From Methylopila jiangsuensis (GTDB lineage Bacteria > Pseudomonadota > Alphaproteobacteria > Rhizobiales > Methylopilaceae), in NCBI RefSeq assembly GCF_027922305.1, contig NZ_BSFK01000016.1, positions 62,001-126,000 of the forward strand: a DNA stretch of 64,000 nucleotides. The letters are read 5' to 3'. Under the pieces are notes generated by a model. It did no database searches. It had not been told where the DNA came from and saw only the letters and a list, made by a program, of their open reading frames with translations. A program made the translations under genes and the position numbers. This document shows, piece after piece, positions 1-64,000 of this stretch. Positions within the stretch are counted from its first letter, which is position 1. Each line of letters opens with the position of its first letter.

Positions 1-664
1 CCTTCTTGAACTTGCGGATGGTCAGCGTCGGCCCGTCGAGGGCGAGCGGCGGCGCGATGACGTTGACGCGGGAGCCGTCCGGCAGGCGCGCGTCGCAGAT
101 CGGCGAGGCCTCGTCGACCCGGCGTCCGACCTGGCTCACGATGCGCTGGCAGATGTTCAGGAGCTGGGCGTTGTCGCGGAAGCGGACGAAGGTCGGCTGC
201 AGCTTGCCGGCGACCTCGATGTAGGTGCTGTCCGCGCCGTTCACCATGATGTCGGCGATGTCGTCGCGGGCGAGCAGCGGCTCCAGCGGGCCGTAGCCCA
301 GTACGTCGTTGCAGATGTCGTCGAGCAGCTCCTCCTGCTCGGCGATCGACATCACCACGTTCCGGATCGCGATGATCTCGTTGACGATGTCGCGGATTTC
401 CTCGCGCGCGCTCTCGGTGTCGAGCCGGGCGAGCTGGGCCAGGTCGATCGCCTCGATCAGGGCCCCGAAGATGCGGCTCTTGGTCTGGTAGTAGTCGTCC
501 GAGCGGCGTCCGTCGCTGGCGGCCGCCGGCGCGACGCGGGGCTCGTCCGCGATGGAGATCGGCGCGATGTCGATGACCTGCGCCCCCAGCCCCGCGCCGA
601 GGGCGGCGCGGGTGAATCCCTGCTGAGCGGGAGCAGACGGCGAACCGCCCCGTTTTCCGAACAT
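1..664 (-). CDS. cpaF: Tad pilus assembly ATPase CpaF (partial, C-terminus off the window)
   Basis: Reading on the minus strand from the ATG at 664, the protein begins MFGKRGGSPSAPAQQ and remains open to the window edge, so only about 221 N-terminal residues are present. The N-domain matches the CpaF/TadA family of type II secretion/Tad traffic ATPases: a GYGPLEPLLAR segment, DIMVNGADSTYIEVAGKLQ, then RRVDEASPICDARLPDGSRVN and LTIRKF just before the edge. The Walker A and B motifs lie beyond the window. The family powers assembly of Flp pili at the cytoplasmic face of the inner membrane. It is the last visible gene of the cpaBCDEF series, starting 28 bases after the cpaE stop. High confidence in the family. 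Confidence 0.93.
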   Translation of the reverse strand, partial: MFGKRGGSPSAPAQQGFTRAALGAGLGAQVIDIAPISIADEPRVAPAAASDGRRSDDYYQTKSRIFGALIEAIDLAQLARLDTESAREEIRDIVNEIIAIRNVVMSIAEQEELLDDICNDVLGYGPLEPLLARDDIADIMVNGADSTYIEVAGKLQPTFVRFRDNAQLLNICQRIVSQVGRRVDEASPICDARLPDGSRVNVIAPPLALDGPTLTIRKFKK

Positions 665-692
665 GCGTCGCGCTCCTTGGGCCTTCAGCTTG

Positions 693-1958
693 TCAGCCGG
701 CCTTCTTCCAGTTCATCCGCGCCTTCAGCGGCTCGAGCAGGCTGCGCTTGGTCGCCCGCGCCTCGGACCGGCCCGTGATCTTGCGCGCAAGATCGGTAAA
801 GGTTTCGTTGACCTTGTGGCCGGGCGAAGCCTCCGCGATCATCTGGCCGTTGTTGGCCGCCGCCCCGAACAGCGCCGGATCGAAGGCGATGACGGCCGAG
901 GGCTCCACATCCAGCGCCTTGCAGAAATCGGCGACCTTGATCTCGGCCCGCTTCGGCACCGCGACCTGGTTGAGCACCAGCCGCATCGGCGCGTCGTTGG
1001 GGCGGGCCGCCTTCAGCAGGTCGATCAGGTTCTTGGCGTTGCGCAGATTGGCGAGATCGGGGCCGGCCACGATCACCACCTCGTCGGCGGCGATCAGGGC
1101 GCGGCGGGACCACGCCGTCCAGATGTGCGGCACGTCCAGCACGCTGCAGGGCGCGTTGGCGCGCAGGATGTCGAGCAGCGGGTCGAACACGTCCTCGTGG
1201 AAGTCGTAGACCCGGTCGAGCGTCGACGGCGCCGCCAGCAGGCTGAGCTGTTCGGTGCATTTCGACAGCAGCCGGTCAACCAGCGCGGAGTCGAGCCGGT
1301 CGGGCGCGAACACCACTTCGGCGATGCCCTGCGGCGGGTCCTGGTTGAAGTCGAGGCCGGCGGTGCCGAAGGCGAGGTCGAGGTCGACCACCACGCTGTC
1401 GAGCTTGAGCTGGCGCGCGATCGCCCAGGCGGCGTTGTGCGCCACGGTCGAGGCCCCCACGCCGCCCTTGGCGCCCACGAAGGCCACCGTGCGGCCGACG
1501 GGATCCGCGCCCGGCGCCCGGAAGATCTCGGACAGCGCCCGCACCATGTCGATGACGCCGAAGGGCGGCACCAGATACTCGCTGACGCCCTGCCGCATCA
1601 GCTCGCGGTAGAGCGGCACGTCGTTGACCTGCCCGATGACGACCACCTTGGTGCCGGCGTCGCAGACCTCCGCCAGCTTCTCCAGCGTCTCCAGCAGGCG
1701 GGCGCGGCTGGCGTCGCCCTCGATGATGATGACGTTGGGAGTGGGGGCGGTCTTGTAGGCCTCGGTGGCGGCGGCGCCGCCGCCCATCTGCACCTTGACG
1801 TGCGCCTTCTCCATGCGGCGGTCGGCCGTCACCTGCTCGATGAGGCGGGCGATCTCCACCGTCTCGCAGAAGGCCTGGATCGAGACGCGCGGCAGCGGCG
1901 CGATGATGTCGGACACGTGCGACGGCCCGCCGTCGCCGGTGTGGGTGCGGTCGCTCAC
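693..1958 (-). CDS. cpaE: Tad pilus assembly protein CpaE (ParA/MinD-like ATPase)
   Basis: 421 residues from a GTG at 1958 that overlaps the cpaD stop as GTGA; the sequence upstream reads GGAGGGAAG, a strong ribosome binding site, which decides this start over a much longer upstream frame. The N-terminal half is a receiver-like domain (VIIIEGDASRARLLETLEKL, VVVIGQVNDVPLYRELMRQGVSEYL). The C-terminal half is a MinD/ParA-type ATPase with a deviant Walker A, FVGAKGGVGASTVAHN, and VVDLDLAFGTAGLDFN. The Walker A has GGVGAST where GKT is usual, a change common in CpaE. CpaE proteins localise the Tad machine in Caulobacter and relatives. It is translationally coupled to cpaD and followed by cpaF. 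Confidence 0.93.
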   Translation of the reverse strand: MSDRTHTGDGGPSHVSDIIAPLPRVSIQAFCETVEIARLIEQVTADRRMEKAHVKVQMGGGAAATEAYKTAPTPNVIIIEGDASRARLLETLEKLAEVCDAGTKVVVIGQVNDVPLYRELMRQGVSEYLVPPFGVIDMVRALSEIFRAPGADPVGRTVAFVGAKGGVGASTVAHNAAWAIARQLKLDSVVVDLDLAFGTAGLDFNQDPPQGIAEVVFAPDRLDSALVDRLLSKCTEQLSLLAAPSTLDRVYDFHEDVFDPLLDILRANAPCSVLDVPHIWTAWSRRALIAADEVVIVAGPDLANLRNAKNLIDLLKAARPNDAPMRLVLNQVAVPKRAEIKVADFCKALDVEPSAVIAFDPALFGAAANNGQMIAEASPGHKVNETFTDLARKITGRSEARATKRSLLEPLKARMNWKKAG

Positions 1959-2710
1959 TGGGACTTCCCTCCAACCGCGCTGACCGAGGCGCCCTCGATC
2001 TTGTAACGTGCGGAGGTGATCTCGCTGATGCGATGCTTCTCCATCACGGTCTGACGGCGAGCGGCGTAGATGCCGGTCTCCGCCCGCGGACGCGCCAGGT
2101 CTTCCGGATCGGCCACCTGGGCCGCGAGGTTCTGCTGGGCGGCGCAGCCGAAGTTCCAGTAGTCCTCGTTGGCGGCGCCGCCGCGGAAGTCCGCGCCATA
2201 GCCGAGGTCTTCCGGCCACAGGCCGCACTGGTGCGTCAGACCGGCCTTGAGCTTCACGAAACCGAGACGCATCGGCGCGGGGCCTTCGCGGTCGTCGGCG
2301 GCGTAGCGCTGGGCGCGGATCGCGGTCGCCGGAACGCCGGCGCCCACCAGCGTGGAGCGGACGGCGGCCATCGAATAGGACGCGGCCGCGCCGCTCGGGC
2401 CGCCCTGCGGCGTCATGATCGCGATCGGACTGCGGCCGTCCCGCCGCCACTCGGCGGCGAAGGCGCGGAGGTCCTCCTTCTGGCGCGGCGTCAGGCCGTC
2501 GCGGCCGGCGCCGACCGGAAGGTCGAGCCGGGCGGCGCCCTCGCTCAGCGCGATGGGGTGCCGCTGCTCGTAGGAGGTCGGGTAAGGCTCGCCGACGATG
2601 CGGTCGGCGTGGCAGCCGCCGAGGGTGAGCGCCGTGGCCGCGATCAGCGCGGCGCCGAGGCGCCCGCGGACCGCAAGGGAAAGCGTGCCGTTCATCGCAG
2701 GAAACTCCAT
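1955..2710 (-). CDS. cpaD: Tad pilus assembly lipoprotein CpaD
   Basis: 251 residues. The N-terminus has a lipoprotein signal peptide: a short charged start, the hydrophobic run LGAALIAATALTLGGC and a lipobox LGGC. The mature part contains ADRIVGEPYPTSYEQRHPIAL and FGCAAQQNLAAQVADPEDLARPR, both characteristic of the CpaD family (Flp pilus assembly lipoprotein, OmpA-like fold). A second ATG six codons in is an alternative start and would keep the signal peptide. It probably supports the CpaC secretin in the outer membrane. The 14-base gap after cpaC and the 4-base overlap with cpaE fit one operon. Confidence 0.93.
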   Translation of the reverse strand: MEFPAMNGTLSLAVRGRLGAALIAATALTLGGCHADRIVGEPYPTSYEQRHPIALSEGAARLDLPVGAGRDGLTPRQKEDLRAFAAEWRRDGRSPIAIMTPQGGPSGAAASYSMAAVRSTLVGAGVPATAIRAQRYAADDREGPAPMRLGFVKLKAGLTHQCGLWPEDLGYGADFRGGAANEDYWNFGCAAQQNLAAQVADPEDLARPRAETGIYAARRQTVMEKHRISEITSARYKIEGASVSAVGGKSQ

Positions 2711-2724
2711 GAGCGCCTAAGGCC

Positions 2725-4293
2725 TCAGTCGATGATGAAGCCGCCGCGGCGGTGGCTCACGGTGTTGGGGTCGATCTTGCCCGGCACGCCATAGAGGCGG
2801 TTCAGGCGGCCGAGCAGCATGGCGGAGGGGTCGGAGGGCTCGGCGAAGCCGGCGTCCGGAGAAGCGAACTTGGCCGGCGCGGTGGGCTTGGCGAGATAGG
2901 GCGTCACGAAGATCGCGAGCTCGGTCTCGTTGCGCAGGAAGTCGTTGGAGCGGAACAGCGTGCCGAGCACCGGAATGCGCATCAGCCCCGGCAGCCCGTT
3001 GACCGCCCGCTTGGTGCTCTGCTGGATCAGGCCGGCCAGAACCAGCGAGCCGCCCGACGGGATCTCCAGCGTCGAGTCCGCGCGGCGGGTCTTCAGGCCG
3101 GGAACCGACGTGCCGCTGACCTGGATCGCGGTGGTGGTGTCGATCTCGCTGACTTCGGTCGCGATCTTGAGGTTGATGCGGCCGCTCGTCAGCACCAGCG
3201 GCACGAAGTTCAGGGCGACGCCGAACTCCTTGAAGGTGACGCGGGCGGTGCCGGTGTCGCGGTCGAAGCCGGTGATGATGGGGAACTCGCCGCCGACCAG
3301 GAACCGGGCGCTCTCGCCCGAGATCGAGGTCAGGGTCGGCTCCGCCAGCGTGCGCGCCACGCCGTTGCGCTCCAGCGCCTGAAGCTGGGCGCCGAAGGTG
3401 TTCGCCTTGTTGAAGCCGCCGATCACAGGGGCGTTCAGCAGGCCCTTGGCCTCGCCGCCCGCCATCATCGGAGGAAACAGGTTGCTGGGAGTCGCGCCGG
3501 AGGCGCTGTAGGGGAACAAGGTGGAGCCGACGACTTTGGCGCCGAACACGTCGAGGCCATTGGCGGCGTAGTCGAAGCCGAGCTGCTTGAGGATGTCGCG
3601 GCGCATCTCCACGACCTTGACCTTGAGCATGACCTGGTCCTGCCCGTCGATCTTCAGCGCGTTCACCACCTTCTTGGGATCGGTCATGTAGCCGGCCGCG
3701 ATGTCGATCGCGGTCTGGGCCTCCTGGGCGGACTTGACCGAACCGGTCACCACCACGCCGTCGCCGACGCCCTCGACCCGCACGTTGGCGCCGTCGATGG
3801 AGCGGCCGATGGAGGAACGGATCGAGCCCACGTCGCGGGAGACCGACACCTCGTAGGAGGCGATCTCGCGGCCCTCGCCGTCGAGGAACTTCACGTCGGT
3901 CTGGCCGGGGCCGGCGCCGATCAGATAGGCCTTGCGGGCGGTGCGCACCACGGCGTTGGCGACCGTGGGGTCTGCCACGAACACCTCCTTGGCGTCCTGC
4001 GGCAGCGTGACGGCGTAGGACTTGCCGATGCCGAGATCGATCCGCGTCTCGTCCACGCCGGACGCCTGCGAGAAATAGGCTTTGTCGGCCGCCGCCGCCG
4101 GCAGCGGCGCCGCGAGCGAGAGGGCGCAGACGGCGACCAGCACGGAGCGCAGGCTGCGGCCGAGCGCGGAGACGAGCGTGCGCCGGGCGTCGGGAACGAG
4201 GCGAGCGGGCATGGAGGTCCAGTCCTGACGGCGGAGCTTGAGAGACGCCGTGGGGAACGGCGGAACGGCGGCGGGAGCGCGATCGGGGCTCAT
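2725..4293 (-). CDS. cpaC: Tad/type II-III secretin family outer membrane channel CpaC
   Basis: 522 residues counted from the ATG at 4293, which overlaps the cpaB stop as ATGA. A second ATG at 4212 directly precedes the signal peptide (hydrophobic run SVLVAVCALSLAAPLPAAAA) and may be the true start. The order is: signal peptide, pilus N-domain (IGKSYAVTLPQDAKEVFVADP), BON-like segment (VEGVGDGVVVTGSVKSAQEA), then the secretin domain with VPLVLTSGRINLKIATEVSE and PSGGSLVLAGLIQQSTKRAV near residues 390-440. Secretins form the gated outer membrane pore through which the pilus leaves. Length and motifs are normal for RcpA/CpaC. Confidence 0.95.
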   Translation of the reverse strand: MSPDRAPAAVPPFPTASLKLRRQDWTSMPARLVPDARRTLVSALGRSLRSVLVAVCALSLAAPLPAAAADKAYFSQASGVDETRIDLGIGKSYAVTLPQDAKEVFVADPTVANAVVRTARKAYLIGAGPGQTDVKFLDGEGREIASYEVSVSRDVGSIRSSIGRSIDGANVRVEGVGDGVVVTGSVKSAQEAQTAIDIAAGYMTDPKKVVNALKIDGQDQVMLKVKVVEMRRDILKQLGFDYAANGLDVFGAKVVGSTLFPYSASGATPSNLFPPMMAGGEAKGLLNAPVIGGFNKANTFGAQLQALERNGVARTLAEPTLTSISGESARFLVGGEFPIITGFDRDTGTARVTFKEFGVALNFVPLVLTSGRINLKIATEVSEIDTTTAIQVSGTSVPGLKTRRADSTLEIPSGGSLVLAGLIQQSTKRAVNGLPGLMRIPVLGTLFRSNDFLRNETELAIFVTPYLAKPTAPAKFASPDAGFAEPSDPSAMLLGRLNRLYGVPGKIDPNTVSHRRGGFIID

Positions 4294-5075
4294 CGCGCGC
4301 CTCCCTGGGTGACGACGCCGAAGCGGACGACGGTCACGCGGTCGCGCTGCGTGGAGCTGAGGGCGTTGGGATCGATCGGGCCAGCGGCGGAGTCGGCGAG
4401 CGAGCGCAGCGCCAGCGCGATCACGCCCTGCTGGCGGCTGAGCGCCAGCGTCTCGGTCTGGGCGGGGGACAGCTCCAGCGTCGCGGTCTTGCCCACGACG
4501 ACCTTCTCGCCTTCCTTGTCCTCGATGGTCTGGTCGATCGCCAGGACGCGGACATTGGCGGCGATGGTCTCGGAGTAGCTGTCGTCCCGGCCGCCGGCGC
4601 CGCTGGAGCGGCGCGTCAGCACCACGTCGACGCGGTCGTTCGGCAGGATGAAGCCGCCGGCGCCGGTCTCGGGCGAGATCTCCACCGAGATGGCGCGCAT
4701 GCCGGCCGGCAGGATCGCCGCCATGTAGCCGGAGCCGCCGCCCTTGATCAGCTTGTCGGCGCGGATCGGCTCGCCGGCCACGAAGGGCGAGCGGGCGATG
4801 GCGCCGGCGTTCTCGGTCATGGCGTCCGGGGAGGCCTGCCGGGTCACGAAGGCCGGATTGCCCGCTTCCGGGGGCCAGGCCTGCCAGCGCAGGTCTTCGG
4901 CGCGGACCACGCCGCCGAGAGCCACATCCTTCGCGGCCACAAGGACTTCGAGCGCCGGGGCCTGGGCCACGGGAGCGGGCGCCTCAGGCGCGTCGCCGCC
5001 ACCGCCGGCCAGCATGGCCGCCCCAAGGCCCGCGACCAGCGCGACGCCCAAAACGACGATGCGTGCGGCTCTCAT
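4290..5075 (-). CDS. cpaB: Flp pilus assembly protein CpaB (RcpC family)
   Basis: 261 residues. One N-terminal membrane anchor (RIVVLGVALVAGLGAAMLAGG) is followed by an SAF domain (EVLVAAKDVALGGVVRAEDLRWQ) and the RcpC/CpaB core (MRAISVEISPETGAGGFILPNDRVDVVL, read here as MRAISVEISPE and ILPNDRVDVVL). The family is a periplasmic inner-membrane-anchored part of the Tad machine that acts with the secretin. A GGGGGAGA box about 10 bases ahead of the ATG supports the start. It opens the cpaBCDEF transcription unit; the 148 bases upstream contain two TTAACC motifs on the coding strand. Confidence 0.92.
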   Translation of the reverse strand: MRAARIVVLGVALVAGLGAAMLAGGGGDAPEAPAPVAQAPALEVLVAAKDVALGGVVRAEDLRWQAWPPEAGNPAFVTRQASPDAMTENAGAIARSPFVAGEPIRADKLIKGGGSGYMAAILPAGMRAISVEISPETGAGGFILPNDRVDVVLTRRSSGAGGRDDSYSETIAANVRVLAIDQTIEDKEGEKVVVGKTATLELSPAQTETLALSRQQGVIALALRSLADSAAGPIDPNALSSTQRDRVTVVRFGVVTQGGAR

Positions 5076-5148
5076 CCCGTCTGTCTCCCCCGACCCCGCC
5101 TCGGACGTCGGAGGCGTTCGGGAGATTCAAGCAGGCATTCGTCAATTC

Positions 5149-5182
5149 ATGGTTAATGCTGGATTTTCAAACGTGGTTAAGG
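5149..5182 (-). promoter_or_regulatory. Candidate CtrA-type half sites upstream of cpaB
   Basis: On the minus strand this stretch carries CCTTAACCACG (5182-5172) and TTAACCAT (5156-5149), 74-107 bases ahead of the cpaB start, in an AT-rich patch within very GC-rich DNA. TTAACCAT is the known CtrA half-site form in Caulobacter, where pilus genes belong to the CtrA regulon. The 11-base CCTTAACCACG recurs exactly upstream of flp (6222-6212). That CtrA is the regulator is inference. Confidence 0.45.
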
Positions 5183-5223
5183 GCTTTTACTTACGCGCGG
5201 CGCCATGCGTGGCCGCCGCTTCG

Positions 5224-5739
5224 TCAGGACAGCAGCCGAAACCAGTCCGTGGCGGGCAGCAGCAGCAGCGTCCCGGCGGCGAGCGCGACCCCATAGGGCA
5301 CGCCCGAGCGCGGGTGGTGCAGGCGGGCGAGCCAGTCCACGCCCACAAGCCGCGCCGGCAGAGGCACGCCGCGATACCACAGCACGGCCAGGGTCAGCGC
5401 GCCGCCGAACAGGGCGAACAGGACGAACCACTCCAGCAGCGGCGTGAAGCCCAGCCACAGCGCGAGCGCGCCGGCGAGCTTGGCGTCGCCGCCGCCGATC
5501 CAGCCCGGAATGAAAAGCGCGACGCCGATGGCCAGAACCAGAGCGCCGGCGGCGAGATGCATGCCGATCTGGGCCGGGCCGAGGCCCGCGGCCGGCGCCG
5601 CCACCGCGAAGGCTGCGACCACCGCCAGCACGAGGCGGTTCGGGATCGTCATGGTCAGAAGGTCGGACACGGCGGCCACCGCCACCAGAGCGGGCAGCAC
5701 CGCCAGCACGAAGACGTCCAGAGTCACCGATCCGGTCAT
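5224..5739 (-). CDS. cpaA: Prepilin peptidase CpaA/TadV (A24 family)
   Basis: 171 residues, almost entirely hydrophobic with about five to six membrane segments. The two catalytic aspartates of A24 aspartic prepilin peptidases are visible: D in VSDLLTMTIPNRLVL near residue 26 and D in the GxGD-type motif WIGGGDAKLAGALALW near residue 76. It lacks the N-terminal methyltransferase half of PilD, which is normal for CpaA/TadV. It cleaves the Flp prepilin at the cytoplasmic face of the inner membrane. It lies 149 bases downstream of flp, with a strong hairpin in between, so it is probably expressed at a lower level than the pilin. Confidence 0.93.
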   Translation of the reverse strand: MTGSVTLDVFVLAVLPALVAVAAVSDLLTMTIPNRLVLAVVAAFAVAAPAAGLGPAQIGMHLAAGALVLAIGVALFIPGWIGGGDAKLAGALALWLGFTPLLEWFVLFALFGGALTLAVLWYRGVPLPARLVGVDWLARLHHPRSGVPYGVALAAGTLLLLPATDWFRLLS

Positions 5740-5820
5740 GGCCTATACGTTCCGTGGGGCCGAAGACGACGAAACCGCCGTCTCCCGCGACGGAGATCGG
5801 CGGTCTGCATCACCCCTGCC

Positions 5821-5847
5821 CCGTTCCGGCCCGGCGGGCCGGAACGG
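5821..5847 (-). terminator. Strong GC hairpin between flp and cpaA (attenuator or mRNA stabiliser)
   Basis: A perfect 12-base inverted repeat, CCGTTCCGGCCC and its complement, with a 3-base loop (5833-5835). It has no T-run on the minus strand, so it is not a textbook Rho-independent terminator. Position, just after the abundant pilin gene and ahead of the peptidase gene, suggests partial termination or 3'-end protection of the flp mRNA. Confidence 0.5.
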
Positions 5848-5888
5848 TCGGCGAGGGAGCGTCGACAGTCACTCTTCAAGCGAACGGA

Positions 5889-6053
5889 TCACTTGGTGAG
5901 GTTGGTGGCGACCTTGTTGAAGGCGGTGGTCAGGTTGGTGCCGACCAGCTGAACCGTGGTGATGATGGCGATGGCGATGCCGACGGCGATCAGGCCGTAC
6001 TCGATCGCGGTGGCGCCGGACTCGTCCTTGGCGAAACGCTTGAGGATGCTCAT
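5889..6053 (-). CDS. flp: Flp/Fap-type pilin subunit
   Basis: 54 residues from the ATG at 6053, chosen because it gives the normal Flp length, has GGGAGAA 7 bases upstream, and places the processing site close to the N-terminus; a longer frame starting at 6143 has no family support. The sequence has a short leader MSILKRFAKDESG, the cleavage and Flp motif GATAIEYGLIA with the conserved Glu-Tyr pair, then a single hydrophobic helix (VGIAIAIITTVQLV) and a short polar tail. It is the structural subunit of the Tad pilus used in surface attachment and is processed by CpaA encoded next door. Confidence 0.95.
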   Translation of the reverse strand: MSILKRFAKDESGATAIEYGLIAVGIAIAIITTVQLVGTNLTTAFNKVATNLTK

Positions 6054-6396
6054 GTCAGTTCTCCCGAACACTTGAGAATTTGCGACAGCTCCAGTCCCGC
6101 GTCCTTGGCTAAGCTCGTCGGTGCGCCGGAACGTCCTGAACATAGGCGCCGCCCTGTTGCGATTGAGTTAATCCGATCGATGAAACCAACCTGAATTAAA
6201 TCCGATCCTTTCGTGGTTAAGGTATAATTTTGATCACTTCTTGAATTCCGGAGCGCCTGGAAGATTCCGTTAAGGGCCATGCGGCCTTCGGCTTGTGGGT
6301 GCGGCCGGTTTCGAAAATACGGAGTCCGTCGGCGTTAGCAGTTCATTCACCGTTCTTCGCTTGAATGCTCCCCGGTTCAGCTTCGGGGACGACGTC
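6054..6396. promoter_or_regulatory. Divergent regulatory region between flp and the pilus N-domain gene
   Basis: 343 bases without a convincing gene. Roughly 6160-6260 is markedly AT-rich for this genome. It contains CCTTAACCACG on the minus strand (6222-6212), the same 11-mer found ahead of cpaB, and a TATAAT hexamer on the plus strand at 6223-6228. The region must hold the flp promoter and probably that of the divergent gene at 6397; exact -35 elements are not clear. The part nearest 6397 (about 6270-6396) can be read through in frame with that gene but lacks a good ribosome binding site. Confidence 0.55.
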
Positions 6397-6876
6397 ATGG
6401 GTTCGGGGATCGCGGCGACGCTGCGCATGGGCGGAATGGTCGCTGCGGCCTGCGCGGCTCTGGCCGCGACGGCGGCGCAAGGCGCGAACGGCTCCGTCGA
6501 CGTCACCGTCGACCGCGCCAGCATCATGCGCGCGCCCGAGGGCACGGCCACCATCGTGATCGGCAACCCGATGATCGCAGACGCCACCGTCCAGAAGAAC
6601 GGCGTGATGATCGTCACCGGCAAGAGCTTCGGCTCCACCAACATCATGCTGCTGAACGGCGCGGGCGACGTGGTCTCGGAGACCATCGTCAACGTGCGCC
6701 GCGCCCTCGACGGCGTGGTCACCGTCCAGCGCGCCGGCAAACGCGAGAGCCTGTCCTGCACGCCCAGCTGCGAGCCGGTGCTCGCCGTCGGCGACGAGAA
6801 GGAGGCGTTCGAGGCGGCCGCCGCCCAGATCGCCCAGCGCGCCGGCCTCGCCTCCGGCGGCGTCGGCGGCAAGTAA
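6397..6876 (+). CDS. Secreted pilus assembly N-terminal-domain protein (stand-alone)
   Basis: 159 residues from the ATG at 6397 (GGGGA about 8 bases upstream); the open frame extends back to 6295 but only this start puts a signal peptide first (MGGMVAAACAALAATAAQG). The mature protein, VDVTVDRASIMRAPEGTATIVIGNPMIADATV followed by KSFGSTNIMLLNGAGDVV (each quoted in part), matches the N-domain found at the front of CpaC-type secretins (PF13629, pilus formation N-terminal). It therefore resembles the first domain of the cpaC product without the channel. Divergent from flp, it may be a periplasmic partner of the Tad secretin. Specific function unknown. Confidence 0.72.
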   Translation: MGSGIAATLRMGGMVAAACAALAATAAQGANGSVDVTVDRASIMRAPEGTATIVIGNPMIADATVQKNGVMIVTGKSFGSTNIMLLNGAGDVVSETIVNVRRALDGVVTVQRAGKRESLSCTPSCEPVLAVGDEKEAFEAAAAQIAQRAGLASGGVGGK

Positions 6877-6879
6877 GCC

Positions 6880-7047
6880 ATGCCGGCTCCGGCGACGCGG
6901 CTGATCGCCTTCGCCCGCGCCGGGAGCCTTTCCAGAGGCGCCCGGCTGCTCGCGCTCGCCCCCGTGGCGCTCGCCCTGCTGTTCGCCACCTGCGACTCCG
7001 CGCTGGTCGCGCTCGCGGCCGACCTCGCCGCCGCTTACGCGCGGTAG
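6880..7047 (+). CDS. Small 55-residue putative membrane protein
   Basis: An ATG three bases after the stop of the pilus N-domain gene opens a 55-codon frame ending TAG at 7045. The product starts MPAPATRLIAFARAG and has one hydrophobic stretch (LLALAPVALALLFATCDSAL) that could be a signal anchor or membrane helix. There is no recognisable family. Tight spacing suggests translational coupling, but the GC-rich composition also makes chance frames easy, so this is a tentative gene. Confidence 0.4.
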   Translation: MPAPATRLIAFARAGSLSRGARLLALAPVALALLFATCDSALVALAADLAAAYAR

Positions 7048-7190
7048 GGATTTCCGCGCCTCATTCCTTCATCACATAAGACCTTCGTCTGCGGTCCTCC
7101 GTCCCGGTTGCGCGCGCGCGTCTGACAAGAGACAACAGCGCCCGGCCGATGGGCCGTCTCCTCATCTGGGAAAATCTGGGGAATCCGTAC

Positions 7191-8864
7191 ATGCCGACCG
7201 ATATCGAGATCGCTCGTTCCGTTGAACTCAAGCCGATCGTCGAGGTCGCGGCCAAGGTGGGCATCCCCGAGGACGCGCTTCACCTGCACGGCAAGCACAT
7301 CGCCAAGCTGGACGACCGCTTCATCGCCAGCCTGCCGAAGAAGGACGGCGCAAGGCTCGTCCTCGTCACCGCCATCAACCCGACGCCCGCGGGCGAGGGC
7401 AAGACCACGACCACGGTCGGCCTCGGCGACGCCCTGAACCGCATCGGGAAGAAGGCGGTGGTGTGCCTGCGCGAGCCCTCGCTCGGGCCGGTGTTCGGCG
7501 TGAAGGGCGGCGCGGCCGGCGGCGGCTACGCGCAGGTGCTGCCGATGGAGCAGATCAACCTGCACTTCACCGGCGACTTCCACGCCATCACCTCGGCGAA
7601 CAACCTGCTGGCGGCGCTCGTCGACAACTCGCTCTACTGGGGCAACCCGCTCAACATCGATCCGCGCCGCATCGTGTTCCGCCGCGTGATCGACATGAAC
7701 GACCGCACCCTGCGCCAGATCATCTCCGGCGTCGGCGCGCCCGCCAACGGCTACACCCGCGAGGCCGGCTTCGACATCACCGTCGCCTCCGAGATCATGG
7801 CGATCTTCTGCCTCGCCAACGACCTGAAGGACCTGGAGGAGCGTCTCGGCCGCATCGTGGTGGCCTACACGCCGGACCGGAAGCCGATCACCGCCAAGGA
7901 CGTGGACGCCGAGGGCGCGCTGTCCGTGCTGCTGCGCGACGCGCTGCGCCCGAACCTGGTGCAGTCGATCGAGGGCACGCCCGCCTTCATCCACGGCGGC
8001 CCCTTCGCCAACATCGCCCACGGCTGCAACTCGGTGATCGCCACCAAGACCGGGCTTGCGCTCGCCGACTGGACCGTCACCGAGGCCGGCTTCGGCGCGG
8101 ATCTCGGCGCCGAGAAGTTCCTCGACATCAAGTGCCGCAAGTCGGGCCTGTCGCCGGACGCGGTGGTCATCGTCGCCACCATCCGCGCGCTGAAGATGCA
8201 CGGCGGCGTGGCCAAGAGCGAGCTGACGTCCGAGAACGTGCCGGCGCTCGAGGCGGGCCTCGCCAATCTCGGCCGCCACATCGAGAACATGAAGGGCTTC
8301 GGCCTTCCGGTGGTGGTGGCCATCAACCACTTCGTCTCCGACACCGACGCCGAAGTGGAGACCCTGAAGCGGCGGGTGAAGGCCGATTTCGGCGTCGACG
8401 CCGTGGTCTGCAAGCACTGGGCCGAGGGCGGCGCCGGCGCCGAGGAGCTGGCCCGCACGCTGGTCGATCTGGTGGAGCGCGAGAAGGCGAGCTTCGAGTT
8501 CCTCTACGGCGACGACCTGCCGCTGCTGGAGAAGGTCGAGACCATCGCCAAGAGGCTCTACCGCGCCGACAAGGTGACCGCGAGCGCGGCGGTCAAGAAG
8601 CAGCTCAAGGACTGGGAGGCGGCCGGCTACGGCTCGTTCCCGGTCTGCATGGCCAAGACCCAGAGCTCGTTCTCGGCCGACCCGACCGCCATCGGCGCGC
8701 CGACCGGCCACACGCTGCCGATCCGCGAGGTGCGCCTGTCCGCCGGCGCCGGCTTCATCGTGGTGATCTGCGGCGAGGTGATGACCATGCCGGGCCTGCC
8801 CAAGGTTCCGGCCTCGGTCAACATGCGCCTGCTGGACGACGGCGTGATCGACGGCATCGCCTGA
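7191..8864 (+). CDS. fhs: Formate--tetrahydrofolate ligase
   Basis: 557 residues, the usual length. The ATG at 7191 ([10 protein letters not shown]) is preferred to an in-frame upstream start because it matches family starts and has GGGGA 9 bases before it. It carries the nucleotide-binding loop [18 protein letters not shown], the [21 protein letters not shown] signature and FTGDFHAIT. The enzyme condenses formate with tetrahydrofolate using ATP to give 10-formyl-THF. In serine-cycle methylotrophs it is the entry of formate carbon into the assimilatory C1 branch. It is monocistronic here; the nearest downstream gene is 165 bases away. Confidence 0.97.
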
Positions 8865-9028
8865 CCGGTCCGCGACTTAGGGCGCCCGCCGCGCGTTCCA
8901 TGCGCGCGGAGGGCGCCTCCTGCGTCTTTCGGCCGGATGGACGCATGGCCTGCGCGCGCTAATCTCATTCGTGTGATCGAGAACAGCCGCGGTCCCCGCG
9001 GCGTCGGTCCCGGAGATCGACCCAGCGT

Positions 9029-9382
9029 ATGACCACCGATCTTTTCGAACTGTGGCGCCGCCAGATGGCTCTGGCCAACGGGTTCGCGGCCATGGGTCCG
9101 TTCGCCGGCTTCGTGATGGCGACCCGCATCGCGCAGATGACGCGCGAAGCCGGGGCTCCCACGCCGGCGGGCGTGGCGGAGGCGCAGCGCATGGTCTCCG
9201 AAAAGATGTCCGCCGCGTTCGAAGGCGGGGTCGCGGCGGGGCGGGTCCTGTCCCGCATGTCCTGCGCCACCACGCCGATCGCCGCCGCCGGCCTGATGGT
9301 CGCGGCCGGCGAAGCGGCGATCCGTCCGGCGAACCGCCGCCTGCGCGCGAACGCCCGGCGCCTGTCCCGCACGGGGCGCTGA
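9029..9382 (+). CDS. Small hypothetical protein
   Basis: 117 residues, not recognised. It begins MTTDLFELWRRQMALANG, is rich in Ala, Met and Arg, and reads as two amphipathic helices (GPFAGFVMATRIAQMTREAG; EAQRMVSEKMSAAFEGG) followed by a small hydrophobic stretch and a basic tail (RPANRRLRANARRLSRTGR). The helix-rich layout and Ala/Met content are reminiscent of phasin-like granule proteins, but no motif settles it. A GGAG box sits 12 bases before the ATG. It lies alone between fhs and the PKS operon. That it is a real gene is likely; the function is unknown. Confidence 0.55.
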   Translation: MTTDLFELWRRQMALANGFAAMGPFAGFVMATRIAQMTREAGAPTPAGVAEAQRMVSEKMSAAFEGGVAAGRVLSRMSCATTPIAAAGLMVAAGEAAIRPANRRLRANARRLSRTGR

Positions 9383-9728
9383 CCTTCGCGCGCGCCTCCC
9401 CGACGCCAGCCTGTAGGCGAAGCAGCCAAAAGTCGTGTAGCCTGCGCCCTTGGGGCTTCGCGATCCGTGGTCGGATCGCACGCAACGGGGAACGCATGGT
9501 TCGCCATTGGCCTAAGCGCTCTCAGGCATCCGCCGCGGCTCGACCCGCGGCGCGCTTGACAGGCGCCCGTAAGGCGGAGGTACACCTTCGTCGTGCTCAT
9601 CCTCATTCGTCCTTCCGTTCGCGGCCGCGCGTGATCACGCCGCCGCGCCAGCGCCCTTCCGAAGCGGCGCGCCGGGCGGCGCTCGGCCGCCTTCGTCGTC
9701 ATGCGGGCGCCGGCAAGCAGCAGCATCC
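9383..9728. promoter_or_regulatory. Leader region of the PKS operon
   Basis: 346 bases with no convincing gene. A TTGACA hexamer at 9556-9561, followed about 18 bases later by GGTACACC (near 9579-9586), is the best promoter candidate and lies 170 bases ahead of the PKS start. No clear operator or riboswitch-like structure was seen. Frames on the minus strand through here are composition artefacts. Confidence 0.35.
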
Positions 9729-12700
9729 ATGAAAAAACACACGCCTCTCGCCATCGTCGGCCGTTCCTGCCGGCTTCCGGGCGCGCCCGACGTTCCCGCG
9801 TTCTGGCGTCTGCTGTCCGAGGGCCGCTGCGCCGTCACCTCCATCGGCGAGGAGCGGTGGAGCTCCGCCCGCTACCTGCACCCGCGCAAGGGGGAGCCCG
9901 GCAAGAGCTATACCTTCGCGGCCGGCGTGCTGGACGACATCTACGCCTTCGATCCGGCCGCTTTCGGCGTTTCGCCCCGCGAGGCCGAGCAGATGGACCC
10001 GCAGCAGCGGCTGTCGCTGCAGCTCGTGTGGGAGGCGCTGGAGGACGCCGGCATTCCGCCCTCCTCCATCGCCGGCGGCGAGACCGGCGTGTTCGTGGGC
10101 GCCTCCGCGCTCGACTACGGCAACCGCATCATCTTCGACCCGGCCTCGGCGGACCCCTATTTCGCCACCGGCAACACGCTCTCCATCGTCTCGAACCGCA
10201 TCTCTTACCTGTTCGACCTGCGCGGCCCGAGCTTCACGGTGGACACCGCCTGCTCGTCCTCCCTGGTGGCGCTGAACGAGGCGGTGGCGGCGCTGAACGC
10301 CGGCCGCATCGAGCGCGCCATCGTGGTGGGCGTGAACATCCTCGCCAGCCCGTTCCCGTTCATCTCCTTCGCCCAGGCGACCATGCTGTCGCCGCAGGGC
10401 CTGTGCCGGGCCTTCGACGCCTCCGCCGAGGGCTATGTGCGCTCCGAAGGCGGCGTGGCGCTGGTGATCGAGCGCGCCGACGCCGCCCGCGCCGCCCATC
10501 GCCGCATGCGGGTGATGATCGCCGCCTGCGACGTCAATTCCGACGGCCGCACCGTCGGCATGTCGCTGCCCTCCGCCGACGCCCAGCTCGCGCTGCTGGA
10601 GCGCGTCTACGCCCAGGCGGACATCGACCTCGACCGGCTCGCCTTCATCGAGGCCCACGGCACCGGCACCCGCGTGGGCGATCCGGCGGAGGCGAACGCC
10701 GTCGGCGGCCTGCTGAAGCGCCGCACGGCGGGGCCGGTGCCCATCGGCTCGGTCAAGAGCAACGTGGGCCATCTGGAGCCGGCCTCCGGCCTCGTCGGGC
10801 TGCTGAAGGCGGATCTGGCGCTGGAGCACGACCTGCTGCCGGCCTCGCTGCACGTCACCGAACTCAACCCGGACATCCCGTTCGACGAGCTGAAGCTCGC
10901 GGTGGCGACCCGCCCCGTGCCGCTGCCGCGCGGGTCCGCGCCGCGCTACGCCGGCGTCAACTCCTTCGGCTTCGGCGGCGCCAACGCCCATGTGGTGCTG
11001 AGCGACCCCACGCCCGAGGACCGGGCCGGGCGCTCCGCGCCGCGCGCCATCGACGCCGGTGGCCCGACCCCGGTTCTGGCGCTGTCCGCCCGCAGCCGCG
11101 AGGCGCTGACCGATCTCGCCGCGGCCTATGCGAAGACGCTCGCCGGCCGCGACGCCGCCCGCGCCCGGCACGTGGCCACCAGCGTCGCCGCCACCCGCGA
11201 CCTGCTGCCGAAGCGGCTCGTGCTGGAGAGCGACGATCCCACCAGCTGGGAGGCGACGCTCGCCGCCTTCGCCGAGACCGGCGCCGCCGACGGCGTGATC
11301 CTCGACGGCGCGGTCGGCCGCGAGGCGCCGGTGGCCTTCGCATACGCCGGCAACGGCTCGCAATGGGCTGGCATGGGCCGCCGCCTGCACGCCCACGACG
11401 CCGCGTTCCGGGCGCGGCTCGCCGAGATCGACGAGCGTTTCGGCGCGGTCGCCGGCTGGTCGGTGATCCAGGCGCTGTTCGCCGACGATCTCGCCGACAA
11501 GCTGAAGCGGGCCGAGTTCGCCCAGCCGCTGCTGTTCGCCACCCAGGAAGCGACCACTGCGGCGCTGGCCGCGGCGGGCGTGACGCCGGACGTGACGCTG
11601 GGCCATTCGGTGGGCGAGGTGGCGGCCGCTCTCGCGAGCGGCGCGCTGACGCTGGAGCAGGCCTGCGCCGTGGTGCATTCCCGCAGCCTGCATCAGGAGA
11701 TCGCCTGGAAGGCCGGCGTCATGGCCGCCGTGCTCGTGTCCGCGGACGAGGCGCGCGACCTGATCGCGGCCGGCGGCTTCGGCGGCGTGGAGATCGCGGC
11801 GATCAACAGCGCCCGCTCCATCACGCTGTCCGGCCCGGAGACCGAGATCCGCGAGCTCAGCCGCTTCGCCCGCGGCCGCCGGGTGGCGGTGCGGGTGCTC
11901 GACATCGACTATCCGTTCCACACCGGCCTGATCGAGGGCGTGCGCGCGCCCCTGCTGGACGATCTCGCGGGTCTGCGCCCGCGGGCGATGCGGGTTCCCT
12001 TCGTCTCCAGCGTCTCCGGCCAGGCGACCGACGGCGCGGCGCTCGACGCCGACTACTGGTGGGCCAACGTGCGCCGGCCGGTGCTGTTCGCCGACGCGGT
12101 GGAAGCCGCGGCGGGGCTCGGCGCCCGCGTGTTCGTGGAGATCGGCCCGCGGCCAGTGCTGCAGACCTACATGACCGACGTGCTGGCCGCGGCCGAGATC
12201 ACCGCCGGCGTGGTCAACTGCGACGACCACGGCGCGGGCGAGCACGATCCCGTGCGCCGCACGCTGGCGAAGCTCGTCGCCAAGGGCGGCCGCGTGGCCC
12301 GCGACGCAGCCTTCGGCCGGCTCAACGGCCCCGCCGTCCGCCTGCCGACCTATCCGTGGCAGAACGCCCGCTTCGCGGTGGGCGTGACGCCGGACGGTCA
12401 GGCGCTCTACCAGGGCTACGACCGCCATCCGCTGATCGGCGCCCGGCTGAAGACGCAGGGCGACGAGTGGAACGCCCATCTCGACCCGGCGGTCGCGCCG
12501 CTGATCGCGGACCACAAGGTGGGCGGCCGGGTGGTGGCGCCCGCCGCGGCGCTCGCCGAAATGGCGCTCGCCGCCGGCCGCGCCTGGCTGAAGGTCGAGG
12601 CGGTGGAACTGTCCGACTTCGAGATCAGCCACGCGCTGACGCTGGACGCCGACGCCATCGCCGAGGTGCGCACACGCATCTCGCCCGAAAGCCGCACGGT

Positions 12701-15700
12701 GGAGATCCTCAGCCGGCCGCGGCTGCGCTCCGAGGACTGGACGCTGCACGCCATCGGCCGCGTCGCCCCGGTTCCCGTCGCGAGGCCCACGATCGAGGAG
12801 GCCGTGACGCCCGCGAGCGCCCTCCGCGCCGAGGGCGCCGGGCTCTACGCCCTCGCCGGCGCCTACGGGCTCGATTTCGGCCCCGCCTTCCAGGCGGCGA
12901 GCCATGTGGAGCGGCTGTCCGAGAACCGGCTGCGGGTGACGCTGAAGCCGGAAGCGGAGCGTGGGCCCCGCGACGCCCGCTACGGCCTGCACCCGGCGGA
13001 CTTCGACGCCTGTTTCCACGGCCTGCTGACGCTGTTCGGCGAGGCCGGCGACCGGCCGGACGTGACCTATCTGCCCATGCGGTTCGGCGCGCTCCGGCTT
13101 TACGCGCCGGGCGCGGCCATCGCCCGGGCGGAGATCGTGATCCGCCGCTTCAGCCCGCGCTCCATCGACGCCGCCTTCACGCTGTTCGACGCCGACGGCG
13201 CGGTGATCGCCACGCTGACCGACGCCCGGTTCCGCGCCGTGACGCTCGCCCGCCGCACCCCGCTGGAGCGGCTATCCTACCACGCCGCGCCCGCGCTGAT
13301 CGGCCCCGGCCCCGAGGCCGCCGCGGTTGAGCCGCTGTCCGCGGCCATGCTCGCCGCCCGCGCGGCCTCGCTCGGCCTGACCGCCGCAAGCCCCGAGCGG
13401 CCGGACGACGACCTGCTGCTGGAAGCCTTCGCCGTCGCCGCCGCGCATCAGGCGCTCTCGGCGGTGTTCGGCCGCGGCCGCAAGCCGGCCCGCCTCGCCG
13501 ATCTCGTGGCGCGCAAGCGGCTCAAGCCCGCTTCCGCGCGGCTCGCCCGCAGCCTGCTCGACCTGCTCGCCGCCCGCGGCCACGCCGCCCGCGACGGCGA
13601 CGTGTGGACGCTCGCCGCCTCCACCGGCCTGCCCGCCGCGGCGGAGCTGATCCGCACCGTGCTGGCCGACAGCCCGGACCGGGGCGCGGAATGCGTGGCG
13701 GCCTCGCGCGCGCTGGCGCTGCTGCCGAAGACGCTTGTGGACGGCCCGTCGTCCCGCGCGCCGTTCGGCGCGGCGACGCTGGCCCATCTCGGGGCCGCCG
13801 CGCCTCTGGTCTCGGACGCGGTGGCGGCGCTGGCCCGGTTCGTGCGCGCCCATGTGGCGGCGGCCGCCGCCGACCGGCCGCTGCGCATTCTCGAGATCGG
13901 CGCCGGCTCCGGGGCGCTGACCCGCGCCCTCGCCGATCTGGGCGAAGACCCGCGGGTGACGCTGACCGTCAGCGACCCCGACGCCACCGCGGCGGAGCGC
14001 CTGCGCTTCGCCTTCGCCGGAAAGCCGGGGCTGAGCGTCGCCGCCTTCGATCCCTCCGCCGAGGGCGACGCCCCCGGAACCTACGATCTGGTGGTGGGCG
14101 CGCTCGGCTGGGGCCATGCGCTGTCCGGCCCGGACGCGCTGCGCCGCCTCGGCGCGACGCTCGCCGACGGCGGCGCGCTCATGCTGGCGGCGCTCGCGCC
14201 GCAGCCGCTGCTGGACGTGACCTTCGGGCTCGATCCGAGCTGGTTCGAGCGCTCGGCCACCGACGACTTCCCCGTGGGCGTGGCCCGCGACGCGAACGAC
14301 TGGGCGCATGATCTCGCCGACGCCCGTCTCGCCGACCATGTGGTGGCACCGCTCGACGGCGTGCGCGCGCCGGCCAACCTCGTGCTGGCCGTGCGTCCCG
14401 AACGCGCGCCGGCGGAGACGGCCGACGCTCCGGTCGCCGAGCTGGTGCTGGTCCATGAGGGGAGCGGCGCGCTTGGCGCGGCGCTCGAACAGGCGCTCGC
14501 GGCGGGCGGCCGGACGGTGCGCGCCGTGGCGCTCGACGACGTCTCCGGCGACTGGGGCGCGCCTGCCGCGCTCGACCTGCCCGCGCCCGCGAAGAACGCC
14601 CCTCGCCCGGACATCGTGGCCGTGTTCGACGCGCCGACGCCGGACGACGCCGCAAGCGCCACCGCCCGCGCCGGGCGGCTGCTGGGCGTGATCCGCGCCG
14701 CGCAGGCGGCGGAGGCGCGGCTGTTCGTGGTCGCTCCCGCCGCGCTCGGCCTCGACGGGGCGGAGCGGACCGACCAGGCCGCGCTCGCCGGCTTCCTGCG
14801 GGTGGTGCGCAACGAGCACCGCGGGCAGGACATCCGGCTGATCGACGCCGCGCCGTCGCTGGACACGGAGGCGGCGGCCGCCGCCATCGCCCGCGAGATC
14901 GCCGCGCCCCACGCCGATGTGGAGATCGCCATCGCGGCCGACGCGCTGCGCGCCCCGCGGCTGCGCCACGGCCTGCCGGAGCGGGCGACCTCCGCCCGGC
15001 CAGCCGCCGACGTGGCCGCCGCGCTGGAGACCGGCCGCGAGGGCGGGCTCGACGACGTGGCCTGGACGGCGAAGCCCCGCCGGGCGCCGGGCGCCGGCGA
15101 AGTGTCGATCGCGGTGGAGGCGGTCGGCCTCAACTTCCGCGACGTGATGTGGGCGCTTGGCCTGCTGCCGGAAGAGGCGCTGGAGGACGGCTTCGCCGGC
15201 CCCGGCCTCGGCATCGAATGTTCGGGCGTCGTCACGGCCGCGGGCGCCGGCGTCACCCATCTGAAACCCGGCGACCGGGCGGTGGCCTTCGCCTCGGGCG
15301 CCTTCGCCAGCCACGTCACGGTGCCCGAGATCGCGGTGGCGCCGCTGCCCGAGGGCGTGTCGTTCGAGGAGGGCGCCACCATCCCGGTGTGCTTCCTCAC
15401 CGCCTATTACGCGCTGGTGGAGCTCGCCCGCATCCGCCGCGGCGAATGGGTGCTGATCCACGGCGGCGCCGGCGGCGTCGGCCTCGCGGCGCTGCAGATC
15501 GCGCTGTGGAAGGGGGCCAAGGTCATCGCCACCGCCGGCACCGACGAGAAGCGCGACTTGCTGACCACGCTGGGCGCCACCCATGTGCTGTCCAGCCGCT
15601 CGCTGGAGTTCGCCGACGAGGTGAAGCGCCTCACCGGCGGCGAGGGCGTGGACGTGGCGCTGAACTCGCTGTTCGGCGAGGCGATGGAGCGCAGCGTCGG

Positions 15701-17270
15701 CGTGCTGAAGCCGTTCGGCCGCTTCCTGGAGCTCGGCAAGCGCGACTACTACGCCAACAGCCGGCTCGGCCTGCGCCCGTTCCGCCGCAACGTGTCCTAT
15801 TTCGGCATCGACGCCGACCAGCTGCTGATCCACCGGCCGGAGCTCGGCCGCCGGCTGTTCCGGGACATTCTGGCGCTGTTCGCCAAGGGCGTGTTCGCGC
15901 CGCTGCCCTACCGCGCCTTCGCGGGCCATGAGGTGAGCGACGCCTTCCGGCTGATGCAGCAGTCCGGCCACGTGGGCAAGATCGTGGTGCGGCCGGCGCG
16001 CCCGGCCGATCTGCCCGCCCCGGCCCGCGCCTTCCGCGCGGCGGAGGGGGTCCATGTGCTGGTGGGCGGCCTCGGCGGCTTCGGTCTCGCCACCGCCGAA
16101 TGGCTGGCGGCGAACGGCGCCACCAAGCTCGCGCTCATCGGCCGCTCCGGCGCGTCGTCGCCCGCGGCCGCCGCCGGCGTGAAGCGGCTTGAGGAGGCCG
16201 GCGTACAGGTGAAGGCGTTCGCCTGCGACGCCGCCGACGAGACGGCGCTGGCGAAAGCGCTGGACGAGACCCGCGCGGCGCTCGGCCCCATCGGCGGCGC
16301 CTGGCACGTGGCCATGGTGCTGGAGGACGCGCTGCTGGCCAATCTGGACGCGGACCGCTTCGCCAAGGCGCTCCGGCCCAAGATCGACGGCGGCAAGGCG
16401 CTCGACCGGCTGACGCGGGGCGATCCGGTCAAGCAGTTCGTGGTCTACTCCTCCGCCACCACCGTGATCGGCAATCCGGGGCAGGCGAACTACGTGGCGG
16501 CCAACTCCTGGCTCGAGACGCTGGCGCGCAACCGCCGCCGTGAGGGCCTGCCCGGCCTCGCTATCGCCTGGGGCGCGCTCGGCGACGTGGGCTATCTCGC
16601 CCGCACCGGCGAGGTGAAGGAGAAGATCCAGCGCCGGCTCGGCCACGCCACGCTCTCCGGCGCCGAGGCGCTGGCCGGACTCGGGACCGTGCTGGCGGAG
16701 GCGGACCTGCGGCCCGAGACCGCGGTGGTGACCATCGCTCCGCTCGACTGGGCCGCCGCCCGGCGCGACCTCGCCTTCCTCGCCGCCCCCACCTTCGCCG
16801 AGGTTCTGGCGGGCGCCGAGATGGGGCCGCAGGATTCGGTGGAGCAGATCGACCTCGCCGCGCTGGTGCGCGGCAAGGACGCCCGCGAGGCCCGCGACAT
16901 CGTGGCGGAGATCCTCGCCGGCGAGGTGGCGCGCATCCTGAAGCTGCCCGCCAAGGAGATCTCGCCCCAGCGCCCGCTGGCGGAGCTCGGCATGGACTCG
17001 CTGATGGGCCTCGAGCTGCGCATGAGCGTGGAGCGCCGCTTCGACGTGGAGCTGCCGCTGGTGGCGATCGGCGACAGCACCACGCTGATCACCATCGCCC
17101 AGTCGGTGGTGGCGCGCATCCACGATCCGGACGCGGGCGCGGAGACGGGGGCGGTCAACGCCGACCTCGCCCAGCGCCACATCGCCGACGACGTGGAGGC
17201 GGACGACCTCGCCGCCTTCGGCGCGGCGGTGGAGGAGCGGCGCGCCGCGCTCGGGCGGGCCGGCGCGTGA
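9729..17270 (+). CDS. Highly reducing type I polyketide synthase, RkpA-like, without thioesterase
   Basis: 2513 residues. Domains in order: ketosynthase about 5-425 (Cys175 in DTACSSSLVA, His310 in EAHGTGT, His348 in KSNVGH); acyltransferase about 530-850 (Ser627 in GHSVGE, His731 in YPFH); dehydratase about 895-1170 (His929 in HKVGGRVVAP, Asp1093 in DACFH); C-methyltransferase-like about 1340-1500 (LEIGAGSGAL); enoylreductase about 1775-2090 (GGAGGVGLAALQ); ketoreductase about 2108-2290 (GGLGGFG; Ser2242, Tyr2255, Asn2259); ACP with Ser2424 in GMDSLMG. All catalytic residues look intact. There is no TE or reductase release domain. Size and layout match RkpA of Sinorhizobium meliloti (about 2500 residues), needed for K-antigen production. 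The next gene overlaps it by 4 bases, so release by the PLP enzyme is the natural inference. Confidence 0.93.
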   Translation: MKKHTPLAIVGRSCRLPGAPDVPAFWRLLSEGRCAVTSIGEERWSSARYLHPRKGEPGKSYTFAAGVLDDIYAFDPAAFGVSPREAEQMDPQQRLSLQLVWEALEDAGIPPSSIAGGETGVFVGASALDYGNRIIFDPASADPYFATGNTLSIVSNRISYLFDLRGPSFTVDTACSSSLVALNEAVAALNAGRIERAIVVGVNILASPFPFISFAQATMLSPQGLCRAFDASAEGYVRSEGGVALVIERADAARAAHRRMRVMIAACDVNSDGRTVGMSLPSADAQLALLERVYAQADIDLDRLAFIEAHGTGTRVGDPAEANAVGGLLKRRTAGPVPIGSVKSNVGHLEPASGLVGLLKADLALEHDLLPASLHVTELNPDIPFDELKLAVATRPVPLPRGSAPRYAGVNSFGFGGANAHVVLSDPTPEDRAGRSAPRAIDAGGPTPVLALSARSREALTDLAAAYAKTLAGRDAARARHVATSVAATRDLLPKRLVLESDDPTSWEATLAAFAETGAADGVILDGAVGREAPVAFAYAGNGSQWAGMGRRLHAHDAAFRARLAEIDERFGAVAGWSVIQALFADDLADKLKRAEFAQPLLFATQEATTAALAAAGVTPDVTLGHSVGEVAAALASGALTLEQACAVVHSRSLHQEIAWKAGVMAAVLVSADEARDLIAAGGFGGVEIAAINSARSITLSGPETEIRELSRFARGRRVAVRVLDIDYPFHTGLIEGVRAPLLDDLAGLRPRAMRVPFVSSVSGQATDGAALDADYWWANVRRPVLFADAVEAAAGLGARVFVEIGPRPVLQTYMTDVLAAAEITAGVVNCDDHGAGEHDPVRRTLAKLVAKGGRVARDAAFGRLNGPAVRLPTYPWQNARFAVGVTPDGQALYQGYDRHPLIGARLKTQGDEWNAHLDPAVAPLIADHKVGGRVVAPAAALAEMALAAGRAWLKVEAVELSDFEISHALTLDADAIAEVRTRISPESRTVEILSRPRLRSEDWTLHAIGRVAPVPVARPTIEEAVTPASALRAEGAGLYALAGAYGLDFGPAFQAASHVERLSENRLRVTLKPEAERGPRDARYGLHPADFDACFHGLLTLFGEAGDRPDVTYLPMRFGALRLYAPGAAIARAEIVIRRFSPRSIDAAFTLFDADGAVIATLTDARFRAVTLARRTPLERLSYHAAPALIGPGPEAAAVEPLSAAMLAARAASLGLTAASPERPDDDLLLEAFAVAAAHQALSAVFGRGRKPARLADLVARKRLKPASARLARSLLDLLAARGHAARDGDVWTLAASTGLPAAAELIRTVLADSPDRGAECVAASRALALLPKTLVDGPSSRAPFGAATLAHLGAAAPLVSDAVAALARFVRAHVAAAAADRPLRILEIGAGSGALTRALADLGEDPRVTLTVSDPDATAAERLRFAFAGKPGLSVAAFDPSAEGDAPGTYDLVVGALGWGHALSGPDALRRLGATLADGGALMLAALAPQPLLDVTFGLDPSWFERSATDDFPVGVARDANDWAHDLADARLADHVVAPLDGVRAPANLVLAVRPERAPAETADAPVAELVLVHEGSGALGAALEQALAAGGRTVRAVALDDVSGDWGAPAALDLPAPAKNAPRPDIVAVFDAPTPDDAASATARAGRLLGVIRAAQAAEARLFVVAPAALGLDGAERTDQAALAGFLRVVRNEHRGQDIRLIDAAPSLDTEAAAAAIAREIAAPHADVEIAIAADALRAPRLRHGLPERATSARPAADVAAALETGREGGLDDVAWTAKPRRAPGAGEVSIAVEAVGLNFRDVMWALGLLPEEALEDGFAGPGLGIECSGVVTAAGAGVTHLKPGDRAVAFASGAFASHVTVPEIAVAPLPEGVSFEEGATIPVCFLTAYYALVELARIRRGEWVLIHGGAGGVGLAALQIALWKGAKVIATAGTDEKRDLLTTLGATHVLSSRSLEFADEVKRLTGGEGVDVALNSLFGEAMERSVGVLKPFGRFLELGKRDYYANSRLGLRPFRRNVSYFGIDADQLLIHRPELGRRLFRDILALFAKGVFAPLPYRAFAGHEVSDAFRLMQQSGHVGKIVVRPARPADLPAPARAFRAAEGVHVLVGGLGGFGLATAEWLAANGATKLALIGRSGASSPAAAAGVKRLEEAGVQVKAFACDAADETALAKALDETRAALGPIGGAWHVAMVLEDALLANLDADRFAKALRPKIDGGKALDRLTRGDPVKQFVVYSSATTVIGNPGQANYVAANSWLETLARNRRREGLPGLAIAWGALGDVGYLARTGEVKEKIQRRLGHATLSGAEALAGLGTVLAEADLRPETAVVTIAPLDWAAARRDLAFLAAPTFAEVLAGAEMGPQDSVEQIDLAALVRGKDAREARDIVAEILAGEVARILKLPAKEISPQRPLAELGMDSLMGLELRMSVERRFDVELPLVAIGDSTTLITIAQSVVARIHDPDAGAETGAVNADLAQRHIADDVEADDLAAFGAAVEERRAALGRAGA

Positions 17271-18658
17271 GCGGGCGCGGTCGAGGCATCGGCGGCCTGT
17301 CGCGGGCCGCCAAGGACAGCGTGCTCGGCGCCTTGCGCGCCGCGCAGCCGGCGAAGGACGAGGACGGCGGCGAACCCGCCCGGCCGCGCCCCGTGCTTCG
17401 GCGCAAGCGCAACAGCTTCGCCGATCTGCCGGAGCTGAAGGACATCCACACCCAGCGGGCGGTGGCCGACCTGCTGAAGGTGGAGAACCCGTTCTTCCGG
17501 GTCCATGACGGCCGGGCCGGGGCCCGCACCGAGATCGACGGCCGCAGCCTGCTGAACTTCGGCTCCTACAACTACCTCGGCCTCAACGGCCATCCGGAGG
17601 TCTCCGCCGCCGCCAAGGCCGCGGTGGACCATTACGGCGTTTCCGCCTCCGCCAGCCGGCTGGTGGCGGGCGAGCGGCCGGTGCACCGGGAACTGGAGCG
17701 TCGCATCGCCGGCTTCGTGGGGGCGGAGGCGGCGCTGGTCTTCGTCAGCGGCCACGCCACCAATGTGGGCGTGATCGGGCACCTGCTGCGGCCGAACGAC
17801 CTGATCCTCTACGATTCGCTGTCGCACAACTCCATCGTCATGGGCGCGCAGCTCTCGGGCGCGACCCGGCGCATGTTCCCCCACAACGACTTCGACAAGC
17901 TGGAGGAGCTGCTGGCGGCCCACGCCCACGCCCACGACCGGGTGCTGGTGGCGATCGAGGGCCTCTACAGCATGGACGGCGACATTCCCGACCTCGCCCG
18001 CGCGGTGGCGCTGCGCGAGCGCTACGGCGTGTGGCTGATGGTGGACGAGGCCCATTCGCTGGGCGTGCTGGGCAAGACCGGCCGCGGGATCGCGGAGGAG
18101 GCCGGCGTCGACCCGCACGACGTGGACATCTGGATGGGCACGCTCTCCAAGACCCTTTCCGGCTGCGGCGGCTACATCGCGGGTTCCGGCGCGCTGGTGG
18201 AGTTCCTGAAGTTCACCGCGCCCGGCTTCGTCTATTCTGTCGGCATGCCGCCGCCGGTGGCGGCCGCCGCCATCGCCTCGCTCGACGTGCTGGAGCGGGA
18301 GCCGGAGCGGGTGGCGAAGCTGCGCGCCAACGGCCTGCGCTTCGTGGAGAAGGCGAAGGCCGCCGGTCTTGACGTGGGCGACAGCGCCGGCTTCGCCATC
18401 TCGCCGGTCATGGTGGGCGACAGCCTGCGCGCGGTCTATCTGGCCGACCGCCTGCTGCAGCGGGGCGTCAACGCGCTGCCGATCGTGCATCCCGCCGTGC
18501 CGGAGCGGGCCGCGCGGCTGCGCTTCTTCCTCACCAGCGAGCATTCCGACGCCGACATCGACGAGGCCGTGGCGATCACGGCCGAGGAGCATGCGGCGCT
18601 CGCCAAGGCCGGGTTCGGCGTGAAGATGGCGGCGGCTCTCGCCAAAGCCACGAGATAG
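17267..18658 (+). CDS. AONS/serine palmitoyltransferase-like PLP enzyme (RkpG-like)
   Basis: 463 residues from a GTG overlapping the PKS stop (GTGA). It is an alpha-oxoamine synthase of fold type I: His163 in SGHATNVG, SHNSIVMGAQ, Asp260 and His263 in DEAHSLGVLG, and the PLP lysine Lys295 in TLSKTLSGCGGYIAG. About 95 N-terminal residues precede the GSYNYLGL segment, longer than in AONS or KBL but as in RkpG-type proteins. The family condenses an acyl thioester with an amino acid, losing CO2, to give a 2-amino ketone. Translational coupling to a PKS lacking a release domain suggests that it takes the chain from the ACP. The amino acid substrate cannot be read from the sequence. Confidence 0.9.
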   Translation: MSGRGRGIGGLSRAAKDSVLGALRAAQPAKDEDGGEPARPRPVLRRKRNSFADLPELKDIHTQRAVADLLKVENPFFRVHDGRAGARTEIDGRSLLNFGSYNYLGLNGHPEVSAAAKAAVDHYGVSASASRLVAGERPVHRELERRIAGFVGAEAALVFVSGHATNVGVIGHLLRPNDLILYDSLSHNSIVMGAQLSGATRRMFPHNDFDKLEELLAAHAHAHDRVLVAIEGLYSMDGDIPDLARAVALRERYGVWLMVDEAHSLGVLGKTGRGIAEEAGVDPHDVDIWMGTLSKTLSGCGGYIAGSGALVEFLKFTAPGFVYSVGMPPPVAAAAIASLDVLEREPERVAKLRANGLRFVEKAKAAGLDVGDSAGFAISPVMVGDSLRAVYLADRLLQRGVNALPIVHPAVPERAARLRFFLTSEHSDADIDEAVAITAEEHAALAKAGFGVKMAAALAKATR

Positions 18659-18696
18659 GACCTTATGGCTTGAGCGGTCCGGGGGGACGGCGTTCC

Positions 18697-19821
18697 ATGG
18701 TTGAGATACGGCCGCTGACGTCGAAACGCGACGTCAAGGCGTTCTGGCGTGCAGGGCTCGCGGCGCAGGGGCGTGACCCCAACTACGCGCCGCCGCTGCT
18801 GCACGAGCTGAACGTCACCATCACGCCGCGGAACACGCCCTTCGCCCGCGCCAATGACGGGCAGGCCTGGACCGCGTTCCGGGACGGCGAGCCTGTGGGC
18901 CGCATCTACGCGGTGAAGAACCACGCCCACCTCGCCGCCCATGGCGACGCGACCGGCCAGTTCGGCTTCCTGGAGGCGATCGACGACGACGCGGTGTGGG
19001 AGGCGCTGTTCGAGACCGCCTTCGGCTTCCTGCGCGGGCGCGGACTGACGCGCGTCACCGGCCCCTACAGCGCCTCGGTCAACCACGAATGCGGCCTGCT
19101 GGTGAAGGGCTACGGCACGCCCTCCACAACCCACACCAATTACGCCCCGCCCTATTACGCGGCCCGGCTGGAAAAGCTCGGCTTCCGCCCCGCCAAGGAC
19201 ATCGTCGGCTACGAGGGCGACGTGAACGCGAGCCGCCTCCCAGAGCGGGTGGCGCGGGCGCGGGCCAGATGGCGCGGCTCCCGCGACCTCACGTTGCGCA
19301 GCGCCGTGGGGCCGGACGCGGTGGCGCAGATCAACGACGTCTACAACGACGGCTGGTCCGGCAACTGGGGGGCGGTGCCGGTTTCGATCGAAGAGGCGCG
19401 CTTCCTCGCCGAACTTGCCCAGCCGATCCTGCCGCGCGACTGGACCGTGATCGCCGACTGGCGCGGCGAGCCCATCGGCGTGCTCACCATGGCGCCGGAC
19501 GTGAACCAGGCGATCCACGACCTTGGCGGCCGCCTCGCGCCCTTCGGCTGGGCGAAGATGCTGTGGCGGCTGAAGGTGTCCGGGTTGAACCGGGTGCGCG
19601 TGCCGGTGATCGGCGTGCGCCGGGGCTGGCGCGGCACCCGGGTCGGCGCGATGGCCGCAGCCGCGCTGCTGGCCGACGCGGTGGAGAAGGCCCGCAAGGC
19701 CGGCGCGGAGCGGATGGAGGTGAGCTGGATGCTCAAGGACAACCGCAACGTCATCAATCTGGTGGCTGGCATGCCCGCCGAACTCACCAAGGTCTGGCGC
19801 ATCTATGAGCGGGAGCTGTGA
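18697..19821 (+). CDS. YghO/BcerS-type N-acyltransferase (GNAT-like)
   Basis: 374 residues from the ATG at 18697 (GGGGGGA about 10 bases upstream); a TTG nine codons earlier is less likely. Family marks are: N-terminal VEIRPLTSKRDVKAFWR; RITGPYS-like VTGPYSASVNHECGLLVKGY; YYAARLEKLGF; the acyl-CoA-type loop RRGWRGTRVGAMAAAAL; and the end EVSWMLKDNRNVINLV with KVWRIYEREL. This layout is that of the YghO/BcerS family, which includes the bacterial ceramide synthase that N-acylates sphingoid bases in Caulobacter. It lies 38 bases after the AONS-like gene on the same strand. N-acylation of the amino ketone made by the two preceding enzymes is inference from family and context. Confidence 0.8.
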   Translation: MVEIRPLTSKRDVKAFWRAGLAAQGRDPNYAPPLLHELNVTITPRNTPFARANDGQAWTAFRDGEPVGRIYAVKNHAHLAAHGDATGQFGFLEAIDDDAVWEALFETAFGFLRGRGLTRVTGPYSASVNHECGLLVKGYGTPSTTHTNYAPPYYAARLEKLGFRPAKDIVGYEGDVNASRLPERVARARARWRGSRDLTLRSAVGPDAVAQINDVYNDGWSGNWGAVPVSIEEARFLAELAQPILPRDWTVIADWRGEPIGVLTMAPDVNQAIHDLGGRLAPFGWAKMLWRLKVSGLNRVRVPVIGVRRGWRGTRVGAMAAAALLADAVEKARKAGAERMEVSWMLKDNRNVINLVAGMPAELTKVWRIYEREL

Positions 19822-19822
19822 G

Positions 19823-19864
19823 CGGCCGCTTTGAAGGTGCAGAAACCTGCCATTCAAACGGCCG
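19823..19864 (+). terminator. Imperfect hairpin just after the PKS operon
   Basis: CGGCCGCTTTGAAGGTGCAG and the complementary run ending CGGCCG pair imperfectly, starting directly at the stop of the N-acyltransferase gene. There is no T-run. It probably marks the operon 3' end. Confidence 0.4.
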
Positions 19865-19937
19865 TCAGGCCCGCGCGAGGCGCGCGAGCGTCCGATCTGG
19901 TCTTTCGTTGATCGTGAGGTCCTGACCGCGCTCATCG

Positions 19938-19976
19938 CCGCTTCATCCGGATGAGGCACTCATCCGGATGAAGCGG
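19938..19976. repeat. Perfect 18-bp inverted repeat with 3-base loop
   Basis: The left arm 19938-19955 (CCGCTTCATCCGGATGAG) and right arm 19959-19976 are exact reverse complements separated by GCA. The core TCATCCGGATGA is itself a palindrome occurring twice, so the site can also be seen as two copies of a 12-base palindrome. It may be a terminator for the PKS operon, a bidirectional 3' structure, or an operator for a dimeric regulator. Confidence 0.6.
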
Positions 19977-20126
19977 AAACGGCGTCAAGATCAAGCGCCG
20001 CCGCCGGCGGCGGCGGAACCAGACAGGCGTAAACCTGCAACCAGACAGGACGGCATCTGCCTCCCAACCCGCGTTGACGCTCTGCGGATGGGTGAAGGCC
20101 TGCGTCCGGAGGGAGCGCCGGCGGCG

Positions 20127-20624
20127 TCAGGCGGCTTTCTTGGCGGTCTCGTTCACCACGCCCTGCCCGAGCTTGGTCAGGTCGGAGTCGGTCTTCTTCT
20201 CCTCCGACAGGGTCTCGTCGAGCAGAGTCGCGGCTTCTGTGAGGCCGAGCGCCGTGGCCCAGCTCTTCAGCGCGCCGTAGCGGGCCATCTCGTAATGCTC
20301 AACCGCCTGCGCCGCGGCCACGAGGCCGGCGTCGAGCGCGGGCTGGCCTTTGAACTCCTCGAGAATCTCTTCGCCTTCCGCGAGGATGCCCTCGATCGCG
20401 TCGCAGGTCTTGCCGCGGGCGGGCTTGCCGATGATCTCGAACACCTTCTGCAGACGTTCGATCTGACCTTCGGTCTCGTCCTTGTGTTTCGTGAAGGCCG
20501 CTTTCAGTTTCGGATCCTGCGCGCCGCGCGCCATCTTGGGCAGCGCCTTGAGGATCTTGCGTTCCGCGTAGTAAATGTCCTTCAGAGTTTCGTGGAATAG
20601 GATGTCGAGACCTTTGTCGCTCAT
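20127..20624 (-). CDS. YciE/YciF family ferritin-like protein (DUF892)
   Basis: 165 residues from the ATG at 20624 (MSDKGLDILFHETLKDIYYAE), chosen for GAGAGGAAA upstream and for matching family starts. The DUF892 four-helix signature is clear: LFHETLKDIYYAERKILKAL, KAAFTKHKDETEGQIERLQ, QAVEHYEMARYGALKSWA and LLDETLSEEKKTD, with Glu/His residues spaced as in ferritin-like diiron proteins, and a lysine-rich tail. The family is stress-inducible in many proteobacteria; its biochemical role is not settled. It is monocistronic and convergent with the PKS operon. Confidence 0.9.
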   Translation of the reverse strand: MSDKGLDILFHETLKDIYYAERKILKALPKMARGAQDPKLKAAFTKHKDETEGQIERLQKVFEIIGKPARGKTCDAIEGILAEGEEILEEFKGQPALDAGLVAAAQAVEHYEMARYGALKSWATALGLTEAATLLDETLSEEKKTDSDLTKLGQGVVNETAKKAA

Positions 20625-20711
20625 GGCGTTTCCTCTCACGGTTTCGCGACTCCAACGCGACACCTGAGGCGACGTTCCGCCGAAGCCGAGTCTTTCTTTT
20701 CGGACGCCAAT

Positions 20712-20743
20712 AAAAAAGGCGGCCCCGCGAAGGGCCGCCTTTT
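20712..20743 (-). terminator. Rho-independent terminator of pnp
   Basis: GGCGGCCC and GGGCCGCC form an 8-bp stem around a 6-base loop. On the minus strand it is followed by six T residues, and on the plus strand by four, so it may work both ways. It lies about 60 bases beyond the pnp stop, which is read leftwards. Confidence 0.85.
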
Positions 20744-20804
20744 CCGTGAGAGGTCACGATGCCGTCCGCCCGAGGCGGCGGGACCGGATGTCAGGGGCGT
20801 CCGA

Positions 20805-23021
20805 TCACTCGGCCGCGTCCTCGCGACGGCGACGGCCGCCGCGACGGCCGCCCGAACGCTCTTCGCCGCCCTCGGACGGCTCGGAGGCGGCGTCGCCGCC
20901 CTCGGCGCCCTTGCCCTCGAGGTCCTCGCCGGTCTCCTGGTCCACGACCTTCATGGAGAGGCGGGTCTTGCCGCGGTCGTCGAAGCCCATGAGCTTGACC
21001 TTGACCTTGTCGCCCTCCTTCAGGACGTCGGAGGGCTTGGCCACCCGCTCCCGGGAGATCTGGGAGACGTGCACGAGGCCGTCCTTGGCGCCGAAGAAGT
21101 TCACGAAGGCGCCGAACTCGACCACCTTCACCACGGTGCCCTCATAGATCACGCCCACTTCCGGATCGGAGGCGATGGACTTGATCCAGTTCAGCGCGGC
21201 CTTGATGGCCTTGCCGTCGGAGGAGGCCACCTTCACGGTGCCGTCGTCCTCGATGTTCACCTTGGCGCCGGTCTTCTCCACGATCTCGCGGATGACCTTG
21301 CCGCCGGTGCCGATGACTTCGCGGATCTTGTCGGTCGGGATCTTGATGACCTCGATGCGCGGCGCGTACTCGCCGAGCTCGGTGCGGCCGGCGGCGATCG
21401 CCTTGGACATCTCGTCGAGGATGCCGAGACGGCCGTCCTTCGCCTGGCCGAGGGCGACCTTCATGATCTCCTCGGTGATGCCGGCGATCTTGATGTCCAT
21501 CTGCAGCGCGGTGACGCCCGCTTCGGTGCCGGCCACCTTGAAGTCCATGTCGCCGAGGTGGTCCTCGTCGCCGAGGATGTCGGACAGCACGGCGAACTTC
21601 TCGCCTTCGAGGATCAGGCCCATGGCGATGCCCGCCACCGGCCGCTTCAGCGGCACGCCGGCGTCCATGGCCGAGAGCGAGGCGCCGCAGACGGAGGCCA
21701 TCGAGGACGAGCCGTTGGACTCGGTGATCTCGGACACGATGCGCAGCGTGTAGGGGAACTCGTCCGCCTTGGGCAGCATCGGGTGGATCGCGCGCCAGGC
21801 GAGCTTGCCGTGGCCCACTTCACGACGGCCGGGCGCGCCCATGCGGCCGGTCTCGCCCACCGAATAGGGCGGGAAGTTGTAGTGGAGCAGGAAGCGCTCC
21901 TTGTAGGTGCCGCCGAGCGAGTCGATGAACTGCTCGTCCTCGCCGGTGCCGAGCGTCGCCACCACGAGGGCCTGGGTCTCGCCGCGGGTGAAGATGGCCG
22001 AGCCGTGGGTGCGCGGCAGCACGCCCACTTCCGCCAGGATCGGGCGCACCGTGGTCAGGTCGCGGCCATCGATGCGGATCTTGTCGTCCAGGATGCCCCA
22101 GCGGACGATCTTGGCCTCGAGCTCCTTGAACACCGCGCCGAGCTTGAGCGCGTCGACCGGGTTCTCGACGCCTTCGCCGGAGAGGGCGGCGAGCGCCTTC
22201 TTCTTGGCGGCGCCGACCGCGGCGTAGCGGTCCTGTTTGGCCTTGATCTTGTAAGCGTCGCGCAGGTCGGCCTCGACCAGCTCGCGCAGCTTGTTCTCGA
22301 GCTCGGAGACGTCCTCGACCTGATGGTCGCGGGGCTCCTTGGCGGCCTTCTCGGCGAGGCGGATGATGGCCTCGATCACCGGCTGGAAGCCCTTGTGGCC
22401 GAACATCACGGCGCCGAGCATGGTCTCCTCGGACAGCTCCTTGGCCTCCGACTCCACCATCAGCACCGCGTCCTGGGTGCCGGCGACCACGAGGTCGAGG
22501 TCCGAGCCCTCCATGCGGTCGGCGACCGGGTTCAGCACATATTCGCCGTCGATGTAGCCGACGCGGGCGCCGCCGATCGGGCCCATGAACGGCACGCCGG
22601 AGAGCGTCAGCGCGGCGGAGGCGCCGATCATGCCCACGATGTCCGGATCGTTCTCGAGGTCGTAGGAGAGAACGGTGACGACCACCTGGGTGTCGTTCTT
22701 GTAGCCGTCCGCGAACAGCGGGCGGATCGGGCGGTCGATCAGGCGGGAGGTGAGCGTGTCCTTCTCGGTCGGGCCGCGCTCGCGCTTGAAGTAGCCGCCG
22801 GGGATGCGGCCCGCGGCGTAGTACTTCTCGGTGTAGTTCACGGTGAGCGGGAAGAAGTCGACGCCGGCCTTCGGGGCCTTGGCGGACACGGCGGTGGCGA
22901 GCACGGTGGTCTCGCCGTAGGTCACGAGCACGGCGCCGTCGGCCTGGCGGGCCACGTGGCCCGTCTCAAGCGTCAGCGTCCGGCCGGCCCACTCGATCTT
23001 TTCGCGATGAATCTCAAACAT
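20805..23021 (-). CDS. pnp: Polyribonucleotide nucleotidyltransferase (PNPase)
   Basis: 738 residues from the ATG at 23021 ([16 protein letters not shown]); the open frame runs 67 codons further upstream without family support. Two RNase PH-like halves are present, joined by a helical linker (about 215-310), then a KH domain ([20 protein letters not shown]) and an S1 domain ([20 protein letters not shown]). The C-terminal tail is acidic and then arginine-rich ([13 protein letters not shown]), a likely RNase E or RNA contact. It degrades RNA 3' to 5' using phosphate. It is last in the rimP-nusA-infB-rbfA-truB-rpsO-pnp series. Confidence 0.97.
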
Positions 23022-23428
23022 GTCTTCGTTCGTCCTGGCGGTCACGGGACCGTGGGACGACCGTCGGGCGGTCTGAAAGCCATGGGCAAGACGGCGCGGC
23101 GCTCTCCGCTGGTCCACGCCGTCTCCGGCGTGGCGACGCCCGCGTCTCGACGCGGCGTCGGAAAAGCGCCCTGCGATCCTGCCCCATGACGTCCGGGGCC
23201 CGATGGCGTCCCGGATCCTCAACAGTGCGGCGGCCGGCGCCTCATTGCGCCGGCGGCCATGATCTCGCTAAACGGCTCTGTCGAGCCGCCCCCTCACCCG
23301 GATGACTGCGTCATCCGACCTCTCCCCGCCGGGGAAAGGTGAAGAACGGCGCCGCCTGCGCACCTCTCCCCGGCGGGGAGAGGTCGGCCCGAAGGGCCGG
23401 GTGAGGGGGACGGCGGCGCCGGAAAGCG
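23022..23428. other. rpsO-pnp intergenic region
   Basis: 407 bases. The middle is occupied by the double-arm palindromic repeat at 23289-23409. The rest up to the pnp start (23022-23288) has no recognised gene. In enterobacteria the pnp leader is an RNase III/PNPase autoregulatory target; a comparable role for the structured repeat here is only a possibility. Confidence 0.6.
23289..23409. repeat. Palindromic repeat family 1, double-arm copy without gene
   Basis: Left arm 23289-23341 starts CCCCCTCACCCGG and contains CCTCTCCCCGCCGGGG. Right arm 23361-23409 is its inverted counterpart, ending GGGTGAGGGGG. A 19-base spacer separates them. Each arm has a conserved hairpin (CCTCTCCCCG paired with CGGGGAGAGG) and a second hairpin of different sequence (GGATGAC/GTCATCC left, GGCCC/GGGCC right). 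The same arm occurs at 24718-24771 and 25119-25167. Confidence 0.85.
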
Positions 23429-23698
23429 TCAGCGGCGGATGCCGAGACGCTCGATCAGGCTCTGGTAGCGGGCCACGTCCTTGCCCTTGACGTAGTCCAG
23501 CAGCGAGCGGCGGGCGCTCACCATCTTCAGCAGGCCGCGGCGGGAATGGTTGTCCTTGGCGTGGCTCTTGAAGTGGCCGGTCAGGTTGTTGATGCGCTCG
23601 GTGAGCACGGCGACCTGCACTTCGGGGGAGCCGGTGTCGCCGGGCTTGGTGGCGTAGTCGGCGACGAGCTGCTTCTTGCGTTCGGCGGTGATCGACAT
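23429..23698 (-). CDS. rpsO: 30S ribosomal protein S15
   Basis: 89 residues, full length, starting [16 protein letters not shown]. Family marks include [37 protein letters not shown] and [21 protein letters not shown]15 binds the central domain of 16S rRNA. It stands between truB and pnp in the order usual for proteobacteria. Confidence 0.98.
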
Positions 23699-23744
23699 CG
23701 GGGTCTCTCTTCGTTCGATCAGACTGTCGGGTCCCGGCCAGGCG

Positions 23745-24671
23745 TCACGCCCGGTCGAGGTGGAAAATGCGTCGGGGATGGAGTTCGCCGCGGTCGATCT
23801 CGGCGAGCGCGATCAACGCGCCGCCGGCCGTCACGGAGACAGAGCCCTGATAGGTCGGGGCATCCCGTCCGCGCAGCAGCACGGGCTGCCCGTTGAGCAG
23901 CCGTGCCGCCTCCGCCTGGCTGACGGCGAGCGCCGGGATGTCGTCCAGCGCCGTCTCAACCGGAAGGAGGCATTCCGCGAGCTCCTGCTCGCCGCCGGCA
24001 CCCTGTCGCAAACGCTCCAGTTCGTCCAGCGAAATCGCGTCGTCCTCGGTGAAGCCGCCGACCGCGGTCCGCCGAAGCGCCGTCACGTGGCCTCGCGTGC
24101 CGAGCGCCCGGCCCATGTCGCGGGCGAGCGCCCGCACATAGGCGCCCTTGCCGGTCTCCGCCTCGAACACCGCCTTGTCCGCATCCGCCTCGATCAGGTC
24201 GAGCCGGTGCACCTCGATCGTGCGGGCCGCAAGCTCCACCTCCTCGCCGTCTCGGGCGAGGTCGTAGGCGCGCTGGCCGTCGATCTTGATGGCCGAGAAC
24301 TGGGGCGGGACCTGCTCGATCGCGCCCCGGAACGACGGCAGCAGCGCGAGGATCGCCTCCTGCGACGGTCGCACGTCGGAGGTCGCCACCGCCTCGCCCT
24401 CGGTGTCGTCGGTGTTGGTCTCGACCCCCCAGGTGACCTCGAAGCGGTAGATCTTCCGGCCGTCCATGACGAAAGGCACGGTCTTGGTGGCCTCGCCGAA
24501 GGCGATCGGCAGGATGCCGGAGGCGAGCGGGTCCAGCGTGCCCGCATGCCCTGCCTTCTTGGCCTGATAGATCCAGCGGCACTTGGACACCGCCTGGGTG
24601 GAGGCGACGCCCACCGGCTTGTCGAGCACCAGCCAGCCGGAGATGTCGAGACCCTTCTTACGGCGCGACAT
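23745..24671 (-). CDS. truB: tRNA pseudouridine(55) synthase TruB
   Basis: 308 residues. It starts [21 protein letters not shown]. The catalytic aspartate is in [21 protein letters not shown] near residue 46, followed by [17 protein letters not shown] and the [14 protein letters not shown] segment. TruB makes the T-loop pseudouridine in tRNA. It sits 46 bases before rpsO. Upstream of it, between truB and rbfA, lies the oppositely oriented DUF559 cassette, which breaks the usual tight spacing. Confidence 0.97.
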
Positions 24672-24717
24672 GGGAAAGCTCTTTCGGACTAGAATCGGTG
24701 CGGGACGCGCGCGCCGT

Positions 24718-24771
24718 CACCTCTCCCCGGCGGGGAGAGGTCGCGAGGCGCATGCCGAGCGGGTGAGGGGG
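24718..24771. repeat. Palindromic repeat family 1, left arm of the DUF559 cassette
   Basis: The arm starts CACCTCTCCCCGGCGGGGAG and ends GCGGGTGAGGGGG directly at the ATG of the DUF559 gene. Its first 27 and last 13 bases are identical to the reverse complement of the arm at 25119-25167; the middle differs but still pairs (GGCGCATGCC). Its GAGGGGG end serves as the ribosome binding site of the gene. Confidence 0.9.
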
Positions 24772-25116
24772 ATGCGACGCTTCAAAGCCCGCGCGAAAGC
24801 GCTGAGGAATACTCAAACGAGCGCGGAAGCGACGCTCTGGCAGGCGCTGGGCGGCCGGCGGCTGGAGCGCCGGAAGTTTCGACGGCAGCATCCGATCGAC
24901 GGCTTCGTCGTCGACTTCGTGACGCTCGCCGGAAAGCTCATCGTCGAAGTGGATGGCGTCACGCATGGCGCGGACGCCGAGATCTGTCGGGATCGCGCGC
25001 GGACGGAGCGGCTCGAACGCGACGGCTTCTTCGTGATGCGCGTCTCCAACGCCGACGTGTACGACAATCTGGAGGGCGTTCTCGAGGCGATCAGCGCTCA
25101 GCTTTCGGGGCGATAG
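24772..25116 (+). CDS. DUF559 family endonuclease-like protein
   Basis: 114 residues from the ATG at 24772; a longer frame from 24583 would run through truB's start and the repeat and is unlikely. The DUF559 core (restriction-endonuclease/Vsr-like fold) is visible: ALRNTQTSAEATLWQAL, FRRQHPIDGFVVDFV, LIVEVDGVTHGADAE, DRARTERLERDGFFVMRVSN and the C-terminal VLEAISAQL. The D...ExD residues of FVVDF and IVEVDG are the likely metal-binding site. It lies antisense inside a conserved translation operon, framed with no spare bases by inverted repeats: the start codon abuts the left arm and the stop is 2 bases from the right arm. This suggests a mobile or repeat-associated cassette. Activity is not established for the family. 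Confidence 0.88.
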   Translation: MRRFKARAKALRNTQTSAEATLWQALGGRRLERRKFRRQHPIDGFVVDFVTLAGKLIVEVDGVTHGADAEICRDRARTERLERDGFFVMRVSNADVYDNLEGVLEAISAQLSGR

Positions 25117-25118
25117 CG

Positions 25119-25167
25119 CCCCCTCACCCGCCGCTGCGCGGCGACCTCTCCCCGCCGGGGAGAGGTG
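25119..25167. repeat. Palindromic repeat family 1, right arm of the DUF559 cassette
   Basis: Starts CCCCCTCACCCGCCGCTGCG and ends GGGGAGAGGTG. It is the inverted counterpart of 24718-24771. The variable inner hairpin is GCCGCTGCGCGGC. It follows the DUF559 stop codon by 2 bases and could also form a terminator-like stem. Confidence 0.9.
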
Positions 25168-25202
25168 AAGGCCCGCGCGTGCTGCGGAAAAGAGCGCGCG
25201 GC

Positions 25203-25619
25203 TCATCGGTCGTCGCCCTCCGGCGCGTCTTCGTCCAGATCGCGGGAGACCTGCGGCGAGCGCAGCAGCGCGTCGATGCGGGCGCCTTCGGCGAAGCTCT
25301 CGTCCTCGCGGAAGCGGAGGTCCGGCGCGGATTTCAGCGCGAGGCGCTGCACCACCAGCATGCGGATCTGCTTGCGGTTGGCCTCCAGCGCCTTGAGCAC
25401 CTTGGCGACGTCCTTGCCGCCGAGCGGCATCACATAGGCGGTGGCGAGCTTCAGGTCCGGCGTCATGCGGACCTCGGGCACGGTGATGACGTGCTTCTCC
25501 AGCACCGGGTCCATCACCTCGCCACGCTGGAACACCTCAGCCAGCGCGTGGCGCACGAGTTCGCCGACGCGCAGCATGCGCTGCGACGGGGCCTTGGAGC
25601 CCTGAGAAGAACGGGACAT
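25203..25619 (-). CDS. rbfA: 30S ribosome-binding factor A
   Basis: 138 residues. Family features are: [22 protein letters not shown] at the start, [20 protein letters not shown] in the KH-like core, and [27 protein letters not shown]. RbfA aids maturation of the 16S rRNA 5' end and cold adaptation. It is preceded by infB (142-base gap with a hairpin) and followed by truB after the cassette. The short acidic C-terminal tail is typical of alphaproteobacteria. Confidence 0.96.
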
Positions 25620-25701
25620 TCTGTGTTCCTTCTTCGCCTTTGCGGCGTCCGGACCTGCGCCGGAGCGCCGTCAGGGCCGGGATCGGACCGGCCGTGAGCG
25701 G

Positions 25702-25736
25702 ACAAACGAACGACCCGCGGCGTGAGCCGCGGGTCG
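25702..25736 (-). terminator. Hairpin between infB and rbfA
   Basis: An 11-bp perfect stem, CGACCCGCGGC with its complement around GTGA (25711-25736), is followed on the minus strand by the T-rich TTCGTTTGTC. It looks like a Rho-independent terminator or attenuator about 25 bases after the infB stop, so rbfA may have its own promoter or be expressed by read-through. Confidence 0.7.
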
Positions 25737-25761
25737 CAAATGGTTCGAACGTCGGACGCGC

Positions 25762-28569
25762 TTAGAGCGTGCGCTTCACTTCCGTGACGCGGTAGCACTC
25801 GATCACGTCGCCGGCGCGCATGTCCTGGTAGTTCTCGAACGACATGCCGCATTCGGTGCCGGCGCGGATTTCCGGCACGTCGTCCTTGAAGCGCTTGAGC
25901 GTCGCGAGCTTGCCCTCGTGGATGACGACGTTGTCGCGGATGAGGCGCACGCTCGCGCCCTTCTGGACCACGCCCTCGGTGACGAGGCAGCCGGCGATCT
26001 TGCCGACCTTGGACACCGCGAAGATCTCGCGGATCTGGGCGTTGCCGAGGAAGTCCTCGCGCCGCTCCGGCGACAGCATCCCGGACATGGCGGCTTTGAT
26101 GTCGTCCACCAGATCGTAGATGATGTTGTAGTAGCGGATTTCGGTGCCGGTGCGCTCGGCGGCGTCGCGGGCCTCCTTCAGCGCGCGGACGTTGAAGCCG
26201 ATCACCACCGCGTTCGAGGCCGAGGCCAGGATCACGTCGCTCTCGGTCACGCCGCCGGCGCCCGACAGCAGCACGCGCACGCCGACTTCGTCGTTGCCGA
26301 CCTTCTCCAGCGCCTGGACGATCGCCTCCACGGAGCCCTGCACGTCGCCCTTGATGACGAGTGGGAACTCCTTCTTACCCGCCACCTTGATCTGCGACAT
26401 CATCTGCTCGAGGCCCGAGACGCGGACCACGGCGCGGGCCGCCGCCTGCTCGCGCTTCTGACGCGTGCGGTAGTCGGCGATCTCGCGGGCGCGGGCCTCG
26501 TTCTCCACCACTGCGATGCGGTCGCCGGCCTCCGGCGCTCCGTTGAAGCCGAGGATCTCCACCGGCATGGACGGGCCGGCCTCGGGGGTGGTGTCGCCCT
26601 GGTCGGTGACGAGGGCGCGCACGCGGCCCCATTCGGAACCGGCCACCACGATGTCGCCCTGATACAGCGTGCCGCGCTGGACCAGCGCCGTCGCTACCGG
26701 ACCGCGGCCGCGGTCGAGCTTGGCCTCGATCACGGTGCCCTCGGCCGGACGGTCGGGATTCGCCTTCAGCTCGAGGATTTCGGACTGGAGCTGGATGATC
26801 TCGAGCAGCTTGTCGAGATTGGTCCGCGCCTTGGCCGAGACCTCGACCTCCAGGGTCTCGCCGCCCAGCGACTCCACCTGGATCTCGTACTGCAGCAGCT
26901 CGCTGCGCACCTTTTCCGGCTTGGCCTCGGGCTTGTCGACCTTGTTGATCGCCACGATGATCGGCACGCCGGCCGCGCGGGCGTGGTTGATCGCCTCCGC
27001 GGTCTGCGGCTTCACGCCGTCGTCGGCCGCCACCACCAGCACCACGATGTCCGTGGACTTGGCGCCGCGGGCGCGCATCGCCGTGAAGGCGGCGTGGCCC
27101 GGCGTGTCGATGAAGGTGATCTTGCCGCCGAGCGGCGACGTCACCTGATAGGCGCCGATGTGCTGGGTGATGCCGCCGGCCTCGCCCTTGACCACGTTGG
27201 TCTGGCGGATGGCGTCCAGCAGCGAGGTCTTGCCGTGGTCCACGTGGCCCATGATGGTCACGACCGGCGGGCGCGGCTTCAGGCTCTCCGGCGCGTCGGG
27301 GGCGTCGAACAGGCCTTCCTCCACGTCGGACTCGGCCACGCGGCGCACGGTGTGGCCCAGCTCCTCGGCGATGAGCTGGGCGGTGTCGGCGTCGATCAGG
27401 TCGGTGATCTTCTTCATGACGCCCTGCTTCATCAGCAGGCGCACCACGTCCACCGCGCGCTCCGACATGCGGTTCGCCAGCTCCTGCACCGTGAGGGTCT
27501 CGGGGACCGTCACTTCGCGGGCGAGCTTCTCCTTGGGCTCCTGATGGCCCTTGCCGGACAGGCGCTGCACGCGCCGGCGGTAGGACGCGACCGAACGCGA
27601 CCGCTCCTCGTCGCTGCCGCCGGTGGCGGTGGCGATGGTGAGGCGTCCGCGCTCCTTGGTCGGGGCGGCCTTGGCGCGTTCGGGCTTGGCCGGGGCCGGG
27701 GCGCGCACGGGAGCGCTCGGGCCGGCGCGGCGCACGGGAGCGCGCACGGGCTCCTCGGACTCGATCGGCGCGGACGGACGGCGCACGCCGCCGATCGGCG
27801 CGGGCGCGCCCGGCCGGCGCGGCGCCGTGGAGGACGGGCCGGCCGGACGCGGGCCGGCCGAAGACGGACCGGCGGGGCGCTGGGCGGAATAGGGGGCGGA
27901 CGACTGCGGACGCGGCGCGGACGCGGCCGGACGCTCCGCGACGGGGGCGGCGGTCTGCGGCGTGGATATGGTCGCCGCATCCTGCGCGCGCTTGGCGGCT
28001 TCGATCTCGGCGCGGCGTCGGGCCTCCTCCTCCTGCTGGCGGCGGGCGTCCTCCTCGCGCTTGCGGGCCTCGGCCGCCAGACGCTCGCGCTCTTCCTCGG
28101 CCTCGCGCACGGCGCGGGCTCGGGCGTCAGCCTCGGCGCGCTTGCGGTCTTCCGCTTCGCGGATGCGGGCGCCGGCGAGCGCCTGGGCGCGGGCGCCCAT
28201 CTCGTCGGAGGTCAGGGTGCGCAGCACGACGCCGCCGGGACGTCCGCCTGCGCGCGGCGCGGCGGGGGCCGGACGCTGCGGCTGGCCGGAGGCGGCGGGA
28301 CGCTGGGGCGCCGCAGGCTGCTGCGGGGCGGGCCGGGCGGGAGCGGGCGCCGGAGCCGTGGACGCGGCGGACGGGGAGGGTGCGGCGGATGCGCCCTTGG
28401 CGTCACCCGGGGTCACGGTGCGGCGCTTCACCTTCTCAACCACCACGGCGTTCGTGCGTCCGTGGCTGAAACTCTGGCGCACGACGCCCGTCTCCGACGG
28501 ACGCTTCAGCGTGAGCGTCTTCGGAGATGCGGTGAGCGTCTTGTCGCCGGTATTCTTCGTGTCCGTCAT
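25762..28569 (-). CDS. infB: Translation initiation factor IF-2
   Basis: 935 residues. The N-terminus carries the alphaproteobacterial IF2-associated segment ([20 protein letters not shown]), then about 280 residues of Pro/Ala/Arg-rich and Glu/Arg coiled sequence, then the IF2_N domain ([20 protein letters not shown]). The G domain starts near residue 435: GHVDHGKT at 441-448, [16 protein letters not shown]. Two beta-barrel domains and domain IV follow. IF-2 places initiator fMet-tRNA on the 30S subunit. The ATG overlaps the ylxR stop (ATGA), so the two are translationally coupled. Confidence 0.98.
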
Positions 28570-29258
28570 GCCCTGTCCGTTCCTGCAGGCGGCTCGCCTG
28601 CCCCAACACCCATCGTCTCCGCGGCCTTCGCGGAGACGGGCCCATCAGCCTTCACGCCTCGGTAGCGCGCGAGCTGGTCGCATCGCGCGAGAAAGGCGGC
28701 GCTGACGGGGCCTGCGAGCAGCGCTGCATGTACCACATTCATCCGCCCCAACGCCAAGTCCAATTGAGCGGAGCGAAACAACTTGATGACACGGACCGCC
28801 GACAGCTTGTTCAGCCGCGTCAGAACCTGCCGTAACTTGCGGGCGCCGTCGGCGCCCCCGTCTTCGGCTTCCACCAGAGCGATGACGGGCTCCTTGACGA
28901 AAGCCGCCTCCACCTTGGCGAAACCGCAGGTCACACGCCCCGCCTTCTGAGCGAAGCCAAGCATCGCGAGCGCCTGACGCTCGAGAAGCGCGTCGACCAC
29001 GGCGTCGATCGCGGGATCGACGCTCGCCTGATCCTTGAAGCCGCGGGCGAAGGCCTTGCGCTTCACCGCAAGGCGCACCGCCTCGGCCTCGGCCGTCACC
29101 CACACGCCCCGGCCGGGAAGCTCGCGCTTCAGGTCGGGAACCACGGTTCCGTCCGGCGCGCGGACGAAGCGGATCAGCTCGTCCACGGCCCTGGTCGCGC
29201 GCGTCGCGACGCAGGTGCGCTCCGGAGCGGCGCGGTCGTCGTCGCGGTCGCCCGCCAT
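28566..29258 (-). CDS. YlxR-type RNA-binding protein with L7Ae-like domain
   Basis: 230 residues. The N-terminal YlxR (DUF448) domain shows [20 protein letters not shown] and [19 protein letters not shown]. The second half resembles an L7Ae/YlxQ-like fold ([15 protein letters not shown] is read here as [20 protein letters not shown]). This YlxR-YlxQ fusion is common in alphaproteobacteria and always sits between nusA and infB. The role is presumed RNA binding in transcription or translation; the exact function is not settled. It follows nusA by 11 bases and overlaps infB by 4. Confidence 0.93.
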
Positions 29259-29269
29259 CCGACGCGCCG

Positions 29270-30886
29270 TCAGACCCGCGCCGGCTCCGCCTCGACCGTC
29301 TCGTCGGCCTCCACGGCCTCCTCCTCGGGCGCGGCGAGGTCGGCCTCGTCGATCCAGCCCGCCTTGACGCGCGCCTGCATGATCATGCCCTCGGCCTCGT
29401 CGCGGGAGACGTAGAAGCCGTCGAGCGCGCCGCTCTCGCGGCGGGCCTCCGGACCGCTGCGGTCGATCCAGCCGATCAGGTCGTCGGTGGCGCAGCCGGC
29501 CAGATCCTCGACCGTCTTGATGTCGTGCTCGCCGAAGGCCACCAGCATGGCCGTGGTCACGCCCGGCACCTCGCGCAGGGCGTCCTCCACGCCGAGCTCG
29601 ACGCGGCGGGCGTCATGCTCGGCCTCGATGCGGGCCAGATAGTCCAGCGCGCGGTTCTGGATCTCCTGCGCGGTGTCCTCGTCGAAGCCCTCGATCGAGG
29701 CCAGCTCCGAGAGCTCCACATAGGCGATCTCCTCCACGGAGACGAAGCCTTCCGCCGCCAGCAGCTGGCCGAGGGTCTCGTCCACGTCGAGCGCCGCCAT
29801 GAACTCCTGCGACCGGGTCTGGAACTCCTTCTGGCGGCGCTCGCTCTCCTCGGCCTCGGTCATGATGTCGATGTCCCAGCCGGTGAGCTGGGAGGCGAGG
29901 CGCACGTTCTGGCCGCGGCGGCCGATGGCGAGCGAGAGCTGGTCGTCGGGAACCACCACCTCGATCTTGTTGGTGTCCTCGTCGAGAACGACCTTCACCA
30001 CTTCCGCCGGCTGCAGCGCGTTGACGATGAAGGTGGCGTTGTCGGTGGACCAGGGGATGATGTCGATCTTCTCGCCCTGCAGCTCCTGCACCACCGCCTG
30101 CACGCGCGAGCCGCGCATGCCGACGCAGGCGCCCACGGGGTCGATGGAGCCGTCGCGGGAGATCACGGCGATCTTGGCGCGCGAGCCCGGATCGCGGGCC
30201 ACCGCCTTCACCTCGATCACGCCGTCGTAGATTTCCGGCACCTCCTGGGCGAACAGCTTCGCCATGAACTGCGGATGGGTGCGCGACAGGAAGATCTGCG
30301 GCCCGCGCGGTTCGCGGCGCACGTCGTACACATAGGCGCGCACGCGGTCGCCGGGGCGGAACTGCTCGCGCGGCAGGAGCTCGTCGCGGCGCACGATGGC
30401 CTCGCCGCGGCCGAGGTCCACGATGACGTTGCCGTATTCGACGCGCTTCACCAGACCGTTGACGATGTCGCCGATGCGATCCTTGTACTCCTGGTACTGG
30501 CGGTCGCGCTCGGCGTCGCGCACCTTCTGCACGATCACCTGCTTGGCGGACTGGGCGGCGATGCGGCCGAAGTCGAACGGCGGCAGCGTGTCGGCGATGT
30601 AGTCGCCGGGCTGGGCGGCCGGGTTGCGCTTGCGGGCGTCGTCGAGGGAAATCTCGATGTTGTCGTTGTCGACGCTGTCGACGACGAGCATCAGGCGCGA
30701 CAGGCGGATCTCGCCGGTCTTGGGATGGATCTCGGCGCGGATCTCCGTCTCCAGCCCGTAGCGGGACCGGGCGGCCTTCTGGATCGCGTCCTCCATCGCC
30801 TCGAGCACGATGCCCTTGTCGATGACCTTCTCGCGGGCGACGGCCTCAGCGATCTGGAGAAGCTCGAGCCGGTTGGCGCTCGCCAT
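29270..30886 (-). CDS. nusA: Transcription termination/antitermination protein NusA
   Basis: 538 residues with the full alphaproteobacterial layout: N-terminal polymerase-binding domain (ANRLELLQIAEAVAREKVID), S1 domain (IVNGLVKRVEYGNVIVDLGRGEAI), two KH domains (VGACVGMRGSRVQAVVQEL; LSLAIGRRGQNVRLASQLTG) and two C-terminal helix-hairpin-helix repeats, ending in an acidic tail. NusA modulates pausing, termination and antitermination. It stands 6 bases after rimP in one operon. Confidence 0.98.
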   Translation of the reverse strand: MASANRLELLQIAEAVAREKVIDKGIVLEAMEDAIQKAARSRYGLETEIRAEIHPKTGEIRLSRLMLVVDSVDNDNIEISLDDARKRNPAAQPGDYIADTLPPFDFGRIAAQSAKQVIVQKVRDAERDRQYQEYKDRIGDIVNGLVKRVEYGNVIVDLGRGEAIVRRDELLPREQFRPGDRVRAYVYDVRREPRGPQIFLSRTHPQFMAKLFAQEVPEIYDGVIEVKAVARDPGSRAKIAVISRDGSIDPVGACVGMRGSRVQAVVQELQGEKIDIIPWSTDNATFIVNALQPAEVVKVVLDEDTNKIEVVVPDDQLSLAIGRRGQNVRLASQLTGWDIDIMTEAEESERRQKEFQTRSQEFMAALDVDETLGQLLAAEGFVSVEEIAYVELSELASIEGFDEDTAQEIQNRALDYLARIEAEHDARRVELGVEDALREVPGVTTAMLVAFGEHDIKTVEDLAGCATDDLIGWIDRSGPEARRESGALDGFYVSRDEAEGMIMQARVKAGWIDEADLAAPEEEAVEADETVEAEPARV

Positions 30887-30892
30887 TGGGGT

Positions 30893-31636
30893 TTACCTCC
30901 GTGCCTTGGGGGCGGCCTTGCCGGCTCCCCCTTTTGCGCCGCTCCAGCGGCGGGCCGGCCGCGCGCCCTCGGGCGCCGCGGCGGTCTCGTCATCGGCGGC
31001 GGACGCGGGCGCCGCGCCGTCGTCGGTCAACGTCTCGTCGCCGTCCTCGTCGTCCGGCGCGCGGCCGGCGGCCTTGGCCCGGCGCAGCGCCTCGCGGATC
31101 AGCTCGTCGGTGAGGATCAGGCGGGCCTCGGCCACGTCGGCGATGGGCAGGCGCACCCTGGCGGGTTCGTCCTTGCCGGCGTCGTCGCGGCGCAGCAGCG
31201 CCAGGTCGCCGTCCACGCCCTCCAGCACGCCCTTGAAGCGGCGGCGGCCGTCCACGGCCACCTCCATCTCCACCTTGGCGAGATGGCCGGCCCAGCGCGC
31301 GAAGTCGGACACGCGCACCAGCGGGCGGTCGATGCCGGGGGAGGAGACTTCCAGGTTGTAGGCGCGGTCGATCGGGTCCTCCACGTCGAGCACCGGCGAG
31401 ACCGCCTTGGAGGCGACCTCGCAGTCGTCGACCGTGAAGGTGCCGTCGGCGCGCTCCACCATGATCTGCAGGGTGTAGCCGTCGCGGCCCGAGGACTTGA
31501 CCCGCACCAGACGGAAGCCGAGGTCGATCAGCGTCGGACCCACGATCGCCGCCACGCGCGCGTCGACGCCGCTCTCGGTCACGAGGCGGGGTTCGTCGAG
31601 GGGGCTGTCGATCTCGGTCGCGATGCCGTCGGTCAT
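30893..31636 (-). CDS. rimP: Ribosome maturation factor RimP
   Basis: 247 residues. The conserved core runs over about 175 residues: [24 protein letters not shown]-like [40 protein letters not shown] and [20 protein letters not shown]. About 70 extra C-terminal residues are acidic and then basic ([35 protein letters not shown]), common in related rhizobia. RimP helps assemble the 30S subunit. It is the first gene of the nusA-infB operon. Confidence 0.96.
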
Positions 31637-31861
31637 GAAATCCTGGGAGCGTTTAAGCGGGTTTGGAGCGGGCCCCTTCGGGACCCACCCTCGAAAAGCC
31701 TCGATCGAAGCCAGTCGACGATGTCAGTGATGGAGTGAGATATACGCATTTTGCGTGTCGATCGCAAGGGCGCAAACCGCCCTTCGCCCATGGACAGGCG
31801 CGGCCGGCCGTGCCGTCATACGCCCAAAGACCTTGGAACAAGGCTTCGGGAGACACGCCTC
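31637..31861. promoter_or_regulatory. Divergent promoter region, rimP operon and PNPOx-like gene
   Basis: 225 bases between divergent starts. An AT-rich patch at 31735-31755 (GAGATATACGCATTTTGCGTG) contains the small inverted repeat ACGCA/TGCGT, the best candidate for promoter or operator sequence. Nothing else was recognised. Confidence 0.4.
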
Positions 31862-32515
31862 ATGACCTCGCTCTATTCCGACACGCACCGCGCGCTGCAG
31901 GAGGCGTTCGGCTCGCGCCCGCTGGCCGATTTCCTCGACGCGCATCATGTGCGGGACGACCTGAGCGAGGCGGATCAGGCCTTCGTGGCCTCGCGCGACT
32001 TCTTCTTCCTGTCCACCGTCGATCCGGACGGCATGCCCTCCGTGTCCTACAAGGGCGGACCGGAGGGGCTGGTGCGGGTGCTGGACGCGCGCACGATCGC
32101 GTTTCCGGGCTTCGACGGCAACGGCATGTTCCTGTCCTTCGGCAATCTGCAGGGGCAGGGCAAGGTCGGGCTGCTGTTCATCGACTTCGAGACGCCGCAT
32201 CGGCTGCGCGCGCAAGGGATCGCCACGCTGTCCGTGGACGATCCGCTGAAGGGCGAATGGCCGGGCGCCCAGTGCGTGGTCCGGGTGGCTCTGGACAAGA
32301 CCTGGGTCAACTGCCCGCGCTACATCCACCGCCACCAGCGGGTCGGGACCTCGCGCTACGTGCCGGCGGCGGACGGCTCCGCGCCGCTCGCCGAATGGAA
32401 GCGGCTTGATTTCGTGCAGGAGGCGCTGCCCGAGGGCGACCGCCGCGCGGCCGAGCGCGAGGGCCTGCTCGACCTGCCGGCCTATGAGGCGAAGGTCGCG
32501 AACGGCGAGGCGTGA
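31862..32515 (+). CDS. Pyridoxamine 5'-phosphate oxidase-family flavoprotein
   Basis: 217 residues from the ATG at 31862 (GGGAGA upstream); the open frame extends to 31751 without family support. The split-barrel FMN-binding fold is indicated by FVASRDFFFLSTVDPDGMPSVSYKGG, IAFPGFDGNGMFLSFGNLQG and KVGLLFIDFETPHRLRAQGIA. A C-terminal part WVNCPRYIHRHQR is typical of this PNPOx-like subgroup, not of PdxH itself. It is probably an FMN- or F420-type oxidoreductase; the substrate is unknown. Confidence 0.82.
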   Translation: MTSLYSDTHRALQEAFGSRPLADFLDAHHVRDDLSEADQAFVASRDFFFLSTVDPDGMPSVSYKGGPEGLVRVLDARTIAFPGFDGNGMFLSFGNLQGQGKVGLLFIDFETPHRLRAQGIATLSVDDPLKGEWPGAQCVVRVALDKTWVNCPRYIHRHQRVGTSRYVPAADGSAPLAEWKRLDFVQEALPEGDRRAAEREGLLDLPAYEAKVANGEA

Positions 32516-32586
32516 GCGGCCCCGCGCCTTTGACCGTGCGGGCCGGATCGGGCTAGGGCTCGGCGAACCGCAACAGGAGCCTTCCC

Positions 32587-33006
32587 ATGCCCGACGTCCG
32601 CTCGATCTGCGCCATCGGCCTCAGCGGCCAGATGGGCCTCAACGGCGTGCTGCCGTGGGAGGGCGACCCGCGCCAGGCGTTCGTGGACGACGTGGCCCGG
32701 TTCTTCGACATCACTCGCGGCCATGTTCTGGTCGCGGGCCGCAAGACCATCGAGGCCATCCCGGACTTCGCCCGGGGCGACCGCACGCTGTTCATCACCG
32801 ACCGCGGCATGGACCCGCGCGACGTGCTGGCCCGCTTCCCGGACCGGGTGGTCTATGTGGGCGGCGGCCCGGTGGCCTGGGGCGCCTATGCGCCGTACAT
32901 CCGGCACTGGGACATCAACCGGCTGCCCTATGACGGCCCGGCCGACCGCTGGTTCGACGTCAACTGGCTGATCGCCGGCGGCGCTTCCGTGCAGGAGCGC
33001 GGCTGA
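32587..33006 (+). CDS. DHFR-like reductase, probable dihydromethanopterin reductase DmrA
   Basis: 139 residues (about 15 kDa), shorter than FolA. The DHFR signature is present as AIGLSGQMGLNGVLPWEGDPRQAF in part (GLNGVLPW), with VLVAGRKTIEAIP and VYVGGGPVAWGAYAPYIRHW. The end WDINRLPYDGPADRWFDVNWL resembles DmrA of Methylobacterium, which reduces dihydromethanopterin to the tetrahydro form in the C1-transfer pathway. That assignment fits the methylotroph-like gene set (fhs, ccr, ecm), but folate reduction cannot be excluded. CAGGAG lies 8 bases before the ATG. Confidence 0.7.
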   Translation: MPDVRSICAIGLSGQMGLNGVLPWEGDPRQAFVDDVARFFDITRGHVLVAGRKTIEAIPDFARGDRTLFITDRGMDPRDVLARFPDRVVYVGGGPVAWGAYAPYIRHWDINRLPYDGPADRWFDVNWLIAGGASVQERG

Positions 33007-33080
33007 CCGCGCGGACGCCCGAGCCGATCTCGGGCGGGCCTCGCCTGAAGCGCATGAGCCCTTGAATGGCCGGCGTCGCG

Positions 33081-33104
33081 GATGGCCGGCATGCTCCGGC
33101 CATC
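33081..33104. terminator. Hairpin between convergent genes
   Basis: GATGGCCGG and CCGGCCATC form a 9-bp stem with a 6-base loop midway between the DmrA-like gene and the convergent quinone oxidoreductase gene. There is no T-run. A bidirectional 3'-end structure is plausible. Confidence 0.4.
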
Positions 33105-33131
33105 CCGGCGAAGACGCAGCCAGACTTCCGC

Positions 33132-34142
33132 TCAGGCCGCTTTGTCGGTGGTGAGGATGATCTTGCCCATGTGGCTGCTCGCCTCCATCAGCCGGTGCGC
33201 GTCGGCGGCGCCAGCCAGCGGGAACGTGGCGTGGACCACGGGCTTGATCTTGCCCGCCTCGATCAGCGGCCAGACTTCCCGGACCAGCGCCTCGGCGATC
33301 GCCGCCTTCTGGGCCACGGGCCGGGCGCGCAGGGTGGAGCCCGTCAGGTTGAGCCGCTTCAGCATGATGGGCGTGAGGTCGATGCTGACCTTCGGCCCCT
33401 GCATGAAGGCGATCTGGACCAGGAAGCCGTCCGCCGCCAGCGACTTCAGGTTCTTGGCGGTGTACTCGCCGCCGACCATGTCGAGGATGACGTTGACGCC
33501 CTTGCCGCCGGTCTCCTCCTTCAGCACGGCCTGGAAGTCCTCGGCGCGGTAGTCGATTCCGCGCTTGGCGCCGAGCTTTTCGCAGAAGGCCGCCTTCTCC
33601 GGCCCGCCGGCGGTGGCGTAGACGGTGGCGCCGCGGGCGGCGGCGAGCTGGATGGCGGTGACGCCGATGCCGCTCGTTCCGCCATGCACCAGGAAGCTCT
33701 GGCCGCTTTTCAGCCCGGCCCGGTCGAACACGTTGGACCACACCGTCATGAAGGTCTCGGGCAGGCTCGCGGCCTCCACCATGGAGAGGCCCTTCGGGAC
33801 CGGCAGGCAGTTGGAGGCGTGCGCGACCGCGTATTCGGCGTAGCCGCCGCCGGCGATCAGCGCGCAGACCGCGTCGCCGACCTTCAGGTTCTCGACGCCT
33901 GCGCCGAGCGCCGCAACGCGGCCGGCGATCTCGAGCCCGAGCGTCTCCGGCGCGCCGGGAGGGGCGGGATACATGCCCTTGCGCTGCATCACGTCCGGCC
34001 GGTTGACGCCGGCGGCCGCCACCTCCACCAGCACCTCGCCCTCCTTCGGCTCCGGCAGCGGGCCGCGGGCGAGCGCGAGGACGTCGGGCTCGCCGGCGCC
34101 CTCGGCGCGGATGAAGGCCATGTCGGCGGGAAGCTGGGTCAT
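33132..34142 (-). CDS. NAD(P)H quinone oxidoreductase, PIG3 type
   Basis: 336 residues of the zinc-free medium-chain reductase family. Motifs: AAAGVNRPDVMQRKGMYPAP, GLEIAGRVAALG, SLPETFMTVWSNVFDRAGL, the nucleotide loop VHGGTSGIGVTAIQLA and the C-terminal DAHRLMEASSHMGKIIL. This is the PIG3/TP53I3-like subgroup, which reduces quinones or similar carbonyls with NADPH. It is a single gene, divergent from the M17 aminopeptidase. Confidence 0.92.
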   Translation of the reverse strand: MTQLPADMAFIRAEGAGEPDVLALARGPLPEPKEGEVLVEVAAAGVNRPDVMQRKGMYPAPPGAPETLGLEIAGRVAALGAGVENLKVGDAVCALIAGGGYAEYAVAHASNCLPVPKGLSMVEAASLPETFMTVWSNVFDRAGLKSGQSFLVHGGTSGIGVTAIQLAAARGATVYATAGGPEKAAFCEKLGAKRGIDYRAEDFQAVLKEETGGKGVNVILDMVGGEYTAKNLKSLAADGFLVQIAFMQGPKVSIDLTPIMLKRLNLTGSTLRARPVAQKAAIAEALVREVWPLIEAGKIKPVVHATFPLAGAADAHRLMEASSHMGKIILTTDKAA

Positions 34143-34302
34143 GGGGCGTCCGGTCCTTGAGGGCGTGTGGTCTTGCCGTGTCTTGGGCGCATGGTTTGGC
34201 GCGCCCCGCGTCTGAGGGCAAGCCTTCCCGGACGTGGCGCCGCGCCCCGAATATGCGATGACGGGGCGTCACATCCGCCTGAAGCCTTCGAGGAAGCCGC
34301 CC

Positions 34303-35670
<1,368 letters not shown>

Positions 35671-35694
35671 GGGCGCCGATTGGGAAAATCCGCC

Positions 35695-35795
35695 ACCCGT
35701 CATGCCCGAGCTCGCCTCGGGCTTCCACGACCTGAGCGGTTCACGGTTCGGCGCGGCCAAGTCATGGCTACCCGAGCATCGCGGGCATGACGGGT
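35695..35795. repeat. Palindromic repeat family 2 (copy 1)
   Basis: Exact 14-base inverted ends, ACCCGTCATGCCCG at 35695 and CGGGCATGACGGGT at 35782-35795, enclose about 73 bases. A related 100-base element lies at 49065-49164. The form (terminal GTCATGCCCG, about 100 bases, intergenic) is that of small dispersed palindromic elements common in rhizobial genomes. Confidence 0.75.
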
Positions 35796-35939
35796 TCAAA
35801 TCGTGCGCTTCGGCAATCCTAGAGCGGGCGCCTGGGTGGGCCAGACGTTCACGAAACGGTCAGAGCGCTTCCGCTAGACGGGACGCGAGCCCCGAGGCTT
35901 GGCATAACGCCCTCCACCTCCCGAACCCTGACGGACGGC

Positions 35940-36527
35940 ATGCTGCAACGCGTCTACGACTGGTCCCTGCGCATGGCGCGCCACCGGCACGCCGAGCGGG
36001 CGCTCGCGGCGCTGTGCTTCGCGGAAAGCTCCTTCGTGCCGGCGCTGCCGGAAGTGATGCTGCTGCCCATGATCCTCGCGGACCGGGCCAAGGCCTGGCG
36101 CTACGCCGCCATCTGCACCATCTCTTCCGTGCTCGGTGGGATAGCCGGCTATCTGATTGGCTATTTCCTGTTCGAGGCGGTGGGCCAGCCCTTGCTCGCG
36201 CTCTACGGCATGGGGGACGAGTTCGAGAGCGTCGCCGGCAAATACAACGAATACGGCTGGCTGATGGTGCTGATCGGCGGCGGCGTAACGCCGATCCCCT
36301 ATAAGGTGATCACCATCGCCAGCGGCCTGACCCAGCTCGACTTCGTCACCTTCGTGCTGGCGAGCGTGGCGGCGCGCGGCGTGCGGTTCTTCCTGCCCTG
36401 CGCGCTGCTCTATTATTATGGCCCGCAGGCCAAACGCCTGATGGACACGCGCCTGACCCAGGTGTTCTGGATCTCGCTTGCGCTGGTCGTCCTCGGGTTC
36501 GTCGCCGCGCCTTACCTGTTCCGCTGA
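35940..36527 (+). CDS. YqaA/DedA-like membrane protein (VTT domain)
   Basis: 195 residues with four to five membrane segments (MLLPMILADRAKAWRYAAI; SVLGGIAGYLIGYFLFEAVG; VFWISLALVVLGFVAAPYLF). The VTT/SNARE-associated signature is YGWLMVLIGGGVTPIPYKVITIASG, shown here by GGGVTPIPYKVITIA, with the conserved arginine in VAARGVRFFLPC. It belongs to the YqaA branch. DedA relatives include lipid flippases; for this branch the role is unproven. Confidence 0.9.
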   Translation: MLQRVYDWSLRMARHRHAERALAALCFAESSFVPALPEVMLLPMILADRAKAWRYAAICTISSVLGGIAGYLIGYFLFEAVGQPLLALYGMGDEFESVAGKYNEYGWLMVLIGGGVTPIPYKVITIASGLTQLDFVTFVLASVAARGVRFFLPCALLYYYGPQAKRLMDTRLTQVFWISLALVVLGFVAAPYLFR

Positions 36528-36566
36528 CGGCGCGCGTCCCGCGCCGCCCGCCGCCCGGAGCGTTCC

Positions 36567-37406
36567 ATGGCCGACCGCCGCCTCACTCCCGCCCGCCCCG
36601 ACGTCGCCGCCGCCCATCTTCGGGGGCAGGTGGAGGCGTTACGGTTCGAAACCGGAGAACGCCGCCGCGTCGCCGTGGGCCATGCGCCGCTGCGCCGCGC
36701 GCCCCAGCCGGACGCCATGCTGGAGACCGAGGCGCTGTTCGGCGAGGAGGTCACGGTCTACGACGAACTGGACGGCTGGGCCTGGGTCCAGCTCGCGCTG
36801 GACTCCTATGTCGGCTACATGCCCTCCGCTGCGCTGAGCGCCGATCTCGGCCCCGGCGCCACCCATCGCGTGGCCGCGCTGCGCACGCTGCTGTTCCCGG
36901 CTCCCTCGTTCAAGGTTCCGCCCGTGGACGCGCTTTCCACCGGCGCGCGGGTCGGCGTCGTGAACGTGGACGGCCGCTTCGCCGCGCTCGACACCGGCGC
37001 ATTCGCCATCGCCCGCCATCTGGCGCCGCTTGACGCCGTCGAGGACGACGCGGCGGCGGTGGCCGAGCGCTTCGTCGGCGCGCCCTATCTCTGGGGCGGC
37101 CGCACCAGCCTCGGGCTCGACTGTTCCGGTCTGGTCCAGATCGCGCTCGCCGCCTGCGGGATCGCCGCGCCCCGGGACGCCGACCTGCAGGAGCGCGAGC
37201 TGGGCCGCCCGATCGCCCTCGACGAGGCTCGACGCGGCGACCTGTTGTTCTGGAAGGGCCATGTGGCCATGCTGAAAGACGAGCGCACGCTGTTGCACGC
37301 CAACGCCTTCCACATGGCGACCGCACTGGAGCCGCTGCACGAGGCGATCGCCCGGATCGCGCTCACCGACGGCCCCGTCACTTCGGTGCGCCGGCCGGCC
37401 GGCTGA
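36567..37406 (+). CDS. NlpC/P60 family cell-wall hydrolase (C40) with SH3-like domain
   Basis: 279 residues. An N-terminal bacterial SH3-type region (LFGEEVTVYDELDGWAWVQL, YVGYM) about 50-120 precedes the C40 peptidase domain (FVGAPYLWGGRTSLGLDCSG). The catalytic triad is probably Cys186 in GLDCSGLVQ, His232 in WKGHVAML and His244 in LLHANAFH. The family cleaves gamma-D-Glu-diamino acid bonds in peptidoglycan peptides. No signal peptide is seen, so export or a cytoplasmic recycling role is unclear. It starts 39 bases after the VTT protein gene. Confidence 0.92.
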   Translation: MADRRLTPARPDVAAAHLRGQVEALRFETGERRRVAVGHAPLRRAPQPDAMLETEALFGEEVTVYDELDGWAWVQLALDSYVGYMPSAALSADLGPGATHRVAALRTLLFPAPSFKVPPVDALSTGARVGVVNVDGRFAALDTGAFAIARHLAPLDAVEDDAAAVAERFVGAPYLWGGRTSLGLDCSGLVQIALAACGIAAPRDADLQERELGRPIALDEARRGDLLFWKGHVAMLKDERTLLHANAFHMATALEPLHEAIARIALTDGPVTSVRRPAG

Positions 37407-37582
37407 ACGCTTGCGCAAAACGGCTGCCCGCGCCGAAAAAACCGACCCTCACAAATGGCCGCTGACGGCGTTCGCGAAGGCGGCGCCTGTGATGGCCTGC
37501 GCGAAACGGCGCGGCCGCCTGCGGGGCTTCAGAGTCGCCTGGAAGGGCAGGGCGGTTTTCGCGAGGTTTTGACGCCGCGTGC

Positions 37583-38461
37583 TCAGCCCTTCAGGCGGCG
37601 GCACACCATGTCGAGCTGGTCGAGGCTGCGGTATCGGATCGACAGCTCTCCGCCCTCGCCCTTGGGGCTGATCGCGACCGCAAGGCCCAGCGCCTCGGAC
37701 AGCGCCTGCTCCAGCGCCGCGGTGTCGGCGTCTTTCTCCGGCTTCGGCTTGCGCAGGCCCTCGACGGACTTGATCTCCGGCGCGCGGGCCATGGCCTCCA
37801 CCTCGCGCACCGACAGACCCTTGGCCACCGCCTTGCGGGCGGCGGCGGAAGGGTCCGGCAGCGCCAGCAGCGCGCGGGCGTGGCCGGCGGAAAGCGCGCC
37901 CTCGGTCACCAGCTCCTTCACGTCGTCCGGCAGCTTGGTCAGCCGCATGGTGTTGGCGATGTGGCTTCGACTCTTGCCGATGACGCGGGCCAGATCCTCC
38001 TGCCGGTAGGCGAACTGGGCCATGAGCTGCTCGTAGCCCACCGCCTCCTCGATGGCGTTGAGGTCGGCGCGCTGGACGTTTTCGATGATGGCGATCTCGA
38101 GCGCCTCGCGCTCGGTGACGTCGAGCACCAGGATCGGCGCGTCGTGCACGCCCGCCTTCTGGGCCGCGCGCCAGCGCCGCTCGCCGGCGATGATCTCGAA
38201 CCGCTCCGCCTCGCCCGCCAGCCGGCGCACGATGATGGGCTGGATGACGCCCTTCTCGCGGATCGAGGCCGCGAGGTCGTCCAGATCGGTCTCCGCGAAG
38301 CGGCGGCGGGGGTTGGCGGCGGAAGGCTTCAGATGGGCGATGGGCGCGCGGCGCTGCCCGCGGGAGCGCTCCACCACCGCGGTCTCGTCGCCCACGTCGC
38401 CGATCAGGGCCGCAAGGCCGCGCCCGAGACGCGACCGCTGGGGCTCGTCCGCCATGCTCAT
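37583..38461 (-). CDS. parB: Chromosome partitioning protein ParB
   Basis: 292 residues. It begins with RLGRGLAALIGDVG. The ParB/Srx CTP-binding domain carries IRPNP-like NPRRRFAETDLDDLAASI, GVIQPIIVRRL and GERRWRAAQKAG. The helix-turn-helix region is SRSHIANTMRLTKLP with LSAGHARALLAL. The C-terminal dimerisation part ends LSIRYRSLDQLDMVCRRL. ParB binds parS and spreads to form the partition complex. Two perfect parS sites lie 1.5 and 3.5 kb away. It follows parA by 22 bases. Confidence 0.98.
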   Translation of the reverse strand: MSMADEPQRSRLGRGLAALIGDVGDETAVVERSRGQRRAPIAHLKPSAANPRRRFAETDLDDLAASIREKGVIQPIIVRRLAGEAERFEIIAGERRWRAAQKAGVHDAPILVLDVTEREALEIAIIENVQRADLNAIEEAVGYEQLMAQFAYRQEDLARVIGKSRSHIANTMRLTKLPDDVKELVTEGALSAGHARALLALPDPSAAARKAVAKGLSVREVEAMARAPEIKSVEGLRKPKPEKDADTAALEQALSEALGLAVAISPKGEGGELSIRYRSLDQLDMVCRRLKG

Positions 38462-38483
38462 GTCTCCAAAACCAACGGCGGCG

Positions 38484-39311
38484 TCAGGCCGCCCGCAGCG
38501 CGCGCTCGCGCTGGATCACCTCGGACGCCAGCCGAAGATAGGCCTGCGAGCCGGAGCACTTCAGATCGTACAGCAGCGCCGGCTTGCCGTAGGACGGCGC
38601 CTCCGACACCCGCACGTTGCGCGGGATCATGGTGTCGTAGACCTTCGGCCCCATGAACTGGCGCACGTCCGCCACCACCTGGTTGGACAGGTTGTTGCGC
38701 GGGTCGAACATGGTCAGCACCACGCCATGGATGGTGAGGTGCGGGTTCAGGGCGCCGCGCACCTGCTCCACGGTCTTGAGCAGCTGGCTCAGGCCCTCCA
38801 GCGCGAAGAACTCGCACTGCAGCGGCACCACGATGGAATCCGCCGCCGCCATGGCGTTGATGGTGAGCAGGTTGAGCGAAGGGGGGCAATCCACCAGCAC
38901 ATAGGTGTAGGCCCGGCCGCCCACCTTGGCGTCGTGCAGCGCGGCGATGGCGTCGCGCAGCCGCAGCGCGCGGTCCTTCTCGGACGCGATCTCCAGCTCC
39001 ACGCCCAGCAGGTCCATGGTGGAGGGCGCCAGATGCAGCCGTGGCACGGCGGTCTCATGGATGGTCTCCGCCAGCGTCGCTTCGCCCACCAGCACGTCGT
39101 AGGTGGAGATGCGCCGCGCCCGGCGATCGACTCCGAGCCCGGTGGAGGCGTTGCCCTGGGGGTCGAGGTCGATGATCAGCACCGTCTCGCCGATGGCGGC
39201 GAGCGCGGTGCCGAGATTGATGGCGGTCGTGGTCTTGCCGACGCCGCCCTTCTGGTTGGCGAGGGTGAGCACCCGAGGGCGCGCGCCTTCAGGAAAAGCG
39301 GAGGACAGCAT
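38484..39311 (-). CDS. parA: Chromosome partitioning ATPase ParA
   Basis: 275 residues. The deviant Walker A is ANQKGGVGKTTTAINLGTAL near residue 20, with DLDPQGNASTGLG and DCPPSLNLLTINAM following, as in chromosomal ParA/Soj proteins. ParA moves ParB-parS complexes by nucleotide-dependent DNA binding. It lies between rsmG (38-base gap) and parB, the conserved origin-proximal order in alphaproteobacteria. Confidence 0.98.
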   Translation of the reverse strand: MLSSAFPEGARPRVLTLANQKGGVGKTTTAINLGTALAAIGETVLIIDLDPQGNASTGLGVDRRARRISTYDVLVGEATLAETIHETAVPRLHLAPSTMDLLGVELEIASEKDRALRLRDAIAALHDAKVGGRAYTYVLVDCPPSLNLLTINAMAAADSIVVPLQCEFFALEGLSQLLKTVEQVRGALNPHLTIHGVVLTMFDPRNNLSNQVVADVRQFMGPKVYDTMIPRNVRVSEAPSYGKPALLYDLKCSGSQAYLRLASEVIQRERALRAA

Positions 39312-39349
39312 GGGCGGAAGCTCCAGCGCGCGAACGGGCGCGAAAACGG

Positions 39350-40009
39350 TCAGCCGAAGCGTTTATCGGACAATCCCTCCACACGAATGACGCTGGCGGC
39401 AGGGTCGGTCCGGCTCGCATGAAACGATGCGTTAATGTTCCAGGATTCCTGCGCTTCGGTCAATTCATCGGCCGCCTTCTCGCCCTTGGGAAACAGGCCG
39501 ACCGCCCCGGTTTTCAACAGCGGCGCCGCGAGGCGCAGCAGGTCCGACAGCGAGGCCAGCGCGCGGGCGCTCACCACGTCCGCGTGGGGGATGGCGGAGC
39601 CCAGCGCCGCCTCCGCCCGCACGCCGTGCACCGCCACCGTCAACCCCATGGCGCGGGCGGCCTCGCGCAGGAAGGCGGCCTTTTTCAGATTGCTCTCGAC
39701 CAGATGCACCTCCGTGCGGCCGGCGAGCAGCGCCGCCACCACCAGCCCCGGAAAACCGGCGCCGGCGCCGATGTCCACCCAGACTTCGGCGTCCGCCGGC
39801 GCCAGATTCACAAGTTGGGCGCTGTCCGCCACATGACGGGTCCAGACCTGCGCCAGGGTGGTGGGGGCGACGAGGTTGGTCGTGGCCTGCCAGCGGTCCA
39901 GCGTGGCCACCAGCGCGTCCAGCCTGGCCCATGTTTCACGTGAAACATGCATCAGCCGCTCGGCCGCCGCGCGGTCGGCGGCGCGGTTCGCCGGATCGAA
40001 ACCCGCCAT
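39350..40009 (-). CDS. rsmG: 16S rRNA (guanine(527)-N7)-methyltransferase RsmG
   Basis: 219 residues. The SAM-binding motif is VWVDIGAGAGFPGLVVAALL, followed by VHLVESNLKKAAFLREAARA. RsmG methylates G527 of 16S rRNA. The codons for HVSRETW near residue 21 are formed by a perfect parS site at 39932-39947, so the coding sequence doubles as a partition site. It sits 16 bases after mnmG. Confidence 0.97.
   Translation of the reverse strand: MAGFDPANRAADRAAAERLMHVSRETWARLDALVATLDRWQATTNLVAPTTLAQVWTRHVADSAQLVNLAPADAEVWVDIGAGAGFPGLVVAALLAGRTEVHLVESNLKKAAFLREAARAMGLTVAVHGVRAEAALGSAIPHADVVSARALASLSDLLRLAAPLLKTGAVGLFPKGEKAADELTEAQESWNINASFHASRTDPAASVIRVEGLSDKRFG
39932..39947. promoter_or_regulatory. 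parS site 1 (inside rsmG)
   Basis: TGTTTCACGTGAAACA, an exact copy of the 16-base palindromic ParB-binding consensus, located within the 5' part of rsmG. Confidence 0.95.
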
Positions 40010-40025
40010 GCGTTGGTTCTCCGGT

Positions 40026-41888
<1,863 letters not shown>

Positions 41889-41962
41889 GTCGCTCGTTCC
41901 GTCTGTTCAGAAGTCAGCGTCCTGAATAGCGGAGCGGCCTCCGTCCCGCAACGCGCCGCCCG

Positions 41963-41978
41963 TGTTTCACGTGAAACA
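41963..41978. promoter_or_regulatory. parS site 2 (mnmE-mnmG intergenic)
   Basis: TGTTTCACGTGAAACA, identical to the site at 39932, in the 108-base gap between mnmE and mnmG. Confidence 0.96.
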
Positions 41979-41996
41979 TGGAGCGCCGAGCCTGAC

Positions 41997-43358
41997 TCAT
42001 TTGCCGATGCAGAAGGAGGAGAACAGCCGGTCCAGCACGTCCTCCACATCCACGCCGCCGACGATGCGGCCAATGGCGCCGGCGGCCCGGCGCAGCAGCT
42101 CCGCCAGCACCTCGTCGGGCAGATGCGCCCAGCGCCCGAGCGCGGCGTCCAGATCGTCGAGCGCGGCGGCGACCACCTCCCGATGGCGGGCGCGGGTCAG
42201 GCCCGCATGCTCGGTCCCGCCAAGCCCATCCTGCACAGCCTCGGTGAGCGCGGCCAGCAGGGCGTCGAGCCCCGCGCCGGTGCGTGTCGAAAGCGCGAGA
42301 TCGGCGTCCGCAGGCGCCGGCGCCAGATCGGTCTTGCTGGCGATCCGCCACAGCGCCCCGCCGCTTTCGGGCGCGGATTCGTCCTCGTCGGGGGCGGAGG
42401 CGTCGCGCAGCCACAGGGTCAGGTCGGCCTCGGCCGCGCGGCGTCTCGCCCGGCGCACGCCCTCGCGTTCCACGGCGTCCTCCGCCTCGCGCAGACCCGC
42501 GGTGTCGGCGAGCACGACCGGATAACCGCCGAGATCGAGCCGCGCCTCCAGCACGTCGCGGGTGGTTCCGGGCGTGTCGGCGACGATCGCGACGTCCTCC
42601 CGGAGCAGCGAGTTCAGGAGCGAGGACTTGCCGGCGTTGGGGCGGCCGACGATCGCCACATGGAAGCCATCGCGCAGCCGCTCGGCGCGCTGGTCGGCAA
42701 GCGCCGCGCGCAGGTCCTCGGCCAGAGCCGCCACGGGGCCGTAGCTTTGAGCGCGAGCCTCGGCCGGCACGTCGTCCTCGTCCACGAAGTCGATCCCGGC
42801 CTCGATCAGCGCCATGGCGCCGATCATCCGGTCCCGCCACTGCTGCGCCCGGGCGGAGAGCGCGCCCTCGCTCTGGCGCAGCGCCTGCCGACGCTGGCCT
42901 TCGGTCTCGGCGTCGATCAGATCGGCGAGGCCCTCCGCCTCCGCCAGATCGAGCCGGCCGGCGAGAAAGGCCCGACGGGCGAACTCGCCGGGCTCCGCTG
43001 CGCGAACGCCGGGCAAGGAGAGCGCGGCGTCCAGCACGGCGGCGACCACGGCGCGGCCGCCATGGATATGGAGTTCGGCGCAGTCCTCGCCGGTGGGGCT
43101 GCCCGGCCCAGGCAGCCACAGCGCGAGCCCCCGGTCCAGCGTCTCACCGTCGCGCGGATCACGGATGCGGCGGAGCGAGGCGCGCCTCGGCGCAGGGCGT
43201 GCGCCCGCCAGCGCATCGAGCGCCGCGCCGGTTTCCGGGCCAGACAGCCGGATCACGGCGATCGCCGCCCGGCCGGGCGCGGTGGAGACGGCGACGATGC
43301 TGTCGCGCCGAAGCGCGGCGTTGAAGGCGGACGGGGAGGGGGCGCCGGCGTCGGTCAT
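41997..43358 (-). CDS. mnmE: tRNA modification GTPase MnmE (TrmE)
   Basis: 453 residues from the ATG at 43358; a GTG five codons upstream is possible. The N-domain binds formyl-THF (SIVAVSTAPGRAAIAVIRLSG). The G domain has GRPNAGKSSLLNSLL, the G2 loop in DTPGTTRDVLEARL and DTAGLRE. The invariant C-terminal FCIGK with its cysteine ends the protein. MnmE partners MnmG in wobble uridine modification using a C1-loaded folate. It is the most upstream gene of the mnmE-mnmG-rsmG-parAB run. Confidence 0.98.
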   Translation of the reverse strand: MTDAGAPSPSAFNAALRRDSIVAVSTAPGRAAIAVIRLSGPETGAALDALAGARPAPRRASLRRIRDPRDGETLDRGLALWLPGPGSPTGEDCAELHIHGGRAVVAAVLDAALSLPGVRAAEPGEFARRAFLAGRLDLAEAEGLADLIDAETEGQRRQALRQSEGALSARAQQWRDRMIGAMALIEAGIDFVDEDDVPAEARAQSYGPVAALAEDLRAALADQRAERLRDGFHVAIVGRPNAGKSSLLNSLLREDVAIVADTPGTTRDVLEARLDLGGYPVVLADTAGLREAEDAVEREGVRRARRRAAEADLTLWLRDASAPDEDESAPESGGALWRIASKTDLAPAPADADLALSTRTGAGLDALLAALTEAVQDGLGGTEHAGLTRARHREVVAAALDDLDAALGRWAHLPDEVLAELLRRAAGAIGRIVGGVDVEDVLDRLFSSFCIGK

Positions 43359-43430
43359 GGGGCTCGGCCTCACGCAGGGTCTGGGCTACGCGGTGATGGA
43401 CGAGCGGCGCGGCGCGATCAAGCCGCGCTG

Positions 43431-43462
43431 AAACGCGAAACGCCCGGCGCGTGGCCGGGCGT
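43431..43462 (-). terminator. Terminator-like hairpin after panD
   Basis: ACGCCCGGC pairs with GCCGGGCGT (43440-43462). On the minus strand it is followed by TTTCGCGTTT. It lies about 30 bases after the panD stop and probably ends the ccr-panD transcript. Confidence 0.7.
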
Positions 43463-43491
43463 CGATCACGGGCGGAGCAGGGGGATAGGGA

Positions 43492-43941
43492 TCAGCCGCC
43501 GACGAGGCTGCTGACGTCGAGCGGCGCGCCGGCGTCGGTTTCGATCGCCATGTCGAACTCGCCCCGGGCGTTGCGGAACACCCGGTAGACGATGCGCTCG
43601 TCGATTTCGTTGCCGTCCTTGAAGGTGAGCACCTTCGGGCTCAGCGCGGCGATGTCGTCGAACGCGCCCCATTCGGAGGAGGCGATGATGACCTCGTCGC
43701 CCACCTGGCAGGTGCGCGCCGCGGCCCCGTTCAGGATGCAGCAGCGGGAGCCCGCTTCGCCGTAAAGAACGTAAGTGGCGATGCGGGCGCCGGAGTTCTT
43801 GTTCCAGATCTCCACGAATTCGAGCGGCTCCAGCCCCGCCTCGCGGCAGAGTTCGGCGTCGATGGTGATCGAGCCGTGGTAGTTGAGATCCGCGCCAGTG
43901 ACGCGGATCCCATGGAGCTTCGCCCGAACGTAGCGTTGCAT
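43492..43941 (-). CDS. panD: Aspartate 1-decarboxylase (pyruvoyl-type) PanD
   Basis: 149 residues, about 20 longer than the E. coli enzyme owing to a C-terminal extension ([20 protein letters not shown]). The self-processing Gly-Ser site is G23-S24 in [10 protein letters not shown], with K8 in RAKLHGI and the [13 protein letters not shown] and [16 protein letters not shown] segments. The histidine before GS, where many PanD have glutamate, marks a divergent subgroup. It makes beta-alanine for pantothenate and CoA. It begins 12 bases after ccr, so the two are very probably co-transcribed. Confidence 0.9.
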
Positions 43942-43953
43942 CGGCTGTCCTTG

Positions 43954-45240
43954 TTACGCGGGGACCGTGGCCTTGGCCGGCACGGTTCCGCCGGCGCGCA
44001 CCTCGTCCACGGTGCGCAGGCCGGGGCGCTGCGCGTTGACCAGAACCGCCATATTGCCCGGAGCGTGCTGGTTCTTCCACATCTTGGTGTGCGCCTGCGG
44101 GATTTCCGCCCAGCTGAACACCTCCGACATGCAGGGGTCCACCCGGCCGTCGAGCACGAACTTGTTGGCGGCCGAGGCCTGCTTCAGATGGGCGAAGTGC
44201 GAGCCCTGGATGCGCTTCTGCCGCATCCAGACGTAGCGCGCGTCGAAGGTGATGTTGAAGCCGGTGGTGCCGGCGCAGAACACCACCATGCCGCCGCGCT
44301 TCACCACCAGGCAGGACACCGGGAAGGTGGCCTCGCCCGGATGCTCGAACACCATGTCCACGTCGACGCCCTTGCCGGTGATGTCCCAGATCGCCTTGCC
44401 GAAGGCGCGGGCGCTTTTCACCCACGTGTTGTACTCGGGGCTGTTGACCTTGGGCATCTGGCCCCAGCAGTCGAAGTCCTTGCGGTTGATGACGCCCTTG
44501 GCGCCGAGGCTCATCACATAGTCGCGCTTCGACTCGTCGGAGATCACGCCGATGGCGTTGGCGCCCGACTGTTTGATGAGCTGCACGGCGAACACGCCGA
44601 GGCCGCCCGAGGCGCCCCAGACCAGCACGTTGTCGGACGGCTTCAGCGCGTGCGGCGCGTGGCCGAACAGCATGCGGTAGGCGGTGGCCAGCGTCAGCGT
44701 GTAGCAGGCGGCCTCCTCCCAGGTCAGGTGCTTCGGCCGCTCCATGAGCTGGCGCGACTGCACCCGGCAGAACTGGGCGAAGGAGCCGTCCGGCGTTTCG
44801 TAGCCCCAGATGCGCTGGCTGGAGGAGAACATCGGATCGCCGCCGTTGCACTCCTCGTCGTCGCCGTCGTCCTGGTTGCAGTGGATGATGACCTCGTCGC
44901 CAACCTTCCAGCGGGTGACCTTGCGGCCCACCGCCCAGACGACGCCCGAGGCGTCCGAACCGCCGATGTGGATCGGGATCTTGTGCGCGTCGATGGGCGA
45001 GATCGGCTCGCCGAGCGAGGCCCAGACGTGGTTGTAATTCACGCCCGCGGCCATGACGTAGACCAGCACCTCGTCGTCGCCGATCTCCCAGGTGGGGACC
45101 ACCTCGACCTCGTTGGCGCTTTCCGGCGGCCCGTGGCGCTCCTTGCGCACCACCCAGGCGTACATGTTGGCGGGCACATGGCCGAGCGGCGGGATCTCGC
45201 CGAGTTCGTAGAGGTCTTTGCGTTCTTCCGTCGAAGCCAT
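43954..45240 (-). CDS. ccr: Crotonyl-CoA carboxylase/reductase
   Basis: 428 residues, the usual length. Motifs: DLYELGEIPPLGHVPANMYA at the start, PIHIGGSDASGVVWAVG, EAACYTLTLATAYRMLFGHA, the NADPH site VLVWGASGGLGVFAVQLI, and the long insertions typical of Ccr within the medium-chain reductases. It converts crotonyl-CoA, CO2 and NADPH to ethylmalonyl-CoA, the defining step of the ethylmalonyl-CoA pathway that regenerates glyoxylate in organisms lacking isocitrate lyase. It is followed by panD; ecm lies 0.6 kb away divergently. Confidence 0.97.
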   Translation of the reverse strand: MASTEERKDLYELGEIPPLGHVPANMYAWVVRKERHGPPESANEVEVVPTWEIGDDEVLVYVMAAGVNYNHVWASLGEPISPIDAHKIPIHIGGSDASGVVWAVGRKVTRWKVGDEVIIHCNQDDGDDEECNGGDPMFSSSQRIWGYETPDGSFAQFCRVQSRQLMERPKHLTWEEAACYTLTLATAYRMLFGHAPHALKPSDNVLVWGASGGLGVFAVQLIKQSGANAIGVISDESKRDYVMSLGAKGVINRKDFDCWGQMPKVNSPEYNTWVKSARAFGKAIWDITGKGVDVDMVFEHPGEATFPVSCLVVKRGGMVVFCAGTTGFNITFDARYVWMRQKRIQGSHFAHLKQASAANKFVLDGRVDPCMSEVFSWAEIPQAHTKMWKNQHAPGNMAVLVNAQRPGLRTVDEVRAGGTVPAKATVPA

Positions 45241-45436
45241 GGCGGGCGCACCCTCGCGATAGGGAAAAAGTGGCGTTTGGTCGCGGCACTATGACGGGGC
45301 CGCTCACCGGCGCAATGCGACGATGGCCTCATGCTGCGGCGCGAGATGGCCGGAACCAAGTCGCGCTCCATCTTTGGTCCCATGGGCGCTGCGGCGCGGG
45401 AAACGGTCCCGCGCGGCGCCCCTCGGAGGGCTCCGC

Positions 45437-45700
45437 ATGGAAGTGTTCGCCGGTTACGGCATTCTCGCCATCCTCATCATCGGCGGCGTCGCCGGCTGGC
45501 TCGCGGGGCTGGTCGTCCGCGGCTACGGCCTCGGCGTCCTCGGCAACATCGTGGTCGGCATCCTCGGCGCGGTGATCGGCGCCTGGCTGCTGGCGCAGCT
45601 CGGCATCTTCGTCGGCCCCGGCGTGCTCGGCCAGATCATCGGCGCCACCATCGGCGCCATCGTGCTGCTGCTGATCATCGGTCTGTTTCGACGAGCGTGA
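45437..45700 (+). CDS. GlsB/YeaQ/YmgE family small membrane protein
   Basis: 87 residues from the ATG at 45437 with GGAGGG 7 bases upstream; upstream in-frame codons have no support. Three hydrophobic helices rich in Gly and Ile are visible: ILAILIIGGVAGWLAGLVVRG, the NIVVGILGAVIGAWLL segment and IIGATIGAIVLLLIIGLF. The family (transglycosylase-associated protein) is stress-inducible and of unknown mechanism. It sits between divergent ccr and co-directional ecm. Confidence 0.9.
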   Translation: MEVFAGYGILAILIIGGVAGWLAGLVVRGYGLGVLGNIVVGILGAVIGAWLLAQLGIFVGPGVLGQIIGATIGAIVLLLIIGLFRRA

Positions 45701-45759
45701 GGGTTAGAACCCCTCGACGATCGGCTCATTGCGGCGCAGCATCGGTGGGTTAAACACTG

Positions 45760-45786
45760 GCGCGGGCGGAGTACGCCGCCCGCGTT
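45760..45786 (+). terminator. Hairpin between the GlsB-like gene and ecm
   Basis: CGCGGGCGG and CCGCCCGCG pair around a 6-base loop, followed by TTT, only about 20 bases before the ecm start. It could end the small-gene transcript or lie in the ecm leader. Confidence 0.4.
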
Positions 45787-45804
45787 TGCGCGAGGCGATC
45801 TGAC

Positions 45805-47775
45805 ATGGCCGACAAACCCTGGCTGTTCCGGACCTATGCGGGCCATTCCTCGCCCGTGGAGTCGAACAAGCTGTACAAGTCGAACCTGGCCAAGGGCCAG
45901 ACCGGCCTGTCCGTCGCCTTCGACCTGCCGACCCAGACCGGCTACGACCCGGACCATGTCCTGTCCCGCGGCGAGGTGGGCAAGGTCGGCGTGCCGCTGT
46001 CCCATCTCGGCGACATGCGCACCCTGTTCGACGGCATTCCGCTCGAGCAGATGAACACCTCCATGACCATCAACGCCACGGCGGCCTGGCTGCTGTCGCT
46101 CTATGTGGCGCAGGCGGAGGAGCAGGGCGCGGACCGCTCCAGGCTGAATGGCACGACCCAGAACGACATCATCAAGGAATACCTGTCGCGCGGCACCTAT
46201 GTGTTCCCGCCCGCGCCGTCGCTGCGACTGATCCGCGACGTCATCCTGTTCACCACGACGGAAATGCCGAAGTGGAACCCAATGAACGTCTGCTCCTACC
46301 ATCTGCAGGAGGCGGGCGCGACGCCGGTGCAGGAGCTCGCCTACGCGCTCGCCACCGCCATCGCGGTGCTGGACGAGGTCAAGGAGACCAATCCGAGCGA
46401 AGAGGCCTTCTCCCAGACGGTGCAGCGCATCTCGTTCTTCGTGAACGCGGGCATGAAGTTCATCACCGAGATCGCCAAGATGCGCGCCTTCGTGGACCTC
46501 TGGGACGAGATCACGCGTGAGCGCTACGGCGTCACCGACGCCAAGTCCCGGCGCTTCCGCTACGGCGTGCAGGTGAACTCGCTCGGCCTCACCGAGCCTC
46601 AGCCCGAGAACAACGTCTACCGCATCCTGCTGCAGACGCTCGCCGTCACGCTGTCGAAGGACGCTCGCGCTCGCGCGGTGCAGCTCCCGGCGTGGAACGA
46701 AGCGCTCGGGCTTCCCCGGCCGTGGGACCAGCAGTGGTCGCTGCGCGCCCAGCAGATCCTGGCCTACGAGACCGACATCCTCGACTACGCCGACATCTTC
46801 AACGGCTCCGAGGTGATGAACGCCAAGGTGGAGGCGCTGAAGGAGGAGGCCCGCGCCGAGCTCGCCCGCATCGACGAGATGGGCGGCGCCATCGCGGCGG
46901 TGCAGTCCGGCTACATGAAGGGCCGGCTGGTGGAGTCCAACGCGCGGCGCCTCGCGGCCATCGAGAGCGGCGAGCAGATCGTGGTCGGCGTCAACCGCTG
47001 GAAGGAGACCGAGCCGTCGCCGCTCTCCACCGGCTCGGGCGCGATCCAGGTGGTGCCGGAAAGCGTGGGCGTGGAGGCGATCGAGCGCCTGAACGCTTGG
47101 CGCGCCCAGCGCGACCAGAAGGCGGTCGACAAGGCGCTGGCCGACCTCGCCGCCGCCGCCAAGGAAGACCGCAACATCATGGAGCCCTCCATCGCCGCGG
47201 CCAAGGCGGGCGTCACCACCGGCGAATGGGGCGCGACCCTGCGGGAGATCTTCGGCGAGTTCCGGGCGCCGACCGGCGTCGGCCGCGCGGTGCGCGCCGA
47301 GGCTGGCGGCGACGACATCGCCCGCGTGCGCGAGGAGGTGGAGGCCGCCTCCGCCCGGCTCGGCCGCCGGCTCAAGCTGCTGGTGGGCAAGCCCGGCCTC
47401 GACGGCCACTCCAACGGCGCCGAGCAGATCGCGGTCCGCGCCCGCGACTGCGGCTTCGAGGTGGTCTACGAGGGCATCCGCCTCACCCCGGCCGAGATCG
47501 TCAACGCCGCGCTCGAAGAGGGCGTGCACGTGGTCGGGCTGTCGATCCTGTCCGGCAGCCACGTGCCGCTGGTGCGCGACGTGCTGGAGCGCATGCGCAA
47601 GGAGGGGCTGGACGACGTGCCGGTGATCGTGGGCGGCATCATCCCGCCGGAGGACGAGGTCCAGCTCAAGGCCATGGGCGTCACCGCGGTCTACACGCCG
47701 AAGAACTTCGACCTGACCTCGATCATGTCCGACATCGTGCGCATCGCCGAGACCGCGCACAGGGAAGCGGCGTGA
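45805..47775 (+). CDS. ecm: Ethylmalonyl-CoA mutase (Ecm, formerly MeaA)
   Basis: 656 residues. The N-terminal catalytic barrel begins KPWLFRTYAGHSSPVESNK and contains GLSVAFDLPTQTGYD and MNTSMTINATAAWLLSLY. The C-terminal B12 domain has the DxHxxG cobalamin motif at D533-G538 (GLDGHSNGAEQ) and the VVGLSILSGSH loop. The single-chain, roughly 650-residue layout and the TYAGHSS segment match MeaA/Ecm and not the longer methylmalonyl-CoA mutase. It converts (2R)-ethylmalonyl-CoA to methylsuccinyl-CoA, the step after Ccr and epimerase. Neighbouring ccr supports the assignment. Confidence 0.93.
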   Translation: MADKPWLFRTYAGHSSPVESNKLYKSNLAKGQTGLSVAFDLPTQTGYDPDHVLSRGEVGKVGVPLSHLGDMRTLFDGIPLEQMNTSMTINATAAWLLSLYVAQAEEQGADRSRLNGTTQNDIIKEYLSRGTYVFPPAPSLRLIRDVILFTTTEMPKWNPMNVCSYHLQEAGATPVQELAYALATAIAVLDEVKETNPSEEAFSQTVQRISFFVNAGMKFITEIAKMRAFVDLWDEITRERYGVTDAKSRRFRYGVQVNSLGLTEPQPENNVYRILLQTLAVTLSKDARARAVQLPAWNEALGLPRPWDQQWSLRAQQILAYETDILDYADIFNGSEVMNAKVEALKEEARAELARIDEMGGAIAAVQSGYMKGRLVESNARRLAAIESGEQIVVGVNRWKETEPSPLSTGSGAIQVVPESVGVEAIERLNAWRAQRDQKAVDKALADLAAAAKEDRNIMEPSIAAAKAGVTTGEWGATLREIFGEFRAPTGVGRAVRAEAGGDDIARVREEVEAASARLGRRLKLLVGKPGLDGHSNGAEQIAVRARDCGFEVVYEGIRLTPAEIVNAALEEGVHVVGLSILSGSHVPLVRDVLERMRKEGLDDVPVIVGGIIPPEDEVQLKAMGVTAVYTPKNFDLTSIMSDIVRIAETAHREAA

Positions 47776-47781
47776 GGCCGC

Positions 47782-48576
47782 TCAAAGACGCTCGATAGCC
47801 CGGGCCAGCAGACGGGCGAGGCGGTCGGCGGCCTGGCCCGCGACCGTCCTGCTCTCGGCGTGGCTCGGACCTGCGGGCGCGAGACCCGCCGCCAGGTTGA
47901 CCACGGTCGCGACCGCGGCCAGCTCGAAGCCCAGCCAGCGCGCCAGCACCGCCTCCGGCGCCAGCGACATGCCCACCAGATCGGCCCCGAGCACGCGGGC
48001 GGCGCGGATTTCGGCCGGCGTCTCGAAGCTCGGACCCGGAAACCACATCAGCACGCCCTCGGGAAGGTCAAGGCCTTCCACCGCCGCCGCCCGCGCCAGC
48101 GCAGCGCGCAGACGGGGCGAATAGGCGTCCACCATGTCCACGAAGCGGCCGTCGCCCGCGACGCCGATCAGCGGATTGTAGCCGGCTAAATTAATGTGGT
48201 CCGCGACCGCGACGAGCGATCCGGGCGCGAGGCCGGGGTCCAAGGCGCCCACCGCGGCGGTAAGGATGAGCGTCTCGACGCCGATGGCCTTCAGGGTCTC
48301 CAGCGGCGCGCGCATCGCCGCCGGGTCGCCGCTCTCGTAGACGTGCGCCCGGCCGTCCAGCGCCGCGACGCGCCGTCCGCCGAACCGGCCGACCACGACG
48401 CGGCGGGCGTGGCCGCTGACGCCGCCGGAGGGAAAGCCGGGCAAGTCGGCGTAAGGGATGGCGACCGCGTCCTCGAAGGCGTCGGTCACGGGCCCGAGCC
48501 CGGTGCCGAGCACCAGGCCGACGGTCGCCGGTTCGTCGCCGCCGAGCGCCCGCAGCCGGGCGGCGGCCTCCGTCAC
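47782..48576 (-). CDS. Purine nucleoside phosphorylase (PNP/MTAP family)
   Basis: 264 residues from a GTG at 48576 overlapping the cdd stop (GTGA). Marks of the trimeric PNP family: VGLVLGTGLGPVTDAFEDAV, GFPSGGVSGHARRVVVGRFG, LTAAVGALDPGLAPGSLVAV and the substrate segment FETPAEIRAARVLGADLVGMS. It cleaves purine nucleosides with phosphate. The coupling to cytidine deaminase makes a two-gene nucleoside salvage operon. It converges on ecm, with 6 bases between stops. Confidence 0.93.
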   Translation of the reverse strand: MTEAAARLRALGGDEPATVGLVLGTGLGPVTDAFEDAVAIPYADLPGFPSGGVSGHARRVVVGRFGGRRVAALDGRAHVYESGDPAAMRAPLETLKAIGVETLILTAAVGALDPGLAPGSLVAVADHINLAGYNPLIGVAGDGRFVDMVDAYSPRLRAALARAAAVEGLDLPEGVLMWFPGPSFETPAEIRAARVLGADLVGMSLAPEAVLARWLGFELAAVATVVNLAAGLAPAGPSHAESRTVAGQAADRLARLLARAIERL

Positions 48577-49001
48577 GGCGCGCTCCGGGCGGCGTCCAGC
48601 ACGTCGGGTCCGAAGGAGGCCGGCAGCAGCTGCTCCAGCGTGAAGCTGCGGCGCAGGCCCTCTGGCCCCGCCACATGGACCGGCGTGTCCGGCGCGGCGA
48701 ACTCCCGGATGCGCTGTCGGCAGGCGCCGCAGGGGGTGCACAGGCCCTCGCCGCCCGCCACCACCAGCATCGCGGCGATGCGCCTTCCGCCGCCCGCGAC
48801 CATGGCCGAGATCGCGCCCGCCTCGGCGCAGGCGCCGACCGGATAGGCCGCGTTCTCCACGTTGCAGCCCGCATGGATCGCGCCGTCGGGCGTGATGAGC
48901 GCGGCGCCCACCGTGAAGCCGGAATAGGGGGCGTAGGCCCGTTCCCGCGCGGCGACAGCGGCGGCGAACAGCGCGTCGAGCGTCGTTGGGGCGTCGGTCA
49001 T
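48573..49001 (-). CDS. cdd: Cytidine deaminase
   Basis: 142 residues from the ATG at 49001; a longer frame from 49070 runs into repeat-like DNA. Zinc and catalytic residues are in HAGCNVENAAYPVGACAEAG (Cys-Xaa-Val-Glu replaces the usual His-Ala-Glu) and PCGACRQRIREFA. It converts cytidine and deoxycytidine to uridine forms. It is the first gene of the cdd-PNP pair. Confidence 0.95.
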   Translation of the reverse strand: MTDAPTTLDALFAAAVAARERAYAPYSGFTVGAALITPDGAIHAGCNVENAAYPVGACAEAGAISAMVAGGGRRIAAMLVVAGGEGLCTPCGACRQRIREFAAPDTPVHVAGPEGLRRSFTLEQLLPASFGPDVLDAARSAP

Positions 49002-49064
49002 GAAAGGCGCTCTCCCACGCTCAGAACGCGGCTTTGGGAAGCCGAAACCTTTGTCCCGGACATC

Positions 49065-49164
49065 CGTCACGCCCGAGCGTGGCCATCGTGCATTTCCGAC
49101 GTGAAGGTTTCAGCTTTCATCACGCGACACATCGCCGGTGCCCCGGCGTGCGCCGGGCATGACG
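49065..49164. repeat. Palindromic repeat family 2 (copy 2)
   Basis: CGTCACGCCCG at 49065 and CGGGCATGACG at 49154-49164 are inverted with one mismatch. The element is the same length (100 bases) as the one at 35695 and also lies between genes (cdd and ndh). Confidence 0.65.
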
Positions 49165-49203
49165 CGCTTTGAAACGCGCCGCCTGCGGGCTCGGACACCC
49201 TTG

Positions 49204-50487
49204 TCAGAGCTGGTCCTTCTGGTCGGTGATGAGCCGGGCGCCGCGCTGGAAGGTGGCGAAGTCCCAGGCCCATTTGAACGCCACGGCGATGCGGTGGCGG
49301 GTGCCGATCAGGAAGTAGATGTGGGCCACGCACCACAGCAGCCAGGCCGGGAAGCCGTGCATCTGCATCCAGGGCATCTTCACCACCGCGGACTTGCGGC
49401 CGATGGTGGCGAAGTCGCCCTCGTGCTTGTAGGCGAAGTGCGGCGGCGGCACGAGCCCGTCCAGACGGCAGGCGATCACGTCCGCCACGTAGGCGCCCAT
49501 CTGCTTGGCGGCCGGCGCCACGCCCGGCGCGGGCTTGCCGTCTTCCTGAATGGCGCAGGCGGTGTCGCCGATGACGAACACGTCGGGATGGCCCGGCACG
49601 CTGAGGTCCGGACCCACCACCACGCGTCCCGCCCGGTCGCTTTCCACCCCCAGCCACTCCGCCGCCGGCGAGGCCACGACGCCCGCGGCCCAGACGATGG
49701 TGGCGGCGTCGAGCCGGCCGGTCTCCAGATCGACGCCGGCGGCGTCGCAGTTGGTGACGCGGGTGTTGACGCGCACGTCCACGCCCATCTTTTCCAGCGC
49801 GCGTTTGGTGTAGTCGGACAGGTCATCGGGGAAGGCCGGCAGCACCCGCGGCCCGGCCTCGATCAGGATCACCCGGGCGGTGCGCGGGTCGATGCGGCGG
49901 AACTCGGCCGGCATCACCTTCTTCGCCACCTCGACGATGGCGCCGGCGAGCTCCACGCCGGTGGGGCCGGCGCCCACGATGGCGAAGGTGAGCAGCCGCT
50001 CGCGCTCGGCCGGGTCGTTGGCGAGCTCGGCGCGCTCGAAGGCCATCAGCAGCCGGCGGCGGATGACGGTGGCGTCCTCGATGCGCTTCATGCCGGGCGC
50101 CACCGGCGCCCAGTCGTCGCGGCCGAAATAGGAGTGGGTGGCGCCGGTGGCGATGACCAGTTCGTCATAGGGCAGCGTGACGGTGTCCGCCTTCACCAGC
50201 CGGTTTTCGGTGTCCACCGCCTCCACCTTGCCCAGCAGCACCTGCACGTTGGCCTGCTTGCGCAGCACGTGGCGGATCGGCCAGGCGATGTCGGCGGGGG
50301 ATAGCTCGGCGGTGGCGACCTGGTACAGCAGCGGCTGGAAGCAGTGGTAGTTGTGCCGGTCGATCACCGTGACGTCCACGTCCGCCTTCGCGAGGTCGCG
50401 CGCCACGGTGAGGCCGCCGAAGCCGGCGCCCACGATCACCACCTTGCGGCGCGGCTTGGGGGAGGACACGGTCGTCGCTTCGGCCAT
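49204..50487 (-). CDS. ndh: Type II NADH dehydrogenase (NDH-2)
   Basis: 427 residues from the ATG at 50487 (MAEATTVSSPKPRRK). Two dinucleotide folds are present: KVVIVGAGFGGLTVARDLAK at the N-terminus and FAIVGAGPTGVELAGAIVEV near residue 170. VFVIGDTACAIQEDGKP is the FAD-binding aspartate region, with HNYHCFQPLLYQVAT upstream. The C-terminal part AWLLWCVAHIYFLIG is the amphipathic membrane-association helix. It transfers electrons from NADH to quinone without pumping protons. It is a single gene with TTAACC about 20 bases upstream of its start. Confidence 0.94.
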   Translation of the reverse strand: MAEATTVSSPKPRRKVVIVGAGFGGLTVARDLAKADVDVTVIDRHNYHCFQPLLYQVATAELSPADIAWPIRHVLRKQANVQVLLGKVEAVDTENRLVKADTVTLPYDELVIATGATHSYFGRDDWAPVAPGMKRIEDATVIRRRLLMAFERAELANDPAERERLLTFAIVGAGPTGVELAGAIVEVAKKVMPAEFRRIDPRTARVILIEAGPRVLPAFPDDLSDYTKRALEKMGVDVRVNTRVTNCDAAGVDLETGRLDAATIVWAAGVVASPAAEWLGVESDRAGRVVVGPDLSVPGHPDVFVIGDTACAIQEDGKPAPGVAPAAKQMGAYVADVIACRLDGLVPPPHFAYKHEGDFATIGRKSAVVKMPWMQMHGFPAWLLWCVAHIYFLIGTRHRIAVAFKWAWDFATFQRGARLITDQKDQL

Positions 50488-50700
50488 CTGCGGTCTCGTC
50501 CTTTCGGTTAAGCTGAGCACCTGTCTAGCATCATTCAGGAAAAGTTGCGGCCTATCACGCCGCCGCGACCATCTGCCCTTTGCGCCGTCCTCGGCCGCCC
50601 GCGCGGCGACGTTTGCAATCCCGCCCCGCTTCCCCCATCTCTCTCGCCGACGTGGAACGCCGCCGCGACGACGCGGCCGCGACGATTCCGAGGGGTTCGC

Positions 50701-51618
50701 ATGACCTTCGCAGCCGGGGCCGACGCCGCCAAGCCCGCGACCGACGACCTGATCGTCGCCACCACCACCCAGAGCTTCATGGCCGACGTGGTGCAGGCCT
50801 CGCTCACCCGTCCGGTGCTGGTGGACTTCTGGGCGCCCTGGTGCGGGCCGTGCCGGCAACTCACCCCGGTGCTTGAGAAGGTGGTGAAAGCCGCCGGCGG
50901 CGCGGTGAAGCTCGCCACCATGAACATCGACGAGCATCCGGCCATCGCCCAGCAGCTCGGCATCCAGTCGATCCCGGCGGTGATCGCCTTCACCCGCGGC
51001 CAGCCGGTGGACGGCTTCATGGGCGCGCTGCCCGAGGCGCAGGTGAAGGCCTTCATCGAGCGCCTCACCGGCGGCGCGGTGGAGGAGGACGGCGGCGTCG
51101 GCGATCTGCTGGCGGACGCCGACGCGGCGCTCGAGGCCGGCGACGCGGCCGGCGCGGCGCAGCTCTACGCCGGGCTGCTGGCGGAGGAGCCGGAGAACGC
51201 CGCCGCCATCGCCGGCCTCGCACGCGCCCAGCTCGCGGCCGGCTCGATCGACGCCGCGAAGGCCACCCTCGCCTCGGCGCCCGCCGCGGCGGCGAAGGAC
51301 GCCGCCATCGCCGCCGCGCTGGCGCAGATCGCGCTGGCGGAGAAGGCCGCCGCCGTGGGCGACCTGGCCCCGCTGGAGGCCCGCATCGCCGCCGACCCCG
51401 CCGACCATCAGGCGCGGTTCGATCTGGCGGTGGGGCTCGCCGCCGCCGGCTACGCCCGCGAGGCTCTGGACCATCTGCTTGAGATCGTGAAGCGCGACCG
51501 GAGCTGGAACGAGGACGGCGCCCGCAAGGAGCTGGTGAAGCTGTTCGAGGCCTGGGGCCCCAAGGACGAAAACACGGTCGCGGGCCGAAAGCGCCTGTCG
51601 TCGCTGCTGTTCTCGTGA
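50701..51618 (+). CDS. Thioredoxin-fold co-chaperone with TPR tail (CnoX/YbbN-like)
   Basis: 305 residues from the ATG at 50701 (GAGGGG 8 bases upstream); a frame from 50545 lacks support. The thioredoxin domain has VLVDFWAPWCGPCRQLTPVL with an intact CGPC, and QSIPAVIAFTRGQPVDGFMG. The rest is Ala-rich helical repeats (LLADADAALEAGDAAGAAQL; LAAAGYAREALDHLLEIV) of the YbbN/CnoX tetratricopeptide type. These proteins protect substrates from oxidation and hand them to chaperones. It starts a likely operon with the two following genes (15- and -4-base spacing). Confidence 0.9.
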   Translation: MTFAAGADAAKPATDDLIVATTTQSFMADVVQASLTRPVLVDFWAPWCGPCRQLTPVLEKVVKAAGGAVKLATMNIDEHPAIAQQLGIQSIPAVIAFTRGQPVDGFMGALPEAQVKAFIERLTGGAVEEDGGVGDLLADADAALEAGDAAGAAQLYAGLLAEEPENAAAIAGLARAQLAAGSIDAAKATLASAPAAAAKDAAIAAALAQIALAEKAAAVGDLAPLEARIAADPADHQARFDLAVGLAAAGYAREALDHLLEIVKRDRSWNEDGARKELVKLFEAWGPKDENTVAGRKRLSSLLFS

Positions 51619-51633
51619 CAGGATAAGGCGGCC

Positions 51634-52305
51634 ATGGCCTCCAACGTCATCTACCACAAGCTCGATGAACTGCCGGCCGTGATCCCGGTGTTCCCCCTGC
51701 GCGCCGCGCTGCTGCTGCCCCGGGGCGAGATGCCGCTCAACATCTTCGAGCCGCGCTATCTCGCCATGATCGAGGACGCCATCCGCGGCCACCGCCTCAT
51801 CGGGCTGATCCAGCCCGACCCCGAGGCGGACGAGGACGCCGAGCGCCCCGCGCTGGTGCAGATCGGCTGCGCCGGGCGTCTCACCGCCTTCGCGGAGACC
51901 GGCGACGGGCGCTACCTGATCACGCTCACCGGCGTCGCCCGCTTCCGGGTGGCGGAGGAGCTGGTGGCGACCACGCCCTACCGCCAGGCGCGCCCGTCCT
52001 ATGACGAGTTCGCGCTCGACCTCGCCCCCGGCGAGGGGCAGGACGAGGTGGACCGGGAGGCGCTGCTCAGGACGCTGAAGGACTATCTCGCCGCCAACGA
52101 ACTGGAGGCGGACTGGGACGGCATCCGCCGCGCGCCCAACGAGGCGCTGGTGAACGCGCTCGCCATGATGAGCCCGTTCGGCCCGCGCGAGAAGCAAGCC
52201 CTGCTCGAAGCTCCGGATCTCAAGGCCCGCGCGGAGATCCTGGTCGCCGTGACCGAAATGGAGCTGGCCCGCGCGCGCGGCGACGCGAGTTCCTCCCTGC
52301 AATGA
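51634..52305 (+). CDS. Lon N-terminal (LAN/ASCH-like) substrate-binding domain protein
   Basis: 223 residues. It carries the Lon N-domain without ATPase or protease: [56 protein letters not shown] and [13 protein letters not shown]. The role of these stand-alone proteins is unknown; a peptide- or substrate-binding role is assumed from Lon. AGGATAAGG precedes the start. It overlaps the next gene by 4 bases. Confidence 0.92.
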
Positions 52306-52511
52306 CCGACGCTCACGACGACGCTTCCCGCCGCCACGCCGGCGTGGACCCGAAGCTGCTTGAAATCCTGGTCTGCCCGCTGACCAAGGCGACGCTGACC
52401 TACGACGCGGAGCGGCAGGAGCTGATCTCCCGCCCCGCCAAGCTCGCCTATCCGATCCGCGACGGCATCCCGATCATGCTGCCGGACGAGGCCCGCCCGA
52501 TCGAGGGCTGA
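52302..52511 (+). CDS. Trm112/YcaR family small protein
   Basis: 69 residues: [20 protein letters not shown], then [20 protein letters not shown] and DEARP. This is the Trm112 fold with the zinc cysteines reduced to one (CPLTK), as is normal for alphaproteobacterial members. In eukaryotes and archaea the family activates methyltransferases; the bacterial role is not known. The start overlaps the Lon-domain gene stop (ATGA). Confidence 0.93.
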
Positions 52512-52522
52512 GCTCCGCCGGC

Positions 52523-53596
52523 CTATTCGCCCCAGACCCGCTCCAGCACCCCGAGCCAGTTGCGGAAGGCGAGCTTCTCCACCGTGTCGCGGTCGTAGCC
52601 GTGGGCGAGGAGATGGGCGATCAGCCGCGGCAGGCCGGCGGCGTCGCCGAGCGCGGCGGGCACGATCGCGCCGTCGAAATCCGAGCCGAAGCCCACATGG
52701 TCGACGCCGAGCCGTCCGATCAGGTGGTCGAGATGCCGCGTCATGGCCTCGAACGGTGTGTCCGCCGTCATGCGGCCGTCCTCCCGCAGGAAGCAGGTGG
52801 CGAAGTTCAGCCCCACCAGCCCGCCGCTGTCGCGGATGGCGTCGAGCTGGGCGTCGGTGAGGTTGCGGGCGTGGGGCGTCACGGCGTGGGCGTTGGAGTG
52901 GGTCGCCACCAGCGGCCGGGCCGACAGTCTCGCCACGTCCCAGAAGCCGGTCTCGTTCAGGTGGCTGAGGTCGATCACGACCCGCAGCGCGTCGCATTCC
53001 CGGACCAGCCGCCGGCCCGCCTCGGTCAGGCCCGGCCCGGTGTCCGGCGAGGACGGGAAGCGGAACGGCGCGCCGTGGCCGAAGATGGTGGGCCGGCTCC
53101 ACACCGGCCCCAGCGAACGCAGGCCGGCGGCGTGCAGCACATGCAGGGCGTCGAGGTCCGGCCCGATCGCCTCCGCGCCCTCGATGTGGAGCACGGCGGC
53201 GAGCGCGCCCCGACCCATAGCGGCGCGGATGTGGCGCACGCTGCGGCAGACCGCCACCGCGCCGTCGGACGCCTTCTCGATCGCGAGCAGCGTGGCGGCC
53301 ATGCCGAGAACCGCGCGCTGGGCCTCCGCGATCGGCAGCGGATCGGGCAGCGGCACGTCATAGGCCGCGGCCCGCATCATCTCCAGATAGTCGCCGCCGA
53401 GGTGGGGCGAGGGCGTGAAGATGGCGAACAGCCCGCCGGCGAGCCCGCCCGCGCGCGCTTTCAGCAGGTCGATGTGCCCGCCGACCCCGCCCTCGAGAAA
53501 GGCCGCGGCGCCCCGGTCCGGGTCGCGCCGCTCGTAGAGCCGGAGCAGCGTGTCGTTGTGGCCGTCGAAGACGGGAATCCGCGGCGCGTCGGTCAT
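52523..53596 (-). CDS. Membrane dipeptidase family protein (M19)
   Basis: 357 residues from the ATG at 53596; the open frame extends into the kinase gene but without family support. M19 marks: VFDGHNDTLLRLYER with the metal His/Asp, AVLHIEGAEAIG with the bridging Glu, VIDLSHLNETGFWDVA, PLVATHSNAHAV and HVGFGSDFDGAI. No signal peptide is seen, so it is probably cytoplasmic. It hydrolyses dipeptides, including some D-amino acid ones. It faces the Trm112 gene convergently. Confidence 0.93.
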   Translation of the reverse strand: MTDAPRIPVFDGHNDTLLRLYERRDPDRGAAAFLEGGVGGHIDLLKARAGGLAGGLFAIFTPSPHLGGDYLEMMRAAAYDVPLPDPLPIAEAQRAVLGMAATLLAIEKASDGAVAVCRSVRHIRAAMGRGALAAVLHIEGAEAIGPDLDALHVLHAAGLRSLGPVWSRPTIFGHGAPFRFPSSPDTGPGLTEAGRRLVRECDALRVVIDLSHLNETGFWDVARLSARPLVATHSNAHAVTPHARNLTDAQLDAIRDSGGLVGLNFATCFLREDGRMTADTPFEAMTRHLDHLIGRLGVDHVGFGSDFDGAIVPAALGDAAGLPRLIAHLLAHGYDRDTVEKLAFRNWLGVLERVWGE

Positions 53597-53645
53597 GGGG
53601 CGCAAGGATGGCCGGACGGCGGGCGCAGGCGCAACCGGGCCGGGG

Positions 53646-54647
53646 TCAGAGCAGCCCGCGCTCCGTGGCGAGCTGCTGCAGATTGACCAGCGGCCGGGCG
53701 CCCACATGGGAGATCACTTCGGCCGCGGCGAGCCCGCCCAGCTCCGCGGAGCGCGTCAGGTCGAGGCCGCGGGCGTGGCCGAGCAGGAAGCCGGCGGCGA
53801 ACAGGTCGCCGGCGCCGGTCTTGTCCACGATCGCGCCGTCCACCGGCGCCGCGGCCACGGCGAGGCGGGTTTCGCCGGCGATCACCGCGCAGCCGTCGGC
53901 GCCGAGCGTGATCGCGGCGAGCTTGGCGTCCTTCGCCGCCGCCTGCAGCGCGGCCTCGATGTCGCTGGTCTCATAGAGCGACTTCAGCTCGCTGTCGTTG
54001 GCGAACAGCAGGTCCACGGTCCCGCTCCGGACCAGCTCCAGGAACTCCGCCCGGTAGCGGTCGACGCAGAACGAATCCGACAGCGACAGCGCCACCTTGC
54101 GGCCGGCGCCATGGGCGATCTCGGCGGCCTTGCGGAAGGCGAGCTTGGCCTCCGCCGGGTCCCAGAGATAGCCTTCCAGATAGGTGATCTTCGCCGCCGC
54201 CACCATCTCGGCGTCGATGTCGTCCGGGCCGAGCGCCTGGCAGGCGCCCAGATAGGTGTTCATGGTGCGCTCGCCGTCCGGCGTCACCAGCACGAAGCAG
54301 CGGGCGGTGGCGGCGCCGTCTCCCGCGGGCCGCGCGCTGAAATCGACCCCGATGGCGCGGATGTCGTGGGCGAACACGCCGCCCGGCGCGTCGTCCTTCA
54401 CCTTGCCGACGAAGGCGGCGCGGCCGCCGAAGGAGCTGACGCCCGCCACCGTGTTGGCGGCCGAGCCGCCGGAGGCCTCGATCGCCGGTCCCATCCGGGC
54501 GTAAAGCGTCTCCGCCCGCGCCTCGTCGATCAGCGCCATGGAGCCCTTCACAAGCCCTTCGGCCACGAGGAAATCGTCCTCGGTGCGCGCGATCACGTCG
54601 ACGATGGCGTTGCCGATGCCGAGAACGTCGTAACGCGCGTCAGACAT
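53646..54647 (-). CDS. PfkB family kinase, probable adenosine kinase
   Basis: 333 residues. Start YDVLGIGNAIVDVIARTEDD; GGSAANTVAGVSSFGG is the PfkB signature 1 region and VDKTGAGDLFAAGFLLG the ATP/catalytic signature 2 with the base aspartate in GAGD. The length and the LLFANDSELKSLYE segment are those of the adenosine kinase branch common in rhizobia. Phosphorylation of adenosine to AMP is the likely reaction. It is divergent from trpS by 100 bases. Confidence 0.88.
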   Translation of the reverse strand: MSDARYDVLGIGNAIVDVIARTEDDFLVAEGLVKGSMALIDEARAETLYARMGPAIEASGGSAANTVAGVSSFGGRAAFVGKVKDDAPGGVFAHDIRAIGVDFSARPAGDGAATARCFVLVTPDGERTMNTYLGACQALGPDDIDAEMVAAAKITYLEGYLWDPAEAKLAFRKAAEIAHGAGRKVALSLSDSFCVDRYRAEFLELVRSGTVDLLFANDSELKSLYETSDIEAALQAAAKDAKLAAITLGADGCAVIAGETRLAVAAAPVDGAIVDKTGAGDLFAAGFLLGHARGLDLTRSAELGGLAAAEVISHVGARPLVNLQQLATERGLL

Positions 54648-54747
54648 GGAAGGGTGCTCCGGTGTGCGGGGTTCGCGCGGCCGCGCAGGCCCTTGCGCGA
54701 GGGGTGCGCGAAGGCCATAACGCGCCCTCGTTCATGAGGCAAATGCG

Positions 54748-55776
54748 ATGTCCCAGCGGGTGTTCTCCGGCGTCCAGCCGACCGGCAACCTCCACCTCGG
54801 CAACTACCTCGGCGCGGTGAAGCGCTTCGTGGAGATGCAGGACCGGTACGATTGCGTCTACTGCGTCGTCGACATGCACGCGATCACCGTGTGGCAGGAT
54901 CCGGTGGAGCTGAAGCGCTCCATCCGCGAGGTGGCGGCCGCCTTCCTCGCCGCGGGCGTCGACGGCTCGAAGCACATCGTCTTCAACCAGAGCCAGGTGC
55001 CCCAGCACGCCGAACTCGCCTGGGTGCTGAACTGCGTCGCCCGCCTCGGCTGGCTGAACCGCATGACCCAGTTCAAGGAGAAGGCCGGCAAGGACCGCGA
55101 GAACAAGAGCGTCGGGCTCTACGCCTATCCCAACCTGATGGCGGCCGACATCCTGGCCTACCGCGCCACCCATGTGCCGGTGGGCGAGGACCAGAAGCAG
55201 CATCTGGAGCTCGCCCGCGACATCGCGCAGAAGTTCAACAACGACTTCGCCGTCTCGATCGCCGCCAACGGGCTCGCGCCCGAGTTCTTCCCCCAGCCGG
55301 AGCCGCTGATCTCGGGGCCGGCGACCCGCGTCATGTCCTTGCGCGACGGCTCCAAGAAGATGTCGAAGTCCGACCCGTCCGACGCCTCCCGCATCAACCT
55401 CACCGACGACGCCGACCAGATCGCCGCCAAGATCCGCAAGGCGAAGACCGATCCGCTGCCGCTGCCTGAAACCGTCGAGGAGATGAAGACGCGGCCCGAG
55501 GCGGAGAACCTCGTCGGCATCTACGCCGCGCTGTCGGACACGGACGCGTCGGCCGTGGTGGCGCAGTTCGCCGGCCAGCAGTTCTCCGCCTTCAAGCAGG
55601 CGCTGGTGGACCTCACGGTGTCGAAGCTCGGCCCCATCAACGCCGAGATGAAGCGCCTCGTGGCCGACCCCGGCCACATCGACCGGGTGCTGGGCGAGGG
55701 CGCCGGGCGGGCGGAGGCCATCGCGGCCGTGACCATGAACCACGTCAAGGACATCGTCGGCTTCGTCCGCCGCTGA
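54748..55776 (+). CDS. trpS: Tryptophan--tRNA ligase
   Basis: 342 residues. The class I HIGH-type motif is [14 protein letters not shown] and the KMSKS motif is [14 protein letters not shown] near residue 207. [15 protein letters not shown] and [20 protein letters not shown] are typical of TrpS. It charges tRNA-Trp. It is a single gene followed by a very long hairpin. Confidence 0.97.
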
Positions 55777-55788
55777 TATCCTTGCTTA

Positions 55789-55830
55789 GCCGACGTCCCG
55801 CCCGCGCGAAGGCGCGGGCGGGACGTCGGC
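55789..55830 (+). terminator. Perfect 19-bp hairpin after trpS
   Basis: The arms 55789-55807 and 55812-55830 (GCCGACGTCCCGCCCGCGC and its complement) enclose a GAAG tetraloop. It starts 13 bases after the trpS stop; only a weak T content follows. It is a very stable 3' structure, probably a terminator for trpS. Confidence 0.65.
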
Positions 55831-55886
55831 TTGAACGGTTCGCCTCGGCAGTTTCCAAACAGGCTTGCAGCGCGCTCGACGTTCAA

Positions 55887-56270
55887 TCAGCGCGGCGCGC
55901 CGGCTTCCTCTCTGGCGTCGCCGGAGCAGGCCTGAAAGGCCTCGGCGGCCTGATCCTCCTGCGCCGCGAGAATCTGCTCCCGCGGCAGGCGCGACAGCCG
56001 CTCCACCTCCTGCGGCGTCATGGCGTCGGCGATCGCCTCGCCGTAGCAGCGGCAGAACGTTCGGAACTCTTCCCGAGACGGCGCGCCGTCGCCGCCGGCC
56101 CCCTGCGCCGCCACGCAGGCGTCCTCCGCCGCCCTGACGAAGGTGGCCCGGCCTTCGCCGGACAGTCCGGCGCCTCCGCGCGGCTCGTGCGTCCGGCTCC
56201 AGCCGGTCCAGGCCGCGAAGGCGGCGACGCCGGCGAGCAGCGCGAGCGAGAGGACGATCTTGCGGGACAT
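55887..56270 (-). CDS. Hypothetical secreted or membrane-anchored protein
   Basis: 127 residues from the ATG at 56270. An N-terminal signal anchor (KIVLSLALLAGVAAFAAWTGW) precedes a charged helical domain with the cysteine cluster FRTFCRCYGEAIADAMTPQE and a final CSGD. The pattern of paired cysteines and EAIADAMTPQEVERL resembles small uncharacterised periplasmic proteins of alphaproteobacteria. It starts 20 bases after nhaD and may be co-transcribed with it. Function unknown. Confidence 0.7.
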   Translation of the reverse strand: MSRKIVLSLALLAGVAAFAAWTGWSRTHEPRGGAGLSGEGRATFVRAAEDACVAAQGAGGDGAPSREEFRTFCRCYGEAIADAMTPQEVERLSRLPREQILAAQEDQAAEAFQACSGDAREEAGAPR

Positions 56271-56290
56271 CGCGACGTCTCCCGACGGCG

Positions 56291-57727
56291 TCAGAGGAAG
56301 AACAGCAGCGTCAGCAGGGCGAAGCACGGTCCCAGAATCAGCCAGGACCACGCCATGTAGCCAAAGAAGCTTGGCATGGCGACGCCGCGGTTGCGGGCGA
56401 TGGCGAGCACCATGAAGTTGGGCGCGTTGCCGATGTAGGTCATCGCGCCCATGAACACTGCGCCGCCGGAAATCGCCGCCAGCGTGCCCGCCAGCGGTCC
56501 CATCAGCTCGGCGGCGTCGCCGCCGGCGAGGTTGAAGAACACGAGATAGGTCGGCGCGTTGTCGAGCACGCTGGACAGGATGCCGGTCAGCCAGAAGTAG
56601 GCGGCCTCGTGGGGCGTTCCGTCCGGACGGCTCACGAGCCCGACCAGCGGGGCGGCAGCCCCGTCCGCGCCGGCCTTCAGGATCAGCAGCGCCGGGATCA
56701 GCGTGGCGAAGATGGCGGCGAACAGCTTGGCCACCTCGCGGATCGGCTCCCAGTCGAAGCCGTTGCGCTCGCGCAGCCCGGCGGGCGTGATCGCAAGCGA
56801 GACCATCGCAAGGCCGAGGAGCGCCACGTCGCGGACGATCGCCTGCAGCGTCACCTCCGTGCCGAGCACGGCGAACGCCACGCCGGGGTTCCACAGCCCG
56901 CTCATCAGGATGGCGCCGACGACGCCCGCGAGCAGCGGAAGGTTCTGCAGACCTTTAAGGCCGACCCGGCTGTCGGGCGTGGGGTCGGACGGCGGGATGA
57001 AGCCCTCCTTCGACCAGAAGAAGCGGTCCACCAGATAGAACAGCGGCAGCAGGATCGCCGCCAGAACCGCCGTTTCCTTGCCGAGATGGGTGGTGGTCCA
57101 GAAGAAATCGACGCCCTTCAGGAAGCCGAGGAACAGCGGCGGATCGCCAAGCGGCGTGAGCGAGCCGCCGATGTTCGACACCAGGAAGATGAAGAACACC
57201 ACCACATGGGCGTTGCGCTTGCGCTGGTCGTTGGCGCGCAGCAACGGCCGGATCAGCACCATGGAGGCGCCGGTGGTGCCGATGACGCTGGCGAGCAGCG
57301 TGCCGATCCCGAGCAGCGCGGTGTTGACGCCGGGCGAGCCCTTGAGGTTGCCCGTCACCAGCACGCCGCCGGAAATGGTGAACAGCGCGAACAGCAGCGC
57401 CACGAAGGGGATGTATTCCGCAAGCGCGGCGTGGGTCAGCTCCGCCGCCGCGGGCCCCACCCCCTGAACAAGAGCGAAGGGCAGCATCAGCGCCAGCGCC
57501 CAGCCGGCGGCGATCTTGCCATAGTGGTGATGCCACAGCCGCGGCGCCGCCAGCGGCAGGATCGCGATCGACAGCAGCAGCCCGACGAGCGGCAGCGTCC
57601 ACAGCAGCGAGAGCTCCGCCCCGTCCACATGCGCCGTCTCGGCCGCGCGCGCCGGGTCCGCGCCGAAGAACGAGACAAGGCACAGGATCGCCACGGCGGC
57701 GGCCGTCAGCGCGGAACGGTTGGGCAT
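56291..57727 (-). CDS. nhaD: Sodium:proton antiporter NhaD family
   Basis: 478 residues with about 12 membrane segments and a cleavable-looking N-terminus (AVAILCLVSFFGADPARAAE). NhaD marks include LWTLPLVGLLLSIAILPL, ASVIGTTGASMVLIRPLL, FLVSNIGGSLTPLGDPPLFL and FWSKEGF. The family exchanges Na+ or Li+ for H+ across the inner membrane. A citrate-transporter-like fold is shared with arsenite and dicarboxylate carriers, but the GDPPLFLGFL stretch favours NhaD. Confidence 0.9.
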   Translation of the reverse strand: MPNRSALTAAAVAILCLVSFFGADPARAAETAHVDGAELSLLWTLPLVGLLLSIAILPLAAPRLWHHHYGKIAAGWALALMLPFALVQGVGPAAAELTHAALAEYIPFVALLFALFTISGGVLVTGNLKGSPGVNTALLGIGTLLASVIGTTGASMVLIRPLLRANDQRKRNAHVVVFFIFLVSNIGGSLTPLGDPPLFLGFLKGVDFFWTTTHLGKETAVLAAILLPLFYLVDRFFWSKEGFIPPSDPTPDSRVGLKGLQNLPLLAGVVGAILMSGLWNPGVAFAVLGTEVTLQAIVRDVALLGLAMVSLAITPAGLRERNGFDWEPIREVAKLFAAIFATLIPALLILKAGADGAAAPLVGLVSRPDGTPHEAAYFWLTGILSSVLDNAPTYLVFFNLAGGDAAELMGPLAGTLAAISGGAVFMGAMTYIGNAPNFMVLAIARNRGVAMPSFFGYMAWSWLILGPCFALLTLLFFL

Positions 57728-57845
57728 ATCGTGATCTCGCTGGATCGGAACGGGGCCGCTCCGATTTAGCGGGATGCTCGCCCGCGACCAACGAAAACCG
57801 GTCGCTCGGGCCTCTCACGACCCGGCGAGGTCCGCGCGCAGGTCC

Positions 57846-58337
57846 TCAGCGCGCCCGCGCGATCCGGGTCGGGCGCGGCGGGCCGGCGCGGTCGCGCGCC
57901 ATGGCGGCGAACAGGCGGCGTTCCCTGGCGGTGAACAGCCGCGTCTGGCTGACGGGCATGTAGGCGCCGGGCTTGCCGGGCTCCCCGCCCATGAAAACCA
58001 CGACCCTGTCCTTCAGGAACAGCACGTCGCCCCGGCGCAGGGTGGGATCGACCAGATGCCAGTCCGGCGTCTTGTCCGGATCAATGGTGCGGGCGAGCTG
58101 CTCCTGCGGCGTCAGCGCCGGAACCGGCGGCGCCTTGAGCGCAGCCGCGCGCTTCTTCTTCGGCCGCTTGGACGCGGCGGAAACGGTCACCTCGGGATGC
58201 GCGGGCGCGCTGACGGCCGCGGGCCTGCGCCCGAACAGCCAGTCCAGAAATCCGGCGCGGGCATTCTGGAACGGCGCCAGCAGCACGACCGGCGCGAGAA
58301 AGCCGATCGCCGCCGTCTTGAGCAGGCTCTTGTCCAC
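57846..58337 (-). CDS. Hypothetical exported protein
   Basis: 163 residues from a GTG at 58337 (GGGGGA about 9 bases upstream), giving a signal-peptide start VDKSLLKTAAIGFLAPVVLL; an upstream start at 58418 is possible. A Pro/Lys/Ala-rich linker (SKRPKKKRAAALKAPPVPAL) is followed by a conserved-looking core DPDKTPDWHLVDPTLRRGD and VVVFMGGEPGKPGAYMPVSQ. The protein is not recognised; the Lys-rich linker suggests a periplasmic or cell-wall setting. Its upstream region contains a perfect TTAA-N7-TTAA site shared with divergent rsmE. Confidence 0.65.
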   Translation of the reverse strand: MDKSLLKTAAIGFLAPVVLLAPFQNARAGFLDWLFGRRPAAVSAPAHPEVTVSAASKRPKKKRAAALKAPPVPALTPQEQLARTIDPDKTPDWHLVDPTLRRGDVLFLKDRVVVFMGGEPGKPGAYMPVSQTRLFTARERRLFAAMARDRAGPPRPTRIARAR

Positions 58338-58435
58338 CGCGGCATCCCCCGACAAGGTCCCCACCTCGTCGGAAGGCTGGATAGCCCGGACCCAGGCGGC
58401 GGCCAACCGGATTTCCACGTAGCCGCGCCGCTTTT

Positions 58436-58450
58436 TTAACGTTTCGTTAA
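58436..58450. promoter_or_regulatory. Candidate CtrA-binding site (TTAA-N7-TTAA)
   Basis: TTAACGTTTCGTTAA, followed by CC, matches the full CtrA consensus TTAA-N7-TTAA of alphaproteobacteria. It lies 57 bases before the rsmE start and about 100 before the divergent hypothetical gene. TTAA is rare in this GC-rich sequence. Regulation by CtrA is inference. Confidence 0.55.
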
Positions 58451-58506
58451 CCGGCGGAAGCGCGCCCGCCTCTGGCCTCGCCCGCCGGTTCGGCTAAAAG
58501 GGGCGC

Positions 58507-59256
58507 ATGGCGGACGACGATTTCCTTTCCTCCCGGCTGTTCGTGGACGAGGCCCTGACCGACGGCGGGGCGCTGACGCTGACCGACGCGCCGGCCAACT
58601 ACCTGCGCAACGTGATGCGGGTCGCGCCTGGACAGGCGCTGCTGCTGTTCAACGGGCGCGACGGCGAATGGGCCGGGCGCGTCGAGGCGGTGGAGAAGAA
58701 GCGCGTTCAGGTGGCGGTGGAGCGCCGCACCCGCGAGCAGAGCCCGCCCACCGGCGTGGACTATCTGTTCGCGCCGCTGAAGCACGCCCGGCTAGACTAC
58801 ATGGTCCAGAAGGCGGCGGAGATGGGCGCCGGACGGCTCCGGCCCGTGCTCACCCGCCGCACCCAGGCGACGCGGGTCAATCTGGAGCGCATGCGCGCCA
58901 ATGTGATCGAGGCGGCGGAGCAATGCGGCGTGCTGGCCGTGCCGGAGGTGCTGGACCCGGAGCCGCTGGACCGCGCGCTGGCGCGCTGGCCGGAGGCGCT
59001 TCCGCTCGTGTTCTGCGACGAGGCCGCGGAGCAGGCCGACCCCATGGCGGCGCTGCGTCCGATCGCGGCCGGCCCGCTCGCCGTGCTGATCGGGCCGGAA
59101 GGCGGCTTCGATCCCGCGGAGCGCACGGCGCTGCTGCGCCTTCCCGGCGTGACGCGAATCTCGCTCGGGCCGCGCATCCTGCGGGCGGACACCGCGGCGG
59201 TGGCCGCGCTCGCGCTGGTGCAGGCGGCGCGGGACGGCGCGCCGCCGCCGAATTGA
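58507..59256 (+). CDS. rsmE: 16S rRNA (uracil(1498)-N3)-methyltransferase RsmE
   Basis: 249 residues. The N-terminal PUA-like part has ANYLRNVMRVAPGQALLLF. The SPOUT domain shows KHARLDYMVQKAAEMGAGRL and the knot region AVLIGPEGGFDPAERTAL with ISLGPRILRADTAAVAAL. It methylates U1498 of 16S rRNA. In many alphaproteobacteria rsmE is close to gshA, as here (with two L,D-transpeptidases in between). Confidence 0.96.
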   Translation: MADDDFLSSRLFVDEALTDGGALTLTDAPANYLRNVMRVAPGQALLLFNGRDGEWAGRVEAVEKKRVQVAVERRTREQSPPTGVDYLFAPLKHARLDYMVQKAAEMGAGRLRPVLTRRTQATRVNLERMRANVIEAAEQCGVLAVPEVLDPEPLDRALARWPEALPLVFCDEAAEQADPMAALRPIAAGPLAVLIGPEGGFDPAERTALLRLPGVTRISLGPRILRADTAAVAALALVQAARDGAPPPN

Positions 59257-59460
59257 CCAGTTGTTAACTTAATTCCACCTAGATTCTCTCGGCCGAACAA
59301 AAGGCGTTGCGCTGTGCGGCGTTGCGGAAATGACGCACCGCCGCGGCATCGCGGCGTTCTCGCGAAGTCGGCATGCCGCGAGGGCGGCGAGAGGCGTATA
59401 GGCGTTAAGTGAAGCCGCCGGCTCGGGCGGCTCTAGCGGGTCTTGTCGAAGAACACCTCC

Positions 59461-60201
59461 ATGTCATCTGGTCTGCACGACACTGTCTCCTGCGCCGCCC
59501 TGTGGTCGCGCCGTCTCGCCCTCGCCGCGCTGCCGCTGGCGCTCGCGGCCTGTTCGGCCTCGCGTCCGCTGCCGCCGCCCACCGCCATGCCTTACGCCGC
59601 GGCGCCGGTTCCGGTGCTGCCCGTGCTGCCGAGCCTGCCCGACATCACCGAGCCGTCGAACGACGCCCGCTACGGCGCCGGCGCGGACGCCGACGAGCCT
59701 TATCCCGTCCGCCCGGTCAACCTGCAGAAGATCGACCCGCGCTTCCTGAAGCAGACGGTCCCGAACACCACCGGCGAACCCGCCGGCACCATCGTCATCG
59801 ACCCGCACGAGCGGCATCTCTATCTGGTGCAGGACGACGGCACCGCGATCCGCTACGGCGTGGGCGTCGGCCGCGAAGGCTTCGCCTGGTCCGGACAGGC
59901 CTATGTGCGCCGCAAGCTGGAATGGCCGGACTGGCATCCGCCGGCGGAGATGGTCGCCCGCGACCCCAAGGCGCGCCCCTACGCCAGCGGCATGCCCGGC
60001 GGCCCGAGCAACCCGCTGGGCGCCCGCTCGCTCGCGCTGTGGCAGGGCGACAAGGACACCCTGTTCCGCATCCACGGCACGGTCGAGCCCTACTCCATCG
60101 GCAAGGCGGTCTCCTCCGGCTGCATCCGCATGCTCAACCAGGACGTGATCGACCTCTACAGCCGCGTGCCGATCGGCACGCGCGTCGTGGTCCGCTCTTA
60201 A
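59461..60201 (+). CDS. L,D-transpeptidase (YkuD/ErfK family), lipoprotein
   Basis: 246 residues from the ATG at 59461; a TTG at 59443 is the alternative. A signal peptide with lipobox (LALAALPLALAACSAS) is followed by a Pro-rich linker and the YkuD domain: GTIVIDPHERHLYLVQDDG, GVGVGREGFAWSGQA and the catalytic HGT...SSGCIRM motif with Cys221. The enzyme forms 3-3 cross-links in peptidoglycan or attaches proteins to it. The next gene encodes a paralogue of the same layout, suggesting tandem duplication. Confidence 0.93.
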   Translation: MSSGLHDTVSCAALWSRRLALAALPLALAACSASRPLPPPTAMPYAAAPVPVLPVLPSLPDITEPSNDARYGAGADADEPYPVRPVNLQKIDPRFLKQTVPNTTGEPAGTIVIDPHERHLYLVQDDGTAIRYGVGVGREGFAWSGQAYVRRKLEWPDWHPPAEMVARDPKARPYASGMPGGPSNPLGARSLALWQGDKDTLFRIHGTVEPYSIGKAVSSGCIRMLNQDVIDLYSRVPIGTRVVVRS

Positions 60202-60330
60202 CCAGCGCGGGGGCGCGCGGCGACGCTGGAACGGCCGCGCGGTTCCGACGTTTCTAACCCGCCCGCCTTCCCCGGCGGAGCGCCGCGGCGCCCCCGCGCG
60301 GCCTCGCCGGCCTCTCCAGAATCGGATCGC

Positions 60331-61035
60331 ATGCCCATGTCGCGTAACGCCCCCGTCCGCATGACGCGCCGCGCCTTCGTGGCGGCGATGCCTCTCGGTC
60401 TCGCGGCCTGCGCCGGCGGCGGCCCGCTGACCGACATGCGCGCCTTCATCGACCCGGACGGCGCCAACTACGACGAGATCTACGGCGCCCGCCCGGACGA
60501 GGCGCATCCGATGCCGGCGGTGAACTGGCGCATGCTGCATCCGGCGGTGCTGCGCCGGACCATGTCCGACCCCACCGGCGAGGCGCCGGGAACCATCGTG
60601 GTCGATCCGGACGCGCGCCTGCTCTACCTGGTGCTCGAAGGCGGACGCGCCATGCGCTACGGCGTCGGCGTCGGCAAGCAGGGCATGGAGTGGAACGGCC
60701 GCGCCACCATCCAGCGCAAGGGCGTGTGGCCCACCTGGACGCCCACCCGCGACATGATCTCCCGCGACCCGGAGCTGAACGCCAAATGGGCGGGCGGCAT
60801 GCCCGGCGGCCTCGACAACCCGCTCGGCGCCCGCGCGCTCTACCTCTACCAGGATGGCCGGGACACCATGTACCGCATCCATGGCACCAACGCGCCGCGC
60901 TCCATCGGCCGCGCGCTGTCGTCGGGCTGCATCCGCATGCTCAACCACGACATCATCGACCTCTACGAGCGCGTGCCCACCGGCACCCAGGTGGTGGTGC
61001 TGCCACCCAGCCGGACCCTCGGCGTCACCTCCTGA
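60331..61035 (+). CDS. L,D-transpeptidase (YkuD/ErfK family), paralogue with Tat-like lipoprotein signal
   Basis: 234 residues. The N-terminus MTRRAFVAAMPLGLAACAGG (from residue 11) has a twin-arginine and a lipobox LAAC. The YkuD domain matches the preceding gene: GTIVVDPDARLLYLVLEGG, GVGVGKQGMEWNGRA, and the catalytic Cys200 in HGTN...SSGCIRM. The linker and the stretch between signal and domain differ. Role as for the preceding enzyme, probably with distinct substrate or timing. The two genes are 129 bases apart. Confidence 0.93.
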   Translation: MPMSRNAPVRMTRRAFVAAMPLGLAACAGGGPLTDMRAFIDPDGANYDEIYGARPDEAHPMPAVNWRMLHPAVLRRTMSDPTGEAPGTIVVDPDARLLYLVLEGGRAMRYGVGVGKQGMEWNGRATIQRKGVWPTWTPTRDMISRDPELNAKWAGGMPGGLDNPLGARALYLYQDGRDTMYRIHGTNAPRSIGRALSSGCIRMLNHDIIDLYERVPTGTQVVVLPPSRTLGVTS

Positions 61036-61109
61036 CGTTCGACGCGCCGCTTTACGGCTGTCGTCCGACCCCGTAACGGTCTGCGGCTTCGCCTTCATCA
61101 GGAGCCGTC

Positions 61110-62480
61110 ATGGCCCGCGACCAGATCGACCCCAACCTCATTTCGTCGCGGGCGGAGCTCGTGGGATGGCTCGAAGCCGGCTGCAAGCCGGTCGAGCAGT
61201 TCCGCATCGGCACGGAGCACGAGAAGTTCCCGTTCCGCCGCGCCGACCTGTCGCCGGTGGCTTACGAGGGGCCGGACGGAATCCGCGCGCTGCTGGAGGG
61301 CATGCAGGCTCTGCTGGGCTGGGATCCGATCCTCGAGGACGGCCGGATCATCGGCCTCTACGACGTGACCGGCGGCGGCGCCATCAGCCTGGAGCCGGGC
61401 GGCCAGTTCGAGCTGTCCGGCGCGCCGGTGGAGACCATCCACCAGACCTGTTCCGAGCTGCACGCCCATCTGGCGCAGGTGCGGCAGGTGGCCGACCCGC
61501 TCGGCCTCGGCTTCCTCGGCCTCGGGATGAGCCCGAAATGGACGCTGGCGGAGACGCCGGTGATGCCCAAGGGCCGCTACGGCATCATGACCCGCTACAT
61601 GCCCAAGGTGGGGACCCGCGGCCTCGACATGATGTACCGCACCTCGACGGTGCAGGTGAATCTCGACTTCGAGAGCGAGGCGGACATGGTGCGCAAGCTG
61701 CGCGTCAGCCTCGCGCTGCAGCCGATCGCCACCGCGCTGTTCGCCAATTCGCCGTTCATGGAGGGGCGGCCCAACGGCTTCCTCTCCGCCCGCTCGGAGA
61801 TCTGGCGCGACACCGACAACCAGCGCGCCGGCATGCTGCCCTTCGCCTTCGAGGACGGCATGGGCTTCGAGCGTTACGTGGACTACGCGCTCGACGTGCC
61901 GATGTATTTCGTCAAGCGCGGCGACCGCTACCACGACGTGGCCGGGGCCTCGTTCCGCGACCTCCTTGAGGGCCGCCTGCCCCAGCTTCCCGGCGAGCGC
62001 GCCACCGTCGCCGACTGGTCCAACCATCTGACCACCATCTTTCCCGAGGTCCGGCTCAAGCGCTATCTGGAGATGCGCGGCGCGGACTCCGGCCCCACGG
62101 GCCGCATCTGCGCGCTGCCGTCCTACTGGGTCGGCCTGCTCTACGACGCGGCCAATCTGGACGCGGCCTGGGAGATCGTGAAGGGCTGGAGCGCGGAGGA
62201 GCGGCAGCGCCTGCGCGACGACGTTCCGCGCCTCGGCCTGAAGGCGGAGATCGCCGGCCGCAGCGTGCTGGATCTCGCCCGCGAGACGGTGGCGCTCGCC
62301 TCCGACGGCCTCGCCCGCCGCGGCCGCGCCAACCTCATGGGCGACGACGAGCGCATCCACATCGCGCCGCTGCTGCGGGTGGTGGAGGAGGAGCGCACGC
62401 TGGCCGAGACCCTGCTCGGCAAGTACCACGGCGCCTGGGGCGAAAGCGTCGATCCGGCGTTCCGGGAGATGGCGTACTGA
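61110..62480 (+). CDS. gshA: Glutamate--cysteine ligase (plant/alphaproteobacterial type)
   Basis: 456 residues. Typical GCS2-type start RAELVGWLEAGCKPVEQFRIGTEHEKF in part (FRIGTEHEKFPF), then ISLEPGGQFELSGAPVETIH, TRYMPKVGTRGLDMMYRTST and LPSYWVGLLYD. It catalyses the first step of glutathione synthesis. In methylotrophs glutathione can also serve formaldehyde detoxification; no GSH-dependent dehydrogenase is in the window. CAGGAG lies 6 bases before the ATG. Confidence 0.96.
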   Translation: MARDQIDPNLISSRAELVGWLEAGCKPVEQFRIGTEHEKFPFRRADLSPVAYEGPDGIRALLEGMQALLGWDPILEDGRIIGLYDVTGGGAISLEPGGQFELSGAPVETIHQTCSELHAHLAQVRQVADPLGLGFLGLGMSPKWTLAETPVMPKGRYGIMTRYMPKVGTRGLDMMYRTSTVQVNLDFESEADMVRKLRVSLALQPIATALFANSPFMEGRPNGFLSARSEIWRDTDNQRAGMLPFAFEDGMGFERYVDYALDVPMYFVKRGDRYHDVAGASFRDLLEGRLPQLPGERATVADWSNHLTTIFPEVRLKRYLEMRGADSGPTGRICALPSYWVGLLYDAANLDAAWEIVKGWSAEERQRLRDDVPRLGLKAEIAGRSVLDLARETVALASDGLARRGRANLMGDDERIHIAPLLRVVEEERTLAETLLGKYHGAWGESVDPAFREMAY

Positions 62481-62534
62481 AACGCCCCAGGTTTCGAAAG
62501 GCCGAAGATTAGCCGGCTTCTCGCGTTCAGGCGG

Positions 62535-63635
62535 TCAGCCCGCGATCGCCCGGAGCAGGGAGCCGAGAGCGCCGTCCTCCTCCCCCGCCACGCCGCGGCG
62601 CCAGTAGGAGACGATCAGGCGCTCGGCCTTGCCCCAGCCGTCCCGCCGCGCCTGAGCGAGCATCGCCCTGAACACGGCATGCTCGGCGGCCGCCCAGAAG
62701 AAGCGCGAGCTTCCGGCCGGCGGCGGGACGACGTCGCGCACGGCTTGCGCGAGCGGCGCGTCGCGGCCGCGGGTGAGCCAGCGCAGCTCCACGCCGGCGG
62801 GTTTCGCGATCTCCTGCCGGTCGGCGGCGTCGGCGAGTTCGATCACGGCGACGCCCCGCGTCCCGGAACGGGCGTTTTCCAGAATGCGGGCGATGGCGGG
62901 CAGCGCGGTCTCGTCCCCCGCCAGCAGCAGCCAGTCCGCCGGGGGCGCCGCGCGTCCGCCGGGACCGACGAGTCCCACCTGGTCGCCGACCTGCGCCTCG
63001 GCGCCCCAGCGCGCGCCGGGCCCCGGATCGCCATGCAGCGCGAAGTCCACGTCCAGCGTTCCAGCGCCAAGATCGTAGCTCCGGACCGTGTATTTGCGCA
63101 CCTCCGGCCGGCCCGGTCCGCTGGGCCAGCGGAAGCCGCCGTCGGGTCCGAAGGCGGGCCATTCCGGTGGCCTTCCTGCGGGCGGGACCAGCAGCTTCAC
63201 ATGAAGGTCGTTGGGGCTGGTGAACCGCAGCGGATTGGGACAGCGCAGCGTGACCCGGCGGAATCCGGGCGACAGGAGGCATGCGCCGACCACGGTGGCC
63301 AGCCGGAAATTCGGCGGCCTCTCCGGCCTGGGCGCCGCGTCGCCGGTCCAGACCAGAGGACCGGCCGCCCGGCCCGCAAACTCCTCCACATGCTCCTCGA
63401 TCTCCTGCTGAAGCTCGAACAGCAGGTCGGCGTCCTCGGCCTCGGCCGTGATCCGCAGATGGTCGCCGGTCGCCTCGAACCGGCCGCGGGCGAACGGAAA
63501 GGCGATCTCCTCCGCGCCTCCCTCGCGCCGGCGGCGGGCGCCGTGGCCCTCCAGATGGGCGCAGATCGGCTCCACGTAACGCCCGGCGTCCGGCAGGCGG
63601 ATCGCCGCCTCCGCGCGCAGCCGGCCGGGGCTCAC
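62535..63635 (-). CDS. Siderophore-interacting protein with N-terminal DUF2218 domain
   Basis: 366 residues from a GTG at 63635 overlapping the stop of the upstream binding protein gene (GTGA). About 95 N-terminal residues (AAIRLPDAGRYVEPICAHLE; FEATGDHLRITAEAED) form the DUF2218 domain. The C-terminal ViuB/FAD-binding siderophore-interacting domain shows RKYTVRSYDLGAGTLDVDFA in part (RKYTVRSYD), HGDPGPGARW, WLLLAGDETALPAIARIL and RFFWAAAEHAVFRAML. It reduces ferric siderophores in the cytoplasm to free iron. Coupling with an iron-siderophore binding protein supports the role. Confidence 0.9.
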   Translation of the reverse strand: MSPGRLRAEAAIRLPDAGRYVEPICAHLEGHGARRRREGGAEEIAFPFARGRFEATGDHLRITAEAEDADLLFELQQEIEEHVEEFAGRAAGPLVWTGDAAPRPERPPNFRLATVVGACLLSPGFRRVTLRCPNPLRFTSPNDLHVKLLVPPAGRPPEWPAFGPDGGFRWPSGPGRPEVRKYTVRSYDLGAGTLDVDFALHGDPGPGARWGAEAQVGDQVGLVGPGGRAAPPADWLLLAGDETALPAIARILENARSGTRGVAVIELADAADRQEIAKPAGVELRWLTRGRDAPLAQAVRDVVPPPAGSSRFFWAAAEHAVFRAMLAQARRDGWGKAERLIVSYWRRGVAGEEDGALGSLLRAIAG

Positions 63636-64000
63636 GGCCGCGCCTCCACCCACAGCGCGCCGGTGACGGGGAAGGCGGAGAACTCGGCGTTGATGCGGTC
63701 GAGCATGGCCTGCGGGGAGAGGTCGCCGAACAGGTCCGGGCGGATCCAGCGGGCGAGCGCCTCCAGCGCCACCAGATTGAGCGCGGAGCGGGCGAGATCG
63801 TGCCACAGGCCATAGGCGCGGCCGTGGCGGATGGCGGGGATTTCGGACAGGCCCGGCCGGGCGAGCGCCCTGGCGAGCGAGGCCCGCGCCTCGTCCACGG
63901 TGCGGCGGGGGCCCAGCACCAGCCCGCCGCGGGCCGCGAGATAGGCGCCGCCGGTGCCCACATAGATCTGCGGCTCGGCGGCGAGCACATGTTCCAGCGA
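63632..64000 (-). CDS. Iron-siderophore ABC transporter substrate-binding protein (C-terminal part)
   Basis: The frame is open to the window edge, so only the last 122 residues are present: EHVLAAEPQIYVGTGG, EIPAIRHGRAYGLWHD, ALNLVALEALARWIRPDLFG and a final VTGALWVEARP. These match the C-terminal lobe of FepB/FhuD-type periplasmic binding proteins. It probably delivers a ferric siderophore to an ABC importer outside the window. Its stop overlaps the GTG of the siderophore-interacting protein. Confidence 0.85.
   Translation of the reverse strand, partial: SLEHVLAAEPQIYVGTGGAYLAARGGLVLGPRRTVDEARASLARALARPGLSEIPAIRHGRAYGLWHDLARSALNLVALEALARWIRPDLFGDLSPQAMLDRINAEFSAFPVTGALWVEARP

What the first reader, a model, noticed from the sequence alone, without database searches (positions are those of the whole stretch)
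9729..19821. PKS + AONS-like + BcerS/YghO-like operon: candidate pathway for a polyketide-derived sphingoid or ceramide-like lipid
Seen: a complete highly reducing PKS (KS-AT-DH-MT-ER-KR-ACP, all catalytic residues present) with no thioesterase, overlapped by 4 bases by an alpha-oxoamine synthase with PLP Lys295, then 38 bases later a YghO/BcerS-family N-acyltransferase. Known: AONS-fold enzymes release acyl thioesters as 2-amino ketones (serine palmitoyltransferase makes the sphingoid backbone), BcerS is the bacterial ceramide synthase, and RkpA/RkpG form a similar PKS-AONS pair for K-antigen in rhizobia. Inference: the operon makes a methyl-branched or fully reduced chain on the PKS, condenses it with an amino acid and N-acylates it. 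The dedicated ketosphinganine-type reductase is missing from the operon, and no K-antigen gene is nearby.
Basis: partly seen in the sequence, partly recalled or inferred. Interest (0 to 1): 0.85.

Follow-up and report, generated by a model that had tools for sequence, protein, structure and literature searches.

The report
Capsule-linked polyketide ceramide pathway operon
Three adjacent genes look able to build a ceramide-like lipid from a polyketide chain, and a likely finishing enzyme sits beside capsule genes elsewhere in the same genome, suggesting that the lipid anchors the bacterium's sugar capsule.

Summary
In detail: a single-module PKS, an alpha-oxoamine synthase (AONS) overlapping it by 4 bases, and, 38 bases on, a full-length YghO/BcerS-family tandem-GNAT protein (P3). 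The window is from the Methylopila/Hansschlegelia group; 13 of 13 genomes of that genus searched carry P3. Two inferences change. The PKS methyltransferase domain looks inactive, so methyl branching is unlikely. The "missing" reductase and "absent" K-antigen genes are in the genome: an SDR gene follows kpsS in 13 of 13 genus genomes, in the window's genome within a block OPX / LTA-synthase-type sulfatase / kpsC / kpsS / SDR. In Methylobacterium bullatum and in G342 that block adjoins PKS-AONS; in Sinorhizobium meliloti PKS-AONS-SDR-sulfatase-kpsS is one run. PKS-AONS pairs making sphinganines are known (SgaAB, 2025), and a sphingolipid capsule anchor was already speculated on for Porphyromonas (2016, canonical SPT). 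New here: a ceramide-synthase-like gene from a separate clade, in operon with PKS-AONS. Best reading: a split rkp/sga-type pathway making a PKS-derived ceramide-like capsule primer. Sphingoid product likely; N-acylation plausible; capsule role rests on gene context alone; nothing was tested chemically.

The parts
9029..9382 (+). Conserved 117-aa all-helical protein of unknown function, upstream of the PKS in 10 of 10 Methylopilaceae loci; phasin-like only in look
   Evidence: 10 of 10 loci L089-L098; also next to the PKS where the wider surroundings differ; 59-72% identity; three helices, pLDDT 73.6; no Pfam family above cut-off
9729..17270 (+). Single-module highly reducing type I PKS, KS-AT-DH-(pseudo-MT)-ER-KR-ACP, no thioesterase; RkpA/SgaA type; iterative use inferred
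13839..14528 (+). Methyltransferase-like domain of the PKS (residues 1371-1600), probably inactive
   Evidence: CurJ His, recalled as catalytic, not matched; 33% invariant columns, as low as the flanking non-catalytic regions at 32%, against 51-52% in AT and DH, 63-70% in KR, ER and KS, 89% in ACP; no invariant His in the stretch shown, residues 1370-1500; glycine-rich SAM motif degenerate in S. meliloti, Pseudomonas, Paraburkholderia, Shinella and M. bullatum; M. bullatum does keep an NVLH
17267..18658 (+). PLP-dependent alpha-oxoamine synthase of the PKS-linked clade that holds the S. meliloti enzyme; Lys295; proposed to release the acyl-ACP by condensation with serine
18697..19821 (+). P3, YghO/BcerS-family tandem-GNAT protein; proposed N-acyltransferase (ceramide-synthase-like)

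Best explanation
The operon is the lipid-making half of a split rkp/sga-type capsule-primer pathway, with a ceramide-synthase-like step added. (1) The PKS works iteratively with malonyl units and makes a straight, fully reduced long acyl chain on its own ACP (inferred from domains). (2) The AONS takes the chain off the ACP by decarboxylative condensation, most likely with serine, giving a 3-ketosphinganine-like base (inferred; serine condensation is shown in print for the counterpart PfSgaB). (3) The SDR encoded beside kpsS on another contig reduces the ketone (inferred). (4) P3, the YghO/BcerS-family protein, N-acylates the base to a ceramide-like two-chain lipid, before or after reduction (inferred). 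(5) The LTA-synthase-type sulfatase in the kps block adds glycerol phosphate, giving an analogue of (lyso-)phosphatidylglycerol on which KpsS and KpsC start the Kdo linker of a KpsMT-exported capsule (inferred, the least certain step).
For: P3 in 13 of 13 genus genomes and 0 of 5 from other genera of the family; the SDR at E at most 1e-30 has the same split, 13 of 13 and 0 of 5; PF05159 (KpsS/KpsC) in 13 of 13 and in 0 of the 2 other-genus genomes searched. SDR match within 200 bases downstream of the KpsS match in all 13 (coordinates). The two halves share a contig and lie 22-24 kb apart in 2 of 13, G005 and G002. Block OPX/sulfatase/KpsC/KpsS/SDR in the window's genome; KpsM-, KpsT- and KpsE-like genes at C16:473-476 kb. 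M. bullatum (L232) and G342 carry PKS-AONS next to such a block; G218 has PKS-AONS-P3 next to SDR-KpsS. S. meliloti pSymB: PKS-AONS-SDR-sulfatase-KpsS in one run. Among 385 class genomes a PF05159 match at the tool's default is in 7 of 13 with PKS-AONS and 55 of the other 372 (p 0.0016); at E at most 1e-45, 7 of 13 and 12 of 372 (p 3e-7) (counts). A P3-type gene lies with AONS and SDR also in L141, L144, L219 and L231, and with AONS in L049. In print: PfSgaB condenses serine with acyl-CoAs, and MYb115 makes sphinganines plus lipids 154 Da heavier read as phosphoglycerol sphingolipids (PMC12134224); KpsS adds Kdo to (lyso-)PG (PMC7694667); an exoA rkpH double mutant makes no EPS or KPS (PMC8227245); loss of canonical SPT lowers the K-antigen capsule of P. 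gingivalis, and its authors speculate on sphingolipid anchoring (PMC5126122).
Against: The pathway is split: in 11 of 13 genus genomes the capsule block is on another contig or far away. 6 of the 13 PKS-AONS genomes in the class sample have no PF05159 match at all, so the link is not obligatory. Kps proteins of the window's genome score below their NCBIfam cut-offs (KpsS 235 of 600 bits, KpsM 74 of 300, KpsE 232 of 437.5; the KpsT candidate's best match is VexC at 44 of 313; KpsC has no NCBIfam match). The S. meliloti cluster has no P3, so N-acylation is not general, and its SDR is only 29% identical. The window's genome also holds a canonical SPT/CerS locus that P3 could serve. The 1e-45 cut was set after seeing the table, and two of the seven carriers share a genus. 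In P. gingivalis SPT loss lowered but did not abolish capsule. I read no lipid or capsule data for this genus.
Confidence: 0.55

Rival explanations
1. The operon makes a PKS-derived ceramide-like lipid that is a free membrane or secreted lipid, with no role in capsule assembly.
For: In 11 of 13 genus genomes the capsule block is on another contig or far from the operon; 6 of 13 PKS-AONS genomes in the class sample have no PF05159 match; SgaAB lipids of MYb115 were seen as extractable lipids (PMC12134224).
Against: The SDR that would complete the pathway is tied to kpsS in 13 of 13 genus genomes, and PKS-AONS adjoins kps genes in Methylobacterium, Sinorhizobium, Shinella and Pseudomonas records.
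Confidence: 0.22
2. PKS and AONS make a capsule-related amino ketone or sphingoid, but P3 acylates something else, for example a capsule sugar or an amino group of the linker.
For: GNATs act on many amines; glucosamine and mycothiol acetyltransferases are among the folds listed. P3 adjoins PKS-AONS in only 2 of 13 class genomes (G000, G218) and 3 of 18 phylum genomes (G000, G004, G218), and not in S. meliloti.
Against: P3 keeps the conserved residues of the BcerS/YghO family, 31 of whose 80 loci also hold an SPT-type gene; P3-like genes recur beside AONS and SDR in other lineages.
Confidence: 0.15
3. P3 is simply a second ceramide synthase for the canonical SPT pathway of the same genome, placed by chance behind PKS-AONS.
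For: 13 of 13 genus genomes have a second YghO-family gene; in G000 it lies in a canonical SPT locus. That locus was read only in G000.
Against: P3 forms its own clade with G218, L141, L026/L049 and Beijerinckia mobilis (support 0.957), and 16 of those 17 sequences sit beside an AONS gene, although 13 of the 17 are from one genus.
Confidence: 0.06

Closest known systems
PfSgaAB(C), Pseudomonas fluorescens MYb115 (Nat Commun 2025, PMC12134224; outline, three sections and passages seen)
   Same: Iterative type I PKS followed by an AONS; SDR of 3-ketosphinganine-reductase type assigned to the pathway; sphinganine product shown there
   Different: No BcerS-type gene is described for that cluster in what I read; the SDR is in the same cluster there, on another contig here. 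The paper's text has no occurrence of 'capsul'.
rkp genes of Sinorhizobium meliloti (K-antigen; pSymB of strain Ak57, L228; rkp gene names are recalled, the record gives none)
   Same: PKS and AONS with the same 4-base overlap, SDR, LTA-synthase-type sulfatase, KpsS-type protein
   Different: One contiguous run, no P3; the SDR there is only 29% identical to the window genome's SDR
Canonical bacterial ceramide pathway (Spt, bCerS, CerR; Caulobacter; PMC11087976, PMC11324152, passages)
   Different: Acyl donor there is acyl-CoA or acyl-ACP, not a PKS; P3 and the window AONS fall outside the clades of canonical CerS and SPT; no clear CerR in the genus genomes searched
Sphingolipid effect on K-antigen capsule in Porphyromonas gingivalis (PMC5126122, passages)
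   Same: Sphingolipids proposed, as speculation, to anchor surface polysaccharide
   Different: Canonical SPT, no PKS; capsule lowered, not lost, in the SPT mutant
Fungal sphinganine-analogue toxins (fumonisin FUM1/FUM8; recalled, plus abstracts in the listing)
   Same: Highly reducing PKS released by an AONS
   Different: Different lineage; the MT domain is active there (recalled) and looks inactive here

Membership tests
SgaAB/RkpAG-type PKS-AONS sphingoid pathway | Single-module PKS with KS, AT, DH, ER, KR, ACP and no thioesterase | tested here: met
SgaAB/RkpAG-type PKS-AONS sphingoid pathway | AONS directly after the PKS, in the same clade as the S. meliloti AONS and apart from canonical SPT, BioF and Kbl | tested here: met
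   clade of 33 sequences of 67, support 0.994, including L228; 31 of the 33 have a PKS beside them. PfSgaB itself was not available to place.
SgaAB/RkpAG-type PKS-AONS sphingoid pathway | 3-ketosphinganine-reductase-type SDR in the pathway | tested here: inconclusive
   An SDR family protein is in the genome beside kpsS, not in the operon; it matches SDRs of other PKS-AONS loci at 29-54%; its activity is inferred
SgaAB/RkpAG-type PKS-AONS sphingoid pathway | AONS has serine-condensing (SPT) activity | not testable with these tools
   Catalytic Lys, His and Asp positions conserved; no assay
YghO/BcerS family | Full-length similarity, tandem GNAT fold, conserved family residues | tested here: met
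   Caulobacter bCerS itself was not compared, only a gene of Caulobacter sp. HMWF025 (L108)
YghO/BcerS family | N-acylates a sphingoid base | not testable with these tools
   No assay
Canonical BcerS (genes of SPT loci) | Groups with CerS-type genes of SPT loci | tested here: not met
   P3 lies in a separate 17-member clade (support 0.957). A second gene, G000:C10:371,670, is closer to the canonical type.
Kps (ABC-transporter) capsule system | KpsS, KpsC, OPX, KpsM, KpsT and KpsE present in the genome | tested here: inconclusive
   Family-level matches, clear for PF05159, OPX and KpsE, weak for KpsM and KpsT; all below NCBIfam cut-offs
Kps (ABC-transporter) capsule system | Capsule genes in the same locus as the operon | tested here: not met
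   Another contig or far away in 11 of 13 genus genomes, 22-24 kb away in 2
Methylating highly reducing PKS | Active C-methyltransferase domain | tested here: not met
   By motif only:

The most novel reading that the evidence does not exclude
PKS-AONS(-SDR) pathways such as rkp and sga are a general way of making a sphingoid lipid primer for Kps-type capsules: glycerol phosphate is put on the sphingoid base by the LTA-synthase-type enzyme and KpsS/KpsC build the Kdo linker on it. The Methylopila group, G218 and a few others add a dedicated YghO-family ceramide synthase, so that their capsule is anchored by a polyketide-derived ceramide.
Probability: 0.4. Interest if true: 0.85.

Novelty: new variant of a known kind. 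Interest (0 to 1): 0.74.

Why it matters
It ties together two subjects that the papers I read do not connect: PKS-made sphingolipids (SgaAB, described as secondary metabolites) and the PKS-AONS-SDR genes of K-antigen loci. If right, it says what the PKS of rhizobial K-antigen loci is for, gives MYb115's phosphoglycerol sphingolipids a likely purpose, gives the 2016 speculation about sphingolipid capsule anchors a defined pathway, and points to a second, capsule-linked branch of ceramide-synthase-like proteins. The links can be tested by gene removal and lipid mass spectrometry in laboratory strains.

Tried and rejected
Methyl-branched product: rejected as unlikely, on motifs only.

Canonical CerR as the reductase: an epimerase-like ORF between the AasR-type and SPT genes of L139, which I took to be CerR by position and sequence without a family test, gave 42% identity in G218 but 30-33% in the 6 genus and 2 same-family genomes searched, so no clear CerR.

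Short GNAT genes of the Pseudomonas and Paraburkholderia clusters as relatives of P3: no meaningful similarity.

Sponge swf PKS clusters as the closest kind: reductase/sulphotransferase domains instead of an AONS (PMC3908369, passages).

Identity of the 117-aa gene: no Pfam match above cut-off; helical model of moderate confidence; its fold was not searched.

PDB sequence search for P3: 0 hits at E up to 1 with one sequence, 12 weak hits with a profile. Lipid reports for Methylopila: search listing only, nothing used.

Literature on a capsule-sphingolipid link. One printed link came up, the P. gingivalis paper (passages), with canonical SPT. No listing showed one for PKS-AONS; most subscription papers are not held.

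Trees: aligned pieces under 330 aa (P3) or 320 aa (AONS), or with a stop, were left out, as were duplicates (170 to 138 for P3); the number of short pieces dropped was not printed. The AONS of G139 (L218) is among those left out.
Full report
What is there. Three genes on the + strand form the operon: PKS 9729-17270, AONS 17267-18658, P3 18697-19821. A 117-aa helical protein at 9029-9382 precedes the PKS in 10 of 10 Methylopilaceae loci and stays with it where the flanking genes differ, so it probably belongs to the unit; its function is unknown.

PKS. Pfam gives KS, AT, DH, ER, KR and ACP, with no thioesterase among 17 families. KS, AT, DH, KR and ACP motifs are conserved in the 6 genus relatives aligned; these and the ER motif are kept in 6 further homologues, with changes around the second DH motif. 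The AT motifs GHSVGE and YPFH fit malonyl rather than methylmalonyl units (motif rule recalled). The MT-like domain has 33% invariant columns, as few as the flanking non-catalytic regions (32%), against 51-52% in AT and DH, 63% KR, 67% ER, 70% KS and 89% ACP. It does not match the His of CurJ (recalled as catalytic), shows no invariant His in the genus in the stretch printed, and its glycine-rich SAM motif is degenerate in the S. meliloti, Pseudomonas, Paraburkholderia, Shinella and M. bullatum homologues. Against this: the window's own SAM motif looks fair, and M. bullatum keeps an NVLH. A straight, saturated chain is the better expectation.

AONS. It groups, with support 0.994, in a clade of 33 of 67 sequences; 31 of the 33 have a PKS beside them and one is the S. 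meliloti protein; canonical SPT, BioF and Kbl lie outside (neighbours). The wider grouping with AONS of capsule loci lacking a PKS has support of only 0.487. Lys295 and the His and Asp positions are conserved; VDEAHS resembles SPT more than BioF or Kbl, a hint, not proof, of serine use.

P3. It matches E. coli YghO (33%). In a FastTree tree of 138 sequences it falls in a 17-member clade (support 0.957) holding 13 genus sequences, G218, Beijerinckia mobilis, a Stellaceae MAG (L141) and G043 (L026/L049). All but Beijerinckia have an AONS gene beside them; 13 of the 17 are one genus, so the independent cases are few. CerS-type genes of SPT loci, including G000's own second copy, lie outside. P3 shares the majority residue at 41 of the 43 columns most conserved in the other 121. 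AlphaFold2 (pLDDT 88) and Foldseek give a tandem GNAT. Of the 80 family loci, 31 hold an SPT-type gene and 12 a window-type AONS gene, 10 of the latter being Methylopilaceae.

The missing reductase and capsule genes. In other genomes the PKS-AONS pair is often near an SDR and KpsS. In G000 an SDR follows KpsS on contig C2, with KpsC, an LTA-synthase-type sulfatase and an OPX export protein alongside. The SDR match lies within 200 bases of the KpsS match in 13 of 13 genus genomes and is absent at E 1e-30 from 5 of 5 genomes of other genera in the family, which also lack P3. PF05159 was searched in only 2 of those 5, and was absent. In 2 of 13 genus genomes, G005 and G002, block and operon share a contig and lie 22-24 kb apart; in the other 11 they are on different contigs or far apart. 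KpsM-, KpsT- and KpsE-like genes are at C16:473-476 kb, KpsE clearly, the other two weakly. In M. bullatum (L232) and G342 such a block adjoins PKS-AONS; in G218 PKS-AONS-P3 adjoins SDR and KpsS. In S. meliloti pSymB (L228) PKS, AONS, SDR, sulfatase and KpsS follow one another; I take these to be the rkp genes (names recalled). A review states that an exoA rkpH double mutant makes neither EPS nor KPS (PMC8227245, passages).

How general. In 385 class genomes, 17 have an AONS at E at most 1e-80; 13 of these have the PKS directly upstream and 4 show none in the stretch fetched, one of them a short contig. A PF05159 match at E at most 0.001 is in 7 of the 13 and in 55 of the other 372 (Fisher p 0.0016); at E at most 1e-45, a cut set after seeing the table, 7 of 13 and 12 of 372 (p 3e-7). 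Two of the seven share a genus. In six of the seven the match is within 10 kb of the AONS; in G000 it is not. In 398 phylum genomes, 18 have an AONS at E at most 1e-110; the 13 of them not fetched before all have the PKS beside it, and 8 of those 13 show a match to KpsS, KpsC, OPX or the sulfatase in the stretch fetched, one of them weak, several to OPX or sulfatase alone; 5 show none. P3 adjoins PKS-AONS in 2 of the 13 class and 3 of the 18 phylum genomes, being genus members and G218. P3-like genes outside or inside the P3 clade also occur with AONS and SDR in L141, L144, L219 and Acidisoma L231, the last with KpsC and KpsS but no PKS seen.

Literature. PfSgaA/PfSgaB of P. fluorescens MYb115 make C24-C28 sphinganines; PfSgaB condenses serine with acyl-CoAs; compounds 154 Da heavier are read as phosphoglycerol sphingolipids; an SDR, PfSgaC, is proposed as reductase (PMC12134224: outline, sections 8, 9 and 15, and passages). 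That text has 0 occurrences of 'capsul'. KpsS transfers Kdo to (lyso-)PG and KpsC extends it (PMC7694667, passages). LTA-synthase-type enzymes move glycerol phosphate (recalled). Together these suggest that a phosphoglycerol sphingoid could stand in for lyso-PG. For P. gingivalis, deleting canonical SPT lowered K-antigen capsule and the authors speculate on sphingolipid anchoring (PMC5126122, passages), so the general idea of a sphingolipid anchor is in print; finding it made me lower the interest scores by one or two hundredths. No listing showed that idea for PKS-AONS.

Verdict. New here are the split arrangement, the candidate reductase and capsule partners, the inactive-looking MT, and a distinct ceramide-synthase-like clade tied to AONS genes. 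Shown: gene content, conservation, co-occurrence, family membership. Inferred: chain, amino acid, N-acylation, reduction, glycerol phosphate transfer, capsule anchoring.

Noticed in passing
9029-9382: Conserved 117-aa three-helix protein of unknown function upstream of the PKS in 10 of 10 Methylopilaceae loci
   Followed up: partly
G000:C10 about 370.9-382.4 kb (L040, L058): Separate canonical sphingolipid locus with SPT, ACP, fatty acyl-AMP-ligase, CerS-type, nucleotidyltransferase-like and two LptF/G-like genes (the last two labels are mine, without a family test), but no CerR-like gene beside SPT
   Followed up: partly
L231:772-10134 (Acidisoma sp. plasmid): KpsC, KpsS, AONS, SDR, a P3-like gene and a sterol-desaturase-family gene together, without a PKS in the stretch
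   Followed up: partly
L141:9231-19968 (Stellaceae MAG): PKS-AONS facing an SDR-P3 pair tail to tail; the SDR and P3 are neighbours on the same strand
   Followed up: partly
L099:10001-11128 (Beijerinckia mobilis): A P3-clade gene with no AONS or PKS in the fetched stretch
   Followed up: no
L039:7044-8216 (E. coli K-12 yghO): Annotated as a putative transcriptional regulator although a relative of it is predicted here to be a tandem GNAT; IS5 overlaps its start
   Followed up: no
L057 / L096 (Chenggangzhangella methanolivorans): The PKS reading frame is broken in the assembly while AONS and P3 are open
   Followed up: no
L229, L230: Short GNAT genes of about 200-227 aa in Pseudomonas and Paraburkholderia PKS-AONS clusters, not detectably related to P3; they could be alternative acyltransferases
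   Followed up: partly
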